DNA from: Amycolatopsis jiangsuensis
GTDB taxonomy: Bacteria; Actinomycetota; Actinomycetes; Mycobacteriales; Pseudonocardiaceae
NCBI RefSeq assembly: GCF_014204865.1
Contig: NZ_JACHMG010000001.1
Span: 1 to 64,000 of the forward strand
Length of the DNA: 64,000 nucleotides
Reading direction: 5' to 3'
Shown: positions 1 to 64,000 of the stretch, piece by piece
Position numbering within the stretch: the stretch's first letter is position 1
Layout of the letters: each line of letters begins with the position of its first letter
Notes under the pieces: generated by a model
Seen by the model: the letters and a program-made list of their open reading frames with translations, nothing else
Databases searched by the model: none
Told to the model about the DNA's origin: nothing
Made by a program: the position numbers and the translations under genes

Positions 1-1
1 G

Positions 2-43
2 AGCAAATTCGAGAAGCTGCGCGAGCAGGTGAGCGTCGGATGA
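2..43 (+). CDS. comEA: ComEA C-terminal end (partial)
   Basis: Only the last 13 codons are in the window, reading SKFEKLREQVSVG before TGA. This resembles the end of the helix-hairpin-helix DNA-binding protein ComEA, where the last HhH motif is followed by a short KFEKLR-type tail. Its stop overlaps the comEC start as ATGA, the usual actinobacterial comEA-comEC arrangement. The assignment rests mostly on that neighbour. Confidence 0.6.
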   Translation, partial: SKFEKLREQVSVG

Positions 44-2424
44 CGATCACCAGCCGCTCGGAGCGCCGGGCCTTGCGTGACCACGATTTCCGCCTCGTCC
101 CGGCGGCTGTCGCCGGGTGGGCGGGCGCGCTCGCCGGGCTGCGGCTCGGCTGGTGGGCAGCAGTCGTGGTGGGTGCCCTGGCGACAGGCGTGGCGCTGAT
201 AATCCTCGTGCGTGGCCGCGCCCGGTTCACCGGTACGGCCGGAGCTCTGCTGCTGCTTGGCCTTGTCGCCGCGATCCCCACTGCGGCACGAATTCACGGC
301 GCCGAGCACGACTCACTCGCGTCAGCTGCGGCGCGGGGGACCGTGGCTACGCTGCGCGTCGAGATCAGTGAACGCCCGCGTCCGATGCACCAGGCGGGCT
401 ACGCCGATCAGCAAGCCGGCACGCGGTCGGTGGCGATTCCAGTGGCGGCGGAAGCGGCCACAGTGGACGGACAGGCGATCGCATCGACCGGGCGGGTTCT
501 CCTGCTCGCTCCGGTCGCGGGATGGGGCACGGTGCTCCCGGGGCAGGAAGTGACCGCGTCCGGACGGCTCGCCCCCGCCCGAGGCGGCGACCTGACGGTG
601 GCAGTGCTTTCCGTCCGTGGCAGTCCTTCCGAGGCCACACCGGCGCCCTGGTGGCAACGGGCGGCGCAGGCCTTGCGGAGCGGATTGCACTCCCTGTGCT
701 CGATCCTGCCCGACGAACCGGCGGGACTGTTGCCCGGTCTCGTACTGGGAGACACGAGTGCGCTGCCGCAACAGGTGGAGCAGGAGTTCACCGCCTCCGG
801 GCTCACCCACCTGATGGCAGTGAGCGGCGGGAACGTGGCCATTGTGTGCGGTGCCGTGCTGCTGCTGTGCCGGCTGCTTCGGGCCGGACCGAGGCTGTCC
901 GCGGTGGCGGCCGGTGGTTGCCTGGTTGGATTTTTGGTCCTCGTCGGCCCCGAACCGAGTGTGGTGCGGGCCGGAGTGATGGGTGCGGTCGGGCTGCTCG
1001 CGCTGGCGCTGGGTCGGCGTGGTTCCGCGCTGCCCGCGCTCGCGTTCGCGGTGTGCGCGCTTGTCGCGTGGGATCCGGCGATGGCAGCAAACTTCGGGTT
1101 CGCGTTGTCGGTCTTCGCGACGGCCGGGCTGGTACTGCTCGCGCCGCGGTGGGCGGATTCTCTGGCACGGCGCGGGATTCCACCGGGCTACGCGGAAGGA
1201 CTGGCGGTCCCGCTGGCGGCGTTCGTGGTCACCGCGCCGGTGATCGCCGGGATGGCAGGCACCGTCAGCCTGGTCTCAGTGGTCACCAACGTGCTCGCCG
1301 CGCCGGTGGTCGCGCCGGTCACCGTGCTGGGCGTGCTGGCCACGGTCGTCGGCCCGTGGTGGACCGGGGCCGGGCATCTGCTGGTACGGCTGGCCGATCC
1401 GGAAGCACGATGGCTGATCGCCGTGGCCCGGCAGGGTGCCCGGGCGCCCGGCGCGGTGCTCGGCTGGCCCGGTGGCTGGCTTGGCGGCCTGTGTGCGGCG
1501 GGTGTGCTGGTGCTCGTCGCCGTGGTGCTGCGGTTCCGGCGGATGCGGGTGCTCGTGGCGGTCGGGCTGGTCGTGGTGCTGCTCGCGGTCGTCCCGGCAC
1601 GGGTACTGGAACCCGGCTGGCCACCGAAGGGATGGGCGGTGGTGGAGTGCGACGTCGGGCAGGGTGACGCCCTCGTCCTCGCCACGGCCGAACCCGGGCG
1701 CGCGGTGGTGGTCGACACCGGACCCGAACCGGGACCAGTCGACGAATGCCTGCACCGGCTGGGCGTCGACCGCGTGCCGTTGATCGTGCTGAGTCACCTG
1801 CACGCCGACCACGTGGGCGGGCTCGCGTCCGTGTTCGACGGGCGGGCCGTCGGTGCGGTCGCGGTCGGGCCAGGGCGGGCGCCCGCGTGGGCGTGGCAGC
1901 AGGTTTCCTCGGAGGCCGCGCAGCATCGGGTACCGCTGGTACAGCTGAGCCAGGGACAGCGGCTGGACTGGCCGGGGTTGTCCCTCGACGTCCTCGGGCC
2001 GCGCTACGCCAGCAGGCGGTCGCCGGCCCTCCAGGACGGCACGATGATCAACAACAGTTCGCTGGTGCTGCGCGCGACCACGCCGGCCGGCCGGGTGCTG
2101 CTGAGCGGAGATGTCGAACTCGCCGCACAGGCCGACTTGCTGGCCGAAGGGGCGGATCTCCGTGCGGACGTGCTCAAGGTTCCGCACCACGGTTCGAAGT
2201 ACTCGCTGCCGCAGTTTCTCGCCGCGGTACGCCCGCGTGCGGCGTTGATCAGCGTCGGCGCGGACAACGGGTACGGGCATCCGAGCAAGTCCACAGTGGA
2301 CGTACTGGGCACGTTGGGTGTCCTGGTCACCCGGACCGACCTCGACGGAGACACCGCGGTGCTGCCCGGGGACGGCGGGCCGGCGGTCGCGCGCCGCGGA
2401 GAGCCGCGCGGGCCGCCGCATTAG
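40..2424 (+). CDS. comEC: ComEC/Rec2 family DNA-uptake channel
   Basis: This 794-residue polytopic membrane protein has three parts: an N-terminal OB-like segment between membrane helices, the competence core carrying LMAVSGGN near residue 258, and a C-terminal metallo-beta-lactamase domain. The last has the metal-binding motif HLHADHVGG near residue 586 and HHGSKYS near 717. In competent bacteria ComEC carries single-stranded DNA across the membrane; in actinomycetes its role is little tested. The ATG overlaps the comEA stop. Length is normal and the gene looks intact. It converges on thrC with a shared terminator between them. Confidence 0.93.
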   Translation: MTITSRSERRALRDHDFRLVPAAVAGWAGALAGLRLGWWAAVVVGALATGVALIILVRGRARFTGTAGALLLLGLVAAIPTAARIHGAEHDSLASAAARGTVATLRVEISERPRPMHQAGYADQQAGTRSVAIPVAAEAATVDGQAIASTGRVLLLAPVAGWGTVLPGQEVTASGRLAPARGGDLTVAVLSVRGSPSEATPAPWWQRAAQALRSGLHSLCSILPDEPAGLLPGLVLGDTSALPQQVEQEFTASGLTHLMAVSGGNVAIVCGAVLLLCRLLRAGPRLSAVAAGGCLVGFLVLVGPEPSVVRAGVMGAVGLLALALGRRGSALPALAFAVCALVAWDPAMAANFGFALSVFATAGLVLLAPRWADSLARRGIPPGYAEGLAVPLAAFVVTAPVIAGMAGTVSLVSVVTNVLAAPVVAPVTVLGVLATVVGPWWTGAGHLLVRLADPEARWLIAVARQGARAPGAVLGWPGGWLGGLCAAGVLVLVAVVLRFRRMRVLVAVGLVVVLLAVVPARVLEPGWPPKGWAVVECDVGQGDALVLATAEPGRAVVVDTGPEPGPVDECLHRLGVDRVPLIVLSHLHADHVGGLASVFDGRAVGAVAVGPGRAPAWAWQQVSSEAAQHRVPLVQLSQGQRLDWPGLSLDVLGPRYASRRSPALQDGTMINNSSLVLRATTPAGRVLLSGDVELAAQADLLAEGADLRADVLKVPHHGSKYSLPQFLAAVRPRAALISVGADNGYGHPSKSTVDVLGTLGVLVTRTDLDGDTAVLPGDGGPAVARRGEPRGPPH

Positions 2425-2447
2425 CCGGCTAGGTCGCCCTTCGCTGT

Positions 2448-2479
2448 GCGGTGGTGGCTGTGGAGACAGCCACCACCGC
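2448..2479. terminator. Bidirectional hairpin terminator, comEC/thrC
   Basis: A perfect 14-bp inverted repeat with a GGAG loop lies between the convergent ends of comEC and thrC. The arms are GCGGTGGTGGCTGT and ACAGCCACCACCGC. It is well placed to end transcription from both sides. There is no long T-run, as is usual in high-GC actinobacteria. Confidence 0.8.
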
Positions 2480-2506
2480 CGGAGGTGCTGTGGCCCGGGT
2501 CTCGGC

Positions 2507-3772
2507 TCAGTAGCCGAGGGCCTTGCTCACGGCGTCCGTGGACGGCGGCACCGTGGCCTTCGGGCCGACGTGGTTCTCCACCGCGTCGAGGGTCTTGAGG
2601 CCGTCGCCGGTGATCAGGAGCACGGTTTCGGCGTCCGGGTCGAGCTTGCCGGTCTCCACCAGCTTCTTGGCGGTGGCGACGGTGACGCCGCCCGCGGTCT
2701 CGGTGAAGATGCCTTCGGTGCGGGCGAGCAGCCGGATGCCCTCCACGACCTCCTCGTCGGTCACGTCCTCGATCGCGCCACCGGTGCGGTTGACCACGTC
2801 GAGAACGTAGGGGCCGTCGGCCGGGTTGCCGATCGCGAGCGAGCGGGCGATGGTGTCGGGCTTCACCGGCTGGACCACGTCGTGCCCGTTGCGGTAGGCC
2901 GTCGACACCGGGGAGCAGCCGGTGGCCTGGGCACCGAACACCTTGTACGGGCTCGATTCCACCAGACCGAGCTGGCCGAGTTCGCGGAAACCCTTGTCCA
3001 CCTTGGTCAGCTGGGAACCGGAGGCGATGGGCACCACGATCTGTTCCGGCAGGCGCCAGCCGAGCTGTTCGGCGACCTCGAAGCCGAGCGTCTTCGAACC
3101 CTCGGAGTAGTAGGGGCGGACGTTGACGTTGACGAAAGCCCACTTCGGGTGCTCGGCGGCCAGTTCGGTGGCGAGCCGGTTCACGTCGTCGTAGTTGCCG
3201 TCGACGGCGACCAGGTCGCCGTCGTAGACCGCGGTGGTGAGAATCTTGGCGCGTTCGAGGGACTTCGGGATCAGCACGACCGACCGCCAGCCCGCGCGCG
3301 CGGCGGCGGCCGCGGTCGCGTTGGCCAGGTTGCCGGTCGAGGGACACGCGAGGACCTCGAAGCCGAACTCGCGGGCGGCGGCCAGTGCCACGGCGACCAC
3401 ACGGTCCTTGAACGAGTGGGTGGGGTTGCCGGTGTCGTCCTTGACCCACACGCGCTTCAGCCCGAGTGCTTTGGCGAGCCGGTCGGCGCGCACCAGCCGG
3501 GTGCCGCCCGGTTCGGTGTTCGGGGTCTCCTCGACGGTCGAGGGGACGGGAAGGAGTTTCTTGTAACGCCAGATGTTCTTGGGGCCGGACTCGATGTCCT
3601 CGCGGCGCACACGGCCGAAGTCGTAGGCGACCTCGAGCGGCGAGAAGTCCTCGGCGGACACGAACTCCGGGGCGAGCGGCTGCCGGTGTCCCTCTTCCTT
3701 CGACACCAGCTCGACGGCGGGGCCGAGGTCGAGCTTGGTGGAGGTGGAGGTCGTGCCGAGGGATGCGGTCAT
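2507..3772 (-). CDS. thrC: Threonine synthase (PLP-dependent)
   Basis: This 421-residue protein of the tryptophan-synthase-beta PLP fold would convert O-phosphohomoserine to threonine and phosphate. The Schiff-base lysine lies in HSFKDR (Lys122), followed by the phosphate-loop stretch CPSTGNLANA. The start at 3772 is chosen because GGAAAGGA precedes it; an in-frame ATG 17 codons upstream lies inside the riboswitch and is discarded. At about 420 residues it is longer than the roughly 350-residue ThrC of hom-thrC-thrB operons, and no hom or thrB is adjacent, so it may be a second copy. A SAM riboswitch directly precedes it, which is unexpected for a threonine gene. Confidence 0.9.
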   Translation of the reverse strand: MTASLGTTSTSTKLDLGPAVELVSKEEGHRQPLAPEFVSAEDFSPLEVAYDFGRVRREDIESGPKNIWRYKKLLPVPSTVEETPNTEPGGTRLVRADRLAKALGLKRVWVKDDTGNPTHSFKDRVVAVALAAAREFGFEVLACPSTGNLANATAAAAARAGWRSVVLIPKSLERAKILTTAVYDGDLVAVDGNYDDVNRLATELAAEHPKWAFVNVNVRPYYSEGSKTLGFEVAEQLGWRLPEQIVVPIASGSQLTKVDKGFRELGQLGLVESSPYKVFGAQATGCSPVSTAYRNGHDVVQPVKPDTIARSLAIGNPADGPYVLDVVNRTGGAIEDVTDEEVVEGIRLLARTEGIFTETAGGVTVATAKKLVETGKLDPDAETVLLITGDGLKTLDAVENHVGPKATVPPSTDAVSKALGY

Positions 3773-3787
3773 CGCGAGGTTCCTTTC

Positions 3788-3917
3788 CTCATCTGTCCCG
3801 CTGTGGCGGGCCGGAATTGGCACCGTGGTCGTCAGCTACCCCGCGATCGCGGGATGACGGGCTGTACGCCGGTTGCCGGGGCTTCGTCGGGCCGTTCCCT
3901 CTGCCCCTCTGGATGAG
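3788..3917 (-). promoter_or_regulatory. SAM riboswitch (S-box, SAM-I type) upstream of thrC
   Basis: Read on the minus strand, the P1 arms CTCATC and GATGAG enclose the conserved core: AGAGGGG, GAGGGAACGGCCCG, CGAAGCCCCGGCAACC and GGTGCCAATTCCGG, in the order of the SAM-I consensus. The 3' arm of P1 is followed at once by the thrC ribosome-binding site GAAAGGA, with no room for a terminator. Control of translation by P1 formation next to the Shine-Dalgarno sequence is therefore the likely mechanism (inference). Confidence 0.94.
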
Positions 3918-4052
3918 CGGTATTCGGTTGTGGGCGCGCCGCGGTGGGCGCTGCCTGGGCTACACCGTACGACACACCGATCGCCTCGTGCCACGGAGGC
4001 GGGCCAGATCACCGGAGCGGGCGCACCGGTGGCCGGGTGAGAAGATGTCCGG

Positions 4053-5024
4053 GTGACCACCGCACCCGCGCCGCTGCACCTCGTCACCGGCGAGGAAGAA
4101 CTGCTCATCGAACGGGCCGTGCGTGCCGCACTGGACGCGGCACGGGCCGCGGACTCGACGGCCGACCTGACCCGGATGCGCGTGTCCGAACTCACACCGC
4201 CGGAGCTGGCCGAGATGGTGAGCCCTTCGCTTTTCGCTGAGGGCCGGGTGATCGTACTGGAGTCGGCGCAGGACATCTCGCAGGACCTGTCCGATGCCGT
4301 GCTCGGCTATCTGAAGGCGCCGGCCGAAGGCGTGGTGCTCGTGGTCGTGCACAGCGGCGGCGGGCGCAGCAAGGCGGCGAAGGCGCTGCCCGCCGCGCTG
4401 AAAAAGGCGGGCGCGGAGATCACCGAATGCGCCAAGCTCACCAAGCCTGCCGAGCGGGAATCGTTCGTGCGTAACGAGGTTCGCCGCGCGGGCGGCAAGA
4501 TCGACGCGGCCGGGGTGCAGGCCTTGCTCGATTCCGTGGGGTCCGACCTGCGCGAACTGTCCTCGGCGGCGACCCAGCTGGTCGCCGACACCGGCGGCGC
4601 GATCGACGAGCAGGCCGTACGCCGCTACCACACCGGGCGGGCGGACGTGACCGGGTTCGCGGTCGCGGAGAAAGCCGTGGGTGGCGACCGTGCGGCTGCT
4701 CTGGAGTCGCTGCGCTGGGCGATGCAGCTGGGAGTCCCACACGTCCTGGTCGCCGACGCGCTGGCTGACGCGGTCCGCACCATCGCCCGCGTCTCGGCGG
4801 CGGGCCGCGGCAACCCGAACCAGATGGCCGGCGAGCTCGGCATGCCGCCGTGGAAGATCCGCAAGGCGCAAGGCCAGTCCCGAGGCTGGGGCCAAGACGG
4901 CCTTGCCGCCGCGATGCGCGTGGTGGCAAGGCTGAACGCCGAGGTGAAAGGCGCGGCCGCCGACGCGGACTACGCCCTGGAACGAGCGGTGGTCGAGGTA
5001 GTGACCGCGAAAGGCGAACGCTGA
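4053..5024 (+). CDS. holA: DNA polymerase III delta subunit
   Basis: This 323-residue protein begins at GTG with HLVTGEEELLIERAV, the HolA start that holds the degenerate nucleotide-fold loop. It has the family's three-domain length and the helical C-terminal region after residue 210 (FAVAEKAVGGDRAAAL). The delta subunit opens the beta clamp and is part of the clamp-loader complex. The comEA-comEC-holA-rpsT neighbourhood is the standard actinobacterial one, here interrupted by thrC. The gene is divergent from thrC and its riboswitch leader. Confidence 0.92.
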   Translation: MTTAPAPLHLVTGEEELLIERAVRAALDAARAADSTADLTRMRVSELTPPELAEMVSPSLFAEGRVIVLESAQDISQDLSDAVLGYLKAPAEGVVLVVVHSGGGRSKAAKALPAALKKAGAEITECAKLTKPAERESFVRNEVRRAGGKIDAAGVQALLDSVGSDLRELSSAATQLVADTGGAIDEQAVRRYHTGRADVTGFAVAEKAVGGDRAAALESLRWAMQLGVPHVLVADALADAVRTIARVSAAGRGNPNQMAGELGMPPWKIRKAQGQSRGWGQDGLAAAMRVVARLNAEVKGAAADADYALERAVVEVVTAKGER

Positions 5025-5226
5025 ACCTGCGGTACACCGGCGAGACGCGCAGCCGGCACCGCCACGCGCCCCGACGACGCAGCTGGGCGCCGTAAATCCG
5101 GCGCCGGCCGACGATGCGCCCGGAGTGAAGTGCTCGGCAAGGCCTCCGCGAGGAACGGGCAGTCGCGGGCGCCAGAAGCCGTGGTCCGGCGGAGCCGAGG
5201 TACCGATGCTGGAGCCGGGGTCCGCG

Positions 5227-5445
5227 CGGTGTCTGGCTGGCTGCCGAGCTTGTCTTCGGGCGCCGGACTGAGGAATCCGTGAGGTTCTGGCTGGTGGCGT
5301 GCCTGTGTTACGGGTGTTGGTGTGAGGGACCCGCTCGGTGTCTGGTCGGGTGGCGTGCCTGTGCTGGGGTGGTGAAGCGGGGAACCCACTCGGTGTCTGG
5401 TTGGGTGCCGAGGCTCTCCCGGGGTGCTGCGGCGAACGGCGGACG
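5227..5445. repeat. Degenerate ~55-bp tandem repeat, about 4 copies
   Basis: Copies begin at about 5227, 5282, 5336 and 5391. Each opens with a form of CGGTGTCTGGYTGG followed by TGCCGAG or TGGCGTGCCTG. The copies have diverged clearly, so the array is old or under little constraint. Confidence 0.6.
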
Positions 5446-5508
5446 AGGTGTCAGCCGGTTGCCGGGTTCGGCCCCCGGACGTTGCGTCCGGAATCCGAGG
5501 CGCCGACC

Positions 5509-5700
5509 CAGAGTGGGAGTTGTGGCACCGGCCCTGAGGCACCGAGCCAGGGGGCTCGCGGCACCGGTTCCGAGGCATCGTGCCCGGGTGGGACTTGTGG
5601 CGCCGGACCTGGGGCATTGTGCTCGGGTGGGACTTGCGGCACTGGATGCGAGGCATCGAGTCCGAGCGGAGGTCGCGGTACCCGGCCCGGCCTGACAGCG
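5509..5700. repeat. 39-bp tandem repeat, about 5 copies
   Basis: Units run 5509-5547, 5548-5583 (3 bp shorter), 5584-5622, 5623-5661 and 5662-5700. Shared elements are GGGTGGGACTTGYGGC near the start and GAGGCATCG near the end. The last copy is the most diverged. The period is a multiple of three, which keeps all frames open and explains the apparent ORFs. Confidence 0.7.
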
Positions 5701-6006
5701 AGCCTGAACGAACCTGCGGCGCAGAACCCAAGAAGCAGGACCCGAGACACCAGCCCCGCAGAAGTCGGGCCTGGCGACACCGCCTCGGGGATGTCGCGCT
5801 CGGAGACACCGGCCCTGGAGATTGACGGATCGGAAACGTCGGCCCCGGAGACGCGTGGCCTCTTGCCCGAGGAGCGTGCGAAACGTCGGATTCTGAGATT
5901 CCGAACCCGAGACACCGAGCTTGGATGTAGCGAGCCGGGCCACGCCAAGTCCGGCCACGCCAAGCCCGGATGTACCGAGCGGGACACACCAAGCCCGGAC
6001 ACACGA

Positions 6007-6036
6007 AAGGCCCGGTGACCGAGGTCGCCGGGCCTT
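6007..6036 (-). terminator. rpsT terminator hairpin
   Basis: The 9-bp arms AAGGCCCGG and CCGGGCCTT are separated by 12 bases, starting 14 bases after the rpsT stop. On the minus strand the hairpin is followed by TTCGTGTG, a weak U-tract, typical of this GC-rich background. Confidence 0.75.
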
Positions 6037-6049
6037 CCGAGAACGAGCC

Positions 6050-6310
6050 TCAGAGCTGGTTCGCGCGCTTCGCGATCGCGGACTTCTTGTTCGCGGCCTG
6101 GTTGGCGTGAATGACGCCCTTGGTGACGGCCTTGTCGAGCTTGCGGGCGGCCTCGCGCTGGAGCTCGAGGGCCTTGTCCTTGTCGCCCGACTCGGCGGCT
6201 TCGCGGAACTTGCGGATCGCGGTCTTCACCGAGGACCGGATCGCCAGGTTGCGCTGCCGCGCCTTCTCGTTCGTGGTGATGCGCTTGATCTGCGACTTGA
6301 TGTTGGCCAT
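6050..6310 (-). CDS. rpsT: 30S ribosomal protein S20
   Basis: This 86-residue basic, alpha-helical protein starts [11 protein letters not shown], the typical S20 opening, and ends in a helix with [13 protein letters not shown]20 binds 16S rRNA early in 30S assembly. The ATG follows GGATCCCTCC with GGAGG-like pairing potential. It is monocistronic, with its own terminator and a roughly 150-base upstream region before the riboswitch of the divergent EamA gene. Confidence 0.97.
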
Positions 6311-6497
6311 GGAGGGATCCTGCTTTCACTCGGTGAAGGTCGTCGCCGCGACGTTTCGGCTCCGGGACGCCCGCGAAGGCGGCCGGGTTTCCTCCCTGAC
6401 GGAATGCCGCACGGCAACGAGCGAGCAGCTTAACAGTCCGGGCCCGCACACTCCGACGGTGCCCCCTTGCGCCGTCGGTTACCGTGGATCTCGATAG

Positions 6498-6640
6498 TGC
6501 CTAGGGTTCCGCCGCCGGCCCGTGGCCGCTCCGCCGAGTGGCCGTCGAGACAACGAGGGCCGGTGGGGCTGGTCCGAGCGGCACCGTCGGCCGAGACAGG
6601 GTGCCGGCCGTTCATCTGACGGGACAAAAGCCTGGAGGAC
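6498..6640 (+). promoter_or_regulatory. ykkC-class riboswitch upstream of EamA transporter gene
   Basis: The leader carries the ykkC-yxkD hallmarks in order: CTAGGGTTCCG at 6501, GCTGGTCCGAGCGG at about 6570, a P3 hairpin with arms CGGCACC and GGTGCCG, and GACGGGACAAAAGCC at about 6618 followed by TGGAGGA. A second hairpin (GGTCTTC 6643-6649 with GAAGACC 6660-6666) sits directly before the Shine-Dalgarno AGAAGG and is a plausible expression platform. The ACACGG segment I recall for guanidine-I RNAs is not evident. The ligand subtype (guanidine, ppGpp, PRPP or nucleoside diphosphate) is therefore open. Confidence 0.82.
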
Positions 6641-6678
6641 CCGGTCTTCGGCGTGCGCGGAAGACCAGAAGGGTTCTC

Positions 6679-7542
6679 GTGAACGGCACTGCGCTCGCCA
6701 TGGTCCTCGTCGCCGCGGTCGTGCACGCGGTCTGGAATCTCGCGGCCAAGCGGGTCTCCGGCGGCGGCGCGCGCTTCGTCTGGCTCTACTACACCGTCTC
6801 CGCGGTGCTCATGCTGCCGATCGTGGTGGTCGCGCTGGTCGTCGAGCCGGAGCGTCCACAGTGGAGCTGGCTGGGTGCCGCGCTCGTCACGGCCGTCTTC
6901 CACGTCGGGTACGGGATCGTGCTGCAGCGCGGTTACCACGTCGGCGACCTGTCGCTGGTCTATCCGCTCGCGCGCGGCACCGGGCCGCTGCTGTCGGTTC
7001 TCGCGGCAGTTCTCGTGCTGCACGAGCGGCCGGGTGTGCTCGGGCTCGTCGGTGCGTTCCTCGTGGTGGCCGGCGTGCTCGTGATCAGTCTCGGCGGCAG
7101 CGACGCCGCGGCCGGGGCACGGCGAGCCGGGATCTTCTACGGCGTGCTCACCGGCGCCACGATCGCGGCGTACACCCTCTGGGACGCCCATTCGGTCACC
7201 TCGGTCGGGGTACCTCCGCTGGTGTACTTCGGTGGCGGTGCGCTGGGGCAGAGCCTGTTGCTCGCGCCGGCGGCCATGCGGGGCCGGGCCGAGGTCGGGC
7301 GGCTCTGGCGGGACCACCGCCGCGAAGTGCTGCTCGTCGGCATCGCTTCGCCGGTGGCGTACCTGCTGGTGCTGTACGCGCTGCGGATCGCGCCGGTGAG
7401 CCTCGTCGCACCGGCTCGGGAGCTCTCGATCGTGCTCGGCGGGGTCGCCGCGTGGCTGCTGCTGGGGGAGCGCAACGCGGTACGCCGGCTGGTGGGCTCG
7501 GTCGTGGTGCTGGCCGGGATCGCCGCGATTGCGGTCGCCTGA
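6679..7542 (+). CDS. EamA/DMT-family membrane transporter
   Basis: This 287-residue protein has about ten hydrophobic segments and two EamA-like repeats, the drug/metabolite transporter plan. The start is GTG at 6679, seven bases after AGAAGG. The frame is open further upstream, but that part lies in the riboswitch. The substrate cannot be read from the sequence. The ykkC-class leader suggests export of a small compound such as guanidine, or a link to nucleotide or amino-acid state (inference). The gene is followed closely by a VOC-fold gene in the same direction. Confidence 0.85.
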   Translation: MNGTALAMVLVAAVVHAVWNLAAKRVSGGGARFVWLYYTVSAVLMLPIVVVALVVEPERPQWSWLGAALVTAVFHVGYGIVLQRGYHVGDLSLVYPLARGTGPLLSVLAAVLVLHERPGVLGLVGAFLVVAGVLVISLGGSDAAAGARRAGIFYGVLTGATIAAYTLWDAHSVTSVGVPPLVYFGGGALGQSLLLAPAAMRGRAEVGRLWRDHRREVLLVGIASPVAYLLVLYALRIAPVSLVAPARELSIVLGGVAAWLLLGERNAVRRLVGSVVVLAGIAAIAVA

Positions 7543-7565
7543 GCCGCTGGAGTAGGGATGCAGCC

Positions 7566-7940
7566 ATGGAAGTACTGAGCAGCCGGGTGCTGATCCACCC
7601 CCGCGATCCGCAGGTCTCGACGGCGTTCTACCGGGACACGCTCGGGCTGGCGGTCGAACGTGAATTCCCCGGCGGCACGAGGTTCTTCGCCGGTGGCGGC
7701 TCGATCGAGGTGGTCGGCACCGGGGAGAGCACCCCGAGCCAGGACGTCAACCTCTTCCTGCAGGTCCGTGATCTGCCCGCGGTGCTCGCCGAACTGGCCG
7801 GGCGCGGTGTCCGCCCGGTGCGCGGGCCGCAACGCGAGCCCTGGGGGACGGACGAGGCGTGGATCACCGATCCGGACGGGCTGCGCATCGTGCTCGTCGA
7901 AGTGCCCGAGGACCATCCACTGCGCCGCGACAAGCGTTAG
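7566..7940 (+). CDS. VOC-superfamily (glyoxalase/bleomycin-resistance-like) protein
   Basis: This 124-residue protein begins SSRVLIHPRDPQVSTAFYRD and ends in WITDPDGLRIVLVEVP, the paired beta-alpha-beta-beta-beta modules of the VOC fold. The terminal glutamate of LVEVP is a usual metal ligand. GGAGTAGGG precedes the ATG. It starts 23 bases after the transporter gene and is probably cotranscribed with it. Its stop overlaps the end of the convergent methyltransferase gene by 4 bases. Substrate unknown. Confidence 0.82.
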   Translation: MEVLSSRVLIHPRDPQVSTAFYRDTLGLAVEREFPGGTRFFAGGGSIEVVGTGESTPSQDVNLFLQVRDLPAVLAELAGRGVRPVRGPQREPWGTDEAWITDPDGLRIVLVEVPEDHPLRRDKR

Positions 7941-8548
7941 CCCGGCCTGCGTGCCCGCAGCTGCGCGGCCAGCGCGGCGAAACCGGGCGGGTCCCAGGTC
8001 CAGGTCTGCAGGTCGGTGAAGCCCGCGGCGGTGGCTTCGTCGGCGAGTTCGTGCCGGGTGACCGGCAGCCACTTCTCGTGCGCGGACAGCAACAGCCGTC
8101 CGCCGGGACGCAGCACCCGCAGCAGTTCGGCGAACGCGGCCGGCCGGTCGTCCCACAGCTGGACGTTGTTCACCGTCAGCACCACGTCCACGCAGGCGTC
8201 CGCGGAGCCGGTGCGGGCCGCCGTGCCTGTCCGCAGCTCGGCCCGGTCGCCACAGCGTTCCTGGCAGAGCGCACGCATCTCGGCGGACGGCTCGACGCCG
8301 ATCACCTCGCCGGCCAGCCGGCTCGCGGCGTCGAGGCCGACCCCGGGGCCGGGGCCGACGACGAGCACCGTCTCGTCGGGTTCGAGCCGGGCGAGGTCGA
8401 CGAGACGGCGTTCGGTGGCCGCGTTGCCGAGCGCCATCAGCCGGCCGCCGAGCCGGCCGAGCATGCCGCTGGGGTGCCCGAACGCCCGGTCCAGCGCGGC
8501 CTCCAGGCCGCCGCCGGGGTCGGGCGCGGAGGAATGCGAAGTGGTCAT
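7937..8548 (-). CDS. Class I SAM-dependent methyltransferase
   Basis: This 203-residue protein has a seven-strand methyltransferase fold. Motif I VLVVGPGPGVG is at about residue 68, the acidic E at the end of strand 2 lies in IGVEPSAEM, and motif IV is VDVVLTVNNVQLW. It resembles the ubiquinone/menaquinone-type Methyltransf_11 group, but the substrate is unknown. It is divergent from lepA and converges with the VOC gene, overlapping it by 4 bases. Confidence 0.82.
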   Translation of the reverse strand: MTTSHSSAPDPGGGLEAALDRAFGHPSGMLGRLGGRLMALGNAATERRLVDLARLEPDETVLVVGPGPGVGLDAASRLAGEVIGVEPSAEMRALCQERCGDRAELRTGTAARTGSADACVDVVLTVNNVQLWDDRPAAFAELLRVLRPGGRLLLSAHEKWLPVTRHELADEATAAGFTDLQTWTWDPPGFAALAAQLRARRPG

Positions 8549-8664
8549 CCTTCGAGGTCACCACGAGCTTCACGACCCCGCATCGGGGATGACCCCCACC
8601 CGCACCCGGAGGTCCATGGGAACATGGTGTCCGGACACCCCCGACCATCCCGAGGACAGCCCGA

Positions 8665-10515
<1,851 letters not shown>

Positions 10516-10534
10516 GCCCCACTCTTACGGGTGA

Positions 10535-10570
10535 ACGGCGGCCGCGGGATGCCCGTGGCCGCCGTTTCTG
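10535..10570 (+). terminator. lepA terminator hairpin
   Basis: The 10-bp arms AACGGCGGCC and GGCCGCCGTT enclose a 13-base loop that itself contains GGG/CCC pairing. TTTCT follows. It lies 20 bases after the lepA stop. Confidence 0.8.
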
Positions 10571-10618
10571 TCGGTGGCCTCTGCTGTGCTCTGGTGCGGA
10601 CAGGGAAAGGAGAGCACC

Positions 10619-11194
10619 ATGACGGTCATGACGGACATCGAGCATCCGCCCGGAGCAGGTCCCATGACGGTGCGCGACCTCGAGGGGATGCCAGAGGATG
10701 GCCGCCGTCACGAACTCATCGACGGGGTGCTCGTCGTGAGTCCCGCACCGGGTTTCAGACATCAGAAAGTAGTCTTGCTCTTGTCGTTCGCGCTCGAATC
10801 TGCGCGGCCGCCGGACCTGGAGGTACTGACCGCGCCGTTCGCTGTGCACTCCGGTGACAGTGTCGAGTTGCAGCCGGACGTCCTGGTCGGACGAGCCGAG
10901 GACTTCACCGACACGGACCTGCCGGCGCCGCCCGTGCTCGCGGTCGAGGTGCTGTCCCCGAGCACGGCGATCCACGACCTCAACACCAAGAAGGCCGCCT
11001 ACGAACGGCTGGGGGTGCCGAGCTACTGGGTGATCGACCCGGTCGCACCGGCGATCACGGTGTTCGAGGTGGACAGTGACGGCTGCTATCAGCAGGTCGC
11101 CAAAGCCGCCGGAGCCGAGTCGTACGAGGCACTGCGGCCGTTCCCGGTGCGGCTGGTCCCGGACGAGTTGCTGGGTGGCCGCTTGGCCGGCTGA
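10619..11194 (+). CDS. Uma2-family (DUF820) PD-(D/E)XK-like protein
   Basis: This 191-residue protein follows AAAGGAGAGCACC. It shows the Uma2 pattern: HELIDGVLVVSPAP near the N-terminus, VELQPDVLVG in the middle and LAVEVLSPSTAIHDLNTKKAAYERLGVPSYWVIDP, whose E-x-L and D-x(n)-K positions match the family's nuclease-like core. The in vivo function of this large family is not established. The last 14 codons, up to and including the stop, begin a 52-bp tandem repeat that continues into the downstream DNA. Confidence 0.85.
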   Translation: MTVMTDIEHPPGAGPMTVRDLEGMPEDGRRHELIDGVLVVSPAPGFRHQKVVLLLSFALESARPPDLEVLTAPFAVHSGDSVELQPDVLVGRAEDFTDTDLPAPPVLAVEVLSPSTAIHDLNTKKAAYERLGVPSYWVIDPVAPAITVFEVDSDGCYQQVAKAAGAESYEALRPFPVRLVPDELLGGRLAG

Positions 11195-11293
11195 CCGGCC
11201 GGGGCTGGTTCCGGACGAGTTGCTGGGTGGCCGCTTGGCCGGCTGACCGGCCGGGGCTGGTTCCGGACGAGTTGCTGGGCGGCCGCACGGCCG
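11153..11293 (+). repeat. 52-bp tandem duplication of the Uma2 gene 3' end (2.7 copies)
   Basis: Copies run 11153-11204, 11205-11256 and 11257-about 11293 (partial). Copies 1 and 2 differ at a single base. Each repeats the coding sequence for LVPDELLGGRLAG, the TGA stop and the following CCGGCCGGGG. Only the first copy is in frame with the gene. Confidence 0.92.
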
Positions 11294-11382
11294 GCGGGCA
11301 GGAGTCACGTCCACGCCTGTACCCACGGAGCCCTGCCCGGTCCCACGCCCCGCCACCCGGCGGGACGTGGGCGGTGGCCGGG

Positions 11383-11589
11383 TCAGCTCACGCCGAGCAG
11401 GGTGGCCAATGCGCTCACCAAGGAGGCCGACGTGCTCGCGACCGTCGAGTCGAGGTACTCCGCGATCGGGGTGAGTTCGGCGGCCGAGGCAGAGCCACCG
11501 GCCAGTGCGAGCATCGGGACGGCGAACGCGCCGGTCACCAGGGTGCGCTTCAGCCAGCGGTGGCGGGCGGTCGGGGGCTGGTCGGTCAT
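11383..11589 (-). CDS. Small secreted protein, unknown function
   Basis: This 68-residue protein has a clear Sec signal peptide: a basic start with RHRWLKR, a hydrophobic core, and a cleavage site after SASA near residue 36. About 32 mature residues remain, rich in Ala/Ser/Thr with no cysteine. GAGAGGACC precedes the ATG. I do not recognise the family. It may be a structural surface or matrix peptide, but nothing in the sequence proves a role. It stands alone between the Uma2 repeats and the PPOX gene. Confidence 0.6.
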   Translation of the reverse strand: MTDQPPTARHRWLKRTLVTGAFAVPMLALAGGSASAAELTPIAEYLDSTVASTSASLVSALATLLGVS

Positions 11590-11709
11590 GATGGTCCTCT
11601 CGTCGAAGCGGGTGTGCCGGATGGACCCTGCCCCCGAGAAACAGGACGAACAAGACGATTTACCAGCAGTTGACGATCAGGCAACAAGGTCCCCGCGATC
11701 GGGTGAGTT

Positions 11710-11721
11710 CCGGTTAACCGG
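11710..11721. promoter_or_regulatory. Perfect palindrome CCGGTTAACCGG, possible operator
   Basis: This 12-bp perfect palindrome lies about 120 bases upstream of the small secreted gene and just beyond the 3' end of the PPOX gene. The site is intergenic and could bind a dimeric regulator. No regulator gene is adjacent, so the call is tentative. Confidence 0.3.
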
Positions 11722-11745
11722 GTGGACGCCCGGTTCGTAACAAGA

Positions 11746-12192
11746 TCACGCCACGCCCAGGATTCGGTCTGCGGTGACGAGGACCGCGGTGCGGCGTTCG
11801 GCTGCCATGACGCGGTCGTACTCGGTCCAGTCTTCGTGGGTGCCGGTTGCGGACGTGAACACCTCGCGCAGCAGTGTCGGCAGGTCGGCCGCGGGGAAGG
11901 CCTGGTCCGGGTCGTCCGGGCCGAGGAGGTGGGTGCGGCCGGTCACCGACGCCCAGTGCCAGCCGCGGCGGAAGGTCACCGTGGCGTGGCCGGTGTGGCG
12001 CAGCAGGGCGAGCTTCCGTGCGTCGCCGCGGGCGATGAAGGCGACGCAGGGCACGCCGGTCACCGGGTCGGGGTGGACGCCGGCGTTGACGACCGTGCTG
12101 TGCACGGTTCCGTCGGTGCGGGTGGTCGCGATGGTCGCGAGCCCGTTTTCCTGCAGCGAAAGGGTGCGTACGGTGGCCAGATCGACAGTCAT
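11746..12192 (-). CDS. PPOX-class F420-dependent/flavin oxidoreductase family protein
   Basis: This 148-residue split-barrel protein starts MTVDLATVRTLSLQENGLATIATTRTDGTVHSTVVNAGV, the first strands of the pyridoxamine-phosphate-oxidase-like fold. ARKLALLRHTGHATVTF follows, as in the F420/FMN-binding actinobacterial subfamilies. AAAGGAC precedes the ATG. The cofactor cannot be settled from sequence alone. It is divergent from the nitronate monooxygenase gene with only 52 bases between the starts. Confidence 0.78.
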   Translation of the reverse strand: MTVDLATVRTLSLQENGLATIATTRTDGTVHSTVVNAGVHPDPVTGVPCVAFIARGDARKLALLRHTGHATVTFRRGWHWASVTGRTHLLGPDDPDQAFPAADLPTLLREVFTSATGTHEDWTEYDRVMAAERRTAVLVTADRILGVA

Positions 12193-12244
12193 GTCCTTTC
12201 CAACGCGGGAAGGCCGCGAAATCTGCCGGGACTAGGCTCCGGTC

Positions 12245-13294
12245 ATGTTCGAAGACCTGGAGTTCCCCGTGCTCGCCGCGCCGATGGCCGGCGGGCCGAG
12301 CACGCCCGAGCTGATCGGTGCGGTCACCGCGGCAGGCGGTCTCGGGTTCCTGCCCTCGGGCTACCTCTCGATCGAGACGTTCGAGGCCAAGCTCGCGCAC
12401 ACTGCCGACCTCACCGGCGGCCGCTACGGCGCCAACCTGTTCGTCCCCGGCAGCCGTTCCGCCGCCGACCTCACCGCGCACCGCGAACGGATGCTGGCCG
12501 AAGCGCTGCGCTACGGCGTCGAACCCGGTGAACCGGCGTGGGACGACGACGAGTACCCCGCGAAGCTCGACCTGGTGGTGCAGCGGCAGGTCCCGTTGGT
12601 CTCGTTCACCTTCGGTGCCCCGACCTCGGCCGAGGTGCAGCGGGTGCACGAGGCCGGCGGCAAGGTGCTGGTCTCGGTCACGAGCCCGGACGAGGCCGAC
12701 CTCGCCGCGTCGCGCGGTGCGGACGCGCTGGTGGTGCAGGGAATGGAGGCCGGTGGCCACCGTGCGCTGTTCACCGACGACGCCACGGACCCGGCAGGCG
12801 GCGAACAGTACGGGCTGCTGGCGCTGCTGCGGCTGATCGGCGCGCGGACGAGCCTGCCGCTGGTGGCTTCGGGTGGGCTGGTGCACGGCGCCGACGTGGC
12901 CGCCGTGCTCGCCGCGGGTGCCTCAGCCGCCCAGCTGGGCACGGCGTTCCTGCAGGCCACCGAGGCCGGTACGGCCGACCCGCAGCGGCGGGCGCTGGCC
13001 GAGGCGGGGCGCCGGACGGCGTTCACGCGGGCGTTCAGCGGCCGCCCGGCCCGCGGCATGATGAACCGCGTGCTCAGCGACCTTTCCGCCGACGCGCCCG
13101 CGGCTTACCCGCAGCTGCACCACCTGAGCAAGCCGGTGCGCGCCGCAGCCGGACGCGCCGGTGATCCGGAGGCGATGTCGTTGTGGGCCGGGCAGACCTA
13201 CCCGCTCGCCGGGGACGGATCCGCCGCGTCCATTGTGGAACGTCTGCGTGCTGAGGCGAAGGCGGCCGCGGGCCGGATCGATCGCTTGCGCTGA
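12245..13294 (+). CDS. Nitronate monooxygenase (2-nitropropane dioxygenase family)
   Basis: This 349-residue FMN-binding TIM barrel has APMAGGPSTPELIGAVTAAGGLGFL at the start, VVQGMEAGGHRALF with the catalytic histidine, and VASGGLVHGADVAAVLAAGASAAQLGTAFL at the FMN phosphate site. Such enzymes oxidise alkyl nitronates such as propionate-3-nitronate. The gene shares a short divergent control region with the PPOX gene. Confidence 0.88.
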   Translation: MFEDLEFPVLAAPMAGGPSTPELIGAVTAAGGLGFLPSGYLSIETFEAKLAHTADLTGGRYGANLFVPGSRSAADLTAHRERMLAEALRYGVEPGEPAWDDDEYPAKLDLVVQRQVPLVSFTFGAPTSAEVQRVHEAGGKVLVSVTSPDEADLAASRGADALVVQGMEAGGHRALFTDDATDPAGGEQYGLLALLRLIGARTSLPLVASGGLVHGADVAAVLAAGASAAQLGTAFLQATEAGTADPQRRALAEAGRRTAFTRAFSGRPARGMMNRVLSDLSADAPAAYPQLHHLSKPVRAAAGRAGDPEAMSLWAGQTYPLAGDGSAASIVERLRAEAKAAAGRIDRLR

Positions 13295-13302
13295 ACGGAG
13301 CA

Positions 13303-13335
13303 CGGGCCGCCCCCGGGGTCGATGAGGGCGGCCCG
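13303..13335. terminator. Bidirectional terminator hairpin
   Basis: Arms CGGGCCGCC and GGCGGCCCG lie between the convergent ends of the nitronate monooxygenase gene and the amino-acid permease gene, eight bases past one stop and five before the other. Confidence 0.75.
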
Positions 13336-13340
13336 CCTGC

Positions 13341-14801
13341 TCAGTCCGAAGTGGACTCCGACTCGGCTGGACCGGTGCGGTGCAGCAGGGAGTGCCGCCG
13401 GCTGTAGCCGAAGTAGACCGCCATGCCGATCACGAACCAGATGCCGAAGCGCCACCACGTTTCCGGCTTCAGGAAGGTGATCAGCCAGATCGAGAACACG
13501 ACGCCGATGATCGGCACCACCGGCATGCCCGGGGTCTTGAACGTACGGGGCAGGTCCGGACGCCGGTAGCGCAGCACGATCACCGCGATGCAGACGACCA
13601 CGAAAGCCAGCAGAATTCCGATGTTCGTCAGCTCGGCGGCCTCGTTGATCGGCAGCACGCCCGCGATGATGGCCGACGCGATCCCCAGAACCCAGGTCAT
13701 CCGGGAAGGCACCTTGCGTACCGAGTGCGTCTTCGAGAACCACTTGGGCAGCAGGCCGTCCCGGCTCATCGAGTAGCCGACCCTGGTCGCGCCGAGCATG
13801 AAGGTGAACAGCACGGTGAGGATGCCGATGATCGCGCCGACCGCGATCACCGCGCCCAGCCAGCCGAGGCCCACCTTCGCGAAGGCGTCGGAGAACGCCG
13901 CGTCCGGGTCGATGTCGGTGTACTTCACCATGCCGGTCAGCACGAGGCAGGCGAGCACGTACAGCACCATCGAGATCACCAGCGAGTAGATGATCGCCTT
14001 CGGCATGTGCTTCTGGGAGTCCTGCGATTCCTCGGCCGCCGTGGACATCGCGTCGTAGCCGAAAACGGCGAAGAAAACTGTCGCCGCACCGGTGAACGCG
14101 CCGCTGACGCCGAACGGGAAGAAGTTGCTGTAGTTGCCGGTCTTGATGTGGAACGCGCCGACCACGACCACCAGCACGACGAGCGCGACCTTCAGGTACA
14201 CCAGCAGCGTCTCGAACCGCGCCGCGTTCTTCATGCCCTGGTTCAGGATGAACGCGATCAGCAGGCAGAGCAGCACGGCGAACAGGTTCACCTTGTACGA
14301 GCCGGAGGCCACGCCGTCCGGTTCGGTGCCCGGTGCGCCCGCCATCCACTGCGGCAGCGAAACGTGCAGGAAACTGAGCAGATCGTTGAAATAGCCGGAG
14401 ATGCCGATCGCCACGACGGACACGATCGCGGTGTACTCCAGCAGCAGGTCCCAGCCGATGAACCAGCCGACGATCTCGCCGAGCACCGCGTAGCCGTAGG
14501 TGTAGGCCGAACCGGCGCGCGGGATCAGCCCGGCGAACTCGGCGTAGGAGAACGCCGCGGCGGCACTCGCGATACCGGCGATGAGGAACGAGATCAGCAC
14601 CGCGGGTCCGGCGGTCTGGTTCGCCACCGCACCGGCGAGGGAGAAGATGCCGGCGCCGATGATGCCGCCGACGCCGATCGCGGTCAGCTGGCGCAACCCC
14701 AGCGTGCGTTGCAGGCCACTGTCACCGGACCCCTCGATCGTCTCGATCGGTTTGCGCCGGAAGATCCCGGACCCGGTACCCAGGCTGCGCGGAGCGGACA
14801 T
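13341..14801 (-). CDS. APC-superfamily amino acid permease (cationic amino acid type)
   Basis: This 486-residue polytopic protein carries LRQLTAIGVGGIIGAGIF, the first-helix signature of APC transporters, and an unwound helix with FGYDAMSTAAEESQ, as in CAT-like permeases. About 12 membrane segments are seen. The start at 14801 is chosen for GAGGAGACG nine bases ahead; a further in-frame ATG upstream lacks this. Substrate is probably a cationic amino acid or polyamine, inferred from similarity only. It is downstream of the alpha/beta hydrolase gene, separated by a GAGCCCG/CGGGCTC hairpin at 14829-14847. Confidence 0.85.
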   Translation of the reverse strand: MSAPRSLGTGSGIFRRKPIETIEGSGDSGLQRTLGLRQLTAIGVGGIIGAGIFSLAGAVANQTAGPAVLISFLIAGIASAAAAFSYAEFAGLIPRAGSAYTYGYAVLGEIVGWFIGWDLLLEYTAIVSVVAIGISGYFNDLLSFLHVSLPQWMAGAPGTEPDGVASGSYKVNLFAVLLCLLIAFILNQGMKNAARFETLLVYLKVALVVLVVVVGAFHIKTGNYSNFFPFGVSGAFTGAATVFFAVFGYDAMSTAAEESQDSQKHMPKAIIYSLVISMVLYVLACLVLTGMVKYTDIDPDAAFSDAFAKVGLGWLGAVIAVGAIIGILTVLFTFMLGATRVGYSMSRDGLLPKWFSKTHSVRKVPSRMTWVLGIASAIIAGVLPINEAAELTNIGILLAFVVVCIAVIVLRYRRPDLPRTFKTPGMPVVPIIGVVFSIWLITFLKPETWWRFGIWFVIGMAVYFGYSRRHSLLHRTGPAESESTSD

Positions 14802-14930
14802 CGACGTCTCCTCAAGCGGTCGTGAAGCGAGCCCGGGCCACGGGCTCTGGCAGCGCACCGTACTAGGTCAGCGGTGCACCGGTCCGGGACCGGCGGATCG
14901 ATGCCCGACCGTGACGATTCCGATGTCCTT

Positions 14931-15953
14931 TCAGCCGGTCGCGGTGTCCGATCCGGACTTCGCCCCGGCCTCCTCGGGCACCGCGAAGCCGGCACCGCGC
15001 ACGGCCCCGGCGGTGAAGAAGGACAGCAGGTGCGAGACTTCCGGCGGATCGTCGAGCTGCGGGCAGTGGCCCCAGTCCTCGCGTACCAGCAGCCGGCTGT
15101 GCGGCACCAGGGTGTGCAGCCGTTTCCCGGACGCCGAGGTGACGAGCTTGTCCTTGCCACAGGCCACCACGAGCAGCGGGACACGCACCTGGTCGAGGTG
15201 GTAGGCGTCGGTCAGTTCGGCGACGAGCTGGCGGGCCTGCTCCAGCCGCTGGGTGGTGGCGCGGTAGTCCGGGAACAGCGTGGTGAACCGGCGCACCTGG
15301 CCGGCGTCCGCGTGCCGGGAGTCGGCGTAGAGAATCCTCGGCACGATCTGTTCGGCCACCGCGCGGACCAGGAAACCGGGCACCGGCACCGGAAGCGAGG
15401 AGTACAGCCGCAACGGCAGCGGGTTGCGTGCGACCGTGCGCACCAGCCACGAATCGACCAGGCCGGGGGCGGCGATCGACACCACCCCGGCCATCGGCAG
15501 CCGCGGGCTCTGCGCGGCGCGCAGGCCCAGCGTGCCGCCGAGGGAGTTGCCGGCGAGCACCACCGGCCCCAGCACCGACTGCTCGCGCACCACCGCGGCG
15601 GCGAACGCGTCGAGCTGCGGCAGCATCGGGCCGGGCCGCAGTGGCTGCGCGTCGCCGAAGCCGGGCAGGTCGACCGCGACCGCCGCGATGCCTTCCGCGG
15701 CGAGTTCGCCGAGTACCGGCCGCCACGTGTCCGCGCTGTCGCAGTAGCCGTGCAGCAGGACGAGGCGAGGGGCGCTCGGCTTGTCGGCCGGACGGCGGCG
15801 GGCGCGCCGGGGCGCCTCGGCGACCGGTGGACCGACCTCGAGCACCCGGGTCCGCACGCCGGCGAAGCGCCGGAAGGACTCCCGGATCGGCTCCGGATCA
15901 CTGGGGTGCCGGCCGCCCCGATCGGCGGGTGCGGGCCGCTGCGTCGCGGTCAT
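14931..15953 (-). CDS. Alpha/beta-fold hydrolase
   Basis: This 340-residue protein has the oxyanion-hole motif LHGYCDSADTW, the nucleophile elbow GNSLGG, a late Asp in CGKDKL and the catalytic histidine in DWGHCPQ, giving a complete Ser-Asp-His triad. An Arg/Pro-rich stretch of about 60 residues precedes the core, and the C-terminal tail after the fold is low-complexity. Substrate unknown. It could share a transcript with the permease gene downstream, although the hairpin between them argues for partial uncoupling. Confidence 0.83.
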   Translation of the reverse strand: MTATQRPAPADRGGRHPSDPEPIRESFRRFAGVRTRVLEVGPPVAEAPRRARRRPADKPSAPRLVLLHGYCDSADTWRPVLGELAAEGIAAVAVDLPGFGDAQPLRPGPMLPQLDAFAAAVVREQSVLGPVVLAGNSLGGTLGLRAAQSPRLPMAGVVSIAAPGLVDSWLVRTVARNPLPLRLYSSLPVPVPGFLVRAVAEQIVPRILYADSRHADAGQVRRFTTLFPDYRATTQRLEQARQLVAELTDAYHLDQVRVPLLVVACGKDKLVTSASGKRLHTLVPHSRLLVREDWGHCPQLDDPPEVSHLLSFFTAGAVRGAGFAVPEEAGAKSGSDTATG

Positions 15954-16061
15954 GTTCTCCAGGTTAACCGCCCAAGGTCGAAAACAGGTCGAACTTCGGG
16001 GGTCACCATCCGGTTGCGAATCCGGGGTGTTGACGATTCACCGCGCACCGGGTAGAAGCCC

Positions 16062-16097
16062 GGCCCGGGCCGCCGCGTGAGGCGGCCGACCCGGGCC
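16062..16097 (-). terminator. Terminator of the MDR reductase gene
   Basis: A strong GC hairpin has arms close to GGCCCGGGCCGCC and GGCGGCCGACCCGGGCC around a GCGTGA loop. It lies just beyond the MDR gene stop on the minus strand. Confidence 0.7.
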
Positions 16098-16109
16098 GGA
16101 GCAGGGGTT

Positions 16110-17075
16110 TCAGCGGGTGAAGACGATCTTCCCGGCCGTCTCGCCGCCGGCCATCGCGCGGAAGCCTTCCGCCGCGTCGGCGAACGGCAGCTGGGTGCCG
16201 ATCTGCGGCGTGATGCCCTTCAGGTCCAGATACCCGAGTAGATCGGCCAGTTCGTCGCGCGTGCCCATCGTCGAGCCGAGCACCCGCAGCTGCAGGAAGA
16301 ACACCCGCTGCAGGTCCGCTGACGGGTCCGGTCCGCTGGTGGAACCGGACACCACGACCACGCCGCCCGGCTTGAGCGACTTCAGCGTGTGTCCCCAGGT
16401 GGCCTTGCCGACGGTCTCGAACGCCGCGTCCACCCGCTCGGGCAGCCGGGCGCCGGATTCGAACGTCTGGTGCGCGCCGACGCTCTCGGCCAGCGCCCGC
16501 TTCTCCTCGGAACGGCCGGTGACCCACACCCGGAAGCCGGCCGCGCGGCCGAGCGCGATCAGCGCGGTCGACACCCCGCCGGAGGCACCCTGCACCAGCA
16601 TCGTCTGGCCGGGACGCAGTCCCGACTTCACGAACAGCATCCGGTAGGCGGTCAGCCAGGCCGTGCCCATGGTCGCGGCCTCGGGGAAGCTCAGCCCGGC
16701 CGGTTTGGGCACCGCGTTGCGCGCGGGCACCACGACCTGGTCGGCGAACGTGCCCTGGTGCTTCTCGGTGAGCAGCGTGCGCTTCGGGTCGAGTGTGTCG
16801 TCGCCCTGCCAGCCCGGCGCGTTGATCACCGAGTGCAGCACGACCTCGGTGCCGTCGTCCAGGGTCCCGGCCCCGTCGCAACCGAGGATCATCGGGAACT
16901 GGTCGGGCTTGATGCCGACGCCGCGCAACGTCCACAGGTCGTGCATGTTGAGGCTGGCGGCCTTGACGGTGACCCGGACCCAGCCCTCGGGCACCTCGGG
17001 TTCGGGCCGCTCGCCGACGACCAGAGAGTCGAGCGGGGACTCGGCGTTGGGTTCCTTCGCGTATACGGCGAACAT
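16110..17075 (-). CDS. Zinc-type MDR alcohol dehydrogenase/quinone reductase-like protein
   Basis: This 321-residue medium-chain dehydrogenase has a GroES-like N-terminal domain (VTVKAASLNMHDLWTLRGVG, then LGCDGAGTLDDGTEV) and a Rossmann NAD(P) site in QGASGGVSTALIALGRAAG. It lacks the catalytic-zinc cysteine and the four-cysteine lobe, so it is better seen as a zinc-free quinone-oxidoreductase type. Its substrate is unknown. It is divergent from the small membrane protein and RNase genes, with a 60-base shared control region. Confidence 0.82.
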   Translation of the reverse strand: MFAVYAKEPNAESPLDSLVVGERPEPEVPEGWVRVTVKAASLNMHDLWTLRGVGIKPDQFPMILGCDGAGTLDDGTEVVLHSVINAPGWQGDDTLDPKRTLLTEKHQGTFADQVVVPARNAVPKPAGLSFPEAATMGTAWLTAYRMLFVKSGLRPGQTMLVQGASGGVSTALIALGRAAGFRVWVTGRSEEKRALAESVGAHQTFESGARLPERVDAAFETVGKATWGHTLKSLKPGGVVVVSGSTSGPDPSADLQRVFFLQLRVLGSTMGTRDELADLLGYLDLKGITPQIGTQLPFADAAEGFRAMAGGETAGKIVFTR

Positions 17076-17135
17076 TGCAGCAACCTACCGCCCCTCACCG
17101 TCCTCGCGCAGCAGAGCGCGCGTAGGCTCACATTC

Positions 17136-17336
17136 GTGCTGAACGGGCTGGCCGACTGGTGGGACGGGGTGGAGCTGTGGCTTGCCCAGGCCTGGTTTCC
17201 CGTGCAGTTCGCGCTGGTCATGGTCGTGCTCGTGCCGCTGTGCCTGCTGGTCGCGTGGCTCATCGACAAGCTGGTCGAACGCTGCGCCCGCTGGCTCGGC
17301 ACGGCCCGTGACGACGAGGGCCCCGGCGGCTCCTAA
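17136..17336 (+). CDS. Small single-pass membrane protein, unknown function
   Basis: This 66-residue protein starts at GTG (VLNGLADWWDG). It has an amphipathic Trp-rich start, one strong membrane helix (about residues 22-46, FALVMVVLVPLCLLVAWLI) and a charged tail RDDEGPGGS. I do not recognise a named family. It ends 11 bases before the RNase gene and is probably cotranscribed with it and the barstar gene, so it could serve that system, though nothing shows how. Confidence 0.6.
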   Translation: MLNGLADWWDGVELWLAQAWFPVQFALVMVVLVPLCLLVAWLIDKLVERCARWLGTARDDEGPGGS

Positions 17337-17347
17337 GCTGGCGAACC

Positions 17348-17794
17348 ATGGTCAACCGTAGGCGGATCACCGCCGCGCTCGTCGGTCTTCTCGTGCTGGT
17401 GCTCGGGGGCTGGCTGGTGAAGGAGGGGACCGGCGGACCGGACACCCCGTCCGGCAACGCCCCGGCCGCGGCCTCCGCCGGGCAGGTGCCCGGGGCCGCC
17501 GCGTCCGGGCTGCCGCTGAAACCGCTGTCGGCGCTGCCGTCGCAGGCGGGTGACACCTGGCGGCTGATCCGCCGGGGTGGCCCGTACCCGTATCCGCACA
17601 ACGACGACGTCGTCTTCCAGAATCGCGAGAACGTCTTGCCGAGTGAGAAGTCCGGCTACTACCACGAGTACACGGTGAAAACCCCGGGCAGCCCGGACCG
17701 CGGTCCGCGGCGGCTGGTCACCGGGGCGGCGCAGGAGCTGTACTACACCGGCGACCACTACACGTCGTTCGTCGTCGTGGACCCGAACCGGTGA
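17348..17794 (+). CDS. Secreted guanyl-specific ribonuclease, RNase Sa/barnase family
   Basis: This 148-residue protein has an N-terminal signal/anchor (about residues 7-24), an Ala/Gly/Pro linker, and a C-terminal microbial RNase domain of the Streptomyces Sa type: GGPYPYPHNDDVVFQNREN, then YYHEYTV and YYTGDHY. The catalytic residues are all present: Glu107 as base, Arg118 and Arg122 at the phosphate, and His137 as acid. It would cleave RNA after guanosine outside the cell. Its stop overlaps the start of the barstar gene (GTGA). Confidence 0.93.
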   Translation: MVNRRRITAALVGLLVLVLGGWLVKEGTGGPDTPSGNAPAAASAGQVPGAAASGLPLKPLSALPSQAGDTWRLIRRGGPYPYPHNDDVVFQNRENVLPSEKSGYYHEYTVKTPGSPDRGPRRLVTGAAQELYYTGDHYTSFVVVDPNR

Positions 17795-18156
17795 GCGCGG
17801 GCGAGGACGCGAAGGCCGCGGCGGACCAGGCCTTCGCCCGCGGTGCCTACCCGCACCGGGTCGACGGGAGCACCGTGGACAAGCCGAGCACGCTGGACGC
17901 GATCGCCGCGGCGATGTCGTTCCCGGAGCATTTCGGCCGCAACCTCGACGCGCTCTACGACATGCTCACAGACCTGTCGTGGCTTCCGCGCGGCGAGCAC
18001 GTGCTGATCTGGACCGGATCGGAGGCGCTGCGCGGTGCCGAGCCCAAGACCTACCTGGCGATCCGGAGTGTGCTCTCGGACGCCCAGCGGGCACTCGGGC
18101 CCGGCGACGGCCGCGCGGACGGCTGGCGGCTGACCGTGGTGCTGGCGGATTCCTGA
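17791..18156 (+). CDS. Barstar-family ribonuclease inhibitor
   Basis: This 121-residue protein shows the barstar pattern: a first strand and helix, then FPEHFGRNLDALYDMLTDLSWL, in which the Asp and Asn of the N-L-D-A-L-x-D helix occupy the barnase active site. It should protect the cytoplasm from the RNase encoded immediately upstream. The GTG start lies inside the RNase stop (GTGA), so the two are translated together. The coupled order, enzyme first, is that of a toxin/immunity pair. Confidence 0.92.
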   Translation: MSAGEDAKAAADQAFARGAYPHRVDGSTVDKPSTLDAIAAAMSFPEHFGRNLDALYDMLTDLSWLPRGEHVLIWTGSEALRGAEPKTYLAIRSVLSDAQRALGPGDGRADGWRLTVVLADS

Positions 18157-18192
18157 CGCTCCGGTCGCGTGCCGGGGCCGCCGCGGGTCGGG

Positions 18193-18966
18193 TCAGTCCG
18201 CGGGCACCCAGTTCGGCTTGCGCTTCTCGGCGAACGAACGGATGCCCTCCTGGCCCTCCTCGCTCGCGAAGAACCCGGCGGACAGCTCGTTCATCGCGGC
18301 GAACCCGTCCGCGGGGGTGGCCGGGCGCGGGCGGCCGAGCAGTTCCTTCGTGGCGGCGAGGGCCTTCGGCCCGCCCAGGGTGAGTGACCTGAGGTAGCCG
18401 GCCACGGTGGCGTCCAGCTCGTCGGCCGGGACACAGGCGTTGAGCAGGCCGATCTCCACGGCGCGGTGCGCGTCGAACAGCTCGCCGGTGAGGAAAAGTT
18501 CGTGCGCGGCCCTCGGCTGCAGCCGAGGCAGCACGGTCAGGGAGATGACCGCAGGCACCACGCCGATGCGGACCTCGGAGAACGCGAACGTGGCCTCGGG
18601 AACGGCGACCGCGATGTCGCACGCGGCGACCATGCCGATGCCGCCGGCACGGGCCGGTCCGGCCAGCCGCGCAACCACCGGCTTGGGGCTGCTCCAGAGC
18701 TGGTCGAGGATCTTCGGGAACTCGTTCACGCCCTGGTCGCCCGCCCCGGCGCCGCGGGCCTCCTTGAGGTCCATGCCGGCGCAGAAGACCGAACCGGTGT
18801 GCGTCAGCTGCACGACCCGCACCGCGTCGTCGGCCTTGGCCCGCTCCAGCGCGGCACTCAGTTCCCGGCGCAGCTGCGCGGACAGCGCGTTGCGGTTGTG
18901 CGGGGAGTCCAGGGTGATCGTGGCGGTGCCGCCCGCCACCGTGTAGTGCACCAGTTCGTCAGCCAT
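18193..18966 (-). CDS. Enoyl-CoA hydratase/isomerase family protein
   Basis: This 257-residue crotonase-fold protein has TLDSPHNRNALSAQLRREL, FCAGMDLKEA forming the first oxyanion-hole loop, and PARAGGIGMVAACDIAVAVPEATFAFSEVRIGVVPAVI. The second loop reads AGGIGM. A Glu is present in the SEVRIG stretch, but the usual pair of catalytic Glu residues is not clearly complete, so hydratase activity is uncertain. The reading frame is open far upstream, but ATG at 18966 gives the family's normal length. It converges with the barstar gene. Confidence 0.86.
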   Translation of the reverse strand: MADELVHYTVAGGTATITLDSPHNRNALSAQLRRELSAALERAKADDAVRVVQLTHTGSVFCAGMDLKEARGAGAGDQGVNEFPKILDQLWSSPKPVVARLAGPARAGGIGMVAACDIAVAVPEATFAFSEVRIGVVPAVISLTVLPRLQPRAAHELFLTGELFDAHRAVEIGLLNACVPADELDATVAGYLRSLTLGGPKALAATKELLGRPRPATPADGFAAMNELSAGFFASEEGQEGIRSFAEKRKPNWVPAD

Positions 18967-18987
18967 GTCCGACACTCTGGCACACCG

Positions 18988-19032
18988 CGGCTCCGGTGTG
19001 GCCGCCTCGCGAAGGTGGTCACACCGGAGCCG
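18988..19032 (-). terminator. Terminator of the secreted-protein gene
   Basis: Perfect 13-bp arms CGGCTCCGGTGTG and CACACCGGAGCCG flank a 19-base loop, five bases beyond the stop of the upstream minus-strand gene and before the enoyl-CoA hydratase start. Confidence 0.78.
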
Positions 19033-19037
19033 GGCGG

Positions 19038-19673
19038 TCAGCCGATGGTCGTGGTGGTGAAGACCGGGCTGGGAGACGGGAAGCAGGCCGTCGGGGCGGT
19101 GACGTCGCCGATGATGCTGCTGGCGATCGCCTGGAACGTCAGGCCCGGATCGTCGTAGCTCGACCCGGCCAGTTTCGTCTCGATCGTCCCGGAGTCGCCT
19201 GCCGTGAGGTGCACGGTGATGGTGGGCAGTTCGAAGGTCGCGCCGCCGGCGATCGGCCCGGGGAAGCTCAGCGTCGCGACGCCGTCGGCGACCGCGATCT
19301 CGGGCGCGGTCGACCCCAGCCCGGATCCGCCGGCGAGATCGGCACTCACGTAGGTGGAGTTGGCCGGTACCGGGAACTTCAGCGCGAAGGTGTTGATCTC
19401 CTTCACCGTGTTGCCGCTGACCTCGCCGGGCACCGTGTTCGGCGCGGGGTCGATGACCACGTCGAGCGTCCCGCCGGGTGCCACGGTCTCCGGCGCGGTC
19501 ACGTCGGCGTCCTGGTCCAGTGCGACCTTCTGCGGTCCGACGACCGGCGCGTCCGCCTGGCAGTCGAAGCTGATGGTGGTGGCCGCCGAGGCGGGGGTGG
19601 CGAGGGTGAGGGGCAGGACCGCAGCCGCGGCGAGGGCGATCAGCCGCGGACGAGAAAGGCGAAGAGCTTTCAT
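19038..19673 (-). CDS. Secreted beta-rich protein, unknown function
   Basis: This 211-residue protein has a classical signal peptide (MKALRLSRPRLIALAAAAVL, cleavage after PASA near residue 30). The mature part is rich in Thr/Gly/Pro/Val and predicted beta-rich, with two cysteines, in SFDCQA near its start and TACFPSP near its end, probably forming one disulfide. Similar actinobacterial exported proteins carry domains of unknown function (possibly the DUF6801 type, low confidence). It has its own terminator and seems monocistronic. Confidence 0.7.
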   Translation of the reverse strand: MKALRLSRPRLIALAAAAVLPLTLATPASAATTISFDCQADAPVVGPQKVALDQDADVTAPETVAPGGTLDVVIDPAPNTVPGEVSGNTVKEINTFALKFPVPANSTYVSADLAGGSGLGSTAPEIAVADGVATLSFPGPIAGGATFELPTITVHLTAGDSGTIETKLAGSSYDDPGLTFQAIASSIIGDVTAPTACFPSPSPVFTTTTIG

Positions 19674-19865
19674 CTGTGTCCACCTACCTGGGGTTTTGGA
19701 GGGGAGAAACGAAGGCTGCGCAGCGTTTAGAGAGTTACCGGCACGTTAAGTAGTGCGTCAAGGATTGCCCGTTCCCATGCGCGGACGGTGACGGAACTGG
19801 TGAAAAGACTCGCTGCCTGGCGGTGTCGGACAGCGCGGCCGGATGCCGCGGACACCGACAGTGGT

Positions 19866-20609
19866 CTAGACGAATTGTGCGGTCCGCAGCAGGCCGGCGA
19901 CCGCGGCGGCGTAGCGGGCGATCACCACGTCGGCCACGCGGGGGTCATCGGCCAGCGGCCCGGCGAGGAACGCGCCGGGATCCGCCTCGCGGGCCAGCGC
20001 GGCGATCCGGTCGGGCAGCAGGCCGGGGGCGAGGAACCAGGAGGCGGCGACGAGGTGGCGCACCCCGCGTGCGCGCAGCCGGGCGGCGGCGGTGGGGACA
20101 TCGGGCTGGGTGGCGCTGGCGAACGCCTCGCTGACCGGAAGCCCGAGCCGGCTTTCCCACCGTTTCGCCAGTTCCGCGACCACGGCGTTCGCCTCCGGGT
20201 TCGACGAGCCGACCGCGGTGAGCAGCACCCCGGTGCCCTTGCGGTGACGGGCGTCCGCGAGCCGGTCGAGCGCCACGGCCTGTAGCGCCGGATCGGCGCC
20301 GAGCACGTCGGAGACCTGGATGCGGAAACCGGGACAGTCGTCGGCCACCTCGGCCACCAGCGCGGGCAGGTCGACCCGCGCGTGGAACGCGCTGCCGAGT
20401 AACAGCGGCACGACCACGGCGCTGCGGTGACCCCGGGCGTGGAGCCCGCGCAGGACGTCGGTCACGCGCGGTTCGGAAAGGTCCAGAAAGGACTCGTGTA
20501 CCTCCAGCCCCGGCGCCTGCGCGCGGACGACGCCGGCGAGCGCCCGCACGGTCGCCGCCGAGCGGGGATCGCGGCTGCCGTGTGCGACGGCGACCAGGGG
20601 AGGCGTCAC
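19866..20609 (-). CDS. Sirohydrochlorin chelatase, CbiX/SirB family
   Basis: This 247-residue protein has two chelatase half-domains. The first has VAVAHGSRDPRS with the metal-binding histidine and VVVPLLLGSAFHARVDLP; the second repeats the pattern with LTAVGSSNPEAN and VAASWFLAPGLLPD. It probably inserts iron into sirohydrochlorin to make siroheme, the cofactor of Sir at the head of the operon. The GTG start overlaps the cysN stop (GTGA), so it is the last gene of the coupled chain. Confidence 0.86.
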   Translation of the reverse strand: MTPPLVAVAHGSRDPRSAATVRALAGVVRAQAPGLEVHESFLDLSEPRVTDVLRGLHARGHRSAVVVPLLLGSAFHARVDLPALVAEVADDCPGFRIQVSDVLGADPALQAVALDRLADARHRKGTGVLLTAVGSSNPEANAVVAELAKRWESRLGLPVSEAFASATQPDVPTAAARLRARGVRHLVAASWFLAPGLLPDRIAALAREADPGAFLAGPLADDPRVADVVIARYAAAVAGLLRTAQFV

Positions 20610-21868
20610 GAGAACCGCTCACCCACGAGGCCGGCGGCGAGGGTGTCGCCGTCCTTGGGGTCGATCACCAGGAACGCGCCGGTCCGCGGGCTGCTGCCGT
20701 AGTCGTCCACCGGCAGCGGTTCGGCCAGCCGGAGGGTGACCCGGCCGATGTCGTTCAGCTCCAGGGTTTCCGGATCGTCCACACTGGACAGAGTCTGCTC
20801 GTCGAAACGGGCGTGCAGTTCGTCGGTGAGCGCCTGCACGGTGCGAGCCCCGTGCTTGACCAGCACGCGCGCACCGGGTTTGAGCGGCTTCGACGACAGC
20901 CAGCACACCGTGCCGGTGATCTCGTCGGTGACCGACGGGGGCGCGTCCGCCGCCGCGATCAGGTCGCCGCGGGTGATGTCGATGTCTTCGGTGAGCAGCA
21001 GCGTCACCGAAGACCCGGCACCGGCTTCACCCAGTGGGCCGTCGGCGGTGTCGATGCGCTCGACGTGGCTCCGGATGCCCTGGGGCAGCACCACGATCTC
21101 ATCGCCCGGCCGTACCGTCCCGGCCGCGATCTGCCCGGCGTACCCGCGATAGTCCGGGTACTCGGGCGTGCGCGGGCGGATCACGTACTGCACCGGGAAG
21201 CGCAGCGGCGAATCGTGCGGATCCGGCGCGACCGGCACGGTCTCCAGGTGCTCCAGCAGCGTGGGACCGTCGTACCACGGGGTCCGGCCGGAACGGGTGG
21301 CCACGTTGTCGCCGTGGAGCGCCGAAACCGGGATGGTGACCACGGACGCCGGGTCGTAGCCGAGGGATTCCGCGTGCGCGGTGAACTCCTTGGCGATCAC
21401 GGTGAAGGTGGTCTCGTCGTAGTCGAGCAGGTCGATTTTGTTCACGGCCAGTACCAGCCGCGGGACGCCGAGCAAGGCCAGTACGGCGGCATGCCGGCGA
21501 GTCTGCTCGACGACGCCGTTGCGGGCGTCCACCAGCAGGACCGCGAGCTGCGCGGTGGAGGCGCCCGTGACGGTGTTGCGCGTGTACTGCACGTGCCCTG
21601 GCGTGTCGGCGAGCACGAACGACCGCTTCGGGGTGGCGAAGTAGCGGTAGGCGACGTCGATGGTGATGCCCTGTTCGCGCTCGGAACGCAGGCCGTCCAC
21701 CAGCAGCGAGAGGTCGGGAGTGGACAGTCCTTTGTCGACACTGGCCCTGGTGACGGCGTCGAGCTGGTCGGCGAGGACGGATTTGGTGTCGTACAGCAGG
21801 CGTCCGACGAGGGTGGATTTGCCGTCGTCGACGCTGCCGGCGGTGGCCAGCCTCAGCAGCGAGCTCAT
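20606..21868 (-). CDS. cysN: Sulfate adenylyltransferase subunit 1 (CysN GTPase)
   Basis: This 420-residue elongation-factor-like GTPase has the P-loop GSVDDGKST at residues 11-19, then REQGITIDVAYRYF, ADTPGHVQYTRN and NKIDLLD. It powers ATP sulfurylase (CysDN) through GTP hydrolysis. There is no C-terminal APS kinase (CysC) domain and no separate cysC here, consistent with direct APS reduction by CysH. The ATG overlaps the cysD stop as TGATG. Confidence 0.95.
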   Translation of the reverse strand: MSSLLRLATAGSVDDGKSTLVGRLLYDTKSVLADQLDAVTRASVDKGLSTPDLSLLVDGLRSEREQGITIDVAYRYFATPKRSFVLADTPGHVQYTRNTVTGASTAQLAVLLVDARNGVVEQTRRHAAVLALLGVPRLVLAVNKIDLLDYDETTFTVIAKEFTAHAESLGYDPASVVTIPVSALHGDNVATRSGRTPWYDGPTLLEHLETVPVAPDPHDSPLRFPVQYVIRPRTPEYPDYRGYAGQIAAGTVRPGDEIVVLPQGIRSHVERIDTADGPLGEAGAGSSVTLLLTEDIDITRGDLIAAADAPPSVTDEITGTVCWLSSKPLKPGARVLVKHGARTVQALTDELHARFDEQTLSSVDDPETLELNDIGRVTLRLAEPLPVDDYGSSPRTGAFLVIDPKDGDTLAAGLVGERFS

Positions 21869-22776
21869 CAGAAGTAGCCCTCCCGTTTGCGGTCTTCCAT
21901 CGCTGCTTCGGACATGCGGTCGTCGGCGCGGGTGGCGCCGCGTTCGGTGAGCCGCGAGGCGGTCACCTCGGCGATCACCTCGTCGACGGTGGTGGCGGTG
22001 GATTCGACGGCACCGGTGCAAGAACCGTCGCCGACGGTGCGGTACCGCACCGACTTCGTCGCCACGTCTTCCCCGTCGCGGGGACCGCCCCACGGACCTT
22101 CGGTGAGCCACATGCCGTCGCGCCGGTAGACCGGCCGCTCGTGGGCGTAGTAGATGGAGGGCAGGGCGACCTGTTCGCGAGCGATGTAGTGCCAGACGTC
22201 GGCCTCGGTCCAGTTGGACAGCGGGAAGACGCGGACCTGCTCGCCGGGGCGGTGGCGTCCGTTGTAGAGGTTCCACAGCTCCGGGCGCTGCCGGCGCGGT
22301 TCCCACTGGCCGAAGGCGTTGCGGAGGCTGAAGATGCGTTCCTTGGCGCGGGCGCGTTCCTCGTCCCGGCGGCCGCCGCCGAACACCGCGTCGAACTTGT
22401 GTCCGGCGATGGTTTCCAGCAACGGGGTGGTCTGCAGCGGGTTGCGCAACCCGTCCGCTCGTTCCTCGAGGCGGCCGTCGTCGATCCAGTCCTGCACCTT
22501 CGCCACGACCAGGCGCAGGCCGTGCTTCTCCACGACGTGGTCACGGAAGTCGAGGACCTCGGGGAAGTTGTGCCCGGTGTCCACGTGCAGCAGCGGAAAC
22601 GGCACCGGGGCGGGCCAGAACGCCTTGATCGCCAGGTGCAGCATCAACGTCGAGTCCTTGCCGCCGGAGAACAGGATCACCGGCCGGTCGAACTCGCCCG
22701 CGACCTCACGGAAGATGTGGATCGCCTCGGACTCCAGCGCCACCAGATTGTCGGTGGCCGGTTCGAGTGTGGTCAT
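21868..22776 (-). CDS. cysD: Sulfate adenylyltransferase subunit 2 (CysD)
   Basis: This 302-residue PP-loop protein has the ATP-binding FSGGKDSTLMLHLA motif, HVDTGHNFPEVLDFRD and the typical CysD C-terminal stretch ending in DRKREGYF. It makes adenylylsulfate from sulfate and ATP with CysN. The start at 22776 is chosen for GGAAGGACGA ahead of it; it lies 10 bases after the cysH stop. Further upstream in-frame starts would run into cysH. Confidence 0.95.
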   Translation of the reverse strand: MTTLEPATDNLVALESEAIHIFREVAGEFDRPVILFSGGKDSTLMLHLAIKAFWPAPVPFPLLHVDTGHNFPEVLDFRDHVVEKHGLRLVVAKVQDWIDDGRLEERADGLRNPLQTTPLLETIAGHKFDAVFGGGRRDEERARAKERIFSLRNAFGQWEPRRQRPELWNLYNGRHRPGEQVRVFPLSNWTEADVWHYIAREQVALPSIYYAHERPVYRRDGMWLTEGPWGGPRDGEDVATKSVRYRTVGDGSCTGAVESTATTVDEVIAEVTASRLTERGATRADDRMSEAAMEDRKREGYF

Positions 22777-22786
22777 TCGTCCTTCC

Positions 22787-23482
22787 TCAGCCGTGCAGTC
22801 CGCATTCGGTTTTCGCCTGCCCGGCCCAGCGGCCGCTGCGTGGATCGGCACCCGCCTCGACCTTCGCCGTGCACGGCGCGCAGCCGATGGACGGGTACCC
22901 CGCGGACACCAGCGGGTTTTCCAGGATCCCGTGGTCGCGGATGTAGCCGGTGAACTCCTCGTCGCTCCACGGCGCGATCGGGTTGATCTTCACCAGGCCG
23001 TTGCGCTCGTCCCAGGAGACGATCGGGGCGTTCGCGCGGGTCGGTGCGTCCACCCGGCGCACGCCGGTGACCCAGGCCGAGTACCGCGACAGCGTGCTGC
23101 GCAGCGGCACGACCTTGCGCAGGAAGCAACACTGGCCCGGGTCGCGGTCGTGCAGCTTCGGGCCGTACTCGGCGTCCTGCTCGGCGACGCTCTGCTCGGC
23201 CTGCGCGTTGACGATCGTCACCTGCGGGTAGACCGTCTGCACCGCGTCCCGGGTGCCGATGGTCTCCGCGAAGTGGTAGCCGGTCTCCAGGAACAGCACG
23301 TCCACGTCCGGCTTGACCTGGGTGGCCAGGTCGATCAGCACGGCGTCCTGCATGTTCGACGCCACGATGAAGTCGTCGCCGAAGGTCTCCGCGGTCCAGC
23401 GCAGCGCCTCCCCGGCGGTGGCCCGCGCCAGTTCTTTCTCGGCCCGCTCGGCCAGGGTCCGGTAGTCCGCGGTGGCGGTCAT
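22787..23482 (-). CDS. cysH: Adenylylsulfate (APS) reductase, [4Fe-4S] CysH type
   Basis: This 231-residue protein has two iron-sulfur cysteine pairs, Cys118-Cys119 in the CC motif and Cys201/Cys204 in GCAPC, which mark the [4Fe-4S] reductases acting on APS rather than PAPS. The catalytic Cys227 lies in the terminal ECGLH motif. It gives sulfite for Sir. The ATG overlaps the stop of the zinc-ribbon gene (ATGA). Confidence 0.94.
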   Translation of the reverse strand: MTATADYRTLAERAEKELARATAGEALRWTAETFGDDFIVASNMQDAVLIDLATQVKPDVDVLFLETGYHFAETIGTRDAVQTVYPQVTIVNAQAEQSVAEQDAEYGPKLHDRDPGQCCFLRKVVPLRSTLSRYSAWVTGVRRVDAPTRANAPIVSWDERNGLVKINPIAPWSDEEFTGYIRDHGILENPLVSAGYPSIGCAPCTAKVEAGADPRSGRWAGQAKTECGLHG

Positions 23483-23652
23483 CCGTGCGCCTCCTGAGGT
23501 AGGGACAGTCCGTGGAACTTCACCGAGAACCTCCTCCGGCAGGCGGCGCACAGCCAATCGCCGTCGTCGGCGGGACGCAGATCCTCGTCTCCGCAGAACG
23601 GGCAATAGTAAGGCACCGCCCGTTCGGTACCGGTCAGCTCGGCCGAACTCAC
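23479..23652 (-). CDS. Small zinc-ribbon protein of the sulfite reductase operon
   Basis: This 57-residue protein has two CxxC pairs, YYCPFCGDED and WLCAACRRRFSV, that should bind one zinc or an iron-sulfur centre. Similar small proteins commonly lie between sir and cysH in actinomycetes; their function is unknown. It starts at GTG inside the sir stop (GTGA) and its stop overlaps the cysH start (ATGA), so it is fully coupled to both. A role as an electron carrier or assembly factor is only a guess. Confidence 0.8.
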   Translation of the reverse strand: MSSAELTGTERAVPYYCPFCGDEDLRPADDGDWLCAACRRRFSVKFHGLSLPQEAHG

Positions 23653-25340
23653 TGCAACACGCCCTCTTCGGCGCGCGTGGCCCACTGCGCGAACCGCTCG
23701 CCGGGCTCGCGGCCGGCCAGGTAGGACCGCACCACGCGTTCGACGTAGTCGACCAGCTCGTCGGCGACCACCTTGTGGCCCCGCAGCTTGCGGCCGAACC
23801 CGGCGTCGAGCCCGAGCCCGCCACCCAGATGCACCTGGAAACCCTCCACCTGGCGGCCCTCGCCGTCGGTGACGATCTGGCCCTTCAGCCCGATGTCCGC
23901 GGTCTGCACCCGGGCACACGAGTTGGGGCAGCCGTTGAGGTGCACGCTCACCGGGTTGTCCAGGTCGCCCTGGAGATCGGCCAGCCGGGTCTCGAGCTCG
24001 GCCACCAGCTCCTGGGCGCGGGCCTTCGTCTCGACGATCGCCAGCTTGCAGAACTCCAGCCCGGTGCACGCCATCACGCTGCGCCGCCACGGCGAGGGCC
24101 GGGTGTGCAGGCCCTGTTCGGCCAGTTCGGTCTCCAGCCCGGGCACCTCGGAGCCCGGCACGTCGAGCACGACCAGCTTCTGCTGCGGGGTCAGCCGCAC
24201 CCTGGTGGAACCGGCCCGCTCCGCGGCCTTGGCCACGGCGAGCAGCGTCTCCCCGTCGACCCGGCCGGCCACCGGTGCGGCACCGACGTAGAACCGGCCG
24301 TCGACCTGCGGATGCACGCCGACGTGGTCGATCGGCGCGGAAGGCACCTCCGGAGCCGGCCCGTCCAGCAGCGGACGCTTGAGGTACTGCGTCTCGAGCA
24401 CTTCCCGGAACTTCTCCGCGCCCCAGTCCTTGACCAGGAACTTGATCCGGGCCCGGGAACGCAGCCGCCGGTATCCGTAGTCGCGGAAGACGCTGATCAC
24501 CGCCTCCCACACGTCCGGCACCTCCTCGCGGGGCACCCAGGCGCCGAGTCGCTGCCCGATCATCGGGTTCGTGGACAGCCCGCCCCCGACCCAGACGTCG
24601 AACCCGGCGCCGTGCTCGGGGTGCTGCACACCGACGAACGCGACGTCGTGGATCTCGTGGGCCACGTCGGCCTGGCCGGAGACGGCGGTCTTGAACTTGC
24701 GTGGCAGGTTCGCGTACCGGGGGTCGCCGATGAACCGGCGCTTGATCTCCTCGATCGCGGGCGTGCCGTCGATGACCTCGTCGGCGGCGATCCCGGCGAC
24801 CGGGGAGCCGAGGATGACGCGCGGGCTGTCGCCGCACGCCTCCATCGTGGTCATCCCGGCGTCCTCCAGCTTTCGCCAGATCGTGGGCACGTCCTCGATC
24901 CGGATCCAGTGGTACTGGATGTTCTGCCGGTCGGTGATGTCCGCGGTGCTGCGGGCGTGCGTCTGCGAGATCTCCGCGAGCACGGCCAGCTGCTGGGTGG
25001 TGAGCATGCCGCCGTCGAGCCGGACGCGCAGCATGAAGTACCGGTCGTCGAGTTCTTCGGGCTCCAGGGTGGCGGTGCGGCCGCCGTCGATGCCGGGCCG
25101 GCGCTGGGTGTAGAGGCCGAACCAGCGGAACCGGCCGCGTAGGTCACCGGGGTCGATCGAATCGAACCCGCGGTGGGCGTAGATGTTCTCGATCCGCGCG
25201 CGGGCGTTGAGCGGGTGGTCGTCCTTCTTGGAGCGCTCGTTCGGGTTCAGCGGCTCGCGGTAACCGAGCGCCCACTGGCCCTCGCCGCGCTTCTGCCGGG
25301 CGCGGCCCTTCGCGGGCGTGTCACGCGTGGGTGCGGCCAT
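23649..25340 (-). CDS. sir: Ferredoxin-dependent sulfite reductase (siroheme)
   Basis: This 563-residue nitrite/sulfite reductase has two ferredoxin-like half domains and a siroheme/[4Fe-4S] site. Its ligands are Cys425, Cys431, Cys471 and Cys475, in the CTGLEFC and NGCPNSC motifs with the classic CX5C and CX3C spacing. It reduces sulfite to sulfide. GGAGGACCTCC precedes the ATG at 25340. Assimilatory nitrite reductase is the alternative within this family, but the cys neighbours favour sulfite. It is the first structural gene of the operon. Confidence 0.92.
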   Translation of the reverse strand: MAAPTRDTPAKGRARQKRGEGQWALGYREPLNPNERSKKDDHPLNARARIENIYAHRGFDSIDPGDLRGRFRWFGLYTQRRPGIDGGRTATLEPEELDDRYFMLRVRLDGGMLTTQQLAVLAEISQTHARSTADITDRQNIQYHWIRIEDVPTIWRKLEDAGMTTMEACGDSPRVILGSPVAGIAADEVIDGTPAIEEIKRRFIGDPRYANLPRKFKTAVSGQADVAHEIHDVAFVGVQHPEHGAGFDVWVGGGLSTNPMIGQRLGAWVPREEVPDVWEAVISVFRDYGYRRLRSRARIKFLVKDWGAEKFREVLETQYLKRPLLDGPAPEVPSAPIDHVGVHPQVDGRFYVGAAPVAGRVDGETLLAVAKAAERAGSTRVRLTPQQKLVVLDVPGSEVPGLETELAEQGLHTRPSPWRRSVMACTGLEFCKLAIVETKARAQELVAELETRLADLQGDLDNPVSVHLNGCPNSCARVQTADIGLKGQIVTDGEGRQVEGFQVHLGGGLGLDAGFGRKLRGHKVVADELVDYVERVVRSYLAGREPGERFAQWATRAEEGVLQ

Positions 25341-25446
25341 GGAGGTCCTCCGGGCGGGTGTGGTGGTGGCACCGGCCGGTCGCGGCGGTGCGGCGGGCAC
25401 GGGAGTACGCGACGATGCGGTCCGGATGTGCTGGGCTGGTCGGGAG

Positions 25447-25509
25447 TCAGCGCGCGCGCCGGCAGAGCGCGCTCGCGACCCGGAGCAGGTCGACGTGGCG
25501 GCGCGCCAC
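25447..25509 (-). CDS. Cysteine-containing leader peptide of the sulfite reductase operon
   Basis: A 20-codon ORF starting at GTG encodes a peptide with RRHVDLLRVASALCR, matching the HVDLxRVxSAxCR pattern of leader peptides seen ahead of sulfur genes in Streptomyces. An in-frame GTG at 25533 would make it 28 residues, after GGAGCA. Its single Cys codon falls in the loop of a GC hairpin (AGCGCGC with GCGCGCT) that overlaps the end of the ORF. The stop is 106 bases before sir. It probably senses cysteine supply by translational attenuation (inference). Confidence 0.75.
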   Translation of the reverse strand: MARRHVDLLRVASALCRRAR

Positions 25510-25767
25510 GAGAAGGACACCGGCAGGACTCACTGCTCCAGATTGCCACGTGTGCAGAAGGTGGTCCAAGGACGTCCGGATCGTGGGAGCCGGCCGGCGG
25601 GCACGGCATCACGGCTTTCTCTGCCAGGCGTTTCCCGGTCTTCGGACGGTCTGGCGGACCTGTTCGGCCCGGAAATCAGGACAGGGTGATTCTTCTGCCG
25701 CCGAACTATCGCCCGGTCGGTACCCTGCCCGCGCGGTGCCCCTCGAGGCACCGGGGACAATGGAGCC

Positions 25768-26976
25768 GTGCCTGTTCCCGACGTCAGCAGCCCGCCCGCC
25801 GGGCTGCCCGAGAGTGCGCTGGAGGGGCTGGGAACCCGGCCCTTCGGGGTGTACGTGCATGTGCCGTTCTGCGCCACCCGCTGCGGCTACTGCGATTTCA
25901 ACACCTACACCGCCGGTGAGCTGGGTTCCGCCGCCTCGGCCCGGTCTTGGCTGGACGCGTTGCGGCGTGAGCTGGAGCTCGGCGCGGAGATGCTCGGCAG
26001 CCCGCCCTCGGCCGAGACCGTGTTCGTCGGAGGCGGAACGCCGTCGTTGCTGGGTGCGGACGGGCTGGCCGAAGTGCTCGACGGCGTGCGGTCGATCTTC
26101 GGGCTCGTTCCGGGAGCCGAGGTGACCACGGAGTCGAATCCCGAGTCCACTTCGCCGGAGTTCTTCGCGGGCATCCGGGCCGCCGGGTACACCCGGGTTT
26201 CGCTCGGCATGCAGTCCGCGGCGCCGCACGTGCTGCGGGTGCTGGACCGGGTGCACACGCCGGGCCGTCCGGTCGAGGCCGCGCGCGAGGCGCGGGCCGC
26301 CGGTTTCGACCACGTCAACCTCGACGTGATCTACGGCACACCCGGTGAGCGCATCGGCGACCTCCGGGCCTCGCTCGACGCCGTGCTCGCCGCCGGGGTG
26401 GACCACGTGTCGGCCTATGCCCTGATCGTCGAGGAGGGCACCGCGCTGGCCCGCCGGGTGCGCCGCGGCGAGCTGCCGGCGCCGGATGACGACGTGCTGG
26501 CCGAGGACTACGAGCTGATCGACTCGGTGCTCTCGGCCGCCGGGCTCGGCTGGTACGAGGTGTCCAACTGGGCCGCCGGCGAGACCGCGCGGTGCCGGCA
26601 CAACCTCGGCTACTGGCAGGGCGGGGACTGGTGGGGTGCCGGTCCCGGCGCGCACAGCCATGTCGGCGGGGTGCGCTGGTGGAACGTGAAGCATCCGGCG
26701 AAGTACTCCGGCCTGCTCGCCGACGGCCGCAGCCCGGAAGCGGACCGGGAGGTGCTCACCGCCGCCGACCGGCACCTGGAGCGGATCATGCTCGAACTGC
26801 GGATCGTGGAAGGACTTCCGCTGTCCACGCTGGACGCCGGCGGCCTCGCGCAGGCGCGCGCCGCGGCGGCCGAGGGACTGCTCGAACAGTCTGCTTTGGA
26901 CAGTCGGGGTCGCGCCGTGCTCACCGATCGCGGACGGCTGCTGGCCGACGGGGTGGTGCGCCGCCTGGCCGGCTGA
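25768..26976 (+). CDS. hemW: Radical SAM heme chaperone HemW
   Basis: This 402-residue protein has the radical SAM cluster motif Cys35-x3-Cys39-x2-Cys42 in FCATRCGYC, the GGGTPS motif and a C-terminal HemN-like domain. As in HemW, the extra cysteine of true oxygen-independent coproporphyrinogen oxidases (CxxxCxxCxC) is missing: the motif continues CDFNTYT. HemW delivers heme to respiratory proteins. It starts at GTG and is divergent from the sulfate operon across about 230 bases. Confidence 0.92.
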   Translation: MPVPDVSSPPAGLPESALEGLGTRPFGVYVHVPFCATRCGYCDFNTYTAGELGSAASARSWLDALRRELELGAEMLGSPPSAETVFVGGGTPSLLGADGLAEVLDGVRSIFGLVPGAEVTTESNPESTSPEFFAGIRAAGYTRVSLGMQSAAPHVLRVLDRVHTPGRPVEAAREARAAGFDHVNLDVIYGTPGERIGDLRASLDAVLAAGVDHVSAYALIVEEGTALARRVRRGELPAPDDDVLAEDYELIDSVLSAAGLGWYEVSNWAAGETARCRHNLGYWQGGDWWGAGPGAHSHVGGVRWWNVKHPAKYSGLLADGRSPEADREVLTAADRHLERIMLELRIVEGLPLSTLDAGGLAQARAAAAEGLLEQSALDSRGRAVLTDRGRLLADGVVRRLAG

Positions 26977-27046
26977 TTTCCCGCTTCCGGGCATAACCGC
27001 GGCCGATCGTTCGTTGGTCGAAGTACACGAGCGAGGGAGAACACGC

Positions 27047-27967
27047 ATGCCGCAGGCGGTCAGGTACAGCGAGTACGGCGGGGTCGACGTGCTGCGGGTG
27101 GTGGACGTGACACGTCCGGTCCCGGCCTCGGGGCAGGTGCTCGTGGCGGTCCGCGCGGCCGGGATCAACCCGGGGGAGGCCGGGATCCGCGAGGGACGTT
27201 TCGCGGAGAGGTGGCCCTCGACGTTCCCGTCCGGCCAGGGCAGTGACCTCGCCGGAGTGGTCGCCGAGGTGGGCCCGGAGGTGTCCGGGGTGGCGGTCGG
27301 CGACGAGGTCATCGGCTTCGTCGACAGCCGCTCCAGCCAGGCCGGATACGCGATCGTGGAGGCCGGCTCACTGACCCCGAAGCCCAGCGGAGTGTCGTGG
27401 GAGGTGGCGGGCAGCTTGTTCGTCGCGGGGACCACGGCGTACGCGTCGGTGGCCGCGACGTGCCCGCGCGAAGGGGAGACCGTCGTCGTCTCGGGAGCGG
27501 CCGGCGGCGTCGGCTCGCTGACGGTCCAGCTGGCGAAGCTCACCGGCGCCACCGTGATCGGTATCGCGAGCGAAGCCAACCACGAATGGCTGCGCGAGCA
27601 CGGCGTCGTCCCGGTGGCCTACGGTGAGGGGCTCGAGGAGCGGCTGCGGGAGACCACCGGCGGCAAGGTCGACGTCTTCCTGGACACCTACGGCGACGGG
27701 TACGTAGAGCTGGCCCTGCGCTTGGGTGTCTACACGGGACGGATCAACACGGTGATCGACTTCGCCGCCGCGGAAAAGTACCGGGTGCAGGTGGCGGGCA
27801 ACGCTGCCGCGTCCAGCGCCGAAGTGCTGCGCGACCTCGCCGCCTTGGTCGACAAGGACTTGCTCGAGGTGCCGATCGCCGCGGTCTACCCGCTGGCGCG
27901 GGTCCAGGACGCCTACCGCGAGCTCGAACGCCGGCACACCCGCGGCAAGATCGTGCTCACGCCCTGA
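27047..27967 (+). CDS. NADP-dependent quinone oxidoreductase-like MDR protein
   Basis: This 306-residue zinc-free MDR protein has the start MPQAVRYSEYGGVDVL, the quinone-reductase stretch GQGSDLAGVVAEVG and the NADPH-binding VSGAAGGVGSLTVQLAKL. It ends in RGKIVLTP. GAGGGAGA lies ahead of the ATG. The last codons and stop are contained in an 18-bp direct repeat whose second copy holds the stop of the convergent TetR gene. The substrate is unknown. Confidence 0.87.
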   Translation: MPQAVRYSEYGGVDVLRVVDVTRPVPASGQVLVAVRAAGINPGEAGIREGRFAERWPSTFPSGQGSDLAGVVAEVGPEVSGVAVGDEVIGFVDSRSSQAGYAIVEAGSLTPKPSGVSWEVAGSLFVAGTTAYASVAATCPREGETVVVSGAAGGVGSLTVQLAKLTGATVIGIASEANHEWLREHGVVPVAYGEGLEERLRETTGGKVDVFLDTYGDGYVELALRLGVYTGRINTVIDFAAAEKYRVQVAGNAAASSAEVLRDLAALVDKDLLEVPIAAVYPLARVQDAYRELERRHTRGKIVLTP

Positions 27968-28022
27968 CTCATGGACCTCGTGCCCAAGCCTTGGCCCGTG
28001 TGCGTCGTGCTCACGCCCTGAC
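27951..28022. repeat. 18-bp direct repeat spanning two convergent gene ends
   Basis: TCGTGCTCACGCCCTGAC occurs at 27951-27968 and again at 28005-28022, 54 bases apart. The first copy carries the stop of the MDR gene (plus strand); the second carries the stop of the TetR gene (minus strand). Confidence 0.85.
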
Positions 28023-28718
28023 CAGTGCGCGGAGCCCCGCCACGAAGGTCTCCAGCGCGAATTCCAGCCGCTCCTCGCTCGTGTCCGCGGTGAAGAACTC
28101 CCCGATCTGCCCGAGGTGGGCAAACGCTTCCGCAGGCCCGGACTGCGACCCGCCGGTCATCTGCCTGCCGCGTTCGGCCACCTGCTCCGCGTCGTATTCG
28201 CCGGACGCCCAGCTACTCGCTTCGCACGCGAAGGCCTTCGCGTAAGTGCTGAGCGCATCGGCGGCGAAGGCGGCTTGTTTGAGGTCCAGACCGCCGGCGC
28301 GCAAGAGCGCGAGCATCGTCTCGCCTTGGCGCAGTGCGTGGGGAGTGCCCGGCACAGGGGTGTTCCAGGCGACCATCGCGATGCCGGGATAGGCCGTCAT
28401 CGCGGTGATCTGAAGCCGCACCTGCTCTTTGAGCTGGGCGTCCCATCGGTGCGGATCCGGCTCCGGGCTCGGGATTTCCCCCAGCGCCGCGTCGAGCAGG
28501 AGCTCGTCCAGCTCTTCCTTGCCGGACACGTACGCATACAGCGACGCGGGTCCGGTTTGCAGCCGCTGCGCCACCCGTCGCATGGAAACCGCGCGGATGC
28601 CTTCCGCGGCGAGGATCTCCTGCGCCGTGTGTACGACAAGTTCCTGCGACAGCAACGGTTTCTCCGCGCGCCGGCGGGGCACGGGCGCGCGGCGCCGCGG
28701 TGCGGGCGAGGTGGTCAC
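28011..28718 (-). CDS. TetR-family transcriptional regulator
   Basis: This 235-residue protein has an Arg/Pro-rich start and a helix-turn-helix in VHTAQEILAAEGIRAVSMRRVAQRLQTGPASLYAYVSGKEEL, the TetR DNA-binding domain. A C-terminal ligand domain of about 150 residues follows (TetR_C, tetracyclin-repressor-like). The start is taken at GTG 28718; a longer frame upstream would cross the operators. It is divergent from the SnoaL-like gene, with three inverted repeats in the 94-base gap, which suggests that it represses itself and that gene. Confidence 0.88.
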   Translation of the reverse strand: MTTSPAPRRRAPVPRRRAEKPLLSQELVVHTAQEILAAEGIRAVSMRRVAQRLQTGPASLYAYVSGKEELDELLLDAALGEIPSPEPDPHRWDAQLKEQVRLQITAMTAYPGIAMVAWNTPVPGTPHALRQGETMLALLRAGGLDLKQAAFAADALSTYAKAFACEASSWASGEYDAEQVAERGRQMTGGSQSGPAEAFAHLGQIGEFFTADTSEERLEFALETFVAGLRALVRA

Positions 28719-28751
28719 CCAGGCAGCGTAACCGAGACCGCGGTCTTGACG

Positions 28752-28798
28752 CGAACGGTGTTCGTGAGTAGAACGGAACCGTTGACGAACGCCGTTCG
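28752..28798. promoter_or_regulatory. Operator cluster for the adjacent TetR regulator
   Basis: The gap holds two inverted repeats with identical arms, CGAAC-ggt-GTTCG (28752-28764) and CGAAC-gcc-GTTCG (28786-28798). Their centres are 34 bp apart. AACGG-aa-CCGTT (28772-28783) lies between them. The second CGAAC site ends 14 bases before the SnoaL-like start codon, next to its GAAGGAG ribosome-binding site. Placement and symmetry suit TetR dimers; binding is inferred. Confidence 0.75.
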
Positions 28799-28812
28799 CG
28801 AAGGAGTATTTC

Positions 28813-29262
28813 ATGTCCGACAGGGAAGAAGTCCTCGCTGTCCTCGCCCGGATCACCGACGCGTGGAACAGTGGTGACGGCGAGGCCTACGCCCGGGAGT
28901 TCACCGCCGACGCCGACTACGTCACATGGTTCGGCATGCGGTTCAGCGGCAGAGAGGCGATCGGAAGCTCGCACCGGAAGCTGTTCGAGGGCCCGCTGCG
29001 GGGTTCGAAGCTCAGCGGTTTCGGCGACGCGGACGTCCGGTTCCCGCAGCCGGACGTCGCGATCGTCGTGAGCGGGGGCGGTTCGTCGCTGTCCGGCACG
29101 GGTCCCGCCGCCGAGGGACGTCTCAGTACGCTGACCACCGTGCTGGTCCGGGGTTCGCGCGGGTGGCTGGTCACTGCCTTCCAGAACACCCGGGTCTCGG
29201 ATCCGCGCGCAGCGGTACTGGGCGAAACAGGTGATCGGCGCGTACCGTGGGCTACAGATTAG
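28813..29262 (+). CDS. SgcJ/EcaC-type SnoaL-like (NTF2-fold) protein
   Basis: This 149-residue protein has the NTF2-like pattern VLARITDAWNSGDGEAYAREFTADADYVTWFGMRFSGREAI, typical of the SgcJ/EcaC group, followed by the beta-sheet core ending in GWLVTAFQNTRV. The family includes putative oxidoreductases of secondary metabolism with no settled reaction. GAAGGAG precedes the ATG. It is the likely target of the divergent TetR regulator. Its stop lies inside the iron box of the next gene. Confidence 0.82.
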   Translation: MSDREEVLAVLARITDAWNSGDGEAYAREFTADADYVTWFGMRFSGREAIGSSHRKLFEGPLRGSKLSGFGDADVRFPQPDVAIVVSGGGSSLSGTGPAAEGRLSTLTTVLVRGSRGWLVTAFQNTRVSDPRAAVLGETGDRRVPWATD

Positions 29263-29277
29263 GCAAGCCTTACTGAA
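29259..29277 (+). promoter_or_regulatory. Iron box (IdeR/DmdR1 site) upstream of siderophore-interacting protein
   Basis: TTAGGCAAGCCTTACTGAA matches 13 of 19 positions of the consensus TTAGGTTAGGCTAACCTAA and has an internal inverted repeat, AGGC-AA-GCCT. It overlaps the SnoaL-like stop codon and lies 12 bases before the ATG of the siderophore-interacting protein gene. Repression by an iron-loaded DtxR-type regulator is inferred. Confidence 0.72.
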
Positions 29278-29289
29278 TGGTGGTGTCCG

Positions 29290-30108
29290 ATGGCCGAAGC
29301 TCCGGCACGCAGGGGAGGGCGGGCCGTCCGGCTCGAGGTCCTGCGCAAGGAAACGCTCACGCCGCACATGATCCGCATCGTCGCCGGGGGCGAGGGGCTG
29401 CGGGATTTCCGGCCCAACGAGTTCACCGACGCCTACGTCAAGGTGATCTTCAAGGTGCCGGGGGTCGAGTATCCCGAACCGTTCGACATGCAGCGGGTCC
29501 GCGAGGAGCTGCCGCGGGAGCACGCGCCCCGGATGCGCACGTACACCGTGCGCTCCTACGACGCGGCGGCCGGCGAACTGGTGCTCGACTTCGTCGTGCA
29601 CGGTGACGAGGGGCTGGCCGGTCCGTGGGCGCAGCGTGCCCAGCCCGGTGACGAACTGCTGCTCGCCGGGCCGGGCGGGGCGTACGCGCCGCGTGCGGAC
29701 GCCGGCTGGCATCTGCTGGCCGGTGACGAGTCGGCGCTGCCGGCGATCGCCGCGGCTGTGGAAGCACTGCCGGCCGGGGTGCCGGCGCAGGTCTTCCTCC
29801 TCGTCGAAGACGCGGCGGAAGAGCAGGCCCTCGTCACGAAGGCCGATGTGCACGTGACCTGGCTGCACCGGTCGGCGGGCGGGGATCTCGCTTCGGCAGT
29901 GCGGTCGGCGCCGTGGCGGAGCGACGACGTGCACGCGTTCGTGCACGGTGAGGCCGGTTTCGTGCGCGACTTGCGCAGGTACCTGTTCACCGAACGCGAA
30001 GTCGCGCGCGAGCGGGTGTCGGTCTCCGGGTACTGGCGCGAGGGCAAGGACGATGAGGCCTGGCGCGAGGAAAAAGCAGCGGAGCGCACGGCGGCCGGGC
30101 CGGCGTAA
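29290..30108 (+). CDS. Siderophore-interacting protein (ViuB-like ferric reductase)
   Basis: This 272-residue flavoprotein of the SIP family has the FAD-binding MRTYTVRSYDAAAGELVLDFVVHGDEGLAGPWAQRAQPGD and the NAD(P)H-side stretch LLAGDESALPAIAAAVEALP, then the C-terminal ERVSVSGYWREGKDDEAWREEK. Such enzymes reduce ferric siderophores in the cytoplasm to release iron. The iron box directly ahead fits. No clear Shine-Dalgarno is seen, so the mRNA may be leaderless or have a very short leader. Confidence 0.92.
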   Translation: MAEAPARRGGRAVRLEVLRKETLTPHMIRIVAGGEGLRDFRPNEFTDAYVKVIFKVPGVEYPEPFDMQRVREELPREHAPRMRTYTVRSYDAAAGELVLDFVVHGDEGLAGPWAQRAQPGDELLLAGPGGAYAPRADAGWHLLAGDESALPAIAAAVEALPAGVPAQVFLLVEDAAEEQALVTKADVHVTWLHRSAGGDLASAVRSAPWRSDDVHAFVHGEAGFVRDLRRYLFTEREVARERVSVSGYWREGKDDEAWREEKAAERTAAGPA

Positions 30109-30118
30109 GGTCGCGCCC

Positions 30119-31354
<1,236 letters not shown>

Positions 31355-31379
31355 CGTTTCGTCTTGGCGCTCGCCATGC

Positions 31380-32406
31380 TCACGTCAAGCGAGTCGGTGT
31401 GTTCGGCTGGACAGCGACGCGGCTGTCGAACTCTTCAGCGCTGGACGAGATTATTTCAATTGGTGCTGCGGGGGTGATGTTGAGATACTGTACGACGGTC
31501 CGGCGAAGGTGCTCTGCATGCCGGTAGATGTCTTCGACATGATCGATGGGTACGCGGGTTTCCTCCTTGTTCTCATCGAAAATTCCTAGGTACTTCTTTG
31601 GTCGGTTGAACCAGAGTCGCGCGATCGGCTTCCGATTGTTGTCGTCGAGCAGAACGCTGAAGTAGCTCTGGTTGTCGCGAGGGGTGATGCGGCTCGCCGT
31701 CACTTCCGCGCAGGTGATCGCACGAACTACCCGAAAACCTTCCAGCTCTTCTTCGGTCGTCGTCACCTTGGCCTTGTCGTCGGATTTATCGGCAGGTTCG
31801 GAATCGGCGGCGGTCTGTCCGGTATCGGTTGCTGCCCCGTTCGTAATCGTCACGTAGGCGTCCGGACCGCCTAATGCATTTTTCAATCGGTCATTGACCT
31901 GTTCGTTCAAGAATTGCTGGGTGGCCTTTTCGACAAGAGGTATGAACTGGTCGCGGACGCGCTGCGTGAAGGCTCCATCGTATACCCGGTTCGTGAGGAA
32001 TCGGACCCATTCGTCTTCTGGTTGCTTGAACTGTGCGGCAAGGATTCGTTTGAGCTGACCGATATACTTGAGCTCCCCGGCGGCGCTGATGATCGAATCA
32101 AGATCGAAAGACTCCTTCGTCAACTTCGTGCTCGATGCGGAGGGTCTCGTTGACCTTCTTCGCTTCCACCAGGACCTGGACTTGGCCATCGTGGGCGATG
32201 GCGTAGTCGATCTTCTCGCCCTTCTTGATTCCGACATCAGCGGTGAACTCTGGGATGACCTCGGCCGGGTTGAAGACGTCGTAGCCAAGAACTCCGCCGA
32301 TGAATGGCATAATGAACGCATTCTTGGTGGCTTCTTCCGTTTCAATGACGTCCTTGTGCTTGCGAATCTTCAATGCCAGGGCTTGAGCACGCTCCGCGAT
32401 GTCCAT
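31380..32406 (-). pseudogene. Broken HsdR-N type restriction nuclease-like gene (deletion plus frameshift)
   Basis: The 5' part, from ATG 32406, encodes MDIAERAQALALKIRKH and ETEEATKNAFIMPFIGGVLGYDVFNP, then PEFTADVGIKKGEKIDYAI and VLVEAKK, the PD-(D/E)xK core of HsdR N-terminal proteins. After ETLRIEHE it shifts frame and stops at 32098. The 3' part continues in another frame from LTKESFDLDSI and AGELKYI to the end at 31380. In intact relatives about 55-60 residues, including the LTNG strand, lie between these segments. So about 170-200 bp is missing at 32120-32130. Base composition is clearly lower in GC than its neighbours. Confidence 0.85.
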
Positions 32407-32578
32407 GTCCGGTATCCAGTCCTTGCGTCGGTGTTCCGTGGGTGTGAGATCGGAATACCGACTAAGTGTGTTACATCCACGGAGTGGAGTAACGGTACGA
32501 AGACACCATATGACTCGCGAACAGGAAAAATACTTCCAAAAAGTGTCGGTACTGCAGTCTGAATCAAGCCGGGACAAC

Positions 32579-33577
32579 TCAGGCGATCAGCTTCGGCAGC
32601 ACCTGGGATCCGTACGCGGACAGGGTTTCCTCCCGTTCGTCGTGCATCAGGTAGAGGGCGAACTGGTCCACGCCCAGTTCCGCGAGTTCCTGCAGCCGGG
32701 CGATGTGTGCGGGGGCCGGGCCCAGCAGGCAGAACCGGTCCACGATCTCGTCCGGGACGAAGGCGGTCGACGGGTTGCCGGCGCGGCCGTGGTGGGCGTA
32801 GTCGTATCCCTCGCGCTCGCGGATGTAGTCGGTCAGTTCGCGGGGGACCGGGCCGCTCGCGCCGTAGCGGGCCACCAGGTCGGCCACGTGATTGCCGACC
32901 ATTCCACCGAACCAGCGCAGCTGTTCCCGTTGGTGCGCCAGGTCTTCGCCGACGTAGGCGGGGGCCGCGACGCAGATGGTGATCCCACCGGGGTCCCGGC
33001 CGGCCGCGCGGGCGGCGTCCCGGACCGCGCCGATCGTCCACTGCGCGATGGCCGGGTCGGCGCACTGCAGGATGAAGCCGTCGGCGTGCTCGCCCACGGT
33101 CTTCAGCGCTTTCGGGCCGTAGCCCGCCATCCACATCTCCAGCCGCCCGCCCCGCACCCACGGGAGGCGCACCGCGGTGTCGTTCAGTGTGACCTCACGG
33201 CCTTCGGCCAGATCCTTCACCGTTCGCATGCAGTCGCGCACAGTGGCCAAAGTGGACGGTGGCTTCCCGACCACGCGATGCGCCGAGTCGCCCCTGCCGA
33301 TCCCGCACACGGTGCGGTTGCCGTACATGTCGTTGAGCGTGGCGAAGGTCGACGCCATCACCGACCAGTCACGGGTACCCGGACTGGTCACCATCGGGCC
33401 GACCACGAGCGAGGACGTCTCCGCCAGAATCCGATCGTAGATCACGAACGGCTCCTGCCACAGCACGCACGAGTCGAACGTCCAGCCGTAGCGAAAGCCC
33501 TGGTCCTCCGCGGCCTTCATCATCCGCACGACCCCCGAGGCGGGCGGGTCGGTCTGCAGCACGATCCCGAAATCCAT
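32579..33577 (-). CDS. LLM-class F420-dependent oxidoreductase (TIGR03842-like)
   Basis: This 332-residue bacterial luciferase-like TIM barrel starts MDFGIVLQTDPPASGVVRMMKAAEDQGF, with NRTVCGIGRGDSAHR at the cofactor phosphate site and WMAGYGPKALKTVGEHADGFIL. F420 use is inferred from subfamily. It ends the NCS1-amidohydrolase-hydantoinase operon, 11 bases after the hydantoinase gene. It may act on the pyrimidine or hydantoin ring; no dihydropyrimidine dehydrogenase is present in the window. Confidence 0.85.
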   Translation of the reverse strand: MDFGIVLQTDPPASGVVRMMKAAEDQGFRYGWTFDSCVLWQEPFVIYDRILAETSSLVVGPMVTSPGTRDWSVMASTFATLNDMYGNRTVCGIGRGDSAHRVVGKPPSTLATVRDCMRTVKDLAEGREVTLNDTAVRLPWVRGGRLEMWMAGYGPKALKTVGEHADGFILQCADPAIAQWTIGAVRDAARAAGRDPGGITICVAAPAYVGEDLAHQREQLRWFGGMVGNHVADLVARYGASGPVPRELTDYIREREGYDYAHHGRAGNPSTAFVPDEIVDRFCLLGPAPAHIARLQELAELGVDQFALYLMHDEREETLSAYGSQVLPKLIA

Positions 33578-33588
33578 CCGGCTGCCCC

Positions 33589-35001
33589 CTAGTTCAGGTA
33601 CTGGTTGAGCTCGCGGGAGAGGAACTTTCCGTGCCCGGCGGATCCGGTGTACCCGTCCGGCGACACCACGACCCGGCCGCGGGACAGTACAGTGTGGACC
33701 TTCCCGGTCAGCTCGAAGCCTTCGTAGGCCGAGTAATCCACGTTCATGTGGTGCGTGGCCGCGGAGAGCGTCTGGGTGGCCGCCGGATCGTAGAGCACGA
33801 TGTCCGCGTCCGAACCCACCGCGATGACGCCCTTGCGTGGATACAGGCCGAACATCCGGGCGGGCGTCGCCGAGCACGTCTCGACCCAGCGGCTCAGTGA
33901 GATCTCGCCTGCCACGACGCCCTGGTGCAGCAGGTCCATCCGGTGCTCGACGCCGGGAATGCCGTTCGGGATGGCACGGAAGTCGTCCCGGCCCAGCTGT
34001 TTCTGGTCCTTGAAGCAGAACGGGCAGTGGTCGGTGGACACCACGGACAGATCATTGGTGCGCAGCCCGCGCCACAGGTCCGCCTGGTGCGACTTCTCCC
34101 GAAGCGGCGGCGAAGCGACGAACTTCGCGCCTTCGAAGCCCGGCTTCGCCAAGTCCTCTATGGACAGATAGAGGTACTGCGGGCAGGTCTCCGCGAACAC
34201 GTTCTGCCCGCCGTCGCGTGCTTCGGCCACCGCGGTCAGGGCTTGTGCCGCCGAGAGGTGCACGATGTAGAGCGGCGCGCCGGTCACCTGGGCGAGCCGG
34301 ATCGCCCGCGACGTCGCCTCTCCTTCCAGTTCCGGTGGCCGGGTGATCCCGTGCTGCACGGGTTCGACGCGTCCGGCGGCGAACGCCTGCGCGGCCAGCT
34401 GGTCGATCGCGATGCCGTTCTCGGCGTGCATCATGATCGTCGCGCCGATCTCGCGCGCCTGCTGCATGGCGCGCAGGATCTCCCCGTCAGTGGAGTAGAA
34501 GACGCCGGGGTAGGCCATGAACATCTTGAAACTGCCGACACCCGCGTCCACGCACGCGCGCATTTCCTTGAGCGTCGAATCGTTCACGTCCGACATGATC
34601 ATGTGGAAGCCGTAGTCGATCGCGCAGTTGCCGTCGGCCTTGCCGTGCCATTTGTCCATAGTGGACAGCAACGAGGTGCCCTTGGCCTGTACCGCGAAAT
34701 CGATGATCGTGGTGGTACCGCCCCACGCCGCGGCTACAGTGCCGGTCTCGAAGGTGTCGACCGAATGCGTGCCACCGAAGGGCATTTCCATGTGCGTGTG
34801 CGCGTCGATGCCGCCGGGAAGCACGTACTTCCCGGTCGCGTCGATGCTCTTGGTGCCGGTTAGCGTGCCGGGTGCGCCCACCGCGGCGATGGTTTCCCCG
34901 TCCACCAGGACATCGGCGGCGACCGCGCCGGACGGGGACACGACCTGGCCGCCGTGGATCAGGGTGGATTCGCCTCGGTTGCGCGCGGTGGCGGAACTCA
35001 T
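33589..35001 (-). CDS. hydA: Dihydropyrimidinase / D-hydantoinase
   Basis: This 470-residue amidohydrolase of the cyclic amidase group has the metal motif GGIDAHTHMEMPFGG and the carbamylated lysine in SFKMFMAYPG. MMHAENG and VHLSAAQA supply metal histidines, and STDHCPF the catalytic Asp. It opens dihydrouracil, dihydrothymine or 5-substituted hydantoins to N-carbamoyl amino acids. The ATG overlaps the amidohydrolase stop (TGATG), so the two products, consecutive steps of one pathway, are coupled. Confidence 0.94.
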   Translation of the reverse strand: MSSATARNRGESTLIHGGQVVSPSGAVAADVLVDGETIAAVGAPGTLTGTKSIDATGKYVLPGGIDAHTHMEMPFGGTHSVDTFETGTVAAAWGGTTTIIDFAVQAKGTSLLSTMDKWHGKADGNCAIDYGFHMIMSDVNDSTLKEMRACVDAGVGSFKMFMAYPGVFYSTDGEILRAMQQAREIGATIMMHAENGIAIDQLAAQAFAAGRVEPVQHGITRPPELEGEATSRAIRLAQVTGAPLYIVHLSAAQALTAVAEARDGGQNVFAETCPQYLYLSIEDLAKPGFEGAKFVASPPLREKSHQADLWRGLRTNDLSVVSTDHCPFCFKDQKQLGRDDFRAIPNGIPGVEHRMDLLHQGVVAGEISLSRWVETCSATPARMFGLYPRKGVIAVGSDADIVLYDPAATQTLSAATHHMNVDYSAYEGFELTGKVHTVLSRGRVVVSPDGYTGSAGHGKFLSRELNQYLN

Positions 35002-35843
35002 CAGGCCTCCGTGAGCGGGCCGTAGCTGTCCGGGCGGCGGTCGCGGTAGAACGCCCACAGATCGCGCACCTCGGCGAGGCGGTCCATGTCCAGGTCGCGC
35101 ACCACGATCTCCTCCTCGGAATCCGAGGCCGCCTCGCCGACCAGCTGACCGCGCGGGTCGGCGAAGTACGACTGGCCGTAGAAGTCGTTGTCGCCCAGTG
35201 ATTCCACACCGACCCGGTTGATCGTGCCGACGTAGTACTCGTTGGCCACCGCGGCGGCGGGCTGTTCGAGCCGCCACAGGTACTCCGACAGCCCGCGGCT
35301 CGTCGCGGACGGGTTGAACACGATCTGCGCACCGGCCAGCCCGAGGGCGCGCCAGCCCTCCGGGAAGTGCCGCTCGTAGCAGATGTACACCCCGATCCGG
35401 CCCACCGCGGTGTCGAACACCGGGTAGCCGAGGTTGCCGGGCCGGAAGTAGAACTTCTCCCAGAACCCCTTCACCTGCGGGATGTGGTTCTTGCGGTGCA
35501 TTCCGAGATATTTCCCGTCCGCGTCGATCACCGCGGCGGTGTTGTAGTAGACGCCCGGCTGCTCCTGCTCGTACATCGGCACGATGAGCACCACGCCGTG
35601 GCGCTGCGCGACGTCCTGCATCAGCCTGGTGGTCGGGCCGTCCGGAACGGGCTCGGTGTAGGAGTAGTAGTCGGTGTCCTGGACCTGGCAGAAGTACGGG
35701 CCGTAGAACAGTTCCTGCAGGCAGACCACCTGCGCGCCCTGCGAGGCCGCCTTGCCGATCGCCTCGACCGCGTTCGCGATCATCGACTCCTTGTCACCTG
35801 TCCACCGCTGCTGGATCAATCCGGCTCGGACCAGGTTGCTCAC
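35001..35843 (-). CDS. Nitrilase-superfamily amidohydrolase (beta-ureidopropionase / N-carbamoyl amino acid hydrolase)
   Basis: This 280-residue protein has the Glu-Lys-Cys triad of the CN-hydrolase fold: Glu in LQELFYGPYF, Lys in HRKNHIPQ and Cys in YICYERHFPEG. The last motif is close to those of beta-ureidopropionases. It would release ammonia and CO2 from N-carbamoyl-beta-alanine. It starts at GTG after a strong GAAGGAGG, inside the last 50 bases of the permease gene. Confidence 0.92.
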   Translation of the reverse strand: MSNLVRAGLIQQRWTGDKESMIANAVEAIGKAASQGAQVVCLQELFYGPYFCQVQDTDYYSYTEPVPDGPTTRLMQDVAQRHGVVLIVPMYEQEQPGVYYNTAAVIDADGKYLGMHRKNHIPQVKGFWEKFYFRPGNLGYPVFDTAVGRIGVYICYERHFPEGWRALGLAGAQIVFNPSATSRGLSEYLWRLEQPAAAVANEYYVGTINRVGVESLGDNDFYGQSYFADPRGQLVGEAASDSEEEIVVRDLDMDRLAEVRDLWAFYRDRRPDSYGPLTEA

Positions 35844-37329
35844 GGGTTTCCTCCTTCGTCGCGGGCAGGGTCAGCAGCAGGTAGACGACGAACGCACCGG
35901 CCAGGCCGACCACCCAGTTGTAGTCGTAGAGAGGTTTGAGGAACGGGATGAGCCCGTCGGCGGGGAAGGGCCCGTCGTAGGCGCCGCCGACCGCCAGTAC
36001 GGCACCGACCACCGTGGCGACCACGGCGCGCCAGTGCCAGCCCGCGGTGAACCAGTAGGCGCCACCCGGGGTGTAGAGGTCGGCGACCTTCAGCCGGGTG
36101 CGGTTGACCACCCAGTAGCCGGCCACCAGCACCCCGGCCACCGAGCCCAGCACGCCGCCGTAGAAGCCGAGCCAGGCGTAGATGTAGATGTTCGGGTCGG
36201 AGTAGAGCCGCCACGGCTGGATCAGGATGCCGATCACCCCGGTGATCAGGCCGCCGAGGGCGAAGGTGATCCGCTTGGGGAAGGCGTTGGAGAAGTCGTA
36301 GGACGGGCTGACCACGTTGGCCGCGAGGTTCGCCGAGACGGTGGCCAGCACCAGCGCGATCAACGCGACGACGACCACGACCGGGCTGGCGAACCTGTCG
36401 GCCAGCTGCGCGGGATCCCAGATGTCCTGACCGTAGAGCACGTGCCCGCCCGAGGTGGTGAGGATGGCGACGACCGCGATGAACGTCATCGTGGTGGGCA
36501 GGCCGAGGATCTGGCCACGCATCTGCCTGCGCTGGCTGCCGCCGAAGCGGGTGAAGTCCGGCATGTTCAGCGACAGCGTGGACCAGAAGGCGATCATCGC
36601 CATCAGCGACGGCGCGAACACCTTCCAGAAGTCCGCGCCCCAGCCGAGCTTGCCGGTGTCGTGCAGGATCGGGCCGAGGCCGCCTGCCTTCACCAGCACG
36701 TAGCCGAGCATCACCAGGAAGCCGACGGACACCAGCGGCGCGGTCCAGTTCTCGAACCGGCGGACCGCCTCCATCCCGCGCCAGATGATCAGCATCTGTC
36801 CCAGCCAGAACACCGCGAACGACAGCCACAGCGTCCAGTGCTGGCCGGCGAGCACCGCGGAATCCCGCCAGCCGGAGCCGGCCAGCCTGCCCACGATCAC
36901 GTAGATCGCCTCGCCGCCGACCCAGGTCTGGATGCCGAACCAGCCGCAGGCGATGAACGCGCGCAGCAACGCCGCGAGGTTGGCGCCGCGCAGTCCGTAG
37001 AAGGCGCGCGCGAACACCGGGAACGGGATGCCGTACTTGGTGCCGGCGTGGCTGTTGAGCAACATCGGGGCGAGCACGATGACATTGCCGAGAACGATCG
37101 TGATCAGCGCCTGCAGCCAGTTCATCCCGAGCGCGATGAGCGACGCGGCGAGTGCGTAGCTGGGGATGTTGTGCGCCATGCCCATCCACAGCGCGAAGTA
37201 GTTGTAGCCGGTCCAGGTGCGCTTCTCCGGCGGGACCGGGGCCAGCTCGTCGTTGTAGAACCGGCTCCCGCTGAGGGCCCGCACGTCGCCGAGGTCGTCC
37301 CGGTGGTACCCGCGTGTCGTCGGTTCCAT
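35794..37329 (-). CDS. NCS1-family nucleobase/hydantoin:cation symporter
   Basis: This 511-residue, about 12-helix transporter begins with the family stretch GSRFYNDELAPVPPEKRTWTGYNYFALWMGMAHN. GIPFPVFARAFYGLRGANLAALLRAFIACGWFGIQTWVGGEA follows, diagnostic for NCS1 uracil/allantoin/hydantoin permeases. It brings the substrate of the downstream hydantoinase into the cell. Its 3' end overlaps the amidohydrolase gene by 50 bases. Two copies of an ACAG-N-CTGT-type palindrome lie upstream. Confidence 0.93.
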   Translation of the reverse strand: MEPTTRGYHRDDLGDVRALSGSRFYNDELAPVPPEKRTWTGYNYFALWMGMAHNIPSYALAASLIALGMNWLQALITIVLGNVIVLAPMLLNSHAGTKYGIPFPVFARAFYGLRGANLAALLRAFIACGWFGIQTWVGGEAIYVIVGRLAGSGWRDSAVLAGQHWTLWLSFAVFWLGQMLIIWRGMEAVRRFENWTAPLVSVGFLVMLGYVLVKAGGLGPILHDTGKLGWGADFWKVFAPSLMAMIAFWSTLSLNMPDFTRFGGSQRRQMRGQILGLPTTMTFIAVVAILTTSGGHVLYGQDIWDPAQLADRFASPVVVVVALIALVLATVSANLAANVVSPSYDFSNAFPKRITFALGGLITGVIGILIQPWRLYSDPNIYIYAWLGFYGGVLGSVAGVLVAGYWVVNRTRLKVADLYTPGGAYWFTAGWHWRAVVATVVGAVLAVGGAYDGPFPADGLIPFLKPLYDYNWVVGLAGAFVVYLLLTLPATKEETREQPGPSRIDPAAVDR

Positions 37330-37368
37330 TGCGGAATGGTGCGCGCCGGGCGGGTGCGGTGGGCAGAG

Positions 37369-37408
37369 ACAGTCTGTTCAGGGTTCGGCCGCCCTGGGCG
37401 CAGTCTGT
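37369..37408 (-). promoter_or_regulatory. Candidate PucR operator pair upstream of the NCS1 permease gene
   Basis: The palindrome ACAG-T-CTGT (37369-37377) and a one-mismatch copy GCAG-T-CTGT (37400-37408) are 31 bp apart, three helical turns, and 40-80 bases before the permease start. The same ACAG-N-CTGT occurs in the pucR-mmsA gap. A second palindrome, TGACG-tg-CGTCA, is at 37437-37448. Binding by PucR is inferred. Confidence 0.5.
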
Positions 37409-37528
37409 CGATTGCGCGGAAGCGCCCGGCAGTGCATGACGTGCGTCACAATCCGGCCGTTGCCTGGAGGCAAAGCAGGCGAAACATCCGGCCGCGGAGC
37501 CACGGGCGGACGCGGCCGGGGCGGCGGG

Positions 37529-37918
37529 CTACAGCGCGAACACGCTGTCGGACTGGCTGTCCGCCGCGCACCTGTTCGGATAGGTCGTGTGGAACATCAG
37601 CGGCTTGCCGTGCCAGGTGCCCACCGCGGAGACGTCCACCGGCGAGTAGATCATCGTGCAGCGCTGCAGGCGCGGTTCGACCTCGTCGAGGTCGCCGTCC
37701 ACCCGGGACAGCGTGGCGCACGCGGCGTCGCGGTGCCGATGGGTGCCGCCGGTCGGGTCGCAGGTGAGCGAGGCGGACGTGACCCGGCCCGTGGTCTCGT
37801 GCATGGTCAGCCGGAGGCTCGAGTCGGGCAGCTGTGGCGCGGCAGGGCCAGCCGGGCTGCCAAGGCTGCTGACGCCGAGGACACAGGCCGCTATCGGAGC
37901 GAAGGTAGAGAACACCAT
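37529..37918 (-). CDS. Secreted subtilisin-inhibitor-like (SSI family) protease inhibitor
   Basis: This 129-residue protein has a signal peptide (residues 1 to about 28) and a mature SSI domain. Cysteines 53, 67, 87 and 117 form the two family disulfides, and LTCDPTGGTH, RCTMIYSPVDV and the terminal SDSVFAL are conserved features. The reactive-site P1 residue is Met89 (Met-Ile bond), suiting subtilisin-like or chymotrypsin-like targets. It follows pucR by 28 bases; a functional link to pyrimidine catabolism is not obvious. Confidence 0.9.
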   Translation of the reverse strand: MVFSTFAPIAACVLGVSSLGSPAGPAAPQLPDSSLRLTMHETTGRVTSASLTCDPTGGTHRHRDAACATLSRVDGDLDEVEPRLQRCTMIYSPVDVSAVGTWHGKPLMFHTTYPNRCAADSQSDSVFAL

Positions 37919-37946
37919 GATACGGCTATCGGCAGGTCGGACCTGA

Positions 37947-39602
37947 CTACTGTGTTCCTCGTCCGGGTAGGTTCTCCTCCCTCGGACGAGTGGCGGCGCC
38001 GAGGTCGTGGGCGAGCAGTGCCACGTAGAGCGACAACATCGACTCCGGATCTTCCAGCCGCACTCCGAGGACCTGTTCGATCCGGGCCAGTTGCTGGTAG
38101 TACGCGGTGCGCGAGGTGTGCGCGGCGGCCGCGGCCGCGGATTTGTTCCCACCGTGCGCGCAGTAGTGCCGCAAAGCCGGTACGAGCCGGCTCCCGGACG
38201 CCGCGTCGCGCTGCAGCAGTGGTTCCAGCTCCCGAGCCGCGAAGGCGCTCACCCGCTCGTCGCCGGACAGCAAGTGCAGCAGACCGCGCAGCCGTACGTC
38301 CCGCAGGCGGTGGATCGGCCGCTCGGCCCCCTCGTCGAGCGCGGCGGCGGCGACCTGGGCGGCTTCGACCAGCGTACGGTGCGCTTCCGCGGGCCCGGTC
38401 ACGATCGTGCCGACGCCGACCACCGCCGGAGCGCTCGCGCGGGCGTCGTGGATGTCGCCGGCCAGCCGGTCCAGTACGGCGTCGGCATTGGCCTCCGGCG
38501 AAAGCGCCAGCAGCGCGCGGACGGCCGTCTCGTCCGTGGCCACGAGAGCCGACACCTTCGCCCGCCGCGCCGCCAGCGCGGTCGCCTCGGCCAGCTCACG
38601 CAGCAACGGCGGGGTGGACAGCGACTGCCGTGCGGTGGCGGTGATCCGCGGCCGCACCGCCAATCCGGCCAGCCGCCGCGACGGCAACGGCACGGCCAGC
38701 GCCGACGCCCGCGCGAGGATTTCCGTGGACGGCGTCGGCGAAGCGATCAGTTCGGCCAGCACCGCGCGGTGCGCCTGCCGTTCGAGCGTTTCGGAATCCC
38801 GCGCCACGAGCCGGTACACGGCGAGCGCCGACGCCGCTCGTTCCACGACCACCCGGTGCCGGTGCGGCGGTGTGTCCGGACTGTCGGTGCACACGAGGAC
38901 CAGGCGTCCCCAGTCGTGTCCCCGCGCGCCGACCACGGTCACCAGCCAGTCCGCTCCCGGGTGGTAGCCGGTCCGCTCGCCGACCTGGACCGTCTTCGAA
39001 CGGCCGGGCCAGCCGGTCAGCAGTTCGGCCGGATCGGAGCCGGCCGTGTCGTAGGCGAGCACTTCGTGGCCGAGCGTTTCCAGCACCACCGGATGCTCGG
39101 TCAACCGCGCGACCTCACGCAGCACCACCTCCGGCTCGGCACCGGCGACGGTGAGTGCGGTGAACGTCTCGTGCACCCGCTCGGCCGCACGCAGCTCGGC
39201 GACCTGGGCGTCGACGATCGTCCCGTTGACGGCCTCGGTCACCGCCACGTACCGGGTCTCGCGGGAGAGTGTGATCAGCGGGAGGCCGTGCGCCTCGGCG
39301 GCGGTGACCAGCGACACCGGCAGCCGGTCGTTCCAGTGCCGGACCAGCTCCACGACCACCCCCGCGGCGCCGACGCGGGCGAGGTCGGCGACGTAACGGG
39401 TCAGCGACGGACCGTCGTCGGGCAGCGCCACCCCGGTCGTGAGCACGAGTTCACCGCCACGCAGCAGGGGCGCGATCTCGGCGATCTCGGCCACGTGCGC
39501 CCAGCGCACCGGCCGGTCCAGCCCGGTGCTGCCGGCGACCACCTGCGGACGGCCCTGGCGCAGCACGGGCAACGCGAGCAGCTCGGCGATCGTCGGGTAC
39601 AT
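37947..39602 (-). CDS. pucR: PucR-family transcriptional regulator
   Basis: This 551-residue protein has an N-terminal PucR sensor domain (TIAELLALPVLRQGRPQVVAG, WAHVAEIAEIAPLLRGGELVLTTGVAL), a GGDEF-like middle region and a C-terminal PucR helix-turn-helix (ALRHYCAHGGNKSAAAAAAHTSRTAYYQQLARIEQVLGVRL). Relatives activate purine or pyrimidine catabolism. The start at 39602 is the ATG giving the family N-terminus; the much longer open frame upstream is antisense to mmsA. It is divergent from mmsA with a palindromic site between. Confidence 0.9.
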   Translation of the reverse strand: MYPTIAELLALPVLRQGRPQVVAGSTGLDRPVRWAHVAEIAEIAPLLRGGELVLTTGVALPDDGPSLTRYVADLARVGAAGVVVELVRHWNDRLPVSLVTAAEAHGLPLITLSRETRYVAVTEAVNGTIVDAQVAELRAAERVHETFTALTVAGAEPEVVLREVARLTEHPVVLETLGHEVLAYDTAGSDPAELLTGWPGRSKTVQVGERTGYHPGADWLVTVVGARGHDWGRLVLVCTDSPDTPPHRHRVVVERAASALAVYRLVARDSETLERQAHRAVLAELIASPTPSTEILARASALAVPLPSRRLAGLAVRPRITATARQSLSTPPLLRELAEATALAARRAKVSALVATDETAVRALLALSPEANADAVLDRLAGDIHDARASAPAVVGVGTIVTGPAEAHRTLVEAAQVAAAALDEGAERPIHRLRDVRLRGLLHLLSGDERVSAFAARELEPLLQRDAASGSRLVPALRHYCAHGGNKSAAAAAAHTSRTAYYQQLARIEQVLGVRLEDPESMLSLYVALLAHDLGAATRPREENLPGRGTQ

Positions 39603-39634
39603 CGGGTCCTCGGGTCTCGGTCCTCCGGGCAGGC

Positions 39635-39643
39635 ACAGACTGT
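39635..39643. promoter_or_regulatory. Candidate PucR operator ACAG-A-CTGT in the pucR-mmsA gap
   Basis: This quasi-palindrome lies in the 138-base divergent region, 33 bases from the pucR start and 98 from the mmsA start. It is the same 9-base element, in reverse orientation, found ahead of the NCS1 permease gene. Sharing between two control regions of one pathway supports a common regulator. Confidence 0.5.
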
Positions 39644-39740
39644 ACGGCGGAGTGGGGGAGTCCGTACACGTTGCGCATGGCGCCAGCGTGGCGTCCGCCC
39701 CGAGACTCGGAGGCACTCCCGACCGGAAGGAGCGGCCGCC

Positions 39741-41237
39741 GTGACCGACCGCATCAGCCACTGGATCGACGGAAAGCCGGCGCCGGGCACCGCCGGGCGC
39801 TCCGGTGACGTGTTCGACCCGGCGACCGGGCAGGTCCGCGCGCAGGTGGACTTCGCGGGACCGGCGGAGGTGGCGCGCGCGGTGGCGGCCGCCGCGGCCG
39901 CGCTGCCCGGCTGGCGCGGGACCTCGCTCGCCGGCCGGACCAAGGTGCTGTTCGCGTTCCGGGAACTGCTCGAGGCACGCAAGGACGAACTGGCCGAGAT
40001 CATCACGAGCGAGCACGGCAAGGTCGAGTCCGACGCGGCGGGGGAGATCGCGCGCGCGATCGAGAACGTCGAGTACGCCTGTGGCGCCGCGCAGCTGCTG
40101 AAAGGCGGCTTCAGCGAGAACGCCTCGACCAATGTGGACGTGTACTCGATCGCGCAGCCGCTCGGCGTGGTCGGGGTGATCTCGCCGTTCAACTTCCCGG
40201 CGATGGTGCCGCTGTGGTTCGTGCCGAACGCGCTGGCGTGCGGGAACACCGTGGTGCTCAAACCGAGTGAGAAGGACCCGTCCGCGGCGGTGTTCCTGGC
40301 CGAGCTGCTGGCCGAGGCCGGGCTGCCCGACGGCGTGCTCAACGTGCTGCACGGCGACAAGGTCGCGGTGGACGGCCTGCTGGAACATCCGGACGTGAAG
40401 GCGATCTCCTTCGTCGGGTCCACGCCCATCGCCCGCTACGTCTACGAGACGGGCACCCGCCACGGCAAGCGGGTGCAGGCGCTCGGCGGCGCGAAGAACC
40501 ACATGGTCGTGCTGCCCGACGCCGACCTCGACCTGGCCGCCGACGCCGCGGTGTCGGCCGGGTTCGGCTCGGCGGGCGAACGGTGCATGGCGGTCTCGGT
40601 GGTGGTCGCGGTCGAGGAGATCGGCGACGAGCTGGTCGCGAAGATCACCGAACGGATGCGCCGGCTGCGCGTCGGCGACGGCCGCGATCCCGGGTCCGAG
40701 ATGGGCCCGCTGGTCACCCGGGCCCACCACGAGCGCGTCTCGTCCGCGGTGGACGCCGGAGTGGCCGAGGGTGCGACGCTGGTGGTGGACGGCCGGGGCG
40801 TCGAGGTACCCGGCGCCGAGGACGGCTTCTGGCTGGGCCCCACCTTGTTCGACCACGTGCGTCCCGGGATGTCGGTCTACACCGACGAGATCTTCGGCCC
40901 GGTGCTGTCGGTCACCCGTGCCGCGGGCTTCGGCGAGGCGCTGGACCTGATCAACGCGAACCCCTACGGCAACGGCACCGCGATCTTCACCGGTGACGGA
41001 GCGGCCGCCCGGCGCTTCCAGAACGAGGTCGAGGTCGGCATGGTCGGCGTCAACGTGCCGGTCCCGGTCCCGGTCGCCTATTACTCCTTCGGCGGCTGGA
41101 AGGACTCCCTGTTCGGCGACAGCCACGCCTACGGACCGGAGGGCTTCCACTTCTTCACCCGCACGAAGGTGGTCACCTCCCGCTGGCCGGACAACTCGTC
41201 CGCCGGGATCGACCTGGGTTTCCCGAAGAACTCCTGA
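39741..41237 (+). CDS. mmsA: CoA-acylating methylmalonate/malonate-semialdehyde dehydrogenase
   Basis: This 498-residue aldehyde dehydrogenase has [31 protein letters not shown] for NAD binding, the catalytic Cys in [13 protein letters not shown] and the MmsA-type ending [19 protein letters not shown]. It makes acetyl-CoA or propionyl-CoA from malonate or methylmalonate semialdehyde, the last step of beta-alanine breakdown, which fits the pyrimidine genes next door. It starts at GTG after AAGGAG. Confidence 0.94.
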
Positions 41238-41334
41238 CCCCCGCACCGGCCCTTCCCGCGCGGGGCCGCGACCGGCCACCCGGCGTTTCCGTAAACTCGG
41301 GGTGAGAACCGGGGCGGACCGCAGGGAGGTGCAG

Positions 41335-42360
41335 GTGGCGAACACCGACGAACGGCGCTTCGACGTGCTGCGCGCGATCGTCGCCGACTACGTCTCCAAT
41401 CAGGAGCCGGTGGCGTCGAAGTCGATCGTCGAGCGGCACAACCTCGGGGTGTCCAGTGCCACCGTGCGCAACGACATGGCGGTGCTCGAGGAGGAGGGGT
41501 ACATCGCCCAGCCACACACCAGTGCCGGGCGGATTCCCACGGACAAGGGCTACCGGCGGTTCGTCGACCGGTTGTCCGAGATCAAGCCGCTGTCGGGGGC
41601 CGAGCGGCGGGCCATCACGAACTTCCTCGACTCCGGCACCGACCTCGACGACGTGCTGCGCCGGTCGGTGCGGCTGCTCGCCCAGCTGACCCGCCAGGTC
41701 GCGGTGGTGCAGTACCCGATGCTGACCAACACCGTGGTCCGCCACCTCGAGGTCGTCCCGCTGACGCCCGCGCGGCTGATGCTCGTGCTGATCACCGACT
41801 CCGGCCGAGTCGACCAGCGCACGGTCGACCTCGGCGATGTGGTCACCGAGGAGACCGTGCTGCGGCTGCGCACGGTGGTCAACGGCGCGCTGGCGGGGCG
41901 GCGGCTGGCCGACGCCGCGGCCGCCGTGGCGGAGCTGCCCGAATCGGCACCCGCCGACCTGCGCGACCACCTCACCCGGATCTGCACGACACTGGTCGAG
42001 ACGCTGGTCGAGCACCCGGAGGAACGGATCGTGCTCGGCGGCACCGCCAATCTCACCCGCAACGTCGCGGACTTCCCGGGGTCGCTGCGCCAGGTGCTGG
42101 AGGCACTCGAGGAACAGGTCGTGGTGCTCAAGCTCCTCGCCGCGGCCCGCAACCCCGGTGCGGTGACCGTCCTCATCGGTGAGGAAAATGAGGACGAGCA
42201 GATGCGCAGCACCTCGGTCGTGTCGGTCGGCTACGGCCGGGACGACATGCTGCTCGGGGGCATGGGCGTCGTCGGGCCGACCCGGATGGACTATCCCGGC
42301 ACCATCGCGGCGGTCCGTGCGGTCGCCAACTACGTGGGGCAGATCCTGTCCGGCCGCTGA
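41335..42360 (+). CDS. hrcA: Heat-inducible transcription repressor HrcA
   Basis: This 341-residue protein has the N-terminal winged helix [44 protein letters not shown] and [17 protein letters not shown], both diagnostic for HrcA, then the GAF-like and C-terminal domains. It represses groEL-type genes through CIRCE elements. It starts at GTG after GGGAGG. I see no CIRCE in its own upstream region. dnaJ2 follows 41 bases later, the standard operon. Confidence 0.96.
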
Positions 42361-42401
42361 CCGGCGGTACGGGCGGAACACGAAGGAGAAGGCAGAACAA
42401 C

Positions 42402-43565
42402 GTGGCGAGGGACTACTACGGGATCCTCGGGGTGGCCAAGAACGCGAGCGATCAGGAGATCAAGCGCGCGTACCGCAAGCTGGCCCGTGAACTGCACCCC
42501 GACGTGAACCCGTCGGAGGACGCCCAGCACCGCTTCGGCGAGGTCACGACGGCCTACGAGGTGCTTTCCGACCCGCAGAAGCGCAAGATCGTCGACCTCG
42601 GCGGCGACCCGATGGACTCGGGCGGGCGCGGGGGCGGGGGCGGCGACCCGTTCGCCGGCTTCGGCGGGCTCGGCGACATCATGGACGCCTTCTTCGGCGC
42701 CGCGGGCGGGGGCGGCGGCGGTCGCGGCCGGGGACCGCGCAGCCGCGTGCAGCCCGGTTCCGACGCGCTGATCCGGCTGGGACTCTCCCTCGAGGAGTGC
42801 GCCACCGGCGCCGACCGCGAGATCACCGTGGACACCGCGGTGGTCTGCGATCTGTGCCGTGGTGCCGGCGCCGCGGAAGGCACCGGCACCAAGACCTGCG
42901 ACACCTGCGGCGGAGCCGGCGAGGTGCAGTCGGTGCAGCGGTCCTTCCTCGGCCAGGTCGTCACCGCCCGGGTGTGCCCGGTGTGCCGCGGCTTCGGCGA
43001 GGTCATCCCCGATCCGTGCCGCCAGTGCGGTGGCGACGGACGGGTCCGCGCCCGCCGCGACGTGACCGCCAAGATCCCGCCGGGCGTCGGCGACGGCATG
43101 CGGATCCGGCTCTCCGGGCAGGGCGAGGTCGGCCCCGGCGGCGGCCCGGCAGGCGACCTGTACGTGGAGATCGACGAGACTCCGCACGAGGTGTTCGTCC
43201 GCGAGGGCAACGAGCTGCACTGCAACTTCCGCATCCCGATGACCACCGCGGCGCTCGGTGCGACGGTGCCGATCGCCACCCTCGTCGACGGCGACTACGA
43301 GCTGGACATCGAGCCCGGCACCCAGCCGGCCACCGAGCTCGTGCTCACCGGAAAGGGCATGCCGCGGCTGCGCTCGTCCGGCCGCGTCGACGGCCGCGGC
43401 GACCTGCACGTGCACATCGACGTCGTGGTCCCCACCAAACTCGACGAGGAGCAGCGTGAGCTGCTCGTGGACCTCGCCCGCCACCGTGGCGAGGAGGTGC
43501 CCACCCTCGCCACCAACGGCAGGCACGGTGGTCTGTTCTCGAAGCTCCGCACCAAGAACCGCTGA
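42402..43565 (+). CDS. dnaJ: Chaperone DnaJ (DnaJ2 type)
   Basis: This 387-residue class I J-protein has an N-terminal J domain with HPD in ELHPDVNP, a Gly-rich linker and a zinc-finger domain with four CxxCxG-like repeats ([32 protein letters not shown]). The C-terminal substrate-binding domains follow. It stimulates DnaK. Being coupled to hrcA, not to dnaK-grpE, marks it as the DnaJ2 paralogue of actinobacteria. It starts at GTG after GAAGGAGAAGG. Confidence 0.96.
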
Positions 43566-43567
43566 CC

Positions 43568-44320
43568 GTGCCGGACACCACGCTGCCGGTGTTCCTCGCC
43601 GCGGACGTCCCGGCGTCCGGGGCGGCGCTGCTCGACGGCGAGGAGGCCCGGCACGCGGCCACGGTGCGCCGCCTGCGGGTCGGCGAGCAGCTGGTGCTCA
43701 CCGACGGCGCCGGCGCGATGGCGCGCTGCACGGTGTCGGCCGTGCGGACCGGCCGGGACGCCACGCTCACCGTCACCGTCGACGAGCACTGGACCGAGGA
43801 TCCGCCCGCGTTGCGCGTGCACGTGGCGCAGGCGCTGGCCAAAGGCGATCGCGGTGAGCTCGCCGTGGAGCTGGCCACCGAGGCCGGCGCCGACGCCGTG
43901 GTGCCCTGGCGTGCCGCCCGCAGCGTGGCCCGCTGGGACGACGGGCCCCGCGGCGAGAAGGCACTCGCCCGCTGGCGGGCCACCGCGCGCTCGGCCGCCA
44001 AACAAGCCCGCCGGGCGCATCTGCCCGACGTCACCGAACCGGTCGGCACCGCCGAACTCGCCCAGCTCGCCGCCACCATGTCCGCCACCCTCGTGCTCGA
44101 ATCCGCCGCCGGCGCCCGGCTCGTCGACCTCGACCTGCCGACCGGCGGCGACCTGCTGCTGATCGTCGGCCCGGAAGGCGGCATCACCGACGGGGAGCTG
44201 GCCACTCTCGAAGCCGCGGGCGCCAGCACCGTCCGGCTCGGCCCCACCGTGCTGCGCACCTCCACGGCGGCGGCGGTCGCCCTCGGCGCTCTCGGCGCGC
44301 TGACCGGCCGCTGGTCCTGA
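43568..44320 (+). CDS. rsmE: 16S rRNA (uracil-1498-N3)-methyltransferase
   Basis: This 250-residue SPOUT methyltransferase has an N-terminal PUA-like domain with GEEARHAATVRRLRVGEQLVLTDG and a C-terminal knot with LLLIVGPEGGITDGELATLEAAGASTVRLGPTVLRTSTAA. The last two stretches form the SAM pocket. It modifies U1498 in the decoding centre. Its GTG start lies two bases after the dnaJ stop, so it is translationally coupled. Confidence 0.95.
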   Translation: MPDTTLPVFLAADVPASGAALLDGEEARHAATVRRLRVGEQLVLTDGAGAMARCTVSAVRTGRDATLTVTVDEHWTEDPPALRVHVAQALAKGDRGELAVELATEAGADAVVPWRAARSVARWDDGPRGEKALARWRATARSAAKQARRAHLPDVTEPVGTAELAQLAATMSATLVLESAAGARLVDLDLPTGGDLLLIVGPEGGITDGELATLEAAGASTVRLGPTVLRTSTAAAVALGALGALTGRWS

Positions 44321-44567
44321 CCCGGAGCCGGGCCGCGGGGGAATCGAGCCGGAACGTGGCGCGAGCCGGTCGCCGCCGGTTAAGCTGCACGGCAACGCGC
44401 GGTACGACGAGGTTTCAGCGCGCCACTGGGTGGGCATACCTCTACGCGCATACCCGAACGCCGCCGGGCACCTCCCCCTCGGTCCGGCGGAGCCGCGGCG
44501 CGGTGGAGCGACCCCCAGGCTCCACCTCGTCGCGGCATCTTCATTCCGGCCGCAGGAGGGGAGGCCC

Positions 44568-45119
44568 GTGGACACCGACTGGGCACACGAACTCGATGAC
44601 CAGCTGGACTGGCACTGGCGGGAGCGGCTGCGCCCCCGGCTGGCCGGGCTGACCGACGGGGAGTACTTCCGCGAGCCGGTACCGGGCTGCTGGACCTTGC
44701 GTCCGCGCCGGACCGAACGCGAACTGGGTGGTGGGCGGCTCACCGTCGACTACGCCTTTCCCACACCCGATCCGGCGCCGGTCACCACCATCGCCTGGCG
44801 GATGGCGCACCTCACCGTGCACGTCCTGGCCAAACGTGCCGAGCTGTACTTCGACGGGCCCCCGATCGACTACGCCACGCACGTTTACGCCGCGACCGCC
44901 GCGGACGGGCTGGACCAGCTGGACCGCGCCTACGACGCCTGGTCGTCCGGCGTCCGGGCGGCCACTCCGGCCGGACTCGGCCGCCTGCTCGGAACGGATG
45001 CGGGACCGTTCGAGGGACGGCCGCTGGCCGCGCTCGTCCTGCACATCAACCGCGAGGTGATCCACCACGGGGCCGAGATCGCGCTGCTGCGCGATCTGTA
45101 CGCGCGCGAGTCCGGGTGA
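44568..45119 (+). CDS. DinB-superfamily protein
   Basis: This 183-residue helical-bundle protein has WRMAHLTVHVLAKRAELYF, LVLHINREVIHHGAEIALLRDLY and other DinB elements. The metal histidines of the four-helix bundle are His at AHLTVH and the HH pair near the C-terminus. Family members are metal-dependent thiol transferases or of unknown activity. It starts at GTG after AGGAGGGGAG. About 250 bases separate it from rsmE with no recognised element. Confidence 0.83.
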   Translation: MDTDWAHELDDQLDWHWRERLRPRLAGLTDGEYFREPVPGCWTLRPRRTERELGGGRLTVDYAFPTPDPAPVTTIAWRMAHLTVHVLAKRAELYFDGPPIDYATHVYAATAADGLDQLDRAYDAWSSGVRAATPAGLGRLLGTDAGPFEGRPLAALVLHINREVIHHGAEIALLRDLYARESG

Positions 45120-45151
45120 GCCGTCCCGCCCGGCTTTGTAGGGTGGGGTCC

Positions 45152-45514
45152 ATGGATGATGCGGCGGAGACGTTGTTCGAGCGGATCGTGGCCGGCGAGA
45201 TCCCGGCGGATGTCGTGCACTCCGACGAGACGACGTTCGCGTTCCGGGACGTCAATCCGCAGGCCCGGGTGCACGTGCTGGTGGTGCCGCGGAAGCGGTA
45301 CCGCAACGTGGGGGAGCTCGCGGCCGCCGATCCGGACCTGCTCGCGCAGGTGCTGCGGAGCTGCCGCAAGGTGGCCGAGCTCGAGGGAATCGCCGACAGC
45401 GGGTACCGGATCGTGTTCAACACCGACGCCGACGCCGGGCAGACCGTCTTCCACGTGCACGCGCACGTGCTCGGCGGGGAGCAGCTCGGGTGGTTCGGCG
45501 GGGCCGCGAAGTAG
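45152..45514 (+). CDS. HIT-family hydrolase (HINT-like)
   Basis: This 120-residue histidine-triad protein begins LFERIVAGEIPADVVHSDETTFAFRDVNPQARVHVLVVPRKR and has the catalytic HVHAHVLGGEQLGWFGG at its end, all typical of HINT nucleoside phosphoramidases. It hydrolyses adenosine 5'-monophosphoramidate-type substrates. In actinobacteria a HIT gene regularly precedes phoH-ybeY, as here. Confidence 0.93.
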   Translation: MDDAAETLFERIVAGEIPADVVHSDETTFAFRDVNPQARVHVLVVPRKRYRNVGELAAADPDLLAQVLRSCRKVAELEGIADSGYRIVFNTDADAGQTVFHVHAHVLGGEQLGWFGGAAK

Positions 45515-45612
45515 CGAAACCGGCCTGCGGGCCGCACCCGCGAGCAAGTAGCATCGAGGGGTCCGCAAGTACCCCGAGCAGCGAAACGCGCAGAAAGCAG
45601 GCCAGAGGCCAC

Positions 45613-46671
45613 GTGGCCGGAACCGCACCGGGTGGAGCCGCCCGTCCCGACGTCCCCGACGACGCCCCGGCCACGAGCGTGGCCCAGTCCCGCTTCCCGA
45701 TCCCCGACGCGGCGGCGCTGAGCCTGCTCGGCTCACGCGACGAGAACCTGCGCGTCGCCGAGGAGCTGCTCGCCGCGGACGTGCACGTGCGCGGCAACGA
45801 GGTCACCCTGACCGGCCTTCCCGCCGACGTCGCCTTCGCCGAACGCGTCTTCACCGAGCTGGTGCAGCTCGCCGGCGGCGGCCAGCAGGTCGGGCCGGAC
45901 ACCGTGCGGCGCACCGTCGGCATGCTCTCCAGCGGCGACGCCTCGCCGGCCGAAGTGCTCAGCCTCAACATCGTCTCCCGGCGGGGCAAGACGATCCGGC
46001 CCAAGACGCTCAACCAGAAGCGCTACGTCGACGCGATCGACAAGCACACCGTCGTCTTCGGCATCGGCCCGGCCGGCACCGGCAAGACCTACCTCGCGAT
46101 GGCCAAGGCCGTGCAGGCCCTGCAGGCCAAACAGGTCACCCGCATCGTGCTCACCCGCCCCGCGGTCGAAGCCGGCGAGCGGCTCGGCTACCTGCCCGGC
46201 ACGCTCAACGAGAAGATCGACCCGTACCTGCGCCCGCTCTACGACGCACTGCACGACATGATCGAGCCCGAGTCCATCCCGCGGCTCATGCAGGCGGGCA
46301 CGATCGAGATCGCACCGCTGGCCTACATGCGCGGGCGTACCCTCAATGACGCTTTCATCATCCTCGACGAGGCACAGAACACCACGCCCGAGCAGATGAA
46401 GATGTTCCTCACCCGGCTGGGATTCGGCGCCAAGATCGTGGTCACCGGCGACGTCACCCAGGTCGACCTGCCCACCGGGCAGCGCAGCGGGCTGCGGGTC
46501 GTGCGCGAGATCCTCGAGGGCGTCGACGACCTGCACTTCGCCGAGCTGACCAGTCAGGACGTGGTGCGGCACAAGCTGGTCGGCGACATCGTCGACGCCT
46601 ACGAGAAGTGGCAGGCCGCCCACGACGCACAGCAGCCGCAGGCAGGCGGCTGGAAGGGCTCCCGCCGATGA
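45613..46671 (+). CDS. phoH: PhoH-family ATPase
   Basis: This 352-residue protein has an N-terminal KH-like part ([26 protein letters not shown]) and a P-loop ATPase with [10 protein letters not shown] at about residues 150-159 and IILDEAQN as Walker B. Proteins of this group are linked to RNA metabolism and work with YbeY. The GTG at 45613 is preferred for CAGAGG ahead of it; the frame is open further upstream into the HIT gene. Its stop overlaps the ybeY start (ATGA). Confidence 0.93.
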
Positions 46672-47219
46672 GCATCGAGATCGCCAACGAGTCCGGCGCC
46701 GACGTCGACGAGGCGTCGATCGTCTCGGCCGCCCGCTTCGCCCTCGACAAGATGGACGTCAGCCCGCTCGCCGAGCTGTCCATCCTGTGCGTCACCCTCG
46801 ACGTGATGGAGGACCTGCACCAGCGGTGGATGGACCTGCCGGGACCCACCGACGTGATGTCCTTCCCGATGGACGAGCTGGACTCCTCCCGCCGCCCGGA
46901 CGCACCGGACGCCTCACCGGCGCTGCTCGGCGACATCGTGCTGTGCCCGGCCTTCGCGAAGGACCAGGCGAAGGCGGCCGGGCACTCGCTGCTCGACGAG
47001 CTGCACCTGCTCACCGTGCACGGGGTGCTGCACCTGCTCGGCTACGACCACGCCGAGCCGGCCGAGGAACGCGAGATGTTCGGCCTGCAGAAGCGCATCC
47101 TCGGCGAGTTCCAGGCCGCGCTCGACGCACTCGACGCGCGCGACGCGCAGCGCAACGCCGACGACCGCGTGCTCGGCATCGCCGGGCTCGACACCCCGGC
47201 CCCCGGGGAAACCCCCTAG
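46668..47219 (+). CDS. ybeY: Endoribonuclease YbeY (rRNA maturation factor)
   Basis: This 183-residue protein has the zinc motif H-x3-H-x5-H in [20 protein letters not shown] and the preceding [12 protein letters not shown], both diagnostic. It takes part in 16S rRNA 3'-end maturation and ribosome quality control. The tail after residue 150 ([18 protein letters not shown]) is an extra actinobacterial extension. ATGA overlap with phoH shows coupling. Confidence 0.95.
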
Positions 47220-47229
47220 GACCGCGAAA

Positions 47230-48573
47230 ATGGGCAGTCCCACGGCACAGCTCGTCGTCGCGATCGCACTGGTGCTGTTCGCCGGCGTCTTCGCCGCGGC
47301 CGACGCCGCGATCGGCACCGTCTCGCAGGCTCGCGTCGACGGGCTCGTGCGCGGCGGACGCGGTGGCGCGCGCCGGCTCGCCGCGATCGTCGCCGAACGC
47401 CGCCGGCACATCAACCTGCTGCTCCTGCTCCGGCTGGGCTGTGAGCTGACCGCCACGGTCCTGGTCACGCTGTCCTTCCTCGCGTGGTTCGACCGGCTGT
47501 GGCTCGCGGTCCTGCTGTCGGCGGTGGTCATGGTGGTGGTCAGCTACGTGCTGATCGGCGTCGGCCCGCGCACCATCGGCCGCCAGCACCCGTACCGCGT
47601 CGGGATGATCGTGGCCGGTCCGGTCCGCGTGCTCGGTTCGGTGCTCGGCCCGCTGTCGCGGCTGCTCATCGTGATCGGCAACGCGATCACCCCCGGCCAG
47701 GGTTTCCGCGAGGGCCCGTTCACCTCCGAGGTGGAGCTGCGTGAGCTGGTCGACCTCGCGCAGGAACGCGGGGTGGTGGAGGACTCCGAGCGGGAGATGA
47801 TCCACTCGGTGTTCGAACTGGGCGACACGGTGGCGCGCGAGGTGATGGTCCCGCGCACCGAGATCGTCTGGATCGAGCGGGCCAAGACCGTGCGCCAGGC
47901 GCTCGCGCTCGCCCTGCGCACCGGCTTCACCCGTGTCCCGGTGATCGACGATTCGGTCGACGACATCTGCGGGGTGGTCAACATCAAGGACCTGATGTCG
48001 GCCTACCTGGACCCGGACGGGCCGAGCACGCTGGTCGGAGCGGTGATGAACCCGGCTGGTTTCGTTCCCGATTCCAAGCGGCTCGACGAGCTGCTGAAGG
48101 AAATGCAGCGCACGCACAACCACATGGCGATCGCGGTCGACGAGTACGGCGGCACCGCGGGTCTGCTGACGATCGAGGACATCCTCGAGGAGATCGTCGG
48201 CGAGATCACCGACGAGTCCGACACCGAGGAACGACCCGACGTGGAGGAGCTCGAGGAGGGCGCGGTGCGCGTGTCGTCCCGGCTCGGGGTGGACGACCTC
48301 GGCGAGCTGTTCGGCGTCGACCTGGAAGACCACGACGTGGAGACGGTCGGCGGGCTGCTCGCGCAGCGACTGGGTAGGGTCCCGCTGCCGGGGGCCGAAG
48401 CCGAGGTCGCCGGCCTTCGGCTGTTCGCCGAGGGGGGCAAGGACCGCCGCGGGCGCATGCGGATCACCTCGGTGGTGGTCCACCCGGCCGACGCCGCGGA
48501 GGGGCCCGGCACCCGCCGGCGCACCCGGGTGCCCCAGCCCGACGAAAGCGACAGGAGAGTCGAACATGCCTGA
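47230..48573 (+). CDS. CNNM/CBS-domain membrane protein (CorC/hemolysin family)
   Basis: This 447-residue protein has an N-terminal DUF21 membrane domain with about four helices (residues 5-145). Two CBS domains follow (EVMVPRTEIVWIE through VVNIKDLMSAY, and the second through TIEDILEEIVGEI), then a C-terminal CorC_HlyC domain. Relatives act in Mg2+/Co2+ efflux or transporter regulation. It lies in the conserved ybeY-CBS-era order. Its end overlaps the following gene by 8 bases. Confidence 0.9.
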   Translation: MGSPTAQLVVAIALVLFAGVFAAADAAIGTVSQARVDGLVRGGRGGARRLAAIVAERRRHINLLLLLRLGCELTATVLVTLSFLAWFDRLWLAVLLSAVVMVVVSYVLIGVGPRTIGRQHPYRVGMIVAGPVRVLGSVLGPLSRLLIVIGNAITPGQGFREGPFTSEVELRELVDLAQERGVVEDSEREMIHSVFELGDTVAREVMVPRTEIVWIERAKTVRQALALALRTGFTRVPVIDDSVDDICGVVNIKDLMSAYLDPDGPSTLVGAVMNPAGFVPDSKRLDELLKEMQRTHNHMAIAVDEYGGTAGLLTIEDILEEIVGEITDESDTEERPDVEELEEGAVRVSSRLGVDDLGELFGVDLEDHDVETVGGLLAQRLGRVPLPGAEAEVAGLRLFAEGGKDRRGRMRITSVVVHPADAAEGPGTRRRTRVPQPDESDRRVEHA

Positions 48574-48904
48574 CCTCGACGCCGAGGACCAGAAGCTCGT
48601 CACGCTGGCCCGTTCGGCGCGGGCCCGCACCGGAGCCGCGGAAGGCGCCGCCGTGCGCGACAGCGACGGCCGGACCTACGCCGCGACCACCGTCGACCAG
48701 CCCTCGTTCCGGCTCACCGCGGTGCAGGCCGCGGTCGCCGCCGCGCTGTCCAGCGGGGCCGAGGGCTTCGAAGCGGCCGCCGTGGTGACCGCCGATGCGC
48801 TCGTGGACGAGGCGTCCGTGCACGCGGTGCGGGACGTGGCGAAGCAGGCGCCGATCCTGCGTGCCGATCCGGCGGGCGAGATCGCCGAGGTGCTTAAGCC
48901 ATGA
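48566..48904 (+). CDS. Cytidine-deaminase-like protein lacking catalytic zinc motifs
   Basis: This 112-residue protein follows the cytidine deaminase fold layout (LVTLARSARARTGAAEGAAVRDSDGRTYAATTV, then LTAVQAAVAAALSSGAEGFEAAAVVTA). The HAE metal/proton-shuttle motif is replaced by TAVQAA, and the PCxxC motif is absent. It matches the position of M. tuberculosis Rv2365c between the CBS protein and Era. Deaminase activity is therefore unlikely; a structural or regulatory role beside Era is possible. Its stop overlaps the era start (ATGA). Confidence 0.78.
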   Translation: MPDLDAEDQKLVTLARSARARTGAAEGAAVRDSDGRTYAATTVDQPSFRLTAVQAAVAAALSSGAEGFEAAAVVTADALVDEASVHAVRDVAKQAPILRADPAGEIAEVLKP

Positions 48905-49800
48905 CCGAGCCGCACCGGTCCGGTTTCGCCTGCTTCGTCGGGCGGCCCAACGCGGGAAAGTCGACGCTCACCAACGCTCTCGTCGGCACCAAGATCGCCA
49001 TCACCTCGAGCAAACCGCAGACCACCCGGCACGCGATCCGCGGCATCGTGCACCGCGCCGACGCGCAGCTGGTGATCATCGACACGCCCGGTCTGCACCG
49101 TCCGCGCACGCTGCTCGGACAGCGGCTCAACGACGTCGTGCACGAGACCTGGTCCGAAGTGGACGTGGTCGGATTCTGCGTCCCGGCCGACGAGAAGGTC
49201 GGCCCCGGCGACCGGTTCATCGCCGAGGAGCTGAAGAAGATCGCGCGCCGCACACCGGTGCTCGGCATCGTCACCAAGACCGATCTGGTCGCACCCGAGC
49301 GGGTCGCGGAGCAGCTGCTCGCGCTGCAGCAGGTGATGGAGTTCGCCGAGCTCGTCCCGGTGTCCGCAGTGGACGGGTTCCAGGTCGGCACGGTCGCCGA
49401 CCTGCTGGTGGCGCGGCTGCCCGAGGGACCGCAGCTGTACCCGGGCGGCGAGCTGACCGACGAACCCGAGCAGACGCTCATCGCGGAGCTGATCCGGGAG
49501 GCCGCGCTCGAGGGCGTGCGCGACGAGCTGCCGCATTCGATCGCGGTCACCGTGGAGGAAATGCTGCCGCACGAGGGCCGGGACGACCTGATCGACGTGC
49601 ACGCGCTGCTGTACGTCGAGCGGCCCAGCCAGAAGGGGATCATCCTCGGCCACCGCGGGGCGCGGCTGCGCGAGGTCGGCTCCACCGCACGCGGACACAT
49701 CGAACGGCTGCTGGGCTCGAAGGTCTACCTCGATCTGCACGTGAAGATCGCCAAGGACTGGCAGCGCGATCCGAAGCAGCTGCGGCGGCTCGGGTTCTGA
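48901..49800 (+). CDS. era: GTPase Era, ribosome assembly factor
   Basis: This 299-residue protein has GTPase motifs GRPNAGKST (residues 14-22), DTPGLHRP and TKTD, and a C-terminal KH domain with GIILGHRGARLREVGSTAR. Era binds the 3' end of 16S rRNA during 30S maturation, in the same process as YbeY upstream and RsmE. Length and motifs are intact. Confidence 0.97.
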   Translation: MTEPHRSGFACFVGRPNAGKSTLTNALVGTKIAITSSKPQTTRHAIRGIVHRADAQLVIIDTPGLHRPRTLLGQRLNDVVHETWSEVDVVGFCVPADEKVGPGDRFIAEELKKIARRTPVLGIVTKTDLVAPERVAEQLLALQQVMEFAELVPVSAVDGFQVGTVADLLVARLPEGPQLYPGGELTDEPEQTLIAELIREAALEGVRDELPHSIAVTVEEMLPHEGRDDLIDVHALLYVERPSQKGIILGHRGARLREVGSTARGHIERLLGSKVYLDLHVKIAKDWQRDPKQLRRLGF

Positions 49801-49861
49801 TCCGGCGCCCGCCCTCGGCGGGTAGTGTGCCCTGGGCAGCGCGACCACAGGGGGCAAGCAC

Positions 49862-50200
49862 ATGACCGGTCCGTACCCGCCGCCCGGCGGGCCGTATCCG
49901 CCGCCGCAGCCGTACCCGTACTCCTACGGGCCACCGCCGGACAACCACCTCGTGTGGGCCATCCTCAGCACGGTGTTCTGCTGCCTGCCGCTCGGGATCG
50001 TCTCGATCGTCAAGGCGAGCCAGGTGAACTCCCTGTGGTACCAAGGGTTTCCGGCGGAGGCGCACCGGGCCGCGGAAGAGGCGCGGAAATGGGCGATGTG
50101 GTCGGCGATCAGCATCGGCATCCTGATCGGCCTGTACGTGCTGTTCCTGGTGGTGGTCTTCCTGATCGTCGGTACGTCGGTGAGCCGGTTCACGCCGTGA
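49862..50200 (+). CDS. CD225/dispanin-family small membrane protein
   Basis: This 112-residue protein has a Pro/Tyr-rich N-terminal tail (about 26 residues), then the CD225 pattern NHLVWAILSTVFCCLPLGIVSIVKASQVN with the CC pair, and a second membrane helix near the end. This is the fold of interferon-induced transmembrane proteins; the bacterial role is unknown. Its stop overlaps the next start (GTGA). Confidence 0.85.
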   Translation: MTGPYPPPGGPYPPPQPYPYSYGPPPDNHLVWAILSTVFCCLPLGIVSIVKASQVNSLWYQGFPAEAHRAAEEARKWAMWSAISIGILIGLYVLFLVVVFLIVGTSVSRFTP

Positions 50201-50646
50201 GCACTGTCTACACCGGAGTGCCGGCGCACGGCTCGCGTGCGCTGGCCCGGGCGCTGGCCGGGCCGGCCGCGGTGCTCGCCGGGGCCGGGGTGGCCTGCGC
50301 GGTGGTGTGGCTGGCCGATCCGACCACGCCCGGCGGTTTGCTCCCGGTGTGTCCCACCAAACTCCTTTTCGGCATCGACTGCCCTGGCTGTGGTGGGCTG
50401 CGGATGGCCTACAGCCTGATGCACGGCAACGTTTTCGCGGCCGTGCACTACAACGCGGTGGCGGTGGCGTTCGTGGTGCTGTTCGCCTGGAGCGGGCTTG
50501 CCTGGACGCTGGGCCGGGTGCGCGGCCGCGCCGTCCGTTCGTGGCTGCACTGGCGGTGGACCCCGGTCGCGGTCGGGGTGTTGTTCACGCTCTGGTTCGT
50601 GGTGCGCAACCTCCCGTTCGCGCCGTTCAGCGGCTTGTTCGTCTGA
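50197..50646 (+). CDS. DUF2752 membrane protein
   Basis: This 149-residue protein has about three membrane helices and the DUF2752 signature CPTKLLFGIDCPGCGGLRMAYSLMHGN, with three cysteines that could bind metal or form disulfides. Function unknown. GTGA overlap with the dispanin gene suggests that the two products act together. Confidence 0.83.
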   Translation: MSTVYTGVPAHGSRALARALAGPAAVLAGAGVACAVVWLADPTTPGGLLPVCPTKLLFGIDCPGCGGLRMAYSLMHGNVFAAVHYNAVAVAFVVLFAWSGLAWTLGRVRGRAVRSWLHWRWTPVAVGVLFTLWFVVRNLPFAPFSGLFV

Positions 50647-50829
50647 ATTTCGCCGGGGACGGAACCGCGATGGCGCGGTGGCCGTCGAAGGGGCTCGTGC
50701 CCTCCGCCGGGGCCCGCCTCGATGAGCCCGGACCGCACCAACCGAGTACGCTCCGCGCACCGGCCGTCCATGGTGGACGCTTCAGGCCGGGCACGTGCGA
50801 GCGGACCACGACACGAGGGGGAATTCCCG

Positions 50830-51885
50830 ATGACCGATCCCTACGGCCAGCCTGGCGGCCAGCCGCAGGGCGCGCCGCCGTTCGGTGCGCCGCCGGGACA
50901 GCCCGGTGTGCCGCAGGCGCCGGGTGGTTTTCCCGCCCAGCCGGGCGGATTCGGCCAGCCGGGACACCCCGGGCAGCCGCCCTCGGGCGGATACGGCCAG
51001 CCCGGCGGTTACGGTCAGCCCGGCGGATTCGGCGGGCCGCCACCCGGTTTCGGTCAGCCCGCGCCGTTCGGCGGCCCGAACCCGTACGGCCCGCCCGGCG
51101 GGTACGCGGACTGGGGCAAGCGCGCCGGGGCGTTCCTGATCGACTACGGCGCCATCATCGTCCTCTACGTCATTGCGATCATCCTGAGCTTCGCCTCGCC
51201 CACCGCCGCGGCGATCTTCTACGTCATCGGCGGGCTCGCGACGATCGGCTGGGGCATCTACAACCGGTGGATCCAGGGCGGTACCACCGGGCAGTCGCTC
51301 GGCAAGCGCATCGTCGGCATCAAGCTCGTGAGCGAGCAGACCGGGCAACCGATCGGCGCGGCGATGGCCTTCGCCCGCGACCTGGCCCACGTGCTCGACT
51401 CGGCGATCTGCTACCTCGGTTTCCTGTGGCCATTGTGGGACGAGCGCTCGCAGACGTTCGCGGACAAGATCCTGAGCACCGTCGTGGTGCCCGCCGAGGC
51501 CGCACCCGCCGCACCGCAGCCGGGTTACGGTCAGCCCGGTTTCGGTCAGCCCGGCGGATTCCCGCCCGCACCGCAACCCGGTTACGGTCAGCCCGGTCAG
51601 CAGCAGCCTGGTTTCGGTCAGCCGCCACCCGGGTTTGGGCAGCCCGGCCAGCCGCCGTCGGGCGGCTTCGCGCAGCCGGGCCAGCCGCCGTCGGGCGGCT
51701 TCGCGCAGCCGGGCCAGCCGCCGTCCGGTGGCTTCGGCCAGCCGCCCGCGGGGCCGGCTCCGTTCGACCGGCCCGAGCGCACCCAGATGCTCGATCCGGG
51801 CGGCAGCACCGCGGATCCCGGGCCGGAGCGAACCCAGATGATCAAGCCGGAGTCCGCGCCGAAGAGCGACCCGCCGCAGCACTGA
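50830..51885 (+). CDS. RDD-family membrane protein with Gly/Pro/Gln-rich tails
   Basis: This 351-residue protein has an N-terminal low-complexity tail of about 95 residues (GQPGG-type repeats). A central RDD domain follows (YADWGKRAGAFLIDYGAIIV, then GQSLGKRIVGIKLV), and then a C-terminal tail with 11-residue repeats. RDD proteins are polytopic, some being cation antiporters. The extreme end holds two near-identical motifs, PERTQMLDP and PERTQMIKP. The ATG follows GGGGGAATTCCCG. Confidence 0.85.
   Translation: MTDPYGQPGGQPQGAPPFGAPPGQPGVPQAPGGFPAQPGGFGQPGHPGQPPSGGYGQPGGYGQPGGFGGPPPGFGQPAPFGGPNPYGPPGGYADWGKRAGAFLIDYGAIIVLYVIAIILSFASPTAAAIFYVIGGLATIGWGIYNRWIQGGTTGQSLGKRIVGIKLVSEQTGQPIGAAMAFARDLAHVLDSAICYLGFLWPLWDERSQTFADKILSTVVVPAEAAPAAPQPGYGQPGFGQPGGFPPAPQPGYGQPGQQQPGFGQPPPGFGQPGQPPSGGFAQPGQPPSGGFAQPGQPPSGGFGQPPAGPAPFDRPERTQMLDPGGSTADPGPERTQMIKPESAPKSDPPQH
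51649..51747 (+). repeat. 33-bp in-frame tandem repeat in the RDD gene
   Basis: Copies at 51649-51681 and 51682-51714 are identical, and 51715-51747 is diverged. Each codes an 11-residue GQPPSGGFAQP-type unit in the C-terminal tail. Confidence 0.85.
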
Positions 51886-51925
51886 TCGCTTCACCAGCAT
51901 TGAGAAGTCGGGGAGAGACGCAGAC

Positions 51926-52399
51926 ATGACCAATCCTTACGGACAGCCGCAGCAGCCCTACGGCCAGCCCGGTTACGGCGCACCGTCCGGTGGCCAGCCG
52001 ATGCCCTACGGGCAGCAGCCGTACGGACAGCAGCAGCCCTACGGTGCCCCGCAGTACGGCCAGCAGGCGCCGTTCGGCCAGCCCGGCTACGGCGGCGGGC
52101 CGGGGGCACCCGGCGACCTCAACGCCATCAAGGAGTACAAGGGCTGGGCGATCGGCTGCATCTTCCTGATGTGGATCCTGGCGATCTTCGCGATCATCAA
52201 GTCCAACGAGGTCCGCACCTTCAAGATGCAGGGCAACTACGCGATGGCGCAGCAGGCCTCGCAGACCACGAAGACCCTGTGCCTGATCGCCACCATCTTC
52301 GGCGGCGTCGTCTACGCGCTCGCGATCGTGCTGGTCATCGTCGGGATCGTCGCCGCGACCGAGGTGCACACCCACTACTGCACCGGTTACTACTGCTGA
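51926..52399 (+). CDS. CD225/dispanin-like protein with Pro/Gln/Tyr-rich tail
   Basis: This 157-residue protein has a tail of about 65 residues rich in YGQ(P/Q)-type repeats, followed by a two-helix membrane part (KGWAIGCIFLMWILAIFAIIKSNEVRTFKMQGNYAMAQQASQTTKTLCLIATIFGG) that follows the CD225 layout. A Cys pair, HYCTGYYC, ends the protein. Function unknown. It is the second dispanin-like gene in 2.5 kb and shares its tail style with the RDD protein. Confidence 0.75.
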   Translation: MTNPYGQPQQPYGQPGYGAPSGGQPMPYGQQPYGQQQPYGAPQYGQQAPFGQPGYGGGPGAPGDLNAIKEYKGWAIGCIFLMWILAIFAIIKSNEVRTFKMQGNYAMAQQASQTTKTLCLIATIFGGVVYALAIVLVIVGIVAATEVHTHYCTGYYC

Positions 52400-52448
52400 A
52401 CCAGGGTGTCACCGCCCCGGCGTCGCCCGGAAGTGGGACGATGTCGAG

Positions 52449-53225
52449 GTGGTGAACCTCTACCGCGACACCGGGGTGGTGCTGCGCACGCACAAGCTGG
52501 GTGAGGCCGACCGGATCGTCACCCTGCTCACGCGGCGGCACGGCAAGGTCCGTGCGGTCGCCAAAGGAGTGCGCCGCACCTCGTCCCGGTTCGGTGCCCG
52601 GCTCGAGCCGTTCGGCCATGTGGACGTGCAGTTCTACCCCGGCCGCACGCTGGACGTGATCACCCAGGTCGAGACCGTGGACGCGTTCGCGCTGCCGCTG
52701 GTCGCCGACTACCAGCGCTACACCGCCGCCAGTGCCATCGCCGAGACCGCCGACCGGCTCTCCGCCGAGGAGGGCGAGCCGGTGCTCAAGCTGTACCTGC
52801 TGGTCGTCGGCGCGCTGCGGGCGCTGGCCGGCGGGCAACGCGACGCGTCGCTGGTGCTCGACGCGTTCTTCCTGCGGGCGATGGCCTACGCCGGGTGGGC
52901 GCCCGCGATCACCGAATGCGCCCGTTGCGGGCTGCCCGGCCCGCACGCCGCGTTCAACGTCGCCGCGGGCGGGTCGATGTGCCCGGACTGCCGGATCGCC
53001 GGATCGGTGCACCCCGCACCGGAGGTGCTCACCCTGCTGGACGCGTTGCTGCAGGGGGAGTGGCCGGTCGCCGAGGCCGCGCCCGGCATCACCCGGCGGG
53101 ACGCGTCCGGGCTGGTCGCGGCGCATCTGCAGTGGCATCTGGAACGGCAGTTGCGTTCGCTGCCGCTCGTGGAGCGGCGTGCCCGGGAGGCGGCCACGCA
53201 GGGGCAAGTAGGGTCACCCGGGTAG
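52449..53225 (+). CDS. recO: DNA repair protein RecO
   Basis: This 258-residue protein has an N-terminal OB fold (YRDTGVVLRTHKLGEADRIVTLLTRRHGKVRAVAKGVRR) and a C-terminal zinc site with CARCGLPGPHAAF and CPDC. RecO loads RecA in the RecFOR pathway. It starts at GTG (52449, or the next GTG at 52452). It is followed by uppS, as in mycobacteria. Confidence 0.95.
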   Translation: MVNLYRDTGVVLRTHKLGEADRIVTLLTRRHGKVRAVAKGVRRTSSRFGARLEPFGHVDVQFYPGRTLDVITQVETVDAFALPLVADYQRYTAASAIAETADRLSAEEGEPVLKLYLLVVGALRALAGGQRDASLVLDAFFLRAMAYAGWAPAITECARCGLPGPHAAFNVAAGGSMCPDCRIAGSVHPAPEVLTLLDALLQGEWPVAEAAPGITRRDASGLVAAHLQWHLERQLRSLPLVERRAREAATQGQVGSPG

Positions 53226-53255
53226 GGAAAGTCCACTCGGCAGGAGGACGGCGAA

Positions 53256-54077
53256 GTGCTGCGCAGGGGACGCGAGACCCGGGTGCCGGGGTATGAGCTG
53301 CGGGCACCGGACCCGCATCCCTCCGGCGCGAAGCCGCCGGAGATCCCGGCCGAGCTGGTCCCGAAGCACGTCGCGCTCGTCATGGACGGCAACGGACGCT
53401 GGGCCAACCAGCGCGGCCTGCCGCGGATCGAGGGTCACAAACGCGGCGAGGCGGTGATGGTCGACGTCGCGAGCGGCGCGGTCGAGCTGGGCGTGAAATG
53501 GCTTTCGGTGTACGCCTTCTCCACCGAGAACTGGAAGCGCAGCCCCGAGGAGGTGCGCTTCCTGATGGGGTTCAACCGGGACACCATCCGCCGCCAGGTG
53601 GACTACCTCGGCTCGATCGGCGTGCGCATCCGCTGGGCGGGCCGTCGCCCGAAGCTGTGGGCCAGCGTGATCAAGGAACTGCAGGTCGCCGAAGAGAAGA
53701 CCAAGCACAACACCGCGCTCAACATGACGATGTGCGTCAACTACGGCGGGCGCGCCGAACTGGGTGACGCGATGCGCCGGATCGCCCAGGACGTGGTGGC
53801 GGGCAAGGTGAACCCGGACAAGATCGACGAGCGCACCATCGCGAAGTACCTGTACCAGCCGGACATGCCGGACGTGGATCTGTTCCTGCGGCCCTCGGGC
53901 GAGCAGCGCACGTCGAACTTCATGCTGTGGCAGTCGGCGTACGCGGAGATGGTTTACCAGGACACGCTGTTCCCGGACTTCGACCGGACCTTCCTGTGGC
54001 GCGCGTGCCTGGATTTCGCCAAGCGCGACCGCCGGTTCGGTGCGGCCGTGGACCAGGCCGAGGGGAGCCGACCGTGA
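53256..54077 (+). CDS. uppS: Polyprenyl (decaprenyl) diphosphate synthase, cis-prenyltransferase
   Basis: This 273-residue protein has the five conserved cis-prenyltransferase regions, including [12 protein letters not shown] with the catalytic Asp, [12 protein letters not shown] and [19 protein letters not shown]. It makes the lipid carrier for cell-wall synthesis. It starts at GTG after AGGAGG. The stop overlaps the next start (GTGA). Confidence 0.95.
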
Positions 54078-54493
54078 GCACCGCGGAAGCCGCCGAAACC
54101 GGGGCCCTGCTGACCCAGGCCCGCGAAGCGCTGGAGCGTTACCTCGAAGTCCACGTGGACGACGACGGCGCGATCACCTTTTCGCACGGGGACGTGCCGT
54201 GCGTCGTGCAGGCCACCCGCCTGGCAGACGGCCTCACGGTGCTCAGCCTGACCTGCGTGGTCGCCTGGGACCGCCCGAACGACCCGGCGCTGGCGGTCGC
54301 GGTGGCCGAACGTGCCGGGCAGGGCCTGTTCGGCACACTGGGCCTGGGACACACCGACAACGGTGTGGACGTGACCCTCCGCTACGCCTTCCCGGCCGAG
54401 GGCATGGCGCCGTCACCGCTCGGAACCCTGCTGATGCTGGTGGTGTCGACCGCCTCGCAGCTCCGCGCCGAACTGCCCGGCGTCCAGGACTGA
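54074..54493 (+). CDS. YbjN/T3SS-chaperone-fold family protein
   Basis: This 139-residue protein has the compact alpha/beta pattern seen in YbjN-like proteins: a first helix ([13 protein letters not shown]), a beta sheet ([31 protein letters not shown]) and a terminal helix. It corresponds in position to M. tuberculosis Rv2360c beside uppS. Function unknown. It starts at GTG inside the uppS stop. Confidence 0.72.
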
Positions 54494-54826
54494 CAGCCCC
54501 CCACCGAACCCGCGTCGGCTGCCGTGTCGCAGTGCTGTCCTGTGGCGCTGTTGTCTCGCGCCGCCGTCCGGGTTGCCGGGCGTGTCGGTTGTGTGGCCCC
54601 GCTGCCCGCACCGCCCACAGGCAGTGGCGACGGCTCGTGAAGGTAAGTCTGTCTGTCGGGTGTGACGCGTGCGCCGATGCAGCCGCCCTGAACCACCGCC
54701 ACCATGGCCGAAATGGCCGTTCTGTCCACCTCTAACGGGTGACTTCCGCGCGAAACGTGCGTGACGGTCCCCTTCACTGCACCAGCGGGCGGCATTCCGT
54801 CGGAGGTGGCTGGCATCATCGCCTTC
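54494..54826. other. Non-coding gap between the YbjN-like and permease genes
   Basis: This 333-base interval has no ORF with recognisable similarity and no riboswitch that I recognise. It contains GT-rich and CCACC-rich stretches. It should hold the permease promoter. A GGAGG at 54802 lies ahead of a GTG at 54806, which is an alternative permease start. No match to a Zur-type box (TGAAAA-N-TTTTCA style) is visible. Confidence 0.5.
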
Positions 54827-55846
54827 GTGGAAACCATTTCCGGCAACGCCACCGAGGAGCGGCCGCGCACGCGGCGGTTCCGGGTCAGCTCGATCGAGAT
54901 CCTGTGTGCTGTGCTGCTCGTCGCGATCCTCGCGCAGAGCCGGCTGCAGGATCTGTTCGACGTGCCCGCGCTGCGCACCGGTTCGACGGTCTTCGTGGCG
55001 GTGTGCGTGCAGGCGTTGCCCTTCCTGGTGCTGGGCGTGCTGATCAGCGGGGCGATCGCGGCGTTCGTGCCGGCGCGGGTGCTCGAGCGGGTGCTGCCGC
55101 GCCGGGCGTCGGCGGCGGTGGGCGTGGCCGGTCTGGCCGGTGTGGCGTTGCCCGGGTGCGAATGCGCGTCCGTGCCGGTGGCGCGCCGGCTCATCGGCCA
55201 GGGCGTGGCGCCCGCGGCGGCGCTGACCTTCCTGCTCGCCGCGCCGGCGGTGAACCCGGTGGTGCTGGTGGCCACCGCGGTCGCGTTTCCCGGCCGGCCG
55301 GAGATGGTGCTCGCCCGGTTCGCCGGTTCGCTGGTCACCGCGATGGTGATGGGCTGGATCTGGGCCCGCTGGGGCAAGCTGTCCTGGATCACCGAACGGG
55401 CCCTGCGCCGGCTGCCCGACGTGGAACCGGGCAGGCGCTGGCAGGTGTTCGCGGAGACCGCCCGCACCGACCTGGTGGAGGCAGGCGGATTCCTCGTGCT
55501 GGGGGCGCTGATCTCGGCCGCGCTCAACGTGCTCGTGCCGGCGCAGTGGTTCGGCGTGCTGTCCGGGCAGGTGGTACTCGGAGTGCTCGTGATGGCGGCG
55601 CTGGCCGTGGTGCTCGCGCTGTGCAGCGAGGCCGACGCGTTCGTGGCCGCGTCACTCAGCGCGGTGCCGTTGCTGCCGAAGTTGGTGTTCCTGGTGGTCG
55701 GCCCGGCCATCGACGTGAAGCTGTTCGCCCTGCAGGCGGGCACCTTCGGCCGGTCGTTCGCGGCCCGGTTCGCCCCGGTCACGTTCGTGGTGGCGATCGT
55801 TTGTGGCACCGCCGCCGGCCTGATCTTCCTTGGCGGTGGGCAATGA
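54827..55846 (+). CDS. Permease, DUF318/YraQ family
   Basis: This 339-residue protein has about eight membrane helices and the family's signature LPGCECASVPVARRLIGQGVAPAAALTFLLAAPAVNPVVL, with a CxC pair, and a second-half LALCSEADAFVAASL. Such permeases pair with TIGR03943 partners, exactly as here, and are often in zinc-controlled loci. The transported species is not established. The start may be GTG 54827 or 54806. The stop overlaps the next start (ATGA). Confidence 0.85.
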   Translation: METISGNATEERPRTRRFRVSSIEILCAVLLVAILAQSRLQDLFDVPALRTGSTVFVAVCVQALPFLVLGVLISGAIAAFVPARVLERVLPRRASAAVGVAGLAGVALPGCECASVPVARRLIGQGVAPAAALTFLLAAPAVNPVVLVATAVAFPGRPEMVLARFAGSLVTAMVMGWIWARWGKLSWITERALRRLPDVEPGRRWQVFAETARTDLVEAGGFLVLGALISAALNVLVPAQWFGVLSGQVVLGVLVMAALAVVLALCSEADAFVAASLSAVPLLPKLVFLVVGPAIDVKLFALQAGTFGRSFAARFAPVTFVVAIVCGTAAGLIFLGGGQ

Positions 55847-57063
55847 GGCGGGAAACCCAGAACGTCCTGCTGATCCTCCTCGGCGGAGCGCTGGTGAAGA
55901 TCGCGCTCAACGGCGACTACCTGCGGTACGTCAAACCGGCCCAGCAACCGTGGATCATCGCGGGCGGCGCGGTGATGGTGCTGCTCGGAGCGGTCGCGAT
56001 CGCGGTCGACCTGCTACGCGCCCGGACCGTGGCGAAGGCAGCCGCGCAACCCGGTCCGGACCTCGTGGCGGCGTCACACCGGCATGCGACGTACCGGACC
56101 GGCCACGCGGAACTCGCCGACGTTCGCGACCACGCACCTGCCGATGCGGACGAGGTGCCTCGTGACCACGCTGTCGCCTCGGACGGTGCCGGTCAGGTCG
56201 CAGAGGCCGCCGGTGGTCAAGACCACGCGCCGGGTGGTCCGGGCGGTCGCGCGCATGGCCCGTCGGGCCGGCCGGTTCGCCTGGACGCTGGGCCGCCTGG
56301 TCGGCCGCTGGGCGTGGACGACGGCTCGCCGGGCCTGCCGGTTGGACTGGACGTTGGGCCGCCTGGTCGGCCGGTTCGCCTGGACGCTGGGCCGCCTGGT
56401 CGGCCGCTTGGCGTGGACGACGGCTCGCCGGGCCGGTCGGTTGGTTCGGACGATGATCCCCTCGGTCGGCCGGGCGCCGTCGCCGCGGTGCCGGACAGCC
56501 AGGGCAGCCCGGCCGCTGGGCATCCCGCACATTCCGCAGGGGATGAGCACGGCCACCATCACGCGGCGCGGTCGGCGTGGCTGCTCGTGGTGCCGGTGCT
56601 CGCGGTGTTCCTCGTCGCGCCTCCTGCGCTCGGGGCGGATTCGGTCACCCGGACCGTGGCGCGGGTGCCGCAGAGCGCGGCGACCACGGCGGCGTCGGCG
56701 TTCCCGCCGTTGCCTGCCGGTTCGGTGGTGCCGATGGCGATGAACGAGTTCGTCTCGCGGGCCGGCTGGGATTCCAACGGCACGTTGAACGGCCGCACCG
56801 TCGGGATCTCCGGCTTCGTCGTGCACACCGGCGGCCGGACGCTGCTGGCCCGTCTGGTGATCAGCTGTTGCGCGGCCGACGCGTCGCCGGTCACGGTGCG
56901 TCTCAAGGGCGGCGGCGCGGATCGGTTCCCGAGCGACACCTGGCTGCGGGTCACCGGCCAGGTCGTGCCGGGTACCGCGGACGCGACGAACAGCTACACG
57001 CCCGACCTCGTCCCGGCGACCGTCGAGCGGATCACCGCGCCGAAGGACCCGTATGAGTACTGA
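55843..57063 (+). CDS. TIGR03943-family permease partner with His-rich variable linker
   Basis: This 406-residue protein has two N-terminal membrane helices (residues 7-60), a linker of about 190 residues rich in His/Gly/Pro/Asp with a 33-residue repeat, another membrane helix (AWLLVVPVLAVFLVAPPALGA), and a C-terminal domain. The last carries GISGFVVHTGG and LLARLVISCCAADASPVTV, conserved with a CC pair. The linker includes HSAGDEHGHHHAAR and many spaced histidines, suggesting metal binding outside or at the membrane. It is coupled to the permease by ATGA. Confidence 0.82.
   Translation: MRRETQNVLLILLGGALVKIALNGDYLRYVKPAQQPWIIAGGAVMVLLGAVAIAVDLLRARTVAKAAAQPGPDLVAASHRHATYRTGHAELADVRDHAPADADEVPRDHAVASDGAGQVAEAAGGQDHAPGGPGGRAHGPSGRPVRLDAGPPGRPLGVDDGSPGLPVGLDVGPPGRPVRLDAGPPGRPLGVDDGSPGRSVGSDDDPLGRPGAVAAVPDSQGSPAAGHPAHSAGDEHGHHHAARSAWLLVVPVLAVFLVAPPALGADSVTRTVARVPQSAATTAASAFPPLPAGSVVPMAMNEFVSRAGWDSNGTLNGRTVGISGFVVHTGGRTLLARLVISCCAADASPVTVRLKGGGADRFPSDTWLRVTGQVVPGTADATNSYTPDLVPATVERITAPKDPYEY
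56272..56435 (+). repeat. 99-bp in-frame direct repeat in the permease partner gene
   Basis: The stretch at 56272-56336 recurs at 56371-56435 with one mismatch, a period of 99 bases (33 codons). Shorter GGGCCGCCTGGTCGGCCG elements repeat inside each unit. The array sits in the linker and keeps the frame. Confidence 0.9.
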
Positions 57064-57127
57064 GCAGCTCGATGACGAGCACAGAGTGGGCGGACGGACT
57101 CTTCCGGCGCCGTGGGATCGGCGCGCT

Positions 57128-57550
57128 TCAGCCCGCCGTGTGCTCCGCGCAGGTGCCGGTGATCTCCACGGTGTGGCTGATCTCGCTGAAGCCGTGCTCG
57201 GCGGCGATCTTCTCCGCCCACCGCTCGACCGCCGGGCCCTCGACCTCCACGGTGCGGCCGCACACCCGGCACACCAGGTGATGGTGGTGGTGCGAGGAGC
57301 ACAGCCGGTAGATCGCCTCGCCGGAGTCGGTGCGCAGCACGTCGATCTCGCCCGCCTCGGACAGCGACTGCAGGGTGCGGTACACCGTGGTCAGGCCGAT
57401 GCCGTCGCCGCGCTTGCGGAGTTCGTCGTGCAGTTCCTGGGCGGAACGGAAGTCGTTGACGGTGCTGAGCAGGTCGACCACCGCCGCACGTTGCTTCGTG
57501 GCGCGGCGGCCGGGCACCGGGGCGGTCTTGGAGAGCTGCGACATCGTCAT
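57128..57550 (-). CDS. zur: Zinc uptake regulator, Fur family (Zur/FurB)
   Basis: This 140-residue Fur-type protein has the winged helix GRRATKQRAAVVDLLSTVNDFRSAQELHDELRKRGDGIGLTTVYRTLQSL and the His-rich regulatory site SSHHHHHLVC. The structural zinc site has Cys94, Cys97 and Cys134, but the fourth position is His137 (CAEH) instead of the CxxC usual in FurB/Zur. Placement after an smtB gene, as in M. tuberculosis Rv2358-Rv2359, marks it as Zur. Its ATG overlaps the smtB stop (ATGA). Confidence 0.9.
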   Translation of the reverse strand: MTMSQLSKTAPVPGRRATKQRAAVVDLLSTVNDFRSAQELHDELRKRGDGIGLTTVYRTLQSLSEAGEIDVLRTDSGEAIYRLCSSHHHHHLVCRVCGRTVEVEGPAVERWAEKIAAEHGFSEISHTVEITGTCAEHTAG

Positions 57551-58077
57551 TTTCCTTCCTGCACGTGGGTCACCGCGTCGACGACGATGTGCGCCAAGTG
57601 ATCGTCCACCAGCCGGTACACGACCTCGCGGCCACGCCGGTCACCGCGCACCACGCCCGCCGTCTTGAGTACCCGCAGGTGCTGGCTGATCAACGGCTGC
57701 GCCACGTCCAGCGCGTCCACCAGCTCGTGGACGCACCGGTCCGCTTCCCGCAACTGCAGCACGATCGCGATCCGCACCGGCGCGGCGAGTGCCCGCAGCA
57801 GTTCGCCCGCGTCGGCGAGTGCGTCCGCCGGCACCGCGGCGACACCGCTCACCAGCGCACCGCTTCCGGGCGCGTTGTGTCCGGAAGCAGCGTGTACAGA
57901 AGCGCCGTGTCCCGCAGCAGTGTCACAGTCGGCCGCGCGATGCCCGGCGGCGTTGTGCCCAGCGGCGTTGTGCTCCGCGGCGTTGTGCTCGGTGACGGTG
58001 TTCTGCGCGTGAGCGGTGGGTCCCGGCGGGTCCGCGACCGGGTCTGTCGAGAGGGCTCCCGAGGTCGCCGGTGTCAT
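57547..58077 (-). CDS. smtB: ArsR/SmtB-family zinc sensor with His-rich N-terminal extension
   Basis: This 176-residue protein has a winged-helix core of about 95 residues (LLRALAAPVRIAIVLQLREADRCVHELVDALDVAQPLISQHLRVLKTAGVV). It has a perfect alpha-5 zinc site D-x-H-x10-H-x2-E formed by Asp158, His160, His171 and Glu174. About 75 residues precede the core, with histidines at 23, 31, 36, 41, 46, 57, 62 and 67 and Cys51, mostly five residues apart and encoded by 15-bp repeats. GGAGG precedes the ATG. It should repress the smtB-zur operon when zinc is low. Confidence 0.88.
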   Translation of the reverse strand: MTPATSGALSTDPVADPPGPTAHAQNTVTEHNAAEHNAAGHNAAGHRAADCDTAAGHGASVHAASGHNAPGSGALVSGVAAVPADALADAGELLRALAAPVRIAIVLQLREADRCVHELVDALDVAQPLISQHLRVLKTAGVVRGDRRGREVVYRLVDDHLAHIVVDAVTHVQEGK

Positions 58078-58125
58078 CGCCTGCCTCCACTCGCGTCCTG
58101 CCGTCACGCCCGGGCGGTGCGCACA

Positions 58126-58160
58126 GGCGGCTGCCGTTTCCGAAGGCGGATGTCATTTCC
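58126..58160 (-). promoter_or_regulatory. Direct repeats upstream of smtB, candidate metal-regulator operator
   Basis: On the minus strand GGAAATGACATCCGCC (58160-58145) and GGAAACGGCAGCCGCC (58141-58126) agree at 13 of 16 positions and start 19 bases apart, about 50-85 bases ahead of the smtB ATG. The rest of the 58078-58389 gap shows no gene. Which regulator binds is unknown; self-control by SmtB is the simplest guess. Confidence 0.35.
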
Positions 58161-58389
58161 GTCAACGGTTCGGCCCATCGTAGTGTTCCCCGTCGCCGGG
58201 CCGGCGGGTCACCGGGTCACCGGGTCGGCGACGCGACGACGGTACTCGCCCGATCGGGTGAGTTCGGGGTGAATTGGCCCGTCGGCTTCGCAAGCCGGGG
58301 GGAAGCGGGCAAGGTGGTCGCGGGGCGTTTCGCCGCTTCTCGTACGCCGGCGACCCGCTCGGGACGTGGCGGAGGGTAGTGGGGAGAGC

Positions 58390-59583
58390 ATGAATCGCTT
58401 GGGGACCAAGGCCGCGACGAGGGCCGGCATGAAAACCGTGGCGGCCACCCGTGCCAGGACTGCGGCGAAAGTGCTGGTGACGACGTTCGCCACGCTGCCG
58501 GTGCTGGCCCTCGCCGCCGCGGGCGCCGAGGCGCAGACCGCGCCCGGCACGCAGGCGGTGGACGAGAAGAGCGGACCGGTGTCGTTCGCCAACATCGCGT
58601 CGGTGCGGCTGGGGGGCGATCCGCAGCACGGCGGGGCGCTGATCACCGAGACGCAGCGGTCACCGCTCACGCCCGGGCAGTCCCGGCTCGGCAGCGACCG
58701 GCTCGCGGTGCCGAAGAACGACAGCGAGCGCACCACCTTCGGCGGCAACTACGAGATCGACCTCGGCAAGTACGCGCGTGCTTCGGAAAGCCCCTATCCG
58801 GCCGGCATCGCGAGCCGTGACCACGAGGTCGTCGCGACGCTGGAGGCCACGAACGTGCCCACCGCCTCGGCCGCGACCAACTACGCGCTGCGCGACAACG
58901 CCCGCGGCGGCGCGAAGCCGGTGGACAACACGATGCTGGTGCTCGAGGGTGCCCGCAGCGCGGTCGACTGCGCCGCGCCGGGCAAGGTGACCGGCTCCAG
59001 TTCGGTCACCCGGGTGTGGGTGCGCGGCGAGGACGGCCGCCTCCGCCAGGTGGCCATGCCCGGCGACGGCTCGGCGCTGCGCGTGACGAACCTGCAGATG
59101 GGTGCGCCCGGCAAGGTGCCGGAGGCGGACCACGGCACGACCCGTTCGGACGTCGAGATTTCCCGCGTCACGGCGTTCGACCAGCTGGTCAAGCAGGACG
59201 GCTGGCGTTCCGGCGATCTCACGGCCCAGGGCGGCTGGCGGCTGCAGATCACCACACACGTCCGCGCCGCCGACAACACCGAGCTGCAGGACGTGCAGAC
59301 CGGCATCGTACTGGGCGGGGTCAGCTGCTCGATCCCGAAGGACTTCAAGCCGAACGCCGCGGGTGGCACCGGGACCGGCGCCACCACGCAGCAGCCGTCG
59401 GTGCCCACCGAGGTTCCGGCCGGCTACCTCGGCACGGCGGCCGCCGCCCCGGCGGACGACCTGCGTGTGCCACTCGGCGCCGGCCTGCTCGGCGGAGGCG
59501 TCGTCTTCGGCGCGCTCGCGATCGTGCTCGGCCGGCGACGTTCGGCCCGTTCGGTCCGCTCAGCCAGTTCGCGCGGTGAGTAG
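58390..59583 (+). CDS. Exported, C-terminally anchored surface protein (SCO1860-like)
   Basis: This 397-residue protein has an N-terminal signal region (hydrophobic segment about residues 29-50, cleavage near AEAQ) and a large extracellular part with two cysteines. It ends as a sortase substrate would: a Pro/Ala/Thr stretch, a hydrophobic helix (GAGLLGGGVVFGALAIVL) and GRRRSARS. No LPxTG or LAxTG motif is present; the nearest text is GYLGTAAA. Similarity to the SCO1860 LAETG-anchored family is from general layout only. It overlaps the sortase gene by 8 bases. Confidence 0.72.
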   Translation: MNRLGTKAATRAGMKTVAATRARTAAKVLVTTFATLPVLALAAAGAEAQTAPGTQAVDEKSGPVSFANIASVRLGGDPQHGGALITETQRSPLTPGQSRLGSDRLAVPKNDSERTTFGGNYEIDLGKYARASESPYPAGIASRDHEVVATLEATNVPTASAATNYALRDNARGGAKPVDNTMLVLEGARSAVDCAAPGKVTGSSSVTRVWVRGEDGRLRQVAMPGDGSALRVTNLQMGAPGKVPEADHGTTRSDVEISRVTAFDQLVKQDGWRSGDLTAQGGWRLQITTHVRAADNTELQDVQTGIVLGGVSCSIPKDFKPNAAGGTGTGATTQQPSVPTEVPAGYLGTAAAAPADDLRVPLGAGLLGGGVVFGALAIVLGRRRSARSVRSASSRGE

Positions 59584-60226
59584 CATCGTGCGGCATCGCG
59601 TCCTGGCGGCTGTCTCGGCGGTCATCGCCGTGCTCGCGCTGGCGGCGGGCGTGATCGTGCTGACGTGGGTGCCTGCCCCGCCGCCGGTCGCCGCGGCCGA
59701 TCCGCCGCCGGGTTCGCTGCCGGGGGAGAGCGGCGCGCCCGCCGAACTCCCGGTGGACGGGCAGGCGGTGGGCAGGCAGCGGCCGGGCAGCGTGCGGTTG
59801 CCGGACGGGTCCGAGGCGCAGCTGCGCCGCACCGAGGTGACCGCCGACGGGGTGCTGCCGATCCCGCGCGGGCTCGGTGACGCAGCATGGTGGGGTGCCC
59901 GGCTCGGCGCGCCCCAGGGCGCCGCGGTGCTGTCCGGGCACGTGAACTGGGCCGGTACGAAAGGGCCGTTCGACGATCTGTGGCGCGTGCGCACCGGGGA
60001 CAACGTGAGCGTCGTCGACTCTTCCGGTGGCCGCTGGCTCTACCGGGTCACCGGCGCGGTCACCGTCGGCAAGCACCAGCTGCCCGCGCAGGCCCCGCAC
60101 TGGTTCTCACAGACCGGCCCGCACCGGCTGGTGCTCGTCACCTGCGGTGGCGACTACGTCGGCGGCACCGAAGGCTACGACGAGAACCGGCTCGTCACCG
60201 CGAACCTGGTCTCCCGCCCGGCCTGA
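59576..60226 (+). CDS. Class F sortase (first copy)
   Basis: This 216-residue membrane-anchored transpeptidase has an N-terminal helix (about residues 8-28), a Pro-rich stalk and the sortase core with the catalytic His in VLSGHVNW, Cys in LVTCGGDYVGG and Arg in DENRLVTANLV. It would attach surface proteins to the cell wall, probably the overlapping upstream product. The start is GTG 59576, with GTG 59588 possible. A 53-bp block around the active-site Cys is identical to the second copy. Confidence 0.87.
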   Translation: MSSIVRHRVLAAVSAVIAVLALAAGVIVLTWVPAPPPVAAADPPPGSLPGESGAPAELPVDGQAVGRQRPGSVRLPDGSEAQLRRTEVTADGVLPIPRGLGDAAWWGARLGAPQGAAVLSGHVNWAGTKGPFDDLWRVRTGDNVSVVDSSGGRWLYRVTGAVTVGKHQLPAQAPHWFSQTGPHRLVLVTCGGDYVGGTEGYDENRLVTANLVSRPA

Positions 60227-60343
60227 CCGGGCACGCACCCCGGGCAGGGAAACGGACGCGCGGCTCTGCCAGGAAGGCCCGCTGCGAGTACGCGCGCGCC
60301 GGCCGATGCGGAGCTTCCCATCGAGAACGCGTGCGCGAACCTC

Positions 60344-61339
60344 CTAGATGGTTGATTCCGTGAAGTTGGTGTTAGTGGTCGAATGCGATCAGTGATCGTT
60401 TGCTGGTCAGGTCGGTGGTCCAGTTGTGCCAGATGGCGGTGGCCATGGCTAGCAGCCGCTGGGTGACCCGGGTGAACACGCCGGCTGGGGTGCGTCCGCC
60501 GTGCGCTTCGAGATCGAGTTGGGCTTTGAGTGTCTGGTTGACCGATTCGATGCGCTGGCGGACGCTGCCGAGGTTGCCGTTGCGGTAGGTCTCGTCCTTG
60601 CGGTCGGGGCGCAGCAGTTCAAGTCCCATCGTCTCGGTCAGCTGCTTGAATTCTTTGCCGGCGAAGCCCTTGTCCGCCAACAAGACCTGGCCGTTTCGGA
60701 TGAAGTGACGGTTGTCTGCGAGCAGAGCGGCCAGCACCTCGCGCTCGCCGAGTTTCGGGTTGGCCAGGCACCACATGACCGGCATCCCGTCGCCGGCGCA
60801 GGCCAGGTACAGCTTCAGGCCCCAGTACCAGCGAGAGTGTGACGCGCAGTAGCCGTAGCTGGCGTGCCCGGCCAGGTCTGAGCGCTTCACGGTTTCCCGC
60901 GACATTCCGCACGGTACCGGGGTGGCGTCGGTGATCCACATATCGTCGAACCACGAGGGGCAACACGCGGCCAGCGCAAGAATCGCCTTGCATAGCAACG
61001 GCTGCGCGGTTTTCAGCCGCTTGTGATAACCGGACTGACCCAGCATCGCAGGAAACATCGCACGCCACCCGGAATCGGCATGGATGTGCCGGATCCAGCG
61101 CCGCTCACTGTCGTATCGCTGCAGCACCTGCGCCACGGCCATCGTGATCAGCTCACTGTCTGTCAGCTCCGGTCGTCGACCACGGCCGACGCGGGGCGGC
61201 ACAACATGGTCGTCAACCAGCACGTACAGTGCGGTCAGGAGGGTGTCTAACTCATTCGTCACGGTTTGATCTTGGACACCCTCCTCCCATGCCTGCACAG
61301 CGGTCCCTTCACATGACCTTCACGGAATCACTCATCTAG
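60344..61339. mobile_element. IS982-family insertion sequence (about 996 bp)
   Basis: The terminal inverted repeats CTAGATGGTTGATTCCGTGAAG (left) and CTAGATGAGTGATTCCGTGAAG (right, complement) match at 20 of 22 positions and bound a single transposase gene. The element sits between two sortase genes. No clear target duplication is visible in the flanks, so the exact ends may differ by a few bases. Confidence 0.85.
60372..61262 (-). CDS. IS982-family transposase
   Basis: This 296-residue DDE transposase starts at GTG (VTNELDTLLTALYVLVDD), as IS982 relatives do; a GTG at 61298 would add 12 residues. The acidic triad is visible: Asp in MWITDATPVPCG, Asp in VLLADKGFAGKEF and Glu in RIESVNQTLKAQL. 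The frame is intact, so the element may still move. It is transcribed against the sortase genes. Confidence 0.92.
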   Translation of the reverse strand: MTNELDTLLTALYVLVDDHVVPPRVGRGRRPELTDSELITMAVAQVLQRYDSERRWIRHIHADSGWRAMFPAMLGQSGYHKRLKTAQPLLCKAILALAACCPSWFDDMWITDATPVPCGMSRETVKRSDLAGHASYGYCASHSRWYWGLKLYLACAGDGMPVMWCLANPKLGEREVLAALLADNRHFIRNGQVLLADKGFAGKEFKQLTETMGLELLRPDRKDETYRNGNLGSVRQRIESVNQTLKAQLDLEAHGGRTPAGVFTRVTQRLLAMATAIWHNWTTDLTSKRSLIAFDH

Positions 61340-61472
61340 CCCAGAACTTCGCGGCGACCCATCCGCTCGGCGCGAGGCCCGCCCGCCGCCCCGGATGCGA
61401 AAACTCGATGCAACCCGGCCCGGATTCCGCGGCATGTCCTTCCCCGGAGAACCCGCCGGACCAGGGAGCACG

Positions 61473-62135
61473 ATGCAGGGCACAGAGAACCGGACCGCGC
61501 GCACCCGTGGGGTGCTGACCGTCGTCGTGGGTGTAGTGGTGGTGGCGGTTGTCGCTGCCGTGCTGATCTTCAGTGGCAAGGACGGGACCTCCGCCGCGCC
61601 GCAGCCGGGCGCGACAACCGGGCAGGACCACCAGGCTCAGCCGGGCGGGACAATCGGGCAGAACCAGCAGGCTCAGCCGGATCCCGGGCGTACCCCGGGG
61701 ACCGTGCGGCTGCCCACCGGCGGTACCGCGAAGCTGGTCCCCGAGGAGGTCGGCGAGGACGGTGCGCTGCCGATCCCGCAGAGCCTCGCCGAGGCCGCCT
61801 GGTGGGGATCCGGCGTCGGCGCCGCCCAGGGGGTGACGCTGTTGTCCGGGCACGTGAACTGGAAGGGTGAAACCGGCCCGTTCGACCAGTTGTGGCGGGT
61901 CCGGCAGGGGCAGACCGTCACCGTCACCGACGCCGGGGGCGCGCACTGGGGTTACCGGATCGCCGAGGTCCGCACGATCCACAAAACGGATCTGGCCGCC
62001 GAATCCGCGGGGCTGTTCTCGCCGGACGGACCGCACCGGCTGGTGCTCGTCACCTGCGGTGGCGACTACGTCGGCGGCACCGAGGGCTACGACGACAACC
62101 GCGTCGTGACGGCCTCGCTGGTCAGCCGTCCCTGA
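61473..62135 (+). CDS. Class F sortase (second copy)
   Basis: This 220-residue protein has an N-terminal membrane helix (VLTVVVGVVVVAVVAAVLIF), a Gln/Gly/Pro-rich stalk with GQ(D/N)(H/Q)QAQP repeats, and the sortase core with LLSGHVNW, LVTCGGDYVGG and DDNRVVTASLV. The catalytic His, Cys and Arg are present. The ATG at 61473 is chosen for AGGGAG six bases ahead; in-frame ATGs lie upstream. It is a paralogue of the first sortase, now cut off from its operon by the insertion sequence. Confidence 0.87.
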   Translation: MQGTENRTARTRGVLTVVVGVVVVAVVAAVLIFSGKDGTSAAPQPGATTGQDHQAQPGGTIGQNQQAQPDPGRTPGTVRLPTGGTAKLVPEEVGEDGALPIPQSLAEAAWWGSGVGAAQGVTLLSGHVNWKGETGPFDQLWRVRQGQTVTVTDAGGAHWGYRIAEVRTIHKTDLAAESAGLFSPDGPHRLVLVTCGGDYVGGTEGYDDNRVVTASLVSRP

Positions 62136-62237
62136 CCCGGCCGGAAAGGCGCGGCCTGCGCGCAGCGGCGCGGGGGCGGCCGGATAGGCTGGACGTTCTA
62201 GTCCGATAACCGTCCCCGCATGCGTCCGGAGCGTGGA

Positions 62238-63626
62238 GTGCCCGCCAACACCATCGATACCGTCGTCAGTCTGTGCAAGCGCCGTGGTTTCGTTTTCCCG
62301 TCGGGAGAGATCTACGGCGGCACCAGGTCGGCGTGGGACTACGGGCCACTCGGCGTGGAGCTGAAGGACAACATCAAGCGCCAGTGGTGGAAGACCGTGG
62401 TGCAGGGCCGGGAGGACGTGGTCGGTCTCGACTCGTCGGTGATCCTGCCGCGGCCGGTGTGGGTCGCCTCGGGCCACGTGAACGTGTTCACCGACCCGCT
62501 GATCGAATGCCTTTCCTGCCACAAGCGCTTCCGCGCCGACCAGCTGGCCGAGGACTTCGAGGCACGCACCGGGAAGACCACCACCGAGGACGATTTGTCC
62601 GAGGTGCCGTGTCCGAACTGCGGCACCCGCGGCAAGTACACCGAACCCCGCGATTTCAACATGATGCTCAAGACCTACCTCGGCCCGGTGGAGTCCGAGG
62701 AAGGTCTGACCTACCTGCGTCCGGAGACCGCGCAGGGCATCTTCGTCAACTTCCTCAACGTGCAGACGGCCTCGCGCAAGAAGCCGCCGTTCGGCATCGG
62801 CCAGATCGGCAAGTCCTTCCGCAACGAGATCACGCCGGGCAACTTCATCTTCCGCACCCGCGAGTTCGAGCAGATGGAGATGGAGTTCTTCGTCGAACCG
62901 GGCGAGGACGAGACCTGGCACCAGTACTGGATCGACGCGCGCACCGGGTGGTACACCGACCTCGGCATCAAGCCCGAGAACCTGCGCCACTTCGAGCACC
63001 CGAAGGAAAAGCTGTCGCACTACGCGAAGCGCACTGTGGACATCGAGTACCGCTTCGCCTTCAACGCCGGCCAGGAGTGGGGTGAGCTGGAAGGCATCGC
63101 CAACCGCACCGACTTCGACCTCACCACGCACTCCAACCACTCCGGCGTGGATCTGTCGTTCTTCGACCAGGCCTCGGGGCAGCGCTACCGTCCGTTCGTG
63201 ATCGAGCCCGCCGCGGGCGTCGGCCGCTCGATGATGGCCTTCCTGGTCGACGCGTACGACGAGGAGGAGGTGCCGAATGCCAAGGGCGGCACCGACAAGC
63301 GCACGGTCCTGCACCTCGACCCGCGGCTGGCGCCGTTCAAGGTCGCGGTGCTGCCGCTCTCGCGCAACGCCGACCTCTCGCCGAAGGCGCGCGACCTCGC
63401 CACCCGCTTGCGCAAGCACTGGAACGTCGACTTCGACGACGCGCAGGCGATCGGCCGCCGCTACCGCCGCCAGGACGAGATCGGCACCCCGTACTGCGTC
63501 ACGGTGGACTTCGACTCCCTCGACGACCAGGCGGTCACGATCCGCGAGCGCGACAGCATGACCCAGGAGCGGATCGCGCTCGACCAGGTGGAGTCCTATC
63601 TGGCCGGTCGCCTGCTCGGCTGCTGA
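62238..63626 (+). CDS. glyS: Glycyl-tRNA synthetase (class II, single-chain type)
   Basis: This 462-residue enzyme starts [31 protein letters not shown] 62238 with GGAG six bases ahead gives this family start; an ATG at 62220 would add 6 residues. Class II motifs 2 and 3 lie in [29 protein letters not shown] and in the C-terminal [14 protein letters not shown]. An inserted zinc ribbon has CLSCHKRF and CPNCGTRG, absent from some mycobacterial enzymes. The smtB-zur-glyS neighbourhood is as in M. tuberculosis. Confidence 0.96.
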
Positions 63627-63639
63627 CCTGCCCGCGGAC

Positions 63640-63680
63640 GAACGGCCCTTTTCCGGTTACGGCCGGGAAAGCGGCCGTTC
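63640..63680 (+). terminator. glyS terminator hairpin
   Basis: Arms GAACGGCC and GGCCGTTC enclose further pairing (CCGG with CCGG, TTTTCC with GGGAAA), starting 13 bases after the glyS stop. Confidence 0.75.
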
Positions 63681-63738
63681 GCTTGTCCGTGTGGGCACAT
63701 CACCCGATTCGGTGGCATAACGGTAGACACGGAGTTCC

Positions 63739-64000
63739 GTCACCGACCCCGCCGGGCTGGCCGCGGCGGCGGACGACATCGGGACGCTGAGCGGGCTGGT
63801 CAACAACGCCGGGATCACCTTCGCCGGCCCGGTCGAGCATCTGCCGCTCGACCGGTTGCGCGCACAGCTGGAGGTCAACGTCGTCGGGCTCGTGGCGACG
63901 ACGCAGGCGTTCCTCCCCGCGATCCGGGCCGGAGGTGGCCGGGTGGTCATGATCAGCTCTACCGCCGGCCGGGTCGCGACGCCCTTCCTCGGTGCCTACA
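63739..64000 (+). pseudogene. 5'-truncated short-chain dehydrogenase/reductase (runs off window)
   Basis: From 63739 the plus strand reads VTDPAGLAAAADDIGTLSGLVNNAGI, then NVVGLVATTQAFLP and GRVVMISSTAG, the middle of a classical SDR with its NNAG motif and catalytic Ser. The cofactor motif TGxxxGIG and about 60 preceding residues are missing. An in-frame TAG at 63724 lies five codons upstream, with no start codon between. The remainder and its Tyr-x-x-x-Lys site lie beyond the window. Decay after truncation is the simplest reading; a sequencing fault is possible. Confidence 0.7.

Follow-up and report, generated by a model that had tools for sequence, protein, structure and literature searches.

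A SAM-I riboswitch on an annotated threonine synthase gene of Amycolatopsis probably controls a MetM-type homocysteine synthase

Why would a SAM riboswitch sit directly in front of a gene annotated as threonine synthase? Two answers had been offered by a sequence-only reading of the window (the whole 64-kb stretch of Amycolatopsis DNA analyzed here): either the RNA works as an ON switch, or the enzyme serves the methionine branch, for example through a replacement reaction on O-phosphohomoserine. We conclude that the gene is very probably metM, not thrC, encoding an O-phosphohomoserine-dependent homocysteine synthase, with the S-box as an OFF switch and CysO as the probable sulfur carrier. Re-annotation resolves the regulatory paradox: the “threonine synthase” is probably a homocysteine-forming enzyme, and a SAM-OFF switch is ordinary on this gene because the gene most likely encodes a methionine-pathway enzyme (MetM).

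Searching the entire window with Rfam covariance models (cmscan) returned a single gathering-level match, the SAM-I family RF00162 (Table 1). The match spans the full model (positions 1-108) and scores 75.8 bits, far above the gathering threshold of 44.4 (E = 5.6e-16). This bears out the earlier recognition of an S-box core next to the Shine-Dalgarno sequence (SD), which the aptamer abuts with zero gap (last aptamer base 3786, SD from 3785); 13 nt separate the aptamer end from the start codon. The leader resembles SAM-I riboswitches in this full-length match and in its place before a gene of the methionine pathway, a role that is itself predicted from the protein's relatives. It differs in that the SD follows P1 immediately, the P3 stretch has 40 nt against 11 in the model, and no terminator-like site lies on the gene's strand within 3700-4060. 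A sigma-70-type scan of the same interval was negative for promoter-like sites on both strands. Barring a promoter inside or downstream of the aptamer, the two are transcribed together with the gene on one RNA; the aptamer is predicted to bind SAM.

Table 1. Positions of the riboswitch, its competing structures and the downstream gene within the window.
Feature	Positions	Strand	Basis
SAM-I (S-box) aptamer, P1 to P4	3786..3919	-	Rfam RF00162
P1 5' strand CTCATC	3912..3917	-	Rfam alignment and sequence
P1 3' strand GATGAG; last three bases common to the rival hairpin	3788..3793	-	Rfam alignment and sequence
Rival hairpin GAGG/CCTC, incompatible with P1; its 7-nt loop holds the SD	3776..3790	-	Free minimum-energy fold
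Shine-Dalgarno AAGGA, 8 nt before ATG (3772)	3781..3785	-	Sequence
metM-type gene (probable), 421 aa	2507..3772	-	PALP fold; Streptomyces MetM-type grouping; replaced pocket residues

The annotation as threonine synthase has an evident source. The NCBIfam model thrC (TIGR00260) accepts the window protein with 281.4 bits against a cut-off of 167.1, hence the name; it also accepts the canonical ThrC of the same genome and is therefore unable to separate the two. Among the 120 relatives listed for the window gene, all that are named carry the name threonine synthase, and the best-matching proteins of solved structure are likewise threonine synthases. The protein belongs to the PALP fold family and is 96% identical to its counterpart in Amycolatopsis sulphurea. 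Its gene had been described as a long thrC lacking an adjoining hom or thrB, and this description holds: it has 421 codons, neither hom nor thrB lies beside it, and its neighbors, one convergent (82 bp between stops) and one divergent, are genes that we take, from place and translation, to be comEC and holA.

The host genome (8.05 Mb, two contigs) has three prominent threonine synthase homologues: the window gene and two others (loci L003 and L002). One of these (L003) is a canonical thrC within a separate hom-thrC-thrB cluster, the existence of which had been proposed as a check (hom and thrC are assigned by NCBIfam, and a GHMP kinase gene follows thrC). The other (L002 1369-2625) is of the PRK08197 type (634 bits) and has a long branch in our tree. 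Compared with canonical actinobacterial ThrC (L003; M. tuberculosis 2d1f), the window protein is likewise of the PALP family and keeps the position of the PLP lysine; it differs in being only ~35% identical to the ThrC of its own genome, in its replaced pocket positions and in lying outside any hom-thrC-thrB cluster. In a tree of 39 proteins, 31 MetM-type rows (picked from 199), the window protein among them, split from seven ThrC rows (six from the same genus, plus T. thermophilus) with support of 100/97. The window protein thus groups with the MetM clade, and its genome holds a canonical ThrC in addition.

The nearest system is the MetM/MetO pair of Streptomyces albulus, a homocysteine synthase reportedly described by Hasebe et al. 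2024 (Appl Environ Microbiol 90:e01247-24). According to a 2025 paper, MetM is a Streptomyces homocysteine synthase that converts O-phosphohomoserine, S. albulus metM has a SAM riboswitch upstream, and metO is a carrier-protein gene (PMC12172450). We find the gene order S-box, metM-type gene and ThiS-family carrier in three Streptomyces-like genomes. Their metM-type proteins are 62-64% identical to the window protein, and the carriers beside metM have 91-92 residues and a C-terminal diglycine, one of them ending GGC. The order recurs in a larger Streptomyces set, the best 80 of 577 relatives of one Streptomyces-like protein, which is 91-97% identical to all 80 (79 are titled Streptomyces and one “Actinobacteria bacterium”). 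Within these best 80 of 577, a metO-type carrier gene lies downstream of metM in 80/80 and an S-box lies upstream in each of the 20 tested; the window protein is 61-65% identical to the 80 proteins. These loci are equated with the published MetM by their S-box and metO gene order, not by the published sequence. The earlier suggestion of O-phosphohomoserine replacement in the methionine branch thus appears well supported, the window protein grouping with genes in the Streptomyces MetM/MetO order. Like S. albulus metM, the window gene is a threonine synthase homologue with an upstream SAM riboswitch; unlike it, it has no metO downstream, its product has the N-terminal Cys4 zinc ribbon replaced, and its genome also has metY-metX and metB.

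The pairing of S-box and metM is widespread. When every gene whose product matches the window protein with an E of at most 1e-80 is counted as metM-type, 91 of 121 sampled genomes of the same order carry the gene; 90 of these 91 genes are preceded on the same strand by an S-box, at 7-86 nt from the aligned start, and the remaining one begins at a contig end. This pairing is far beyond chance. A further 31 of the 121 S-boxes found in the order lie elsewhere. Canonical ThrC is present in 90/91 of the MetM genomes, the exception being 88% complete. Throughout the phylum sample, 33/55 metM-type genes have an S-box upstream and 22/55 have none that we could find, two of these starting near a contig end; this count leaves out two genomes, the first having a 33% paralogue and the second a gene broken into two pieces. 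Three of the seven sampled genomes of one genus that lack MetM (L294, L295 and L296) carry an S-box in front of a MetB-like gene, 115-198 nt from its aligned start; the product of this gene is 47-48% identical to the MetB of the window genome. Such a placement would be expected of a riboswitch that goes with the step forming homocysteine. One of these three genomes carries further S-boxes. For annotation, the S-box is a ready means of distinguishing MetM from ThrC. In Bacillota, according to another paper, the tandem riboswitches of thrC are T-boxes, not SAM riboswitches (PMC12452182).

The reaction that we predict for the window protein is homocysteine synthesis. The sulfur source of MetM is reportedly a thiocarboxylated carrier protein. 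MetM would take O-phosphohomoserine from the threonine pathway, and the sulfur of the thiocarboxylated carrier would replace the phosphate, giving homocysteine for methionine and SAM. At low SAM, P1 would be open, the GAGG/CCUC hairpin would show the SD in its loop, and metM would be translated; once SAM is bound, P1 (CUCAUC/GAUGAG) would form against the SD, the display hairpin would be blocked, and translation would drop. The carrier within the genus, where metO is unlinked, would probably be CysO from the mec-cysO-cysM cluster.

CysO-CysM-Mec is a system of cysteine synthesis that uses a sulfur-carrier protein. It resembles the arrangement proposed for the window in that a carrier feeds a PALP-fold enzyme, and differs in that the window MetM belongs to the ThrC branch and would act on O-phosphohomoserine. 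No MetO match lies within 700 nt downstream of the window metM, and the convergent comEC stop follows after 82 bp, so the locus is not a metM-metO operon. metO adjoins metM at 22/29 phylum loci, which represent 29 of 57 genomes with a match, and at 1/90 loci of the order (90 of the 91 genes), three of which have <300 nt of downstream sequence. CysO is likely the donor for MetM in this genus, judging from carriers encoded elsewhere: that of the window genome is CysO-like (G000 C1:6894855-6895124), is 56% identical to a Streptomyces-type MetO and is flanked by the presumed Mec (a JAB-domain protein) and the presumed CysM (a PALP enzyme), and the three Streptomyces-like genomes hold, besides the adjacent MetO, a second carrier at 57-61%. 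If this is true, cysteine synthesis by CysM and homocysteine synthesis by MetM draw on one carrier. It raises the question of CysO, known from cysteine synthesis, as a methionine sulfur source where metO is unlinked; none of the titles or abstract starts of the literature matches listed names CysO as a homocysteine sulfur donor. The CysO of the window genome (L009 1489-1767) ends in diglycine plus two residues (GGAR), and a Streptomyces-like MetO (L024 2829-3107) ends GGC. Maturation of the carrier by the neighboring JAB protease may be needed.

That MetM here draws instead on free sulfide, or on a carrier other than CysO, we consider doubtful. The non-adjacency of metO at 89/90 loci of the order and two further ThiS-family matches in the window genome speak for it, as does G237 (470 contigs), the sole MetM genome of the order without a CysO/MetO-like carrier match. 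Set against this is the co-occurrence of MetM with such carriers, counted present at E 1e-8 or better and without correction for relatedness: 90/91 genomes with MetM against 8/30 without it in the order, and 56/56 against 32/93 in the phylum sample. Some of these matches are weak or partial, among them two in the order (G154 and G160), and the correlation is no proof. Joint loss of MetM and carrier was considered as strong evidence and rejected: in the one genus with varying presence (14 genomes, seven with both and seven with neither), it adds little, amounting to one supported independent change.

The zinc ribbon may bear on the same relationship. Its N-terminal CxxC...CxxC pair is intact at 80/80 loci of the Streptomyces set (best 80 of 577) and broken at 12/90 loci of the order, all from the host's own family (L001 and L081-L091); at a 13th locus (L214), the ribbon is cut by a contig end. 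All four cysteines are lost in the genus and in L087-L089, and one is left in L090 and L091. In the window (3647-3703, minus strand; codons 24-42), the four cysteines are replaced and the surrounding sequence is kept. The ribbon was perhaps the MetO-docking part. For the order as a whole, we regard it as an even call that MetM has parted from MetO and uses CysO, with the riboswitch dividing the shared sulfur and the Amycolatopsis branch and its nearest relatives having no ribbon.

The active site, which the sequence-only reading had proposed to compare, separates MetM from ThrC. In T. thermophilus numbering, all 31 MetM-type rows carry T88L, S155N, N157R, R160Y, Q164S, G187A, N188S and A240S, and all seven ThrC rows (six of them from the same genus) keep the ThrC letter at these eight positions. 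K61, S84, N87 and N154 are identical in both groups. Several of the replaced positions (88, 155, 160 and 188), at which the window protein lacks the ThrC residues, presumably bind the substrate or its phosphate; the term “threonine synthase” is absent among the matches listed in our literature search on the threonine synthase pocket.

These residues also bear on a dual role, in which the protein would combine homocysteine synthesis with residual threonine synthase or threonine deaminase activity. According to the 2025 paper, the Microcystis ThrC, 51.6% identical to S. albulus MetM, has threonine synthase and deaminase activity in vitro, and its gene, unlike S. albulus metM, lacks an upstream SAM riboswitch (PMC12172450). 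By analogy with this homologue, side activities of the window protein are possible, and all 31 MetM-type rows retain a lysine at the position of T. thermophilus K61; given the dedicated ThrC and the differences from ThrC at positions 88, 155, 157, 160 and 188 in 31/31 rows, we think a dual role quite improbable.

The direction of switching was approached by folding the leader, in models that include neither SAM nor the pseudoknot. The free minimum-energy fold of the window leader lacks P1 and contains the GAGG/CCUC hairpin (3790-3776), within the loop of which the SD is open with probability 0.98. This hairpin and the 3' strand of P1 (3793-3788) have three bases in common, so the two structures are mutually exclusive. 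With 10, 30 and 50 nt of coding sequence, the probability of an open SD is 0.99, 0.98 and 0.98 in the free fold and 0.73, 0.06 and 0.21 with P1 enforced; enforcing both P1 and P2 gives 0.06. The whole stretch from SD to AUG has an open probability of 0.000 in both states. The nine closest relatives (L081-L089) behave like the window, SD opening falling with P1 at each length, and it also falls in 14/14 usable Streptomyces leaders (from 20, every fourth of the 80 loci). These models favor an ordinary translational OFF switch in the genus and in Streptomyces, and position, folding and pathway logic together suggest a shut-off of the gene by SAM.

The order as a whole shows no uniform sign. Among the 64 of 90 leaders that were usable under our crude SD calling, the free fold is the more open in 33, 41 and 37 and the P1-enforced fold in 31, 23 and 27 (at +10, +30 and +50 nt, respectively). 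At +10 nt, P1 opens the SD by >0.1 in 14 leaders, and 25 go the opposite way. Crude SD calling is perhaps the cause. GATGAG occurs within 45 nt of the start codon, on its upstream side, in 75/90 leaders of the order (followed by CCTC/CCTT in 49/75), in 80/80 loci of the Streptomyces set (followed in all 80) and in 3/29 phylum loci (followed in all three). A pattern written for P1, which gave a result in 157/199 leaders, some misplaced, served for viewing only. This mixed sign, the non-adjacent metO and the lost zinc ribbon are observations that count against the reading as metM under an OFF switch.

A real threonine synthase under an ON switch, which would send O-phosphohomoserine to threonine at high SAM as an RNA counterpart of the SAM-activated plant enzyme, is very improbable: the thrC match, the structural relatives and the 31/64 leaders of the order in which P1 opens the SD at +10 nt are in its favor, and we reject it on the separate canonical ThrC (here and in 90/91 genomes with the gene), the residues replaced in 31/31 rows and the modeled SD hairpin, the S-boxes on MetB-like genes in genomes without MetM and the co-occurrence of the carrier also standing against it. 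Folding the window leader with and without P1 likewise does not support the ON switch of the sequence-only reading, since it favors occlusion of the SD once P1 forms. The parallel drawn there with the plant enzyme is unsupported too. The plant structure 1e5x matches residues 67-396 of the window protein only, and we rejected a plant-like SAM-binding N-terminus since this comparison showed no match of the first 66 residues to the plant N-terminus.

By family match, the window genome has metY and metB, and a metX-like gene beside metY falls below the curated cut-off. With metY-metX and metB present, MetM is likely not the sole route, which weighs against our best explanation. The metY and metB stretches examined gave no Rfam riboswitch match, so of the two routes metM would be the one under SAM control. 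The curated MetX cut-off is reached by 0/121 genomes of the order, the window genome included. We counted as MetX-grade any match with an E under 1e-80, together with one fragmented gene (G179), and weaker matches may include MetX-like enzymes. On this count, 38 genomes have MetM and MetX, 53 MetM alone, 25 MetX alone and five neither; a MetX-grade match is missing from 53/91 genomes with MetM versus 5/30 without it (Fisher p 1e-4, relatedness uncorrected). All 53 have a CysO/MetO-like carrier, and MetM may be their main methionine route, going by MetX as the one homoserine acyltransferase that the search covered. The five genomes with neither are G150, G157, G170, G177 and G194; in G170, a weak MetX-like match lies near an S-box.

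A second S-box occurs in the window genome (L021 1501-1607; G000 C1:6241102-6241208), ~200 nt before an ABC ATPase gene. The best NCBIfam match of this ATPase is MetN, at 190.7 bits and below the cut-off of 499.7. It is likely a methionine transporter gene under the same S-box signal.
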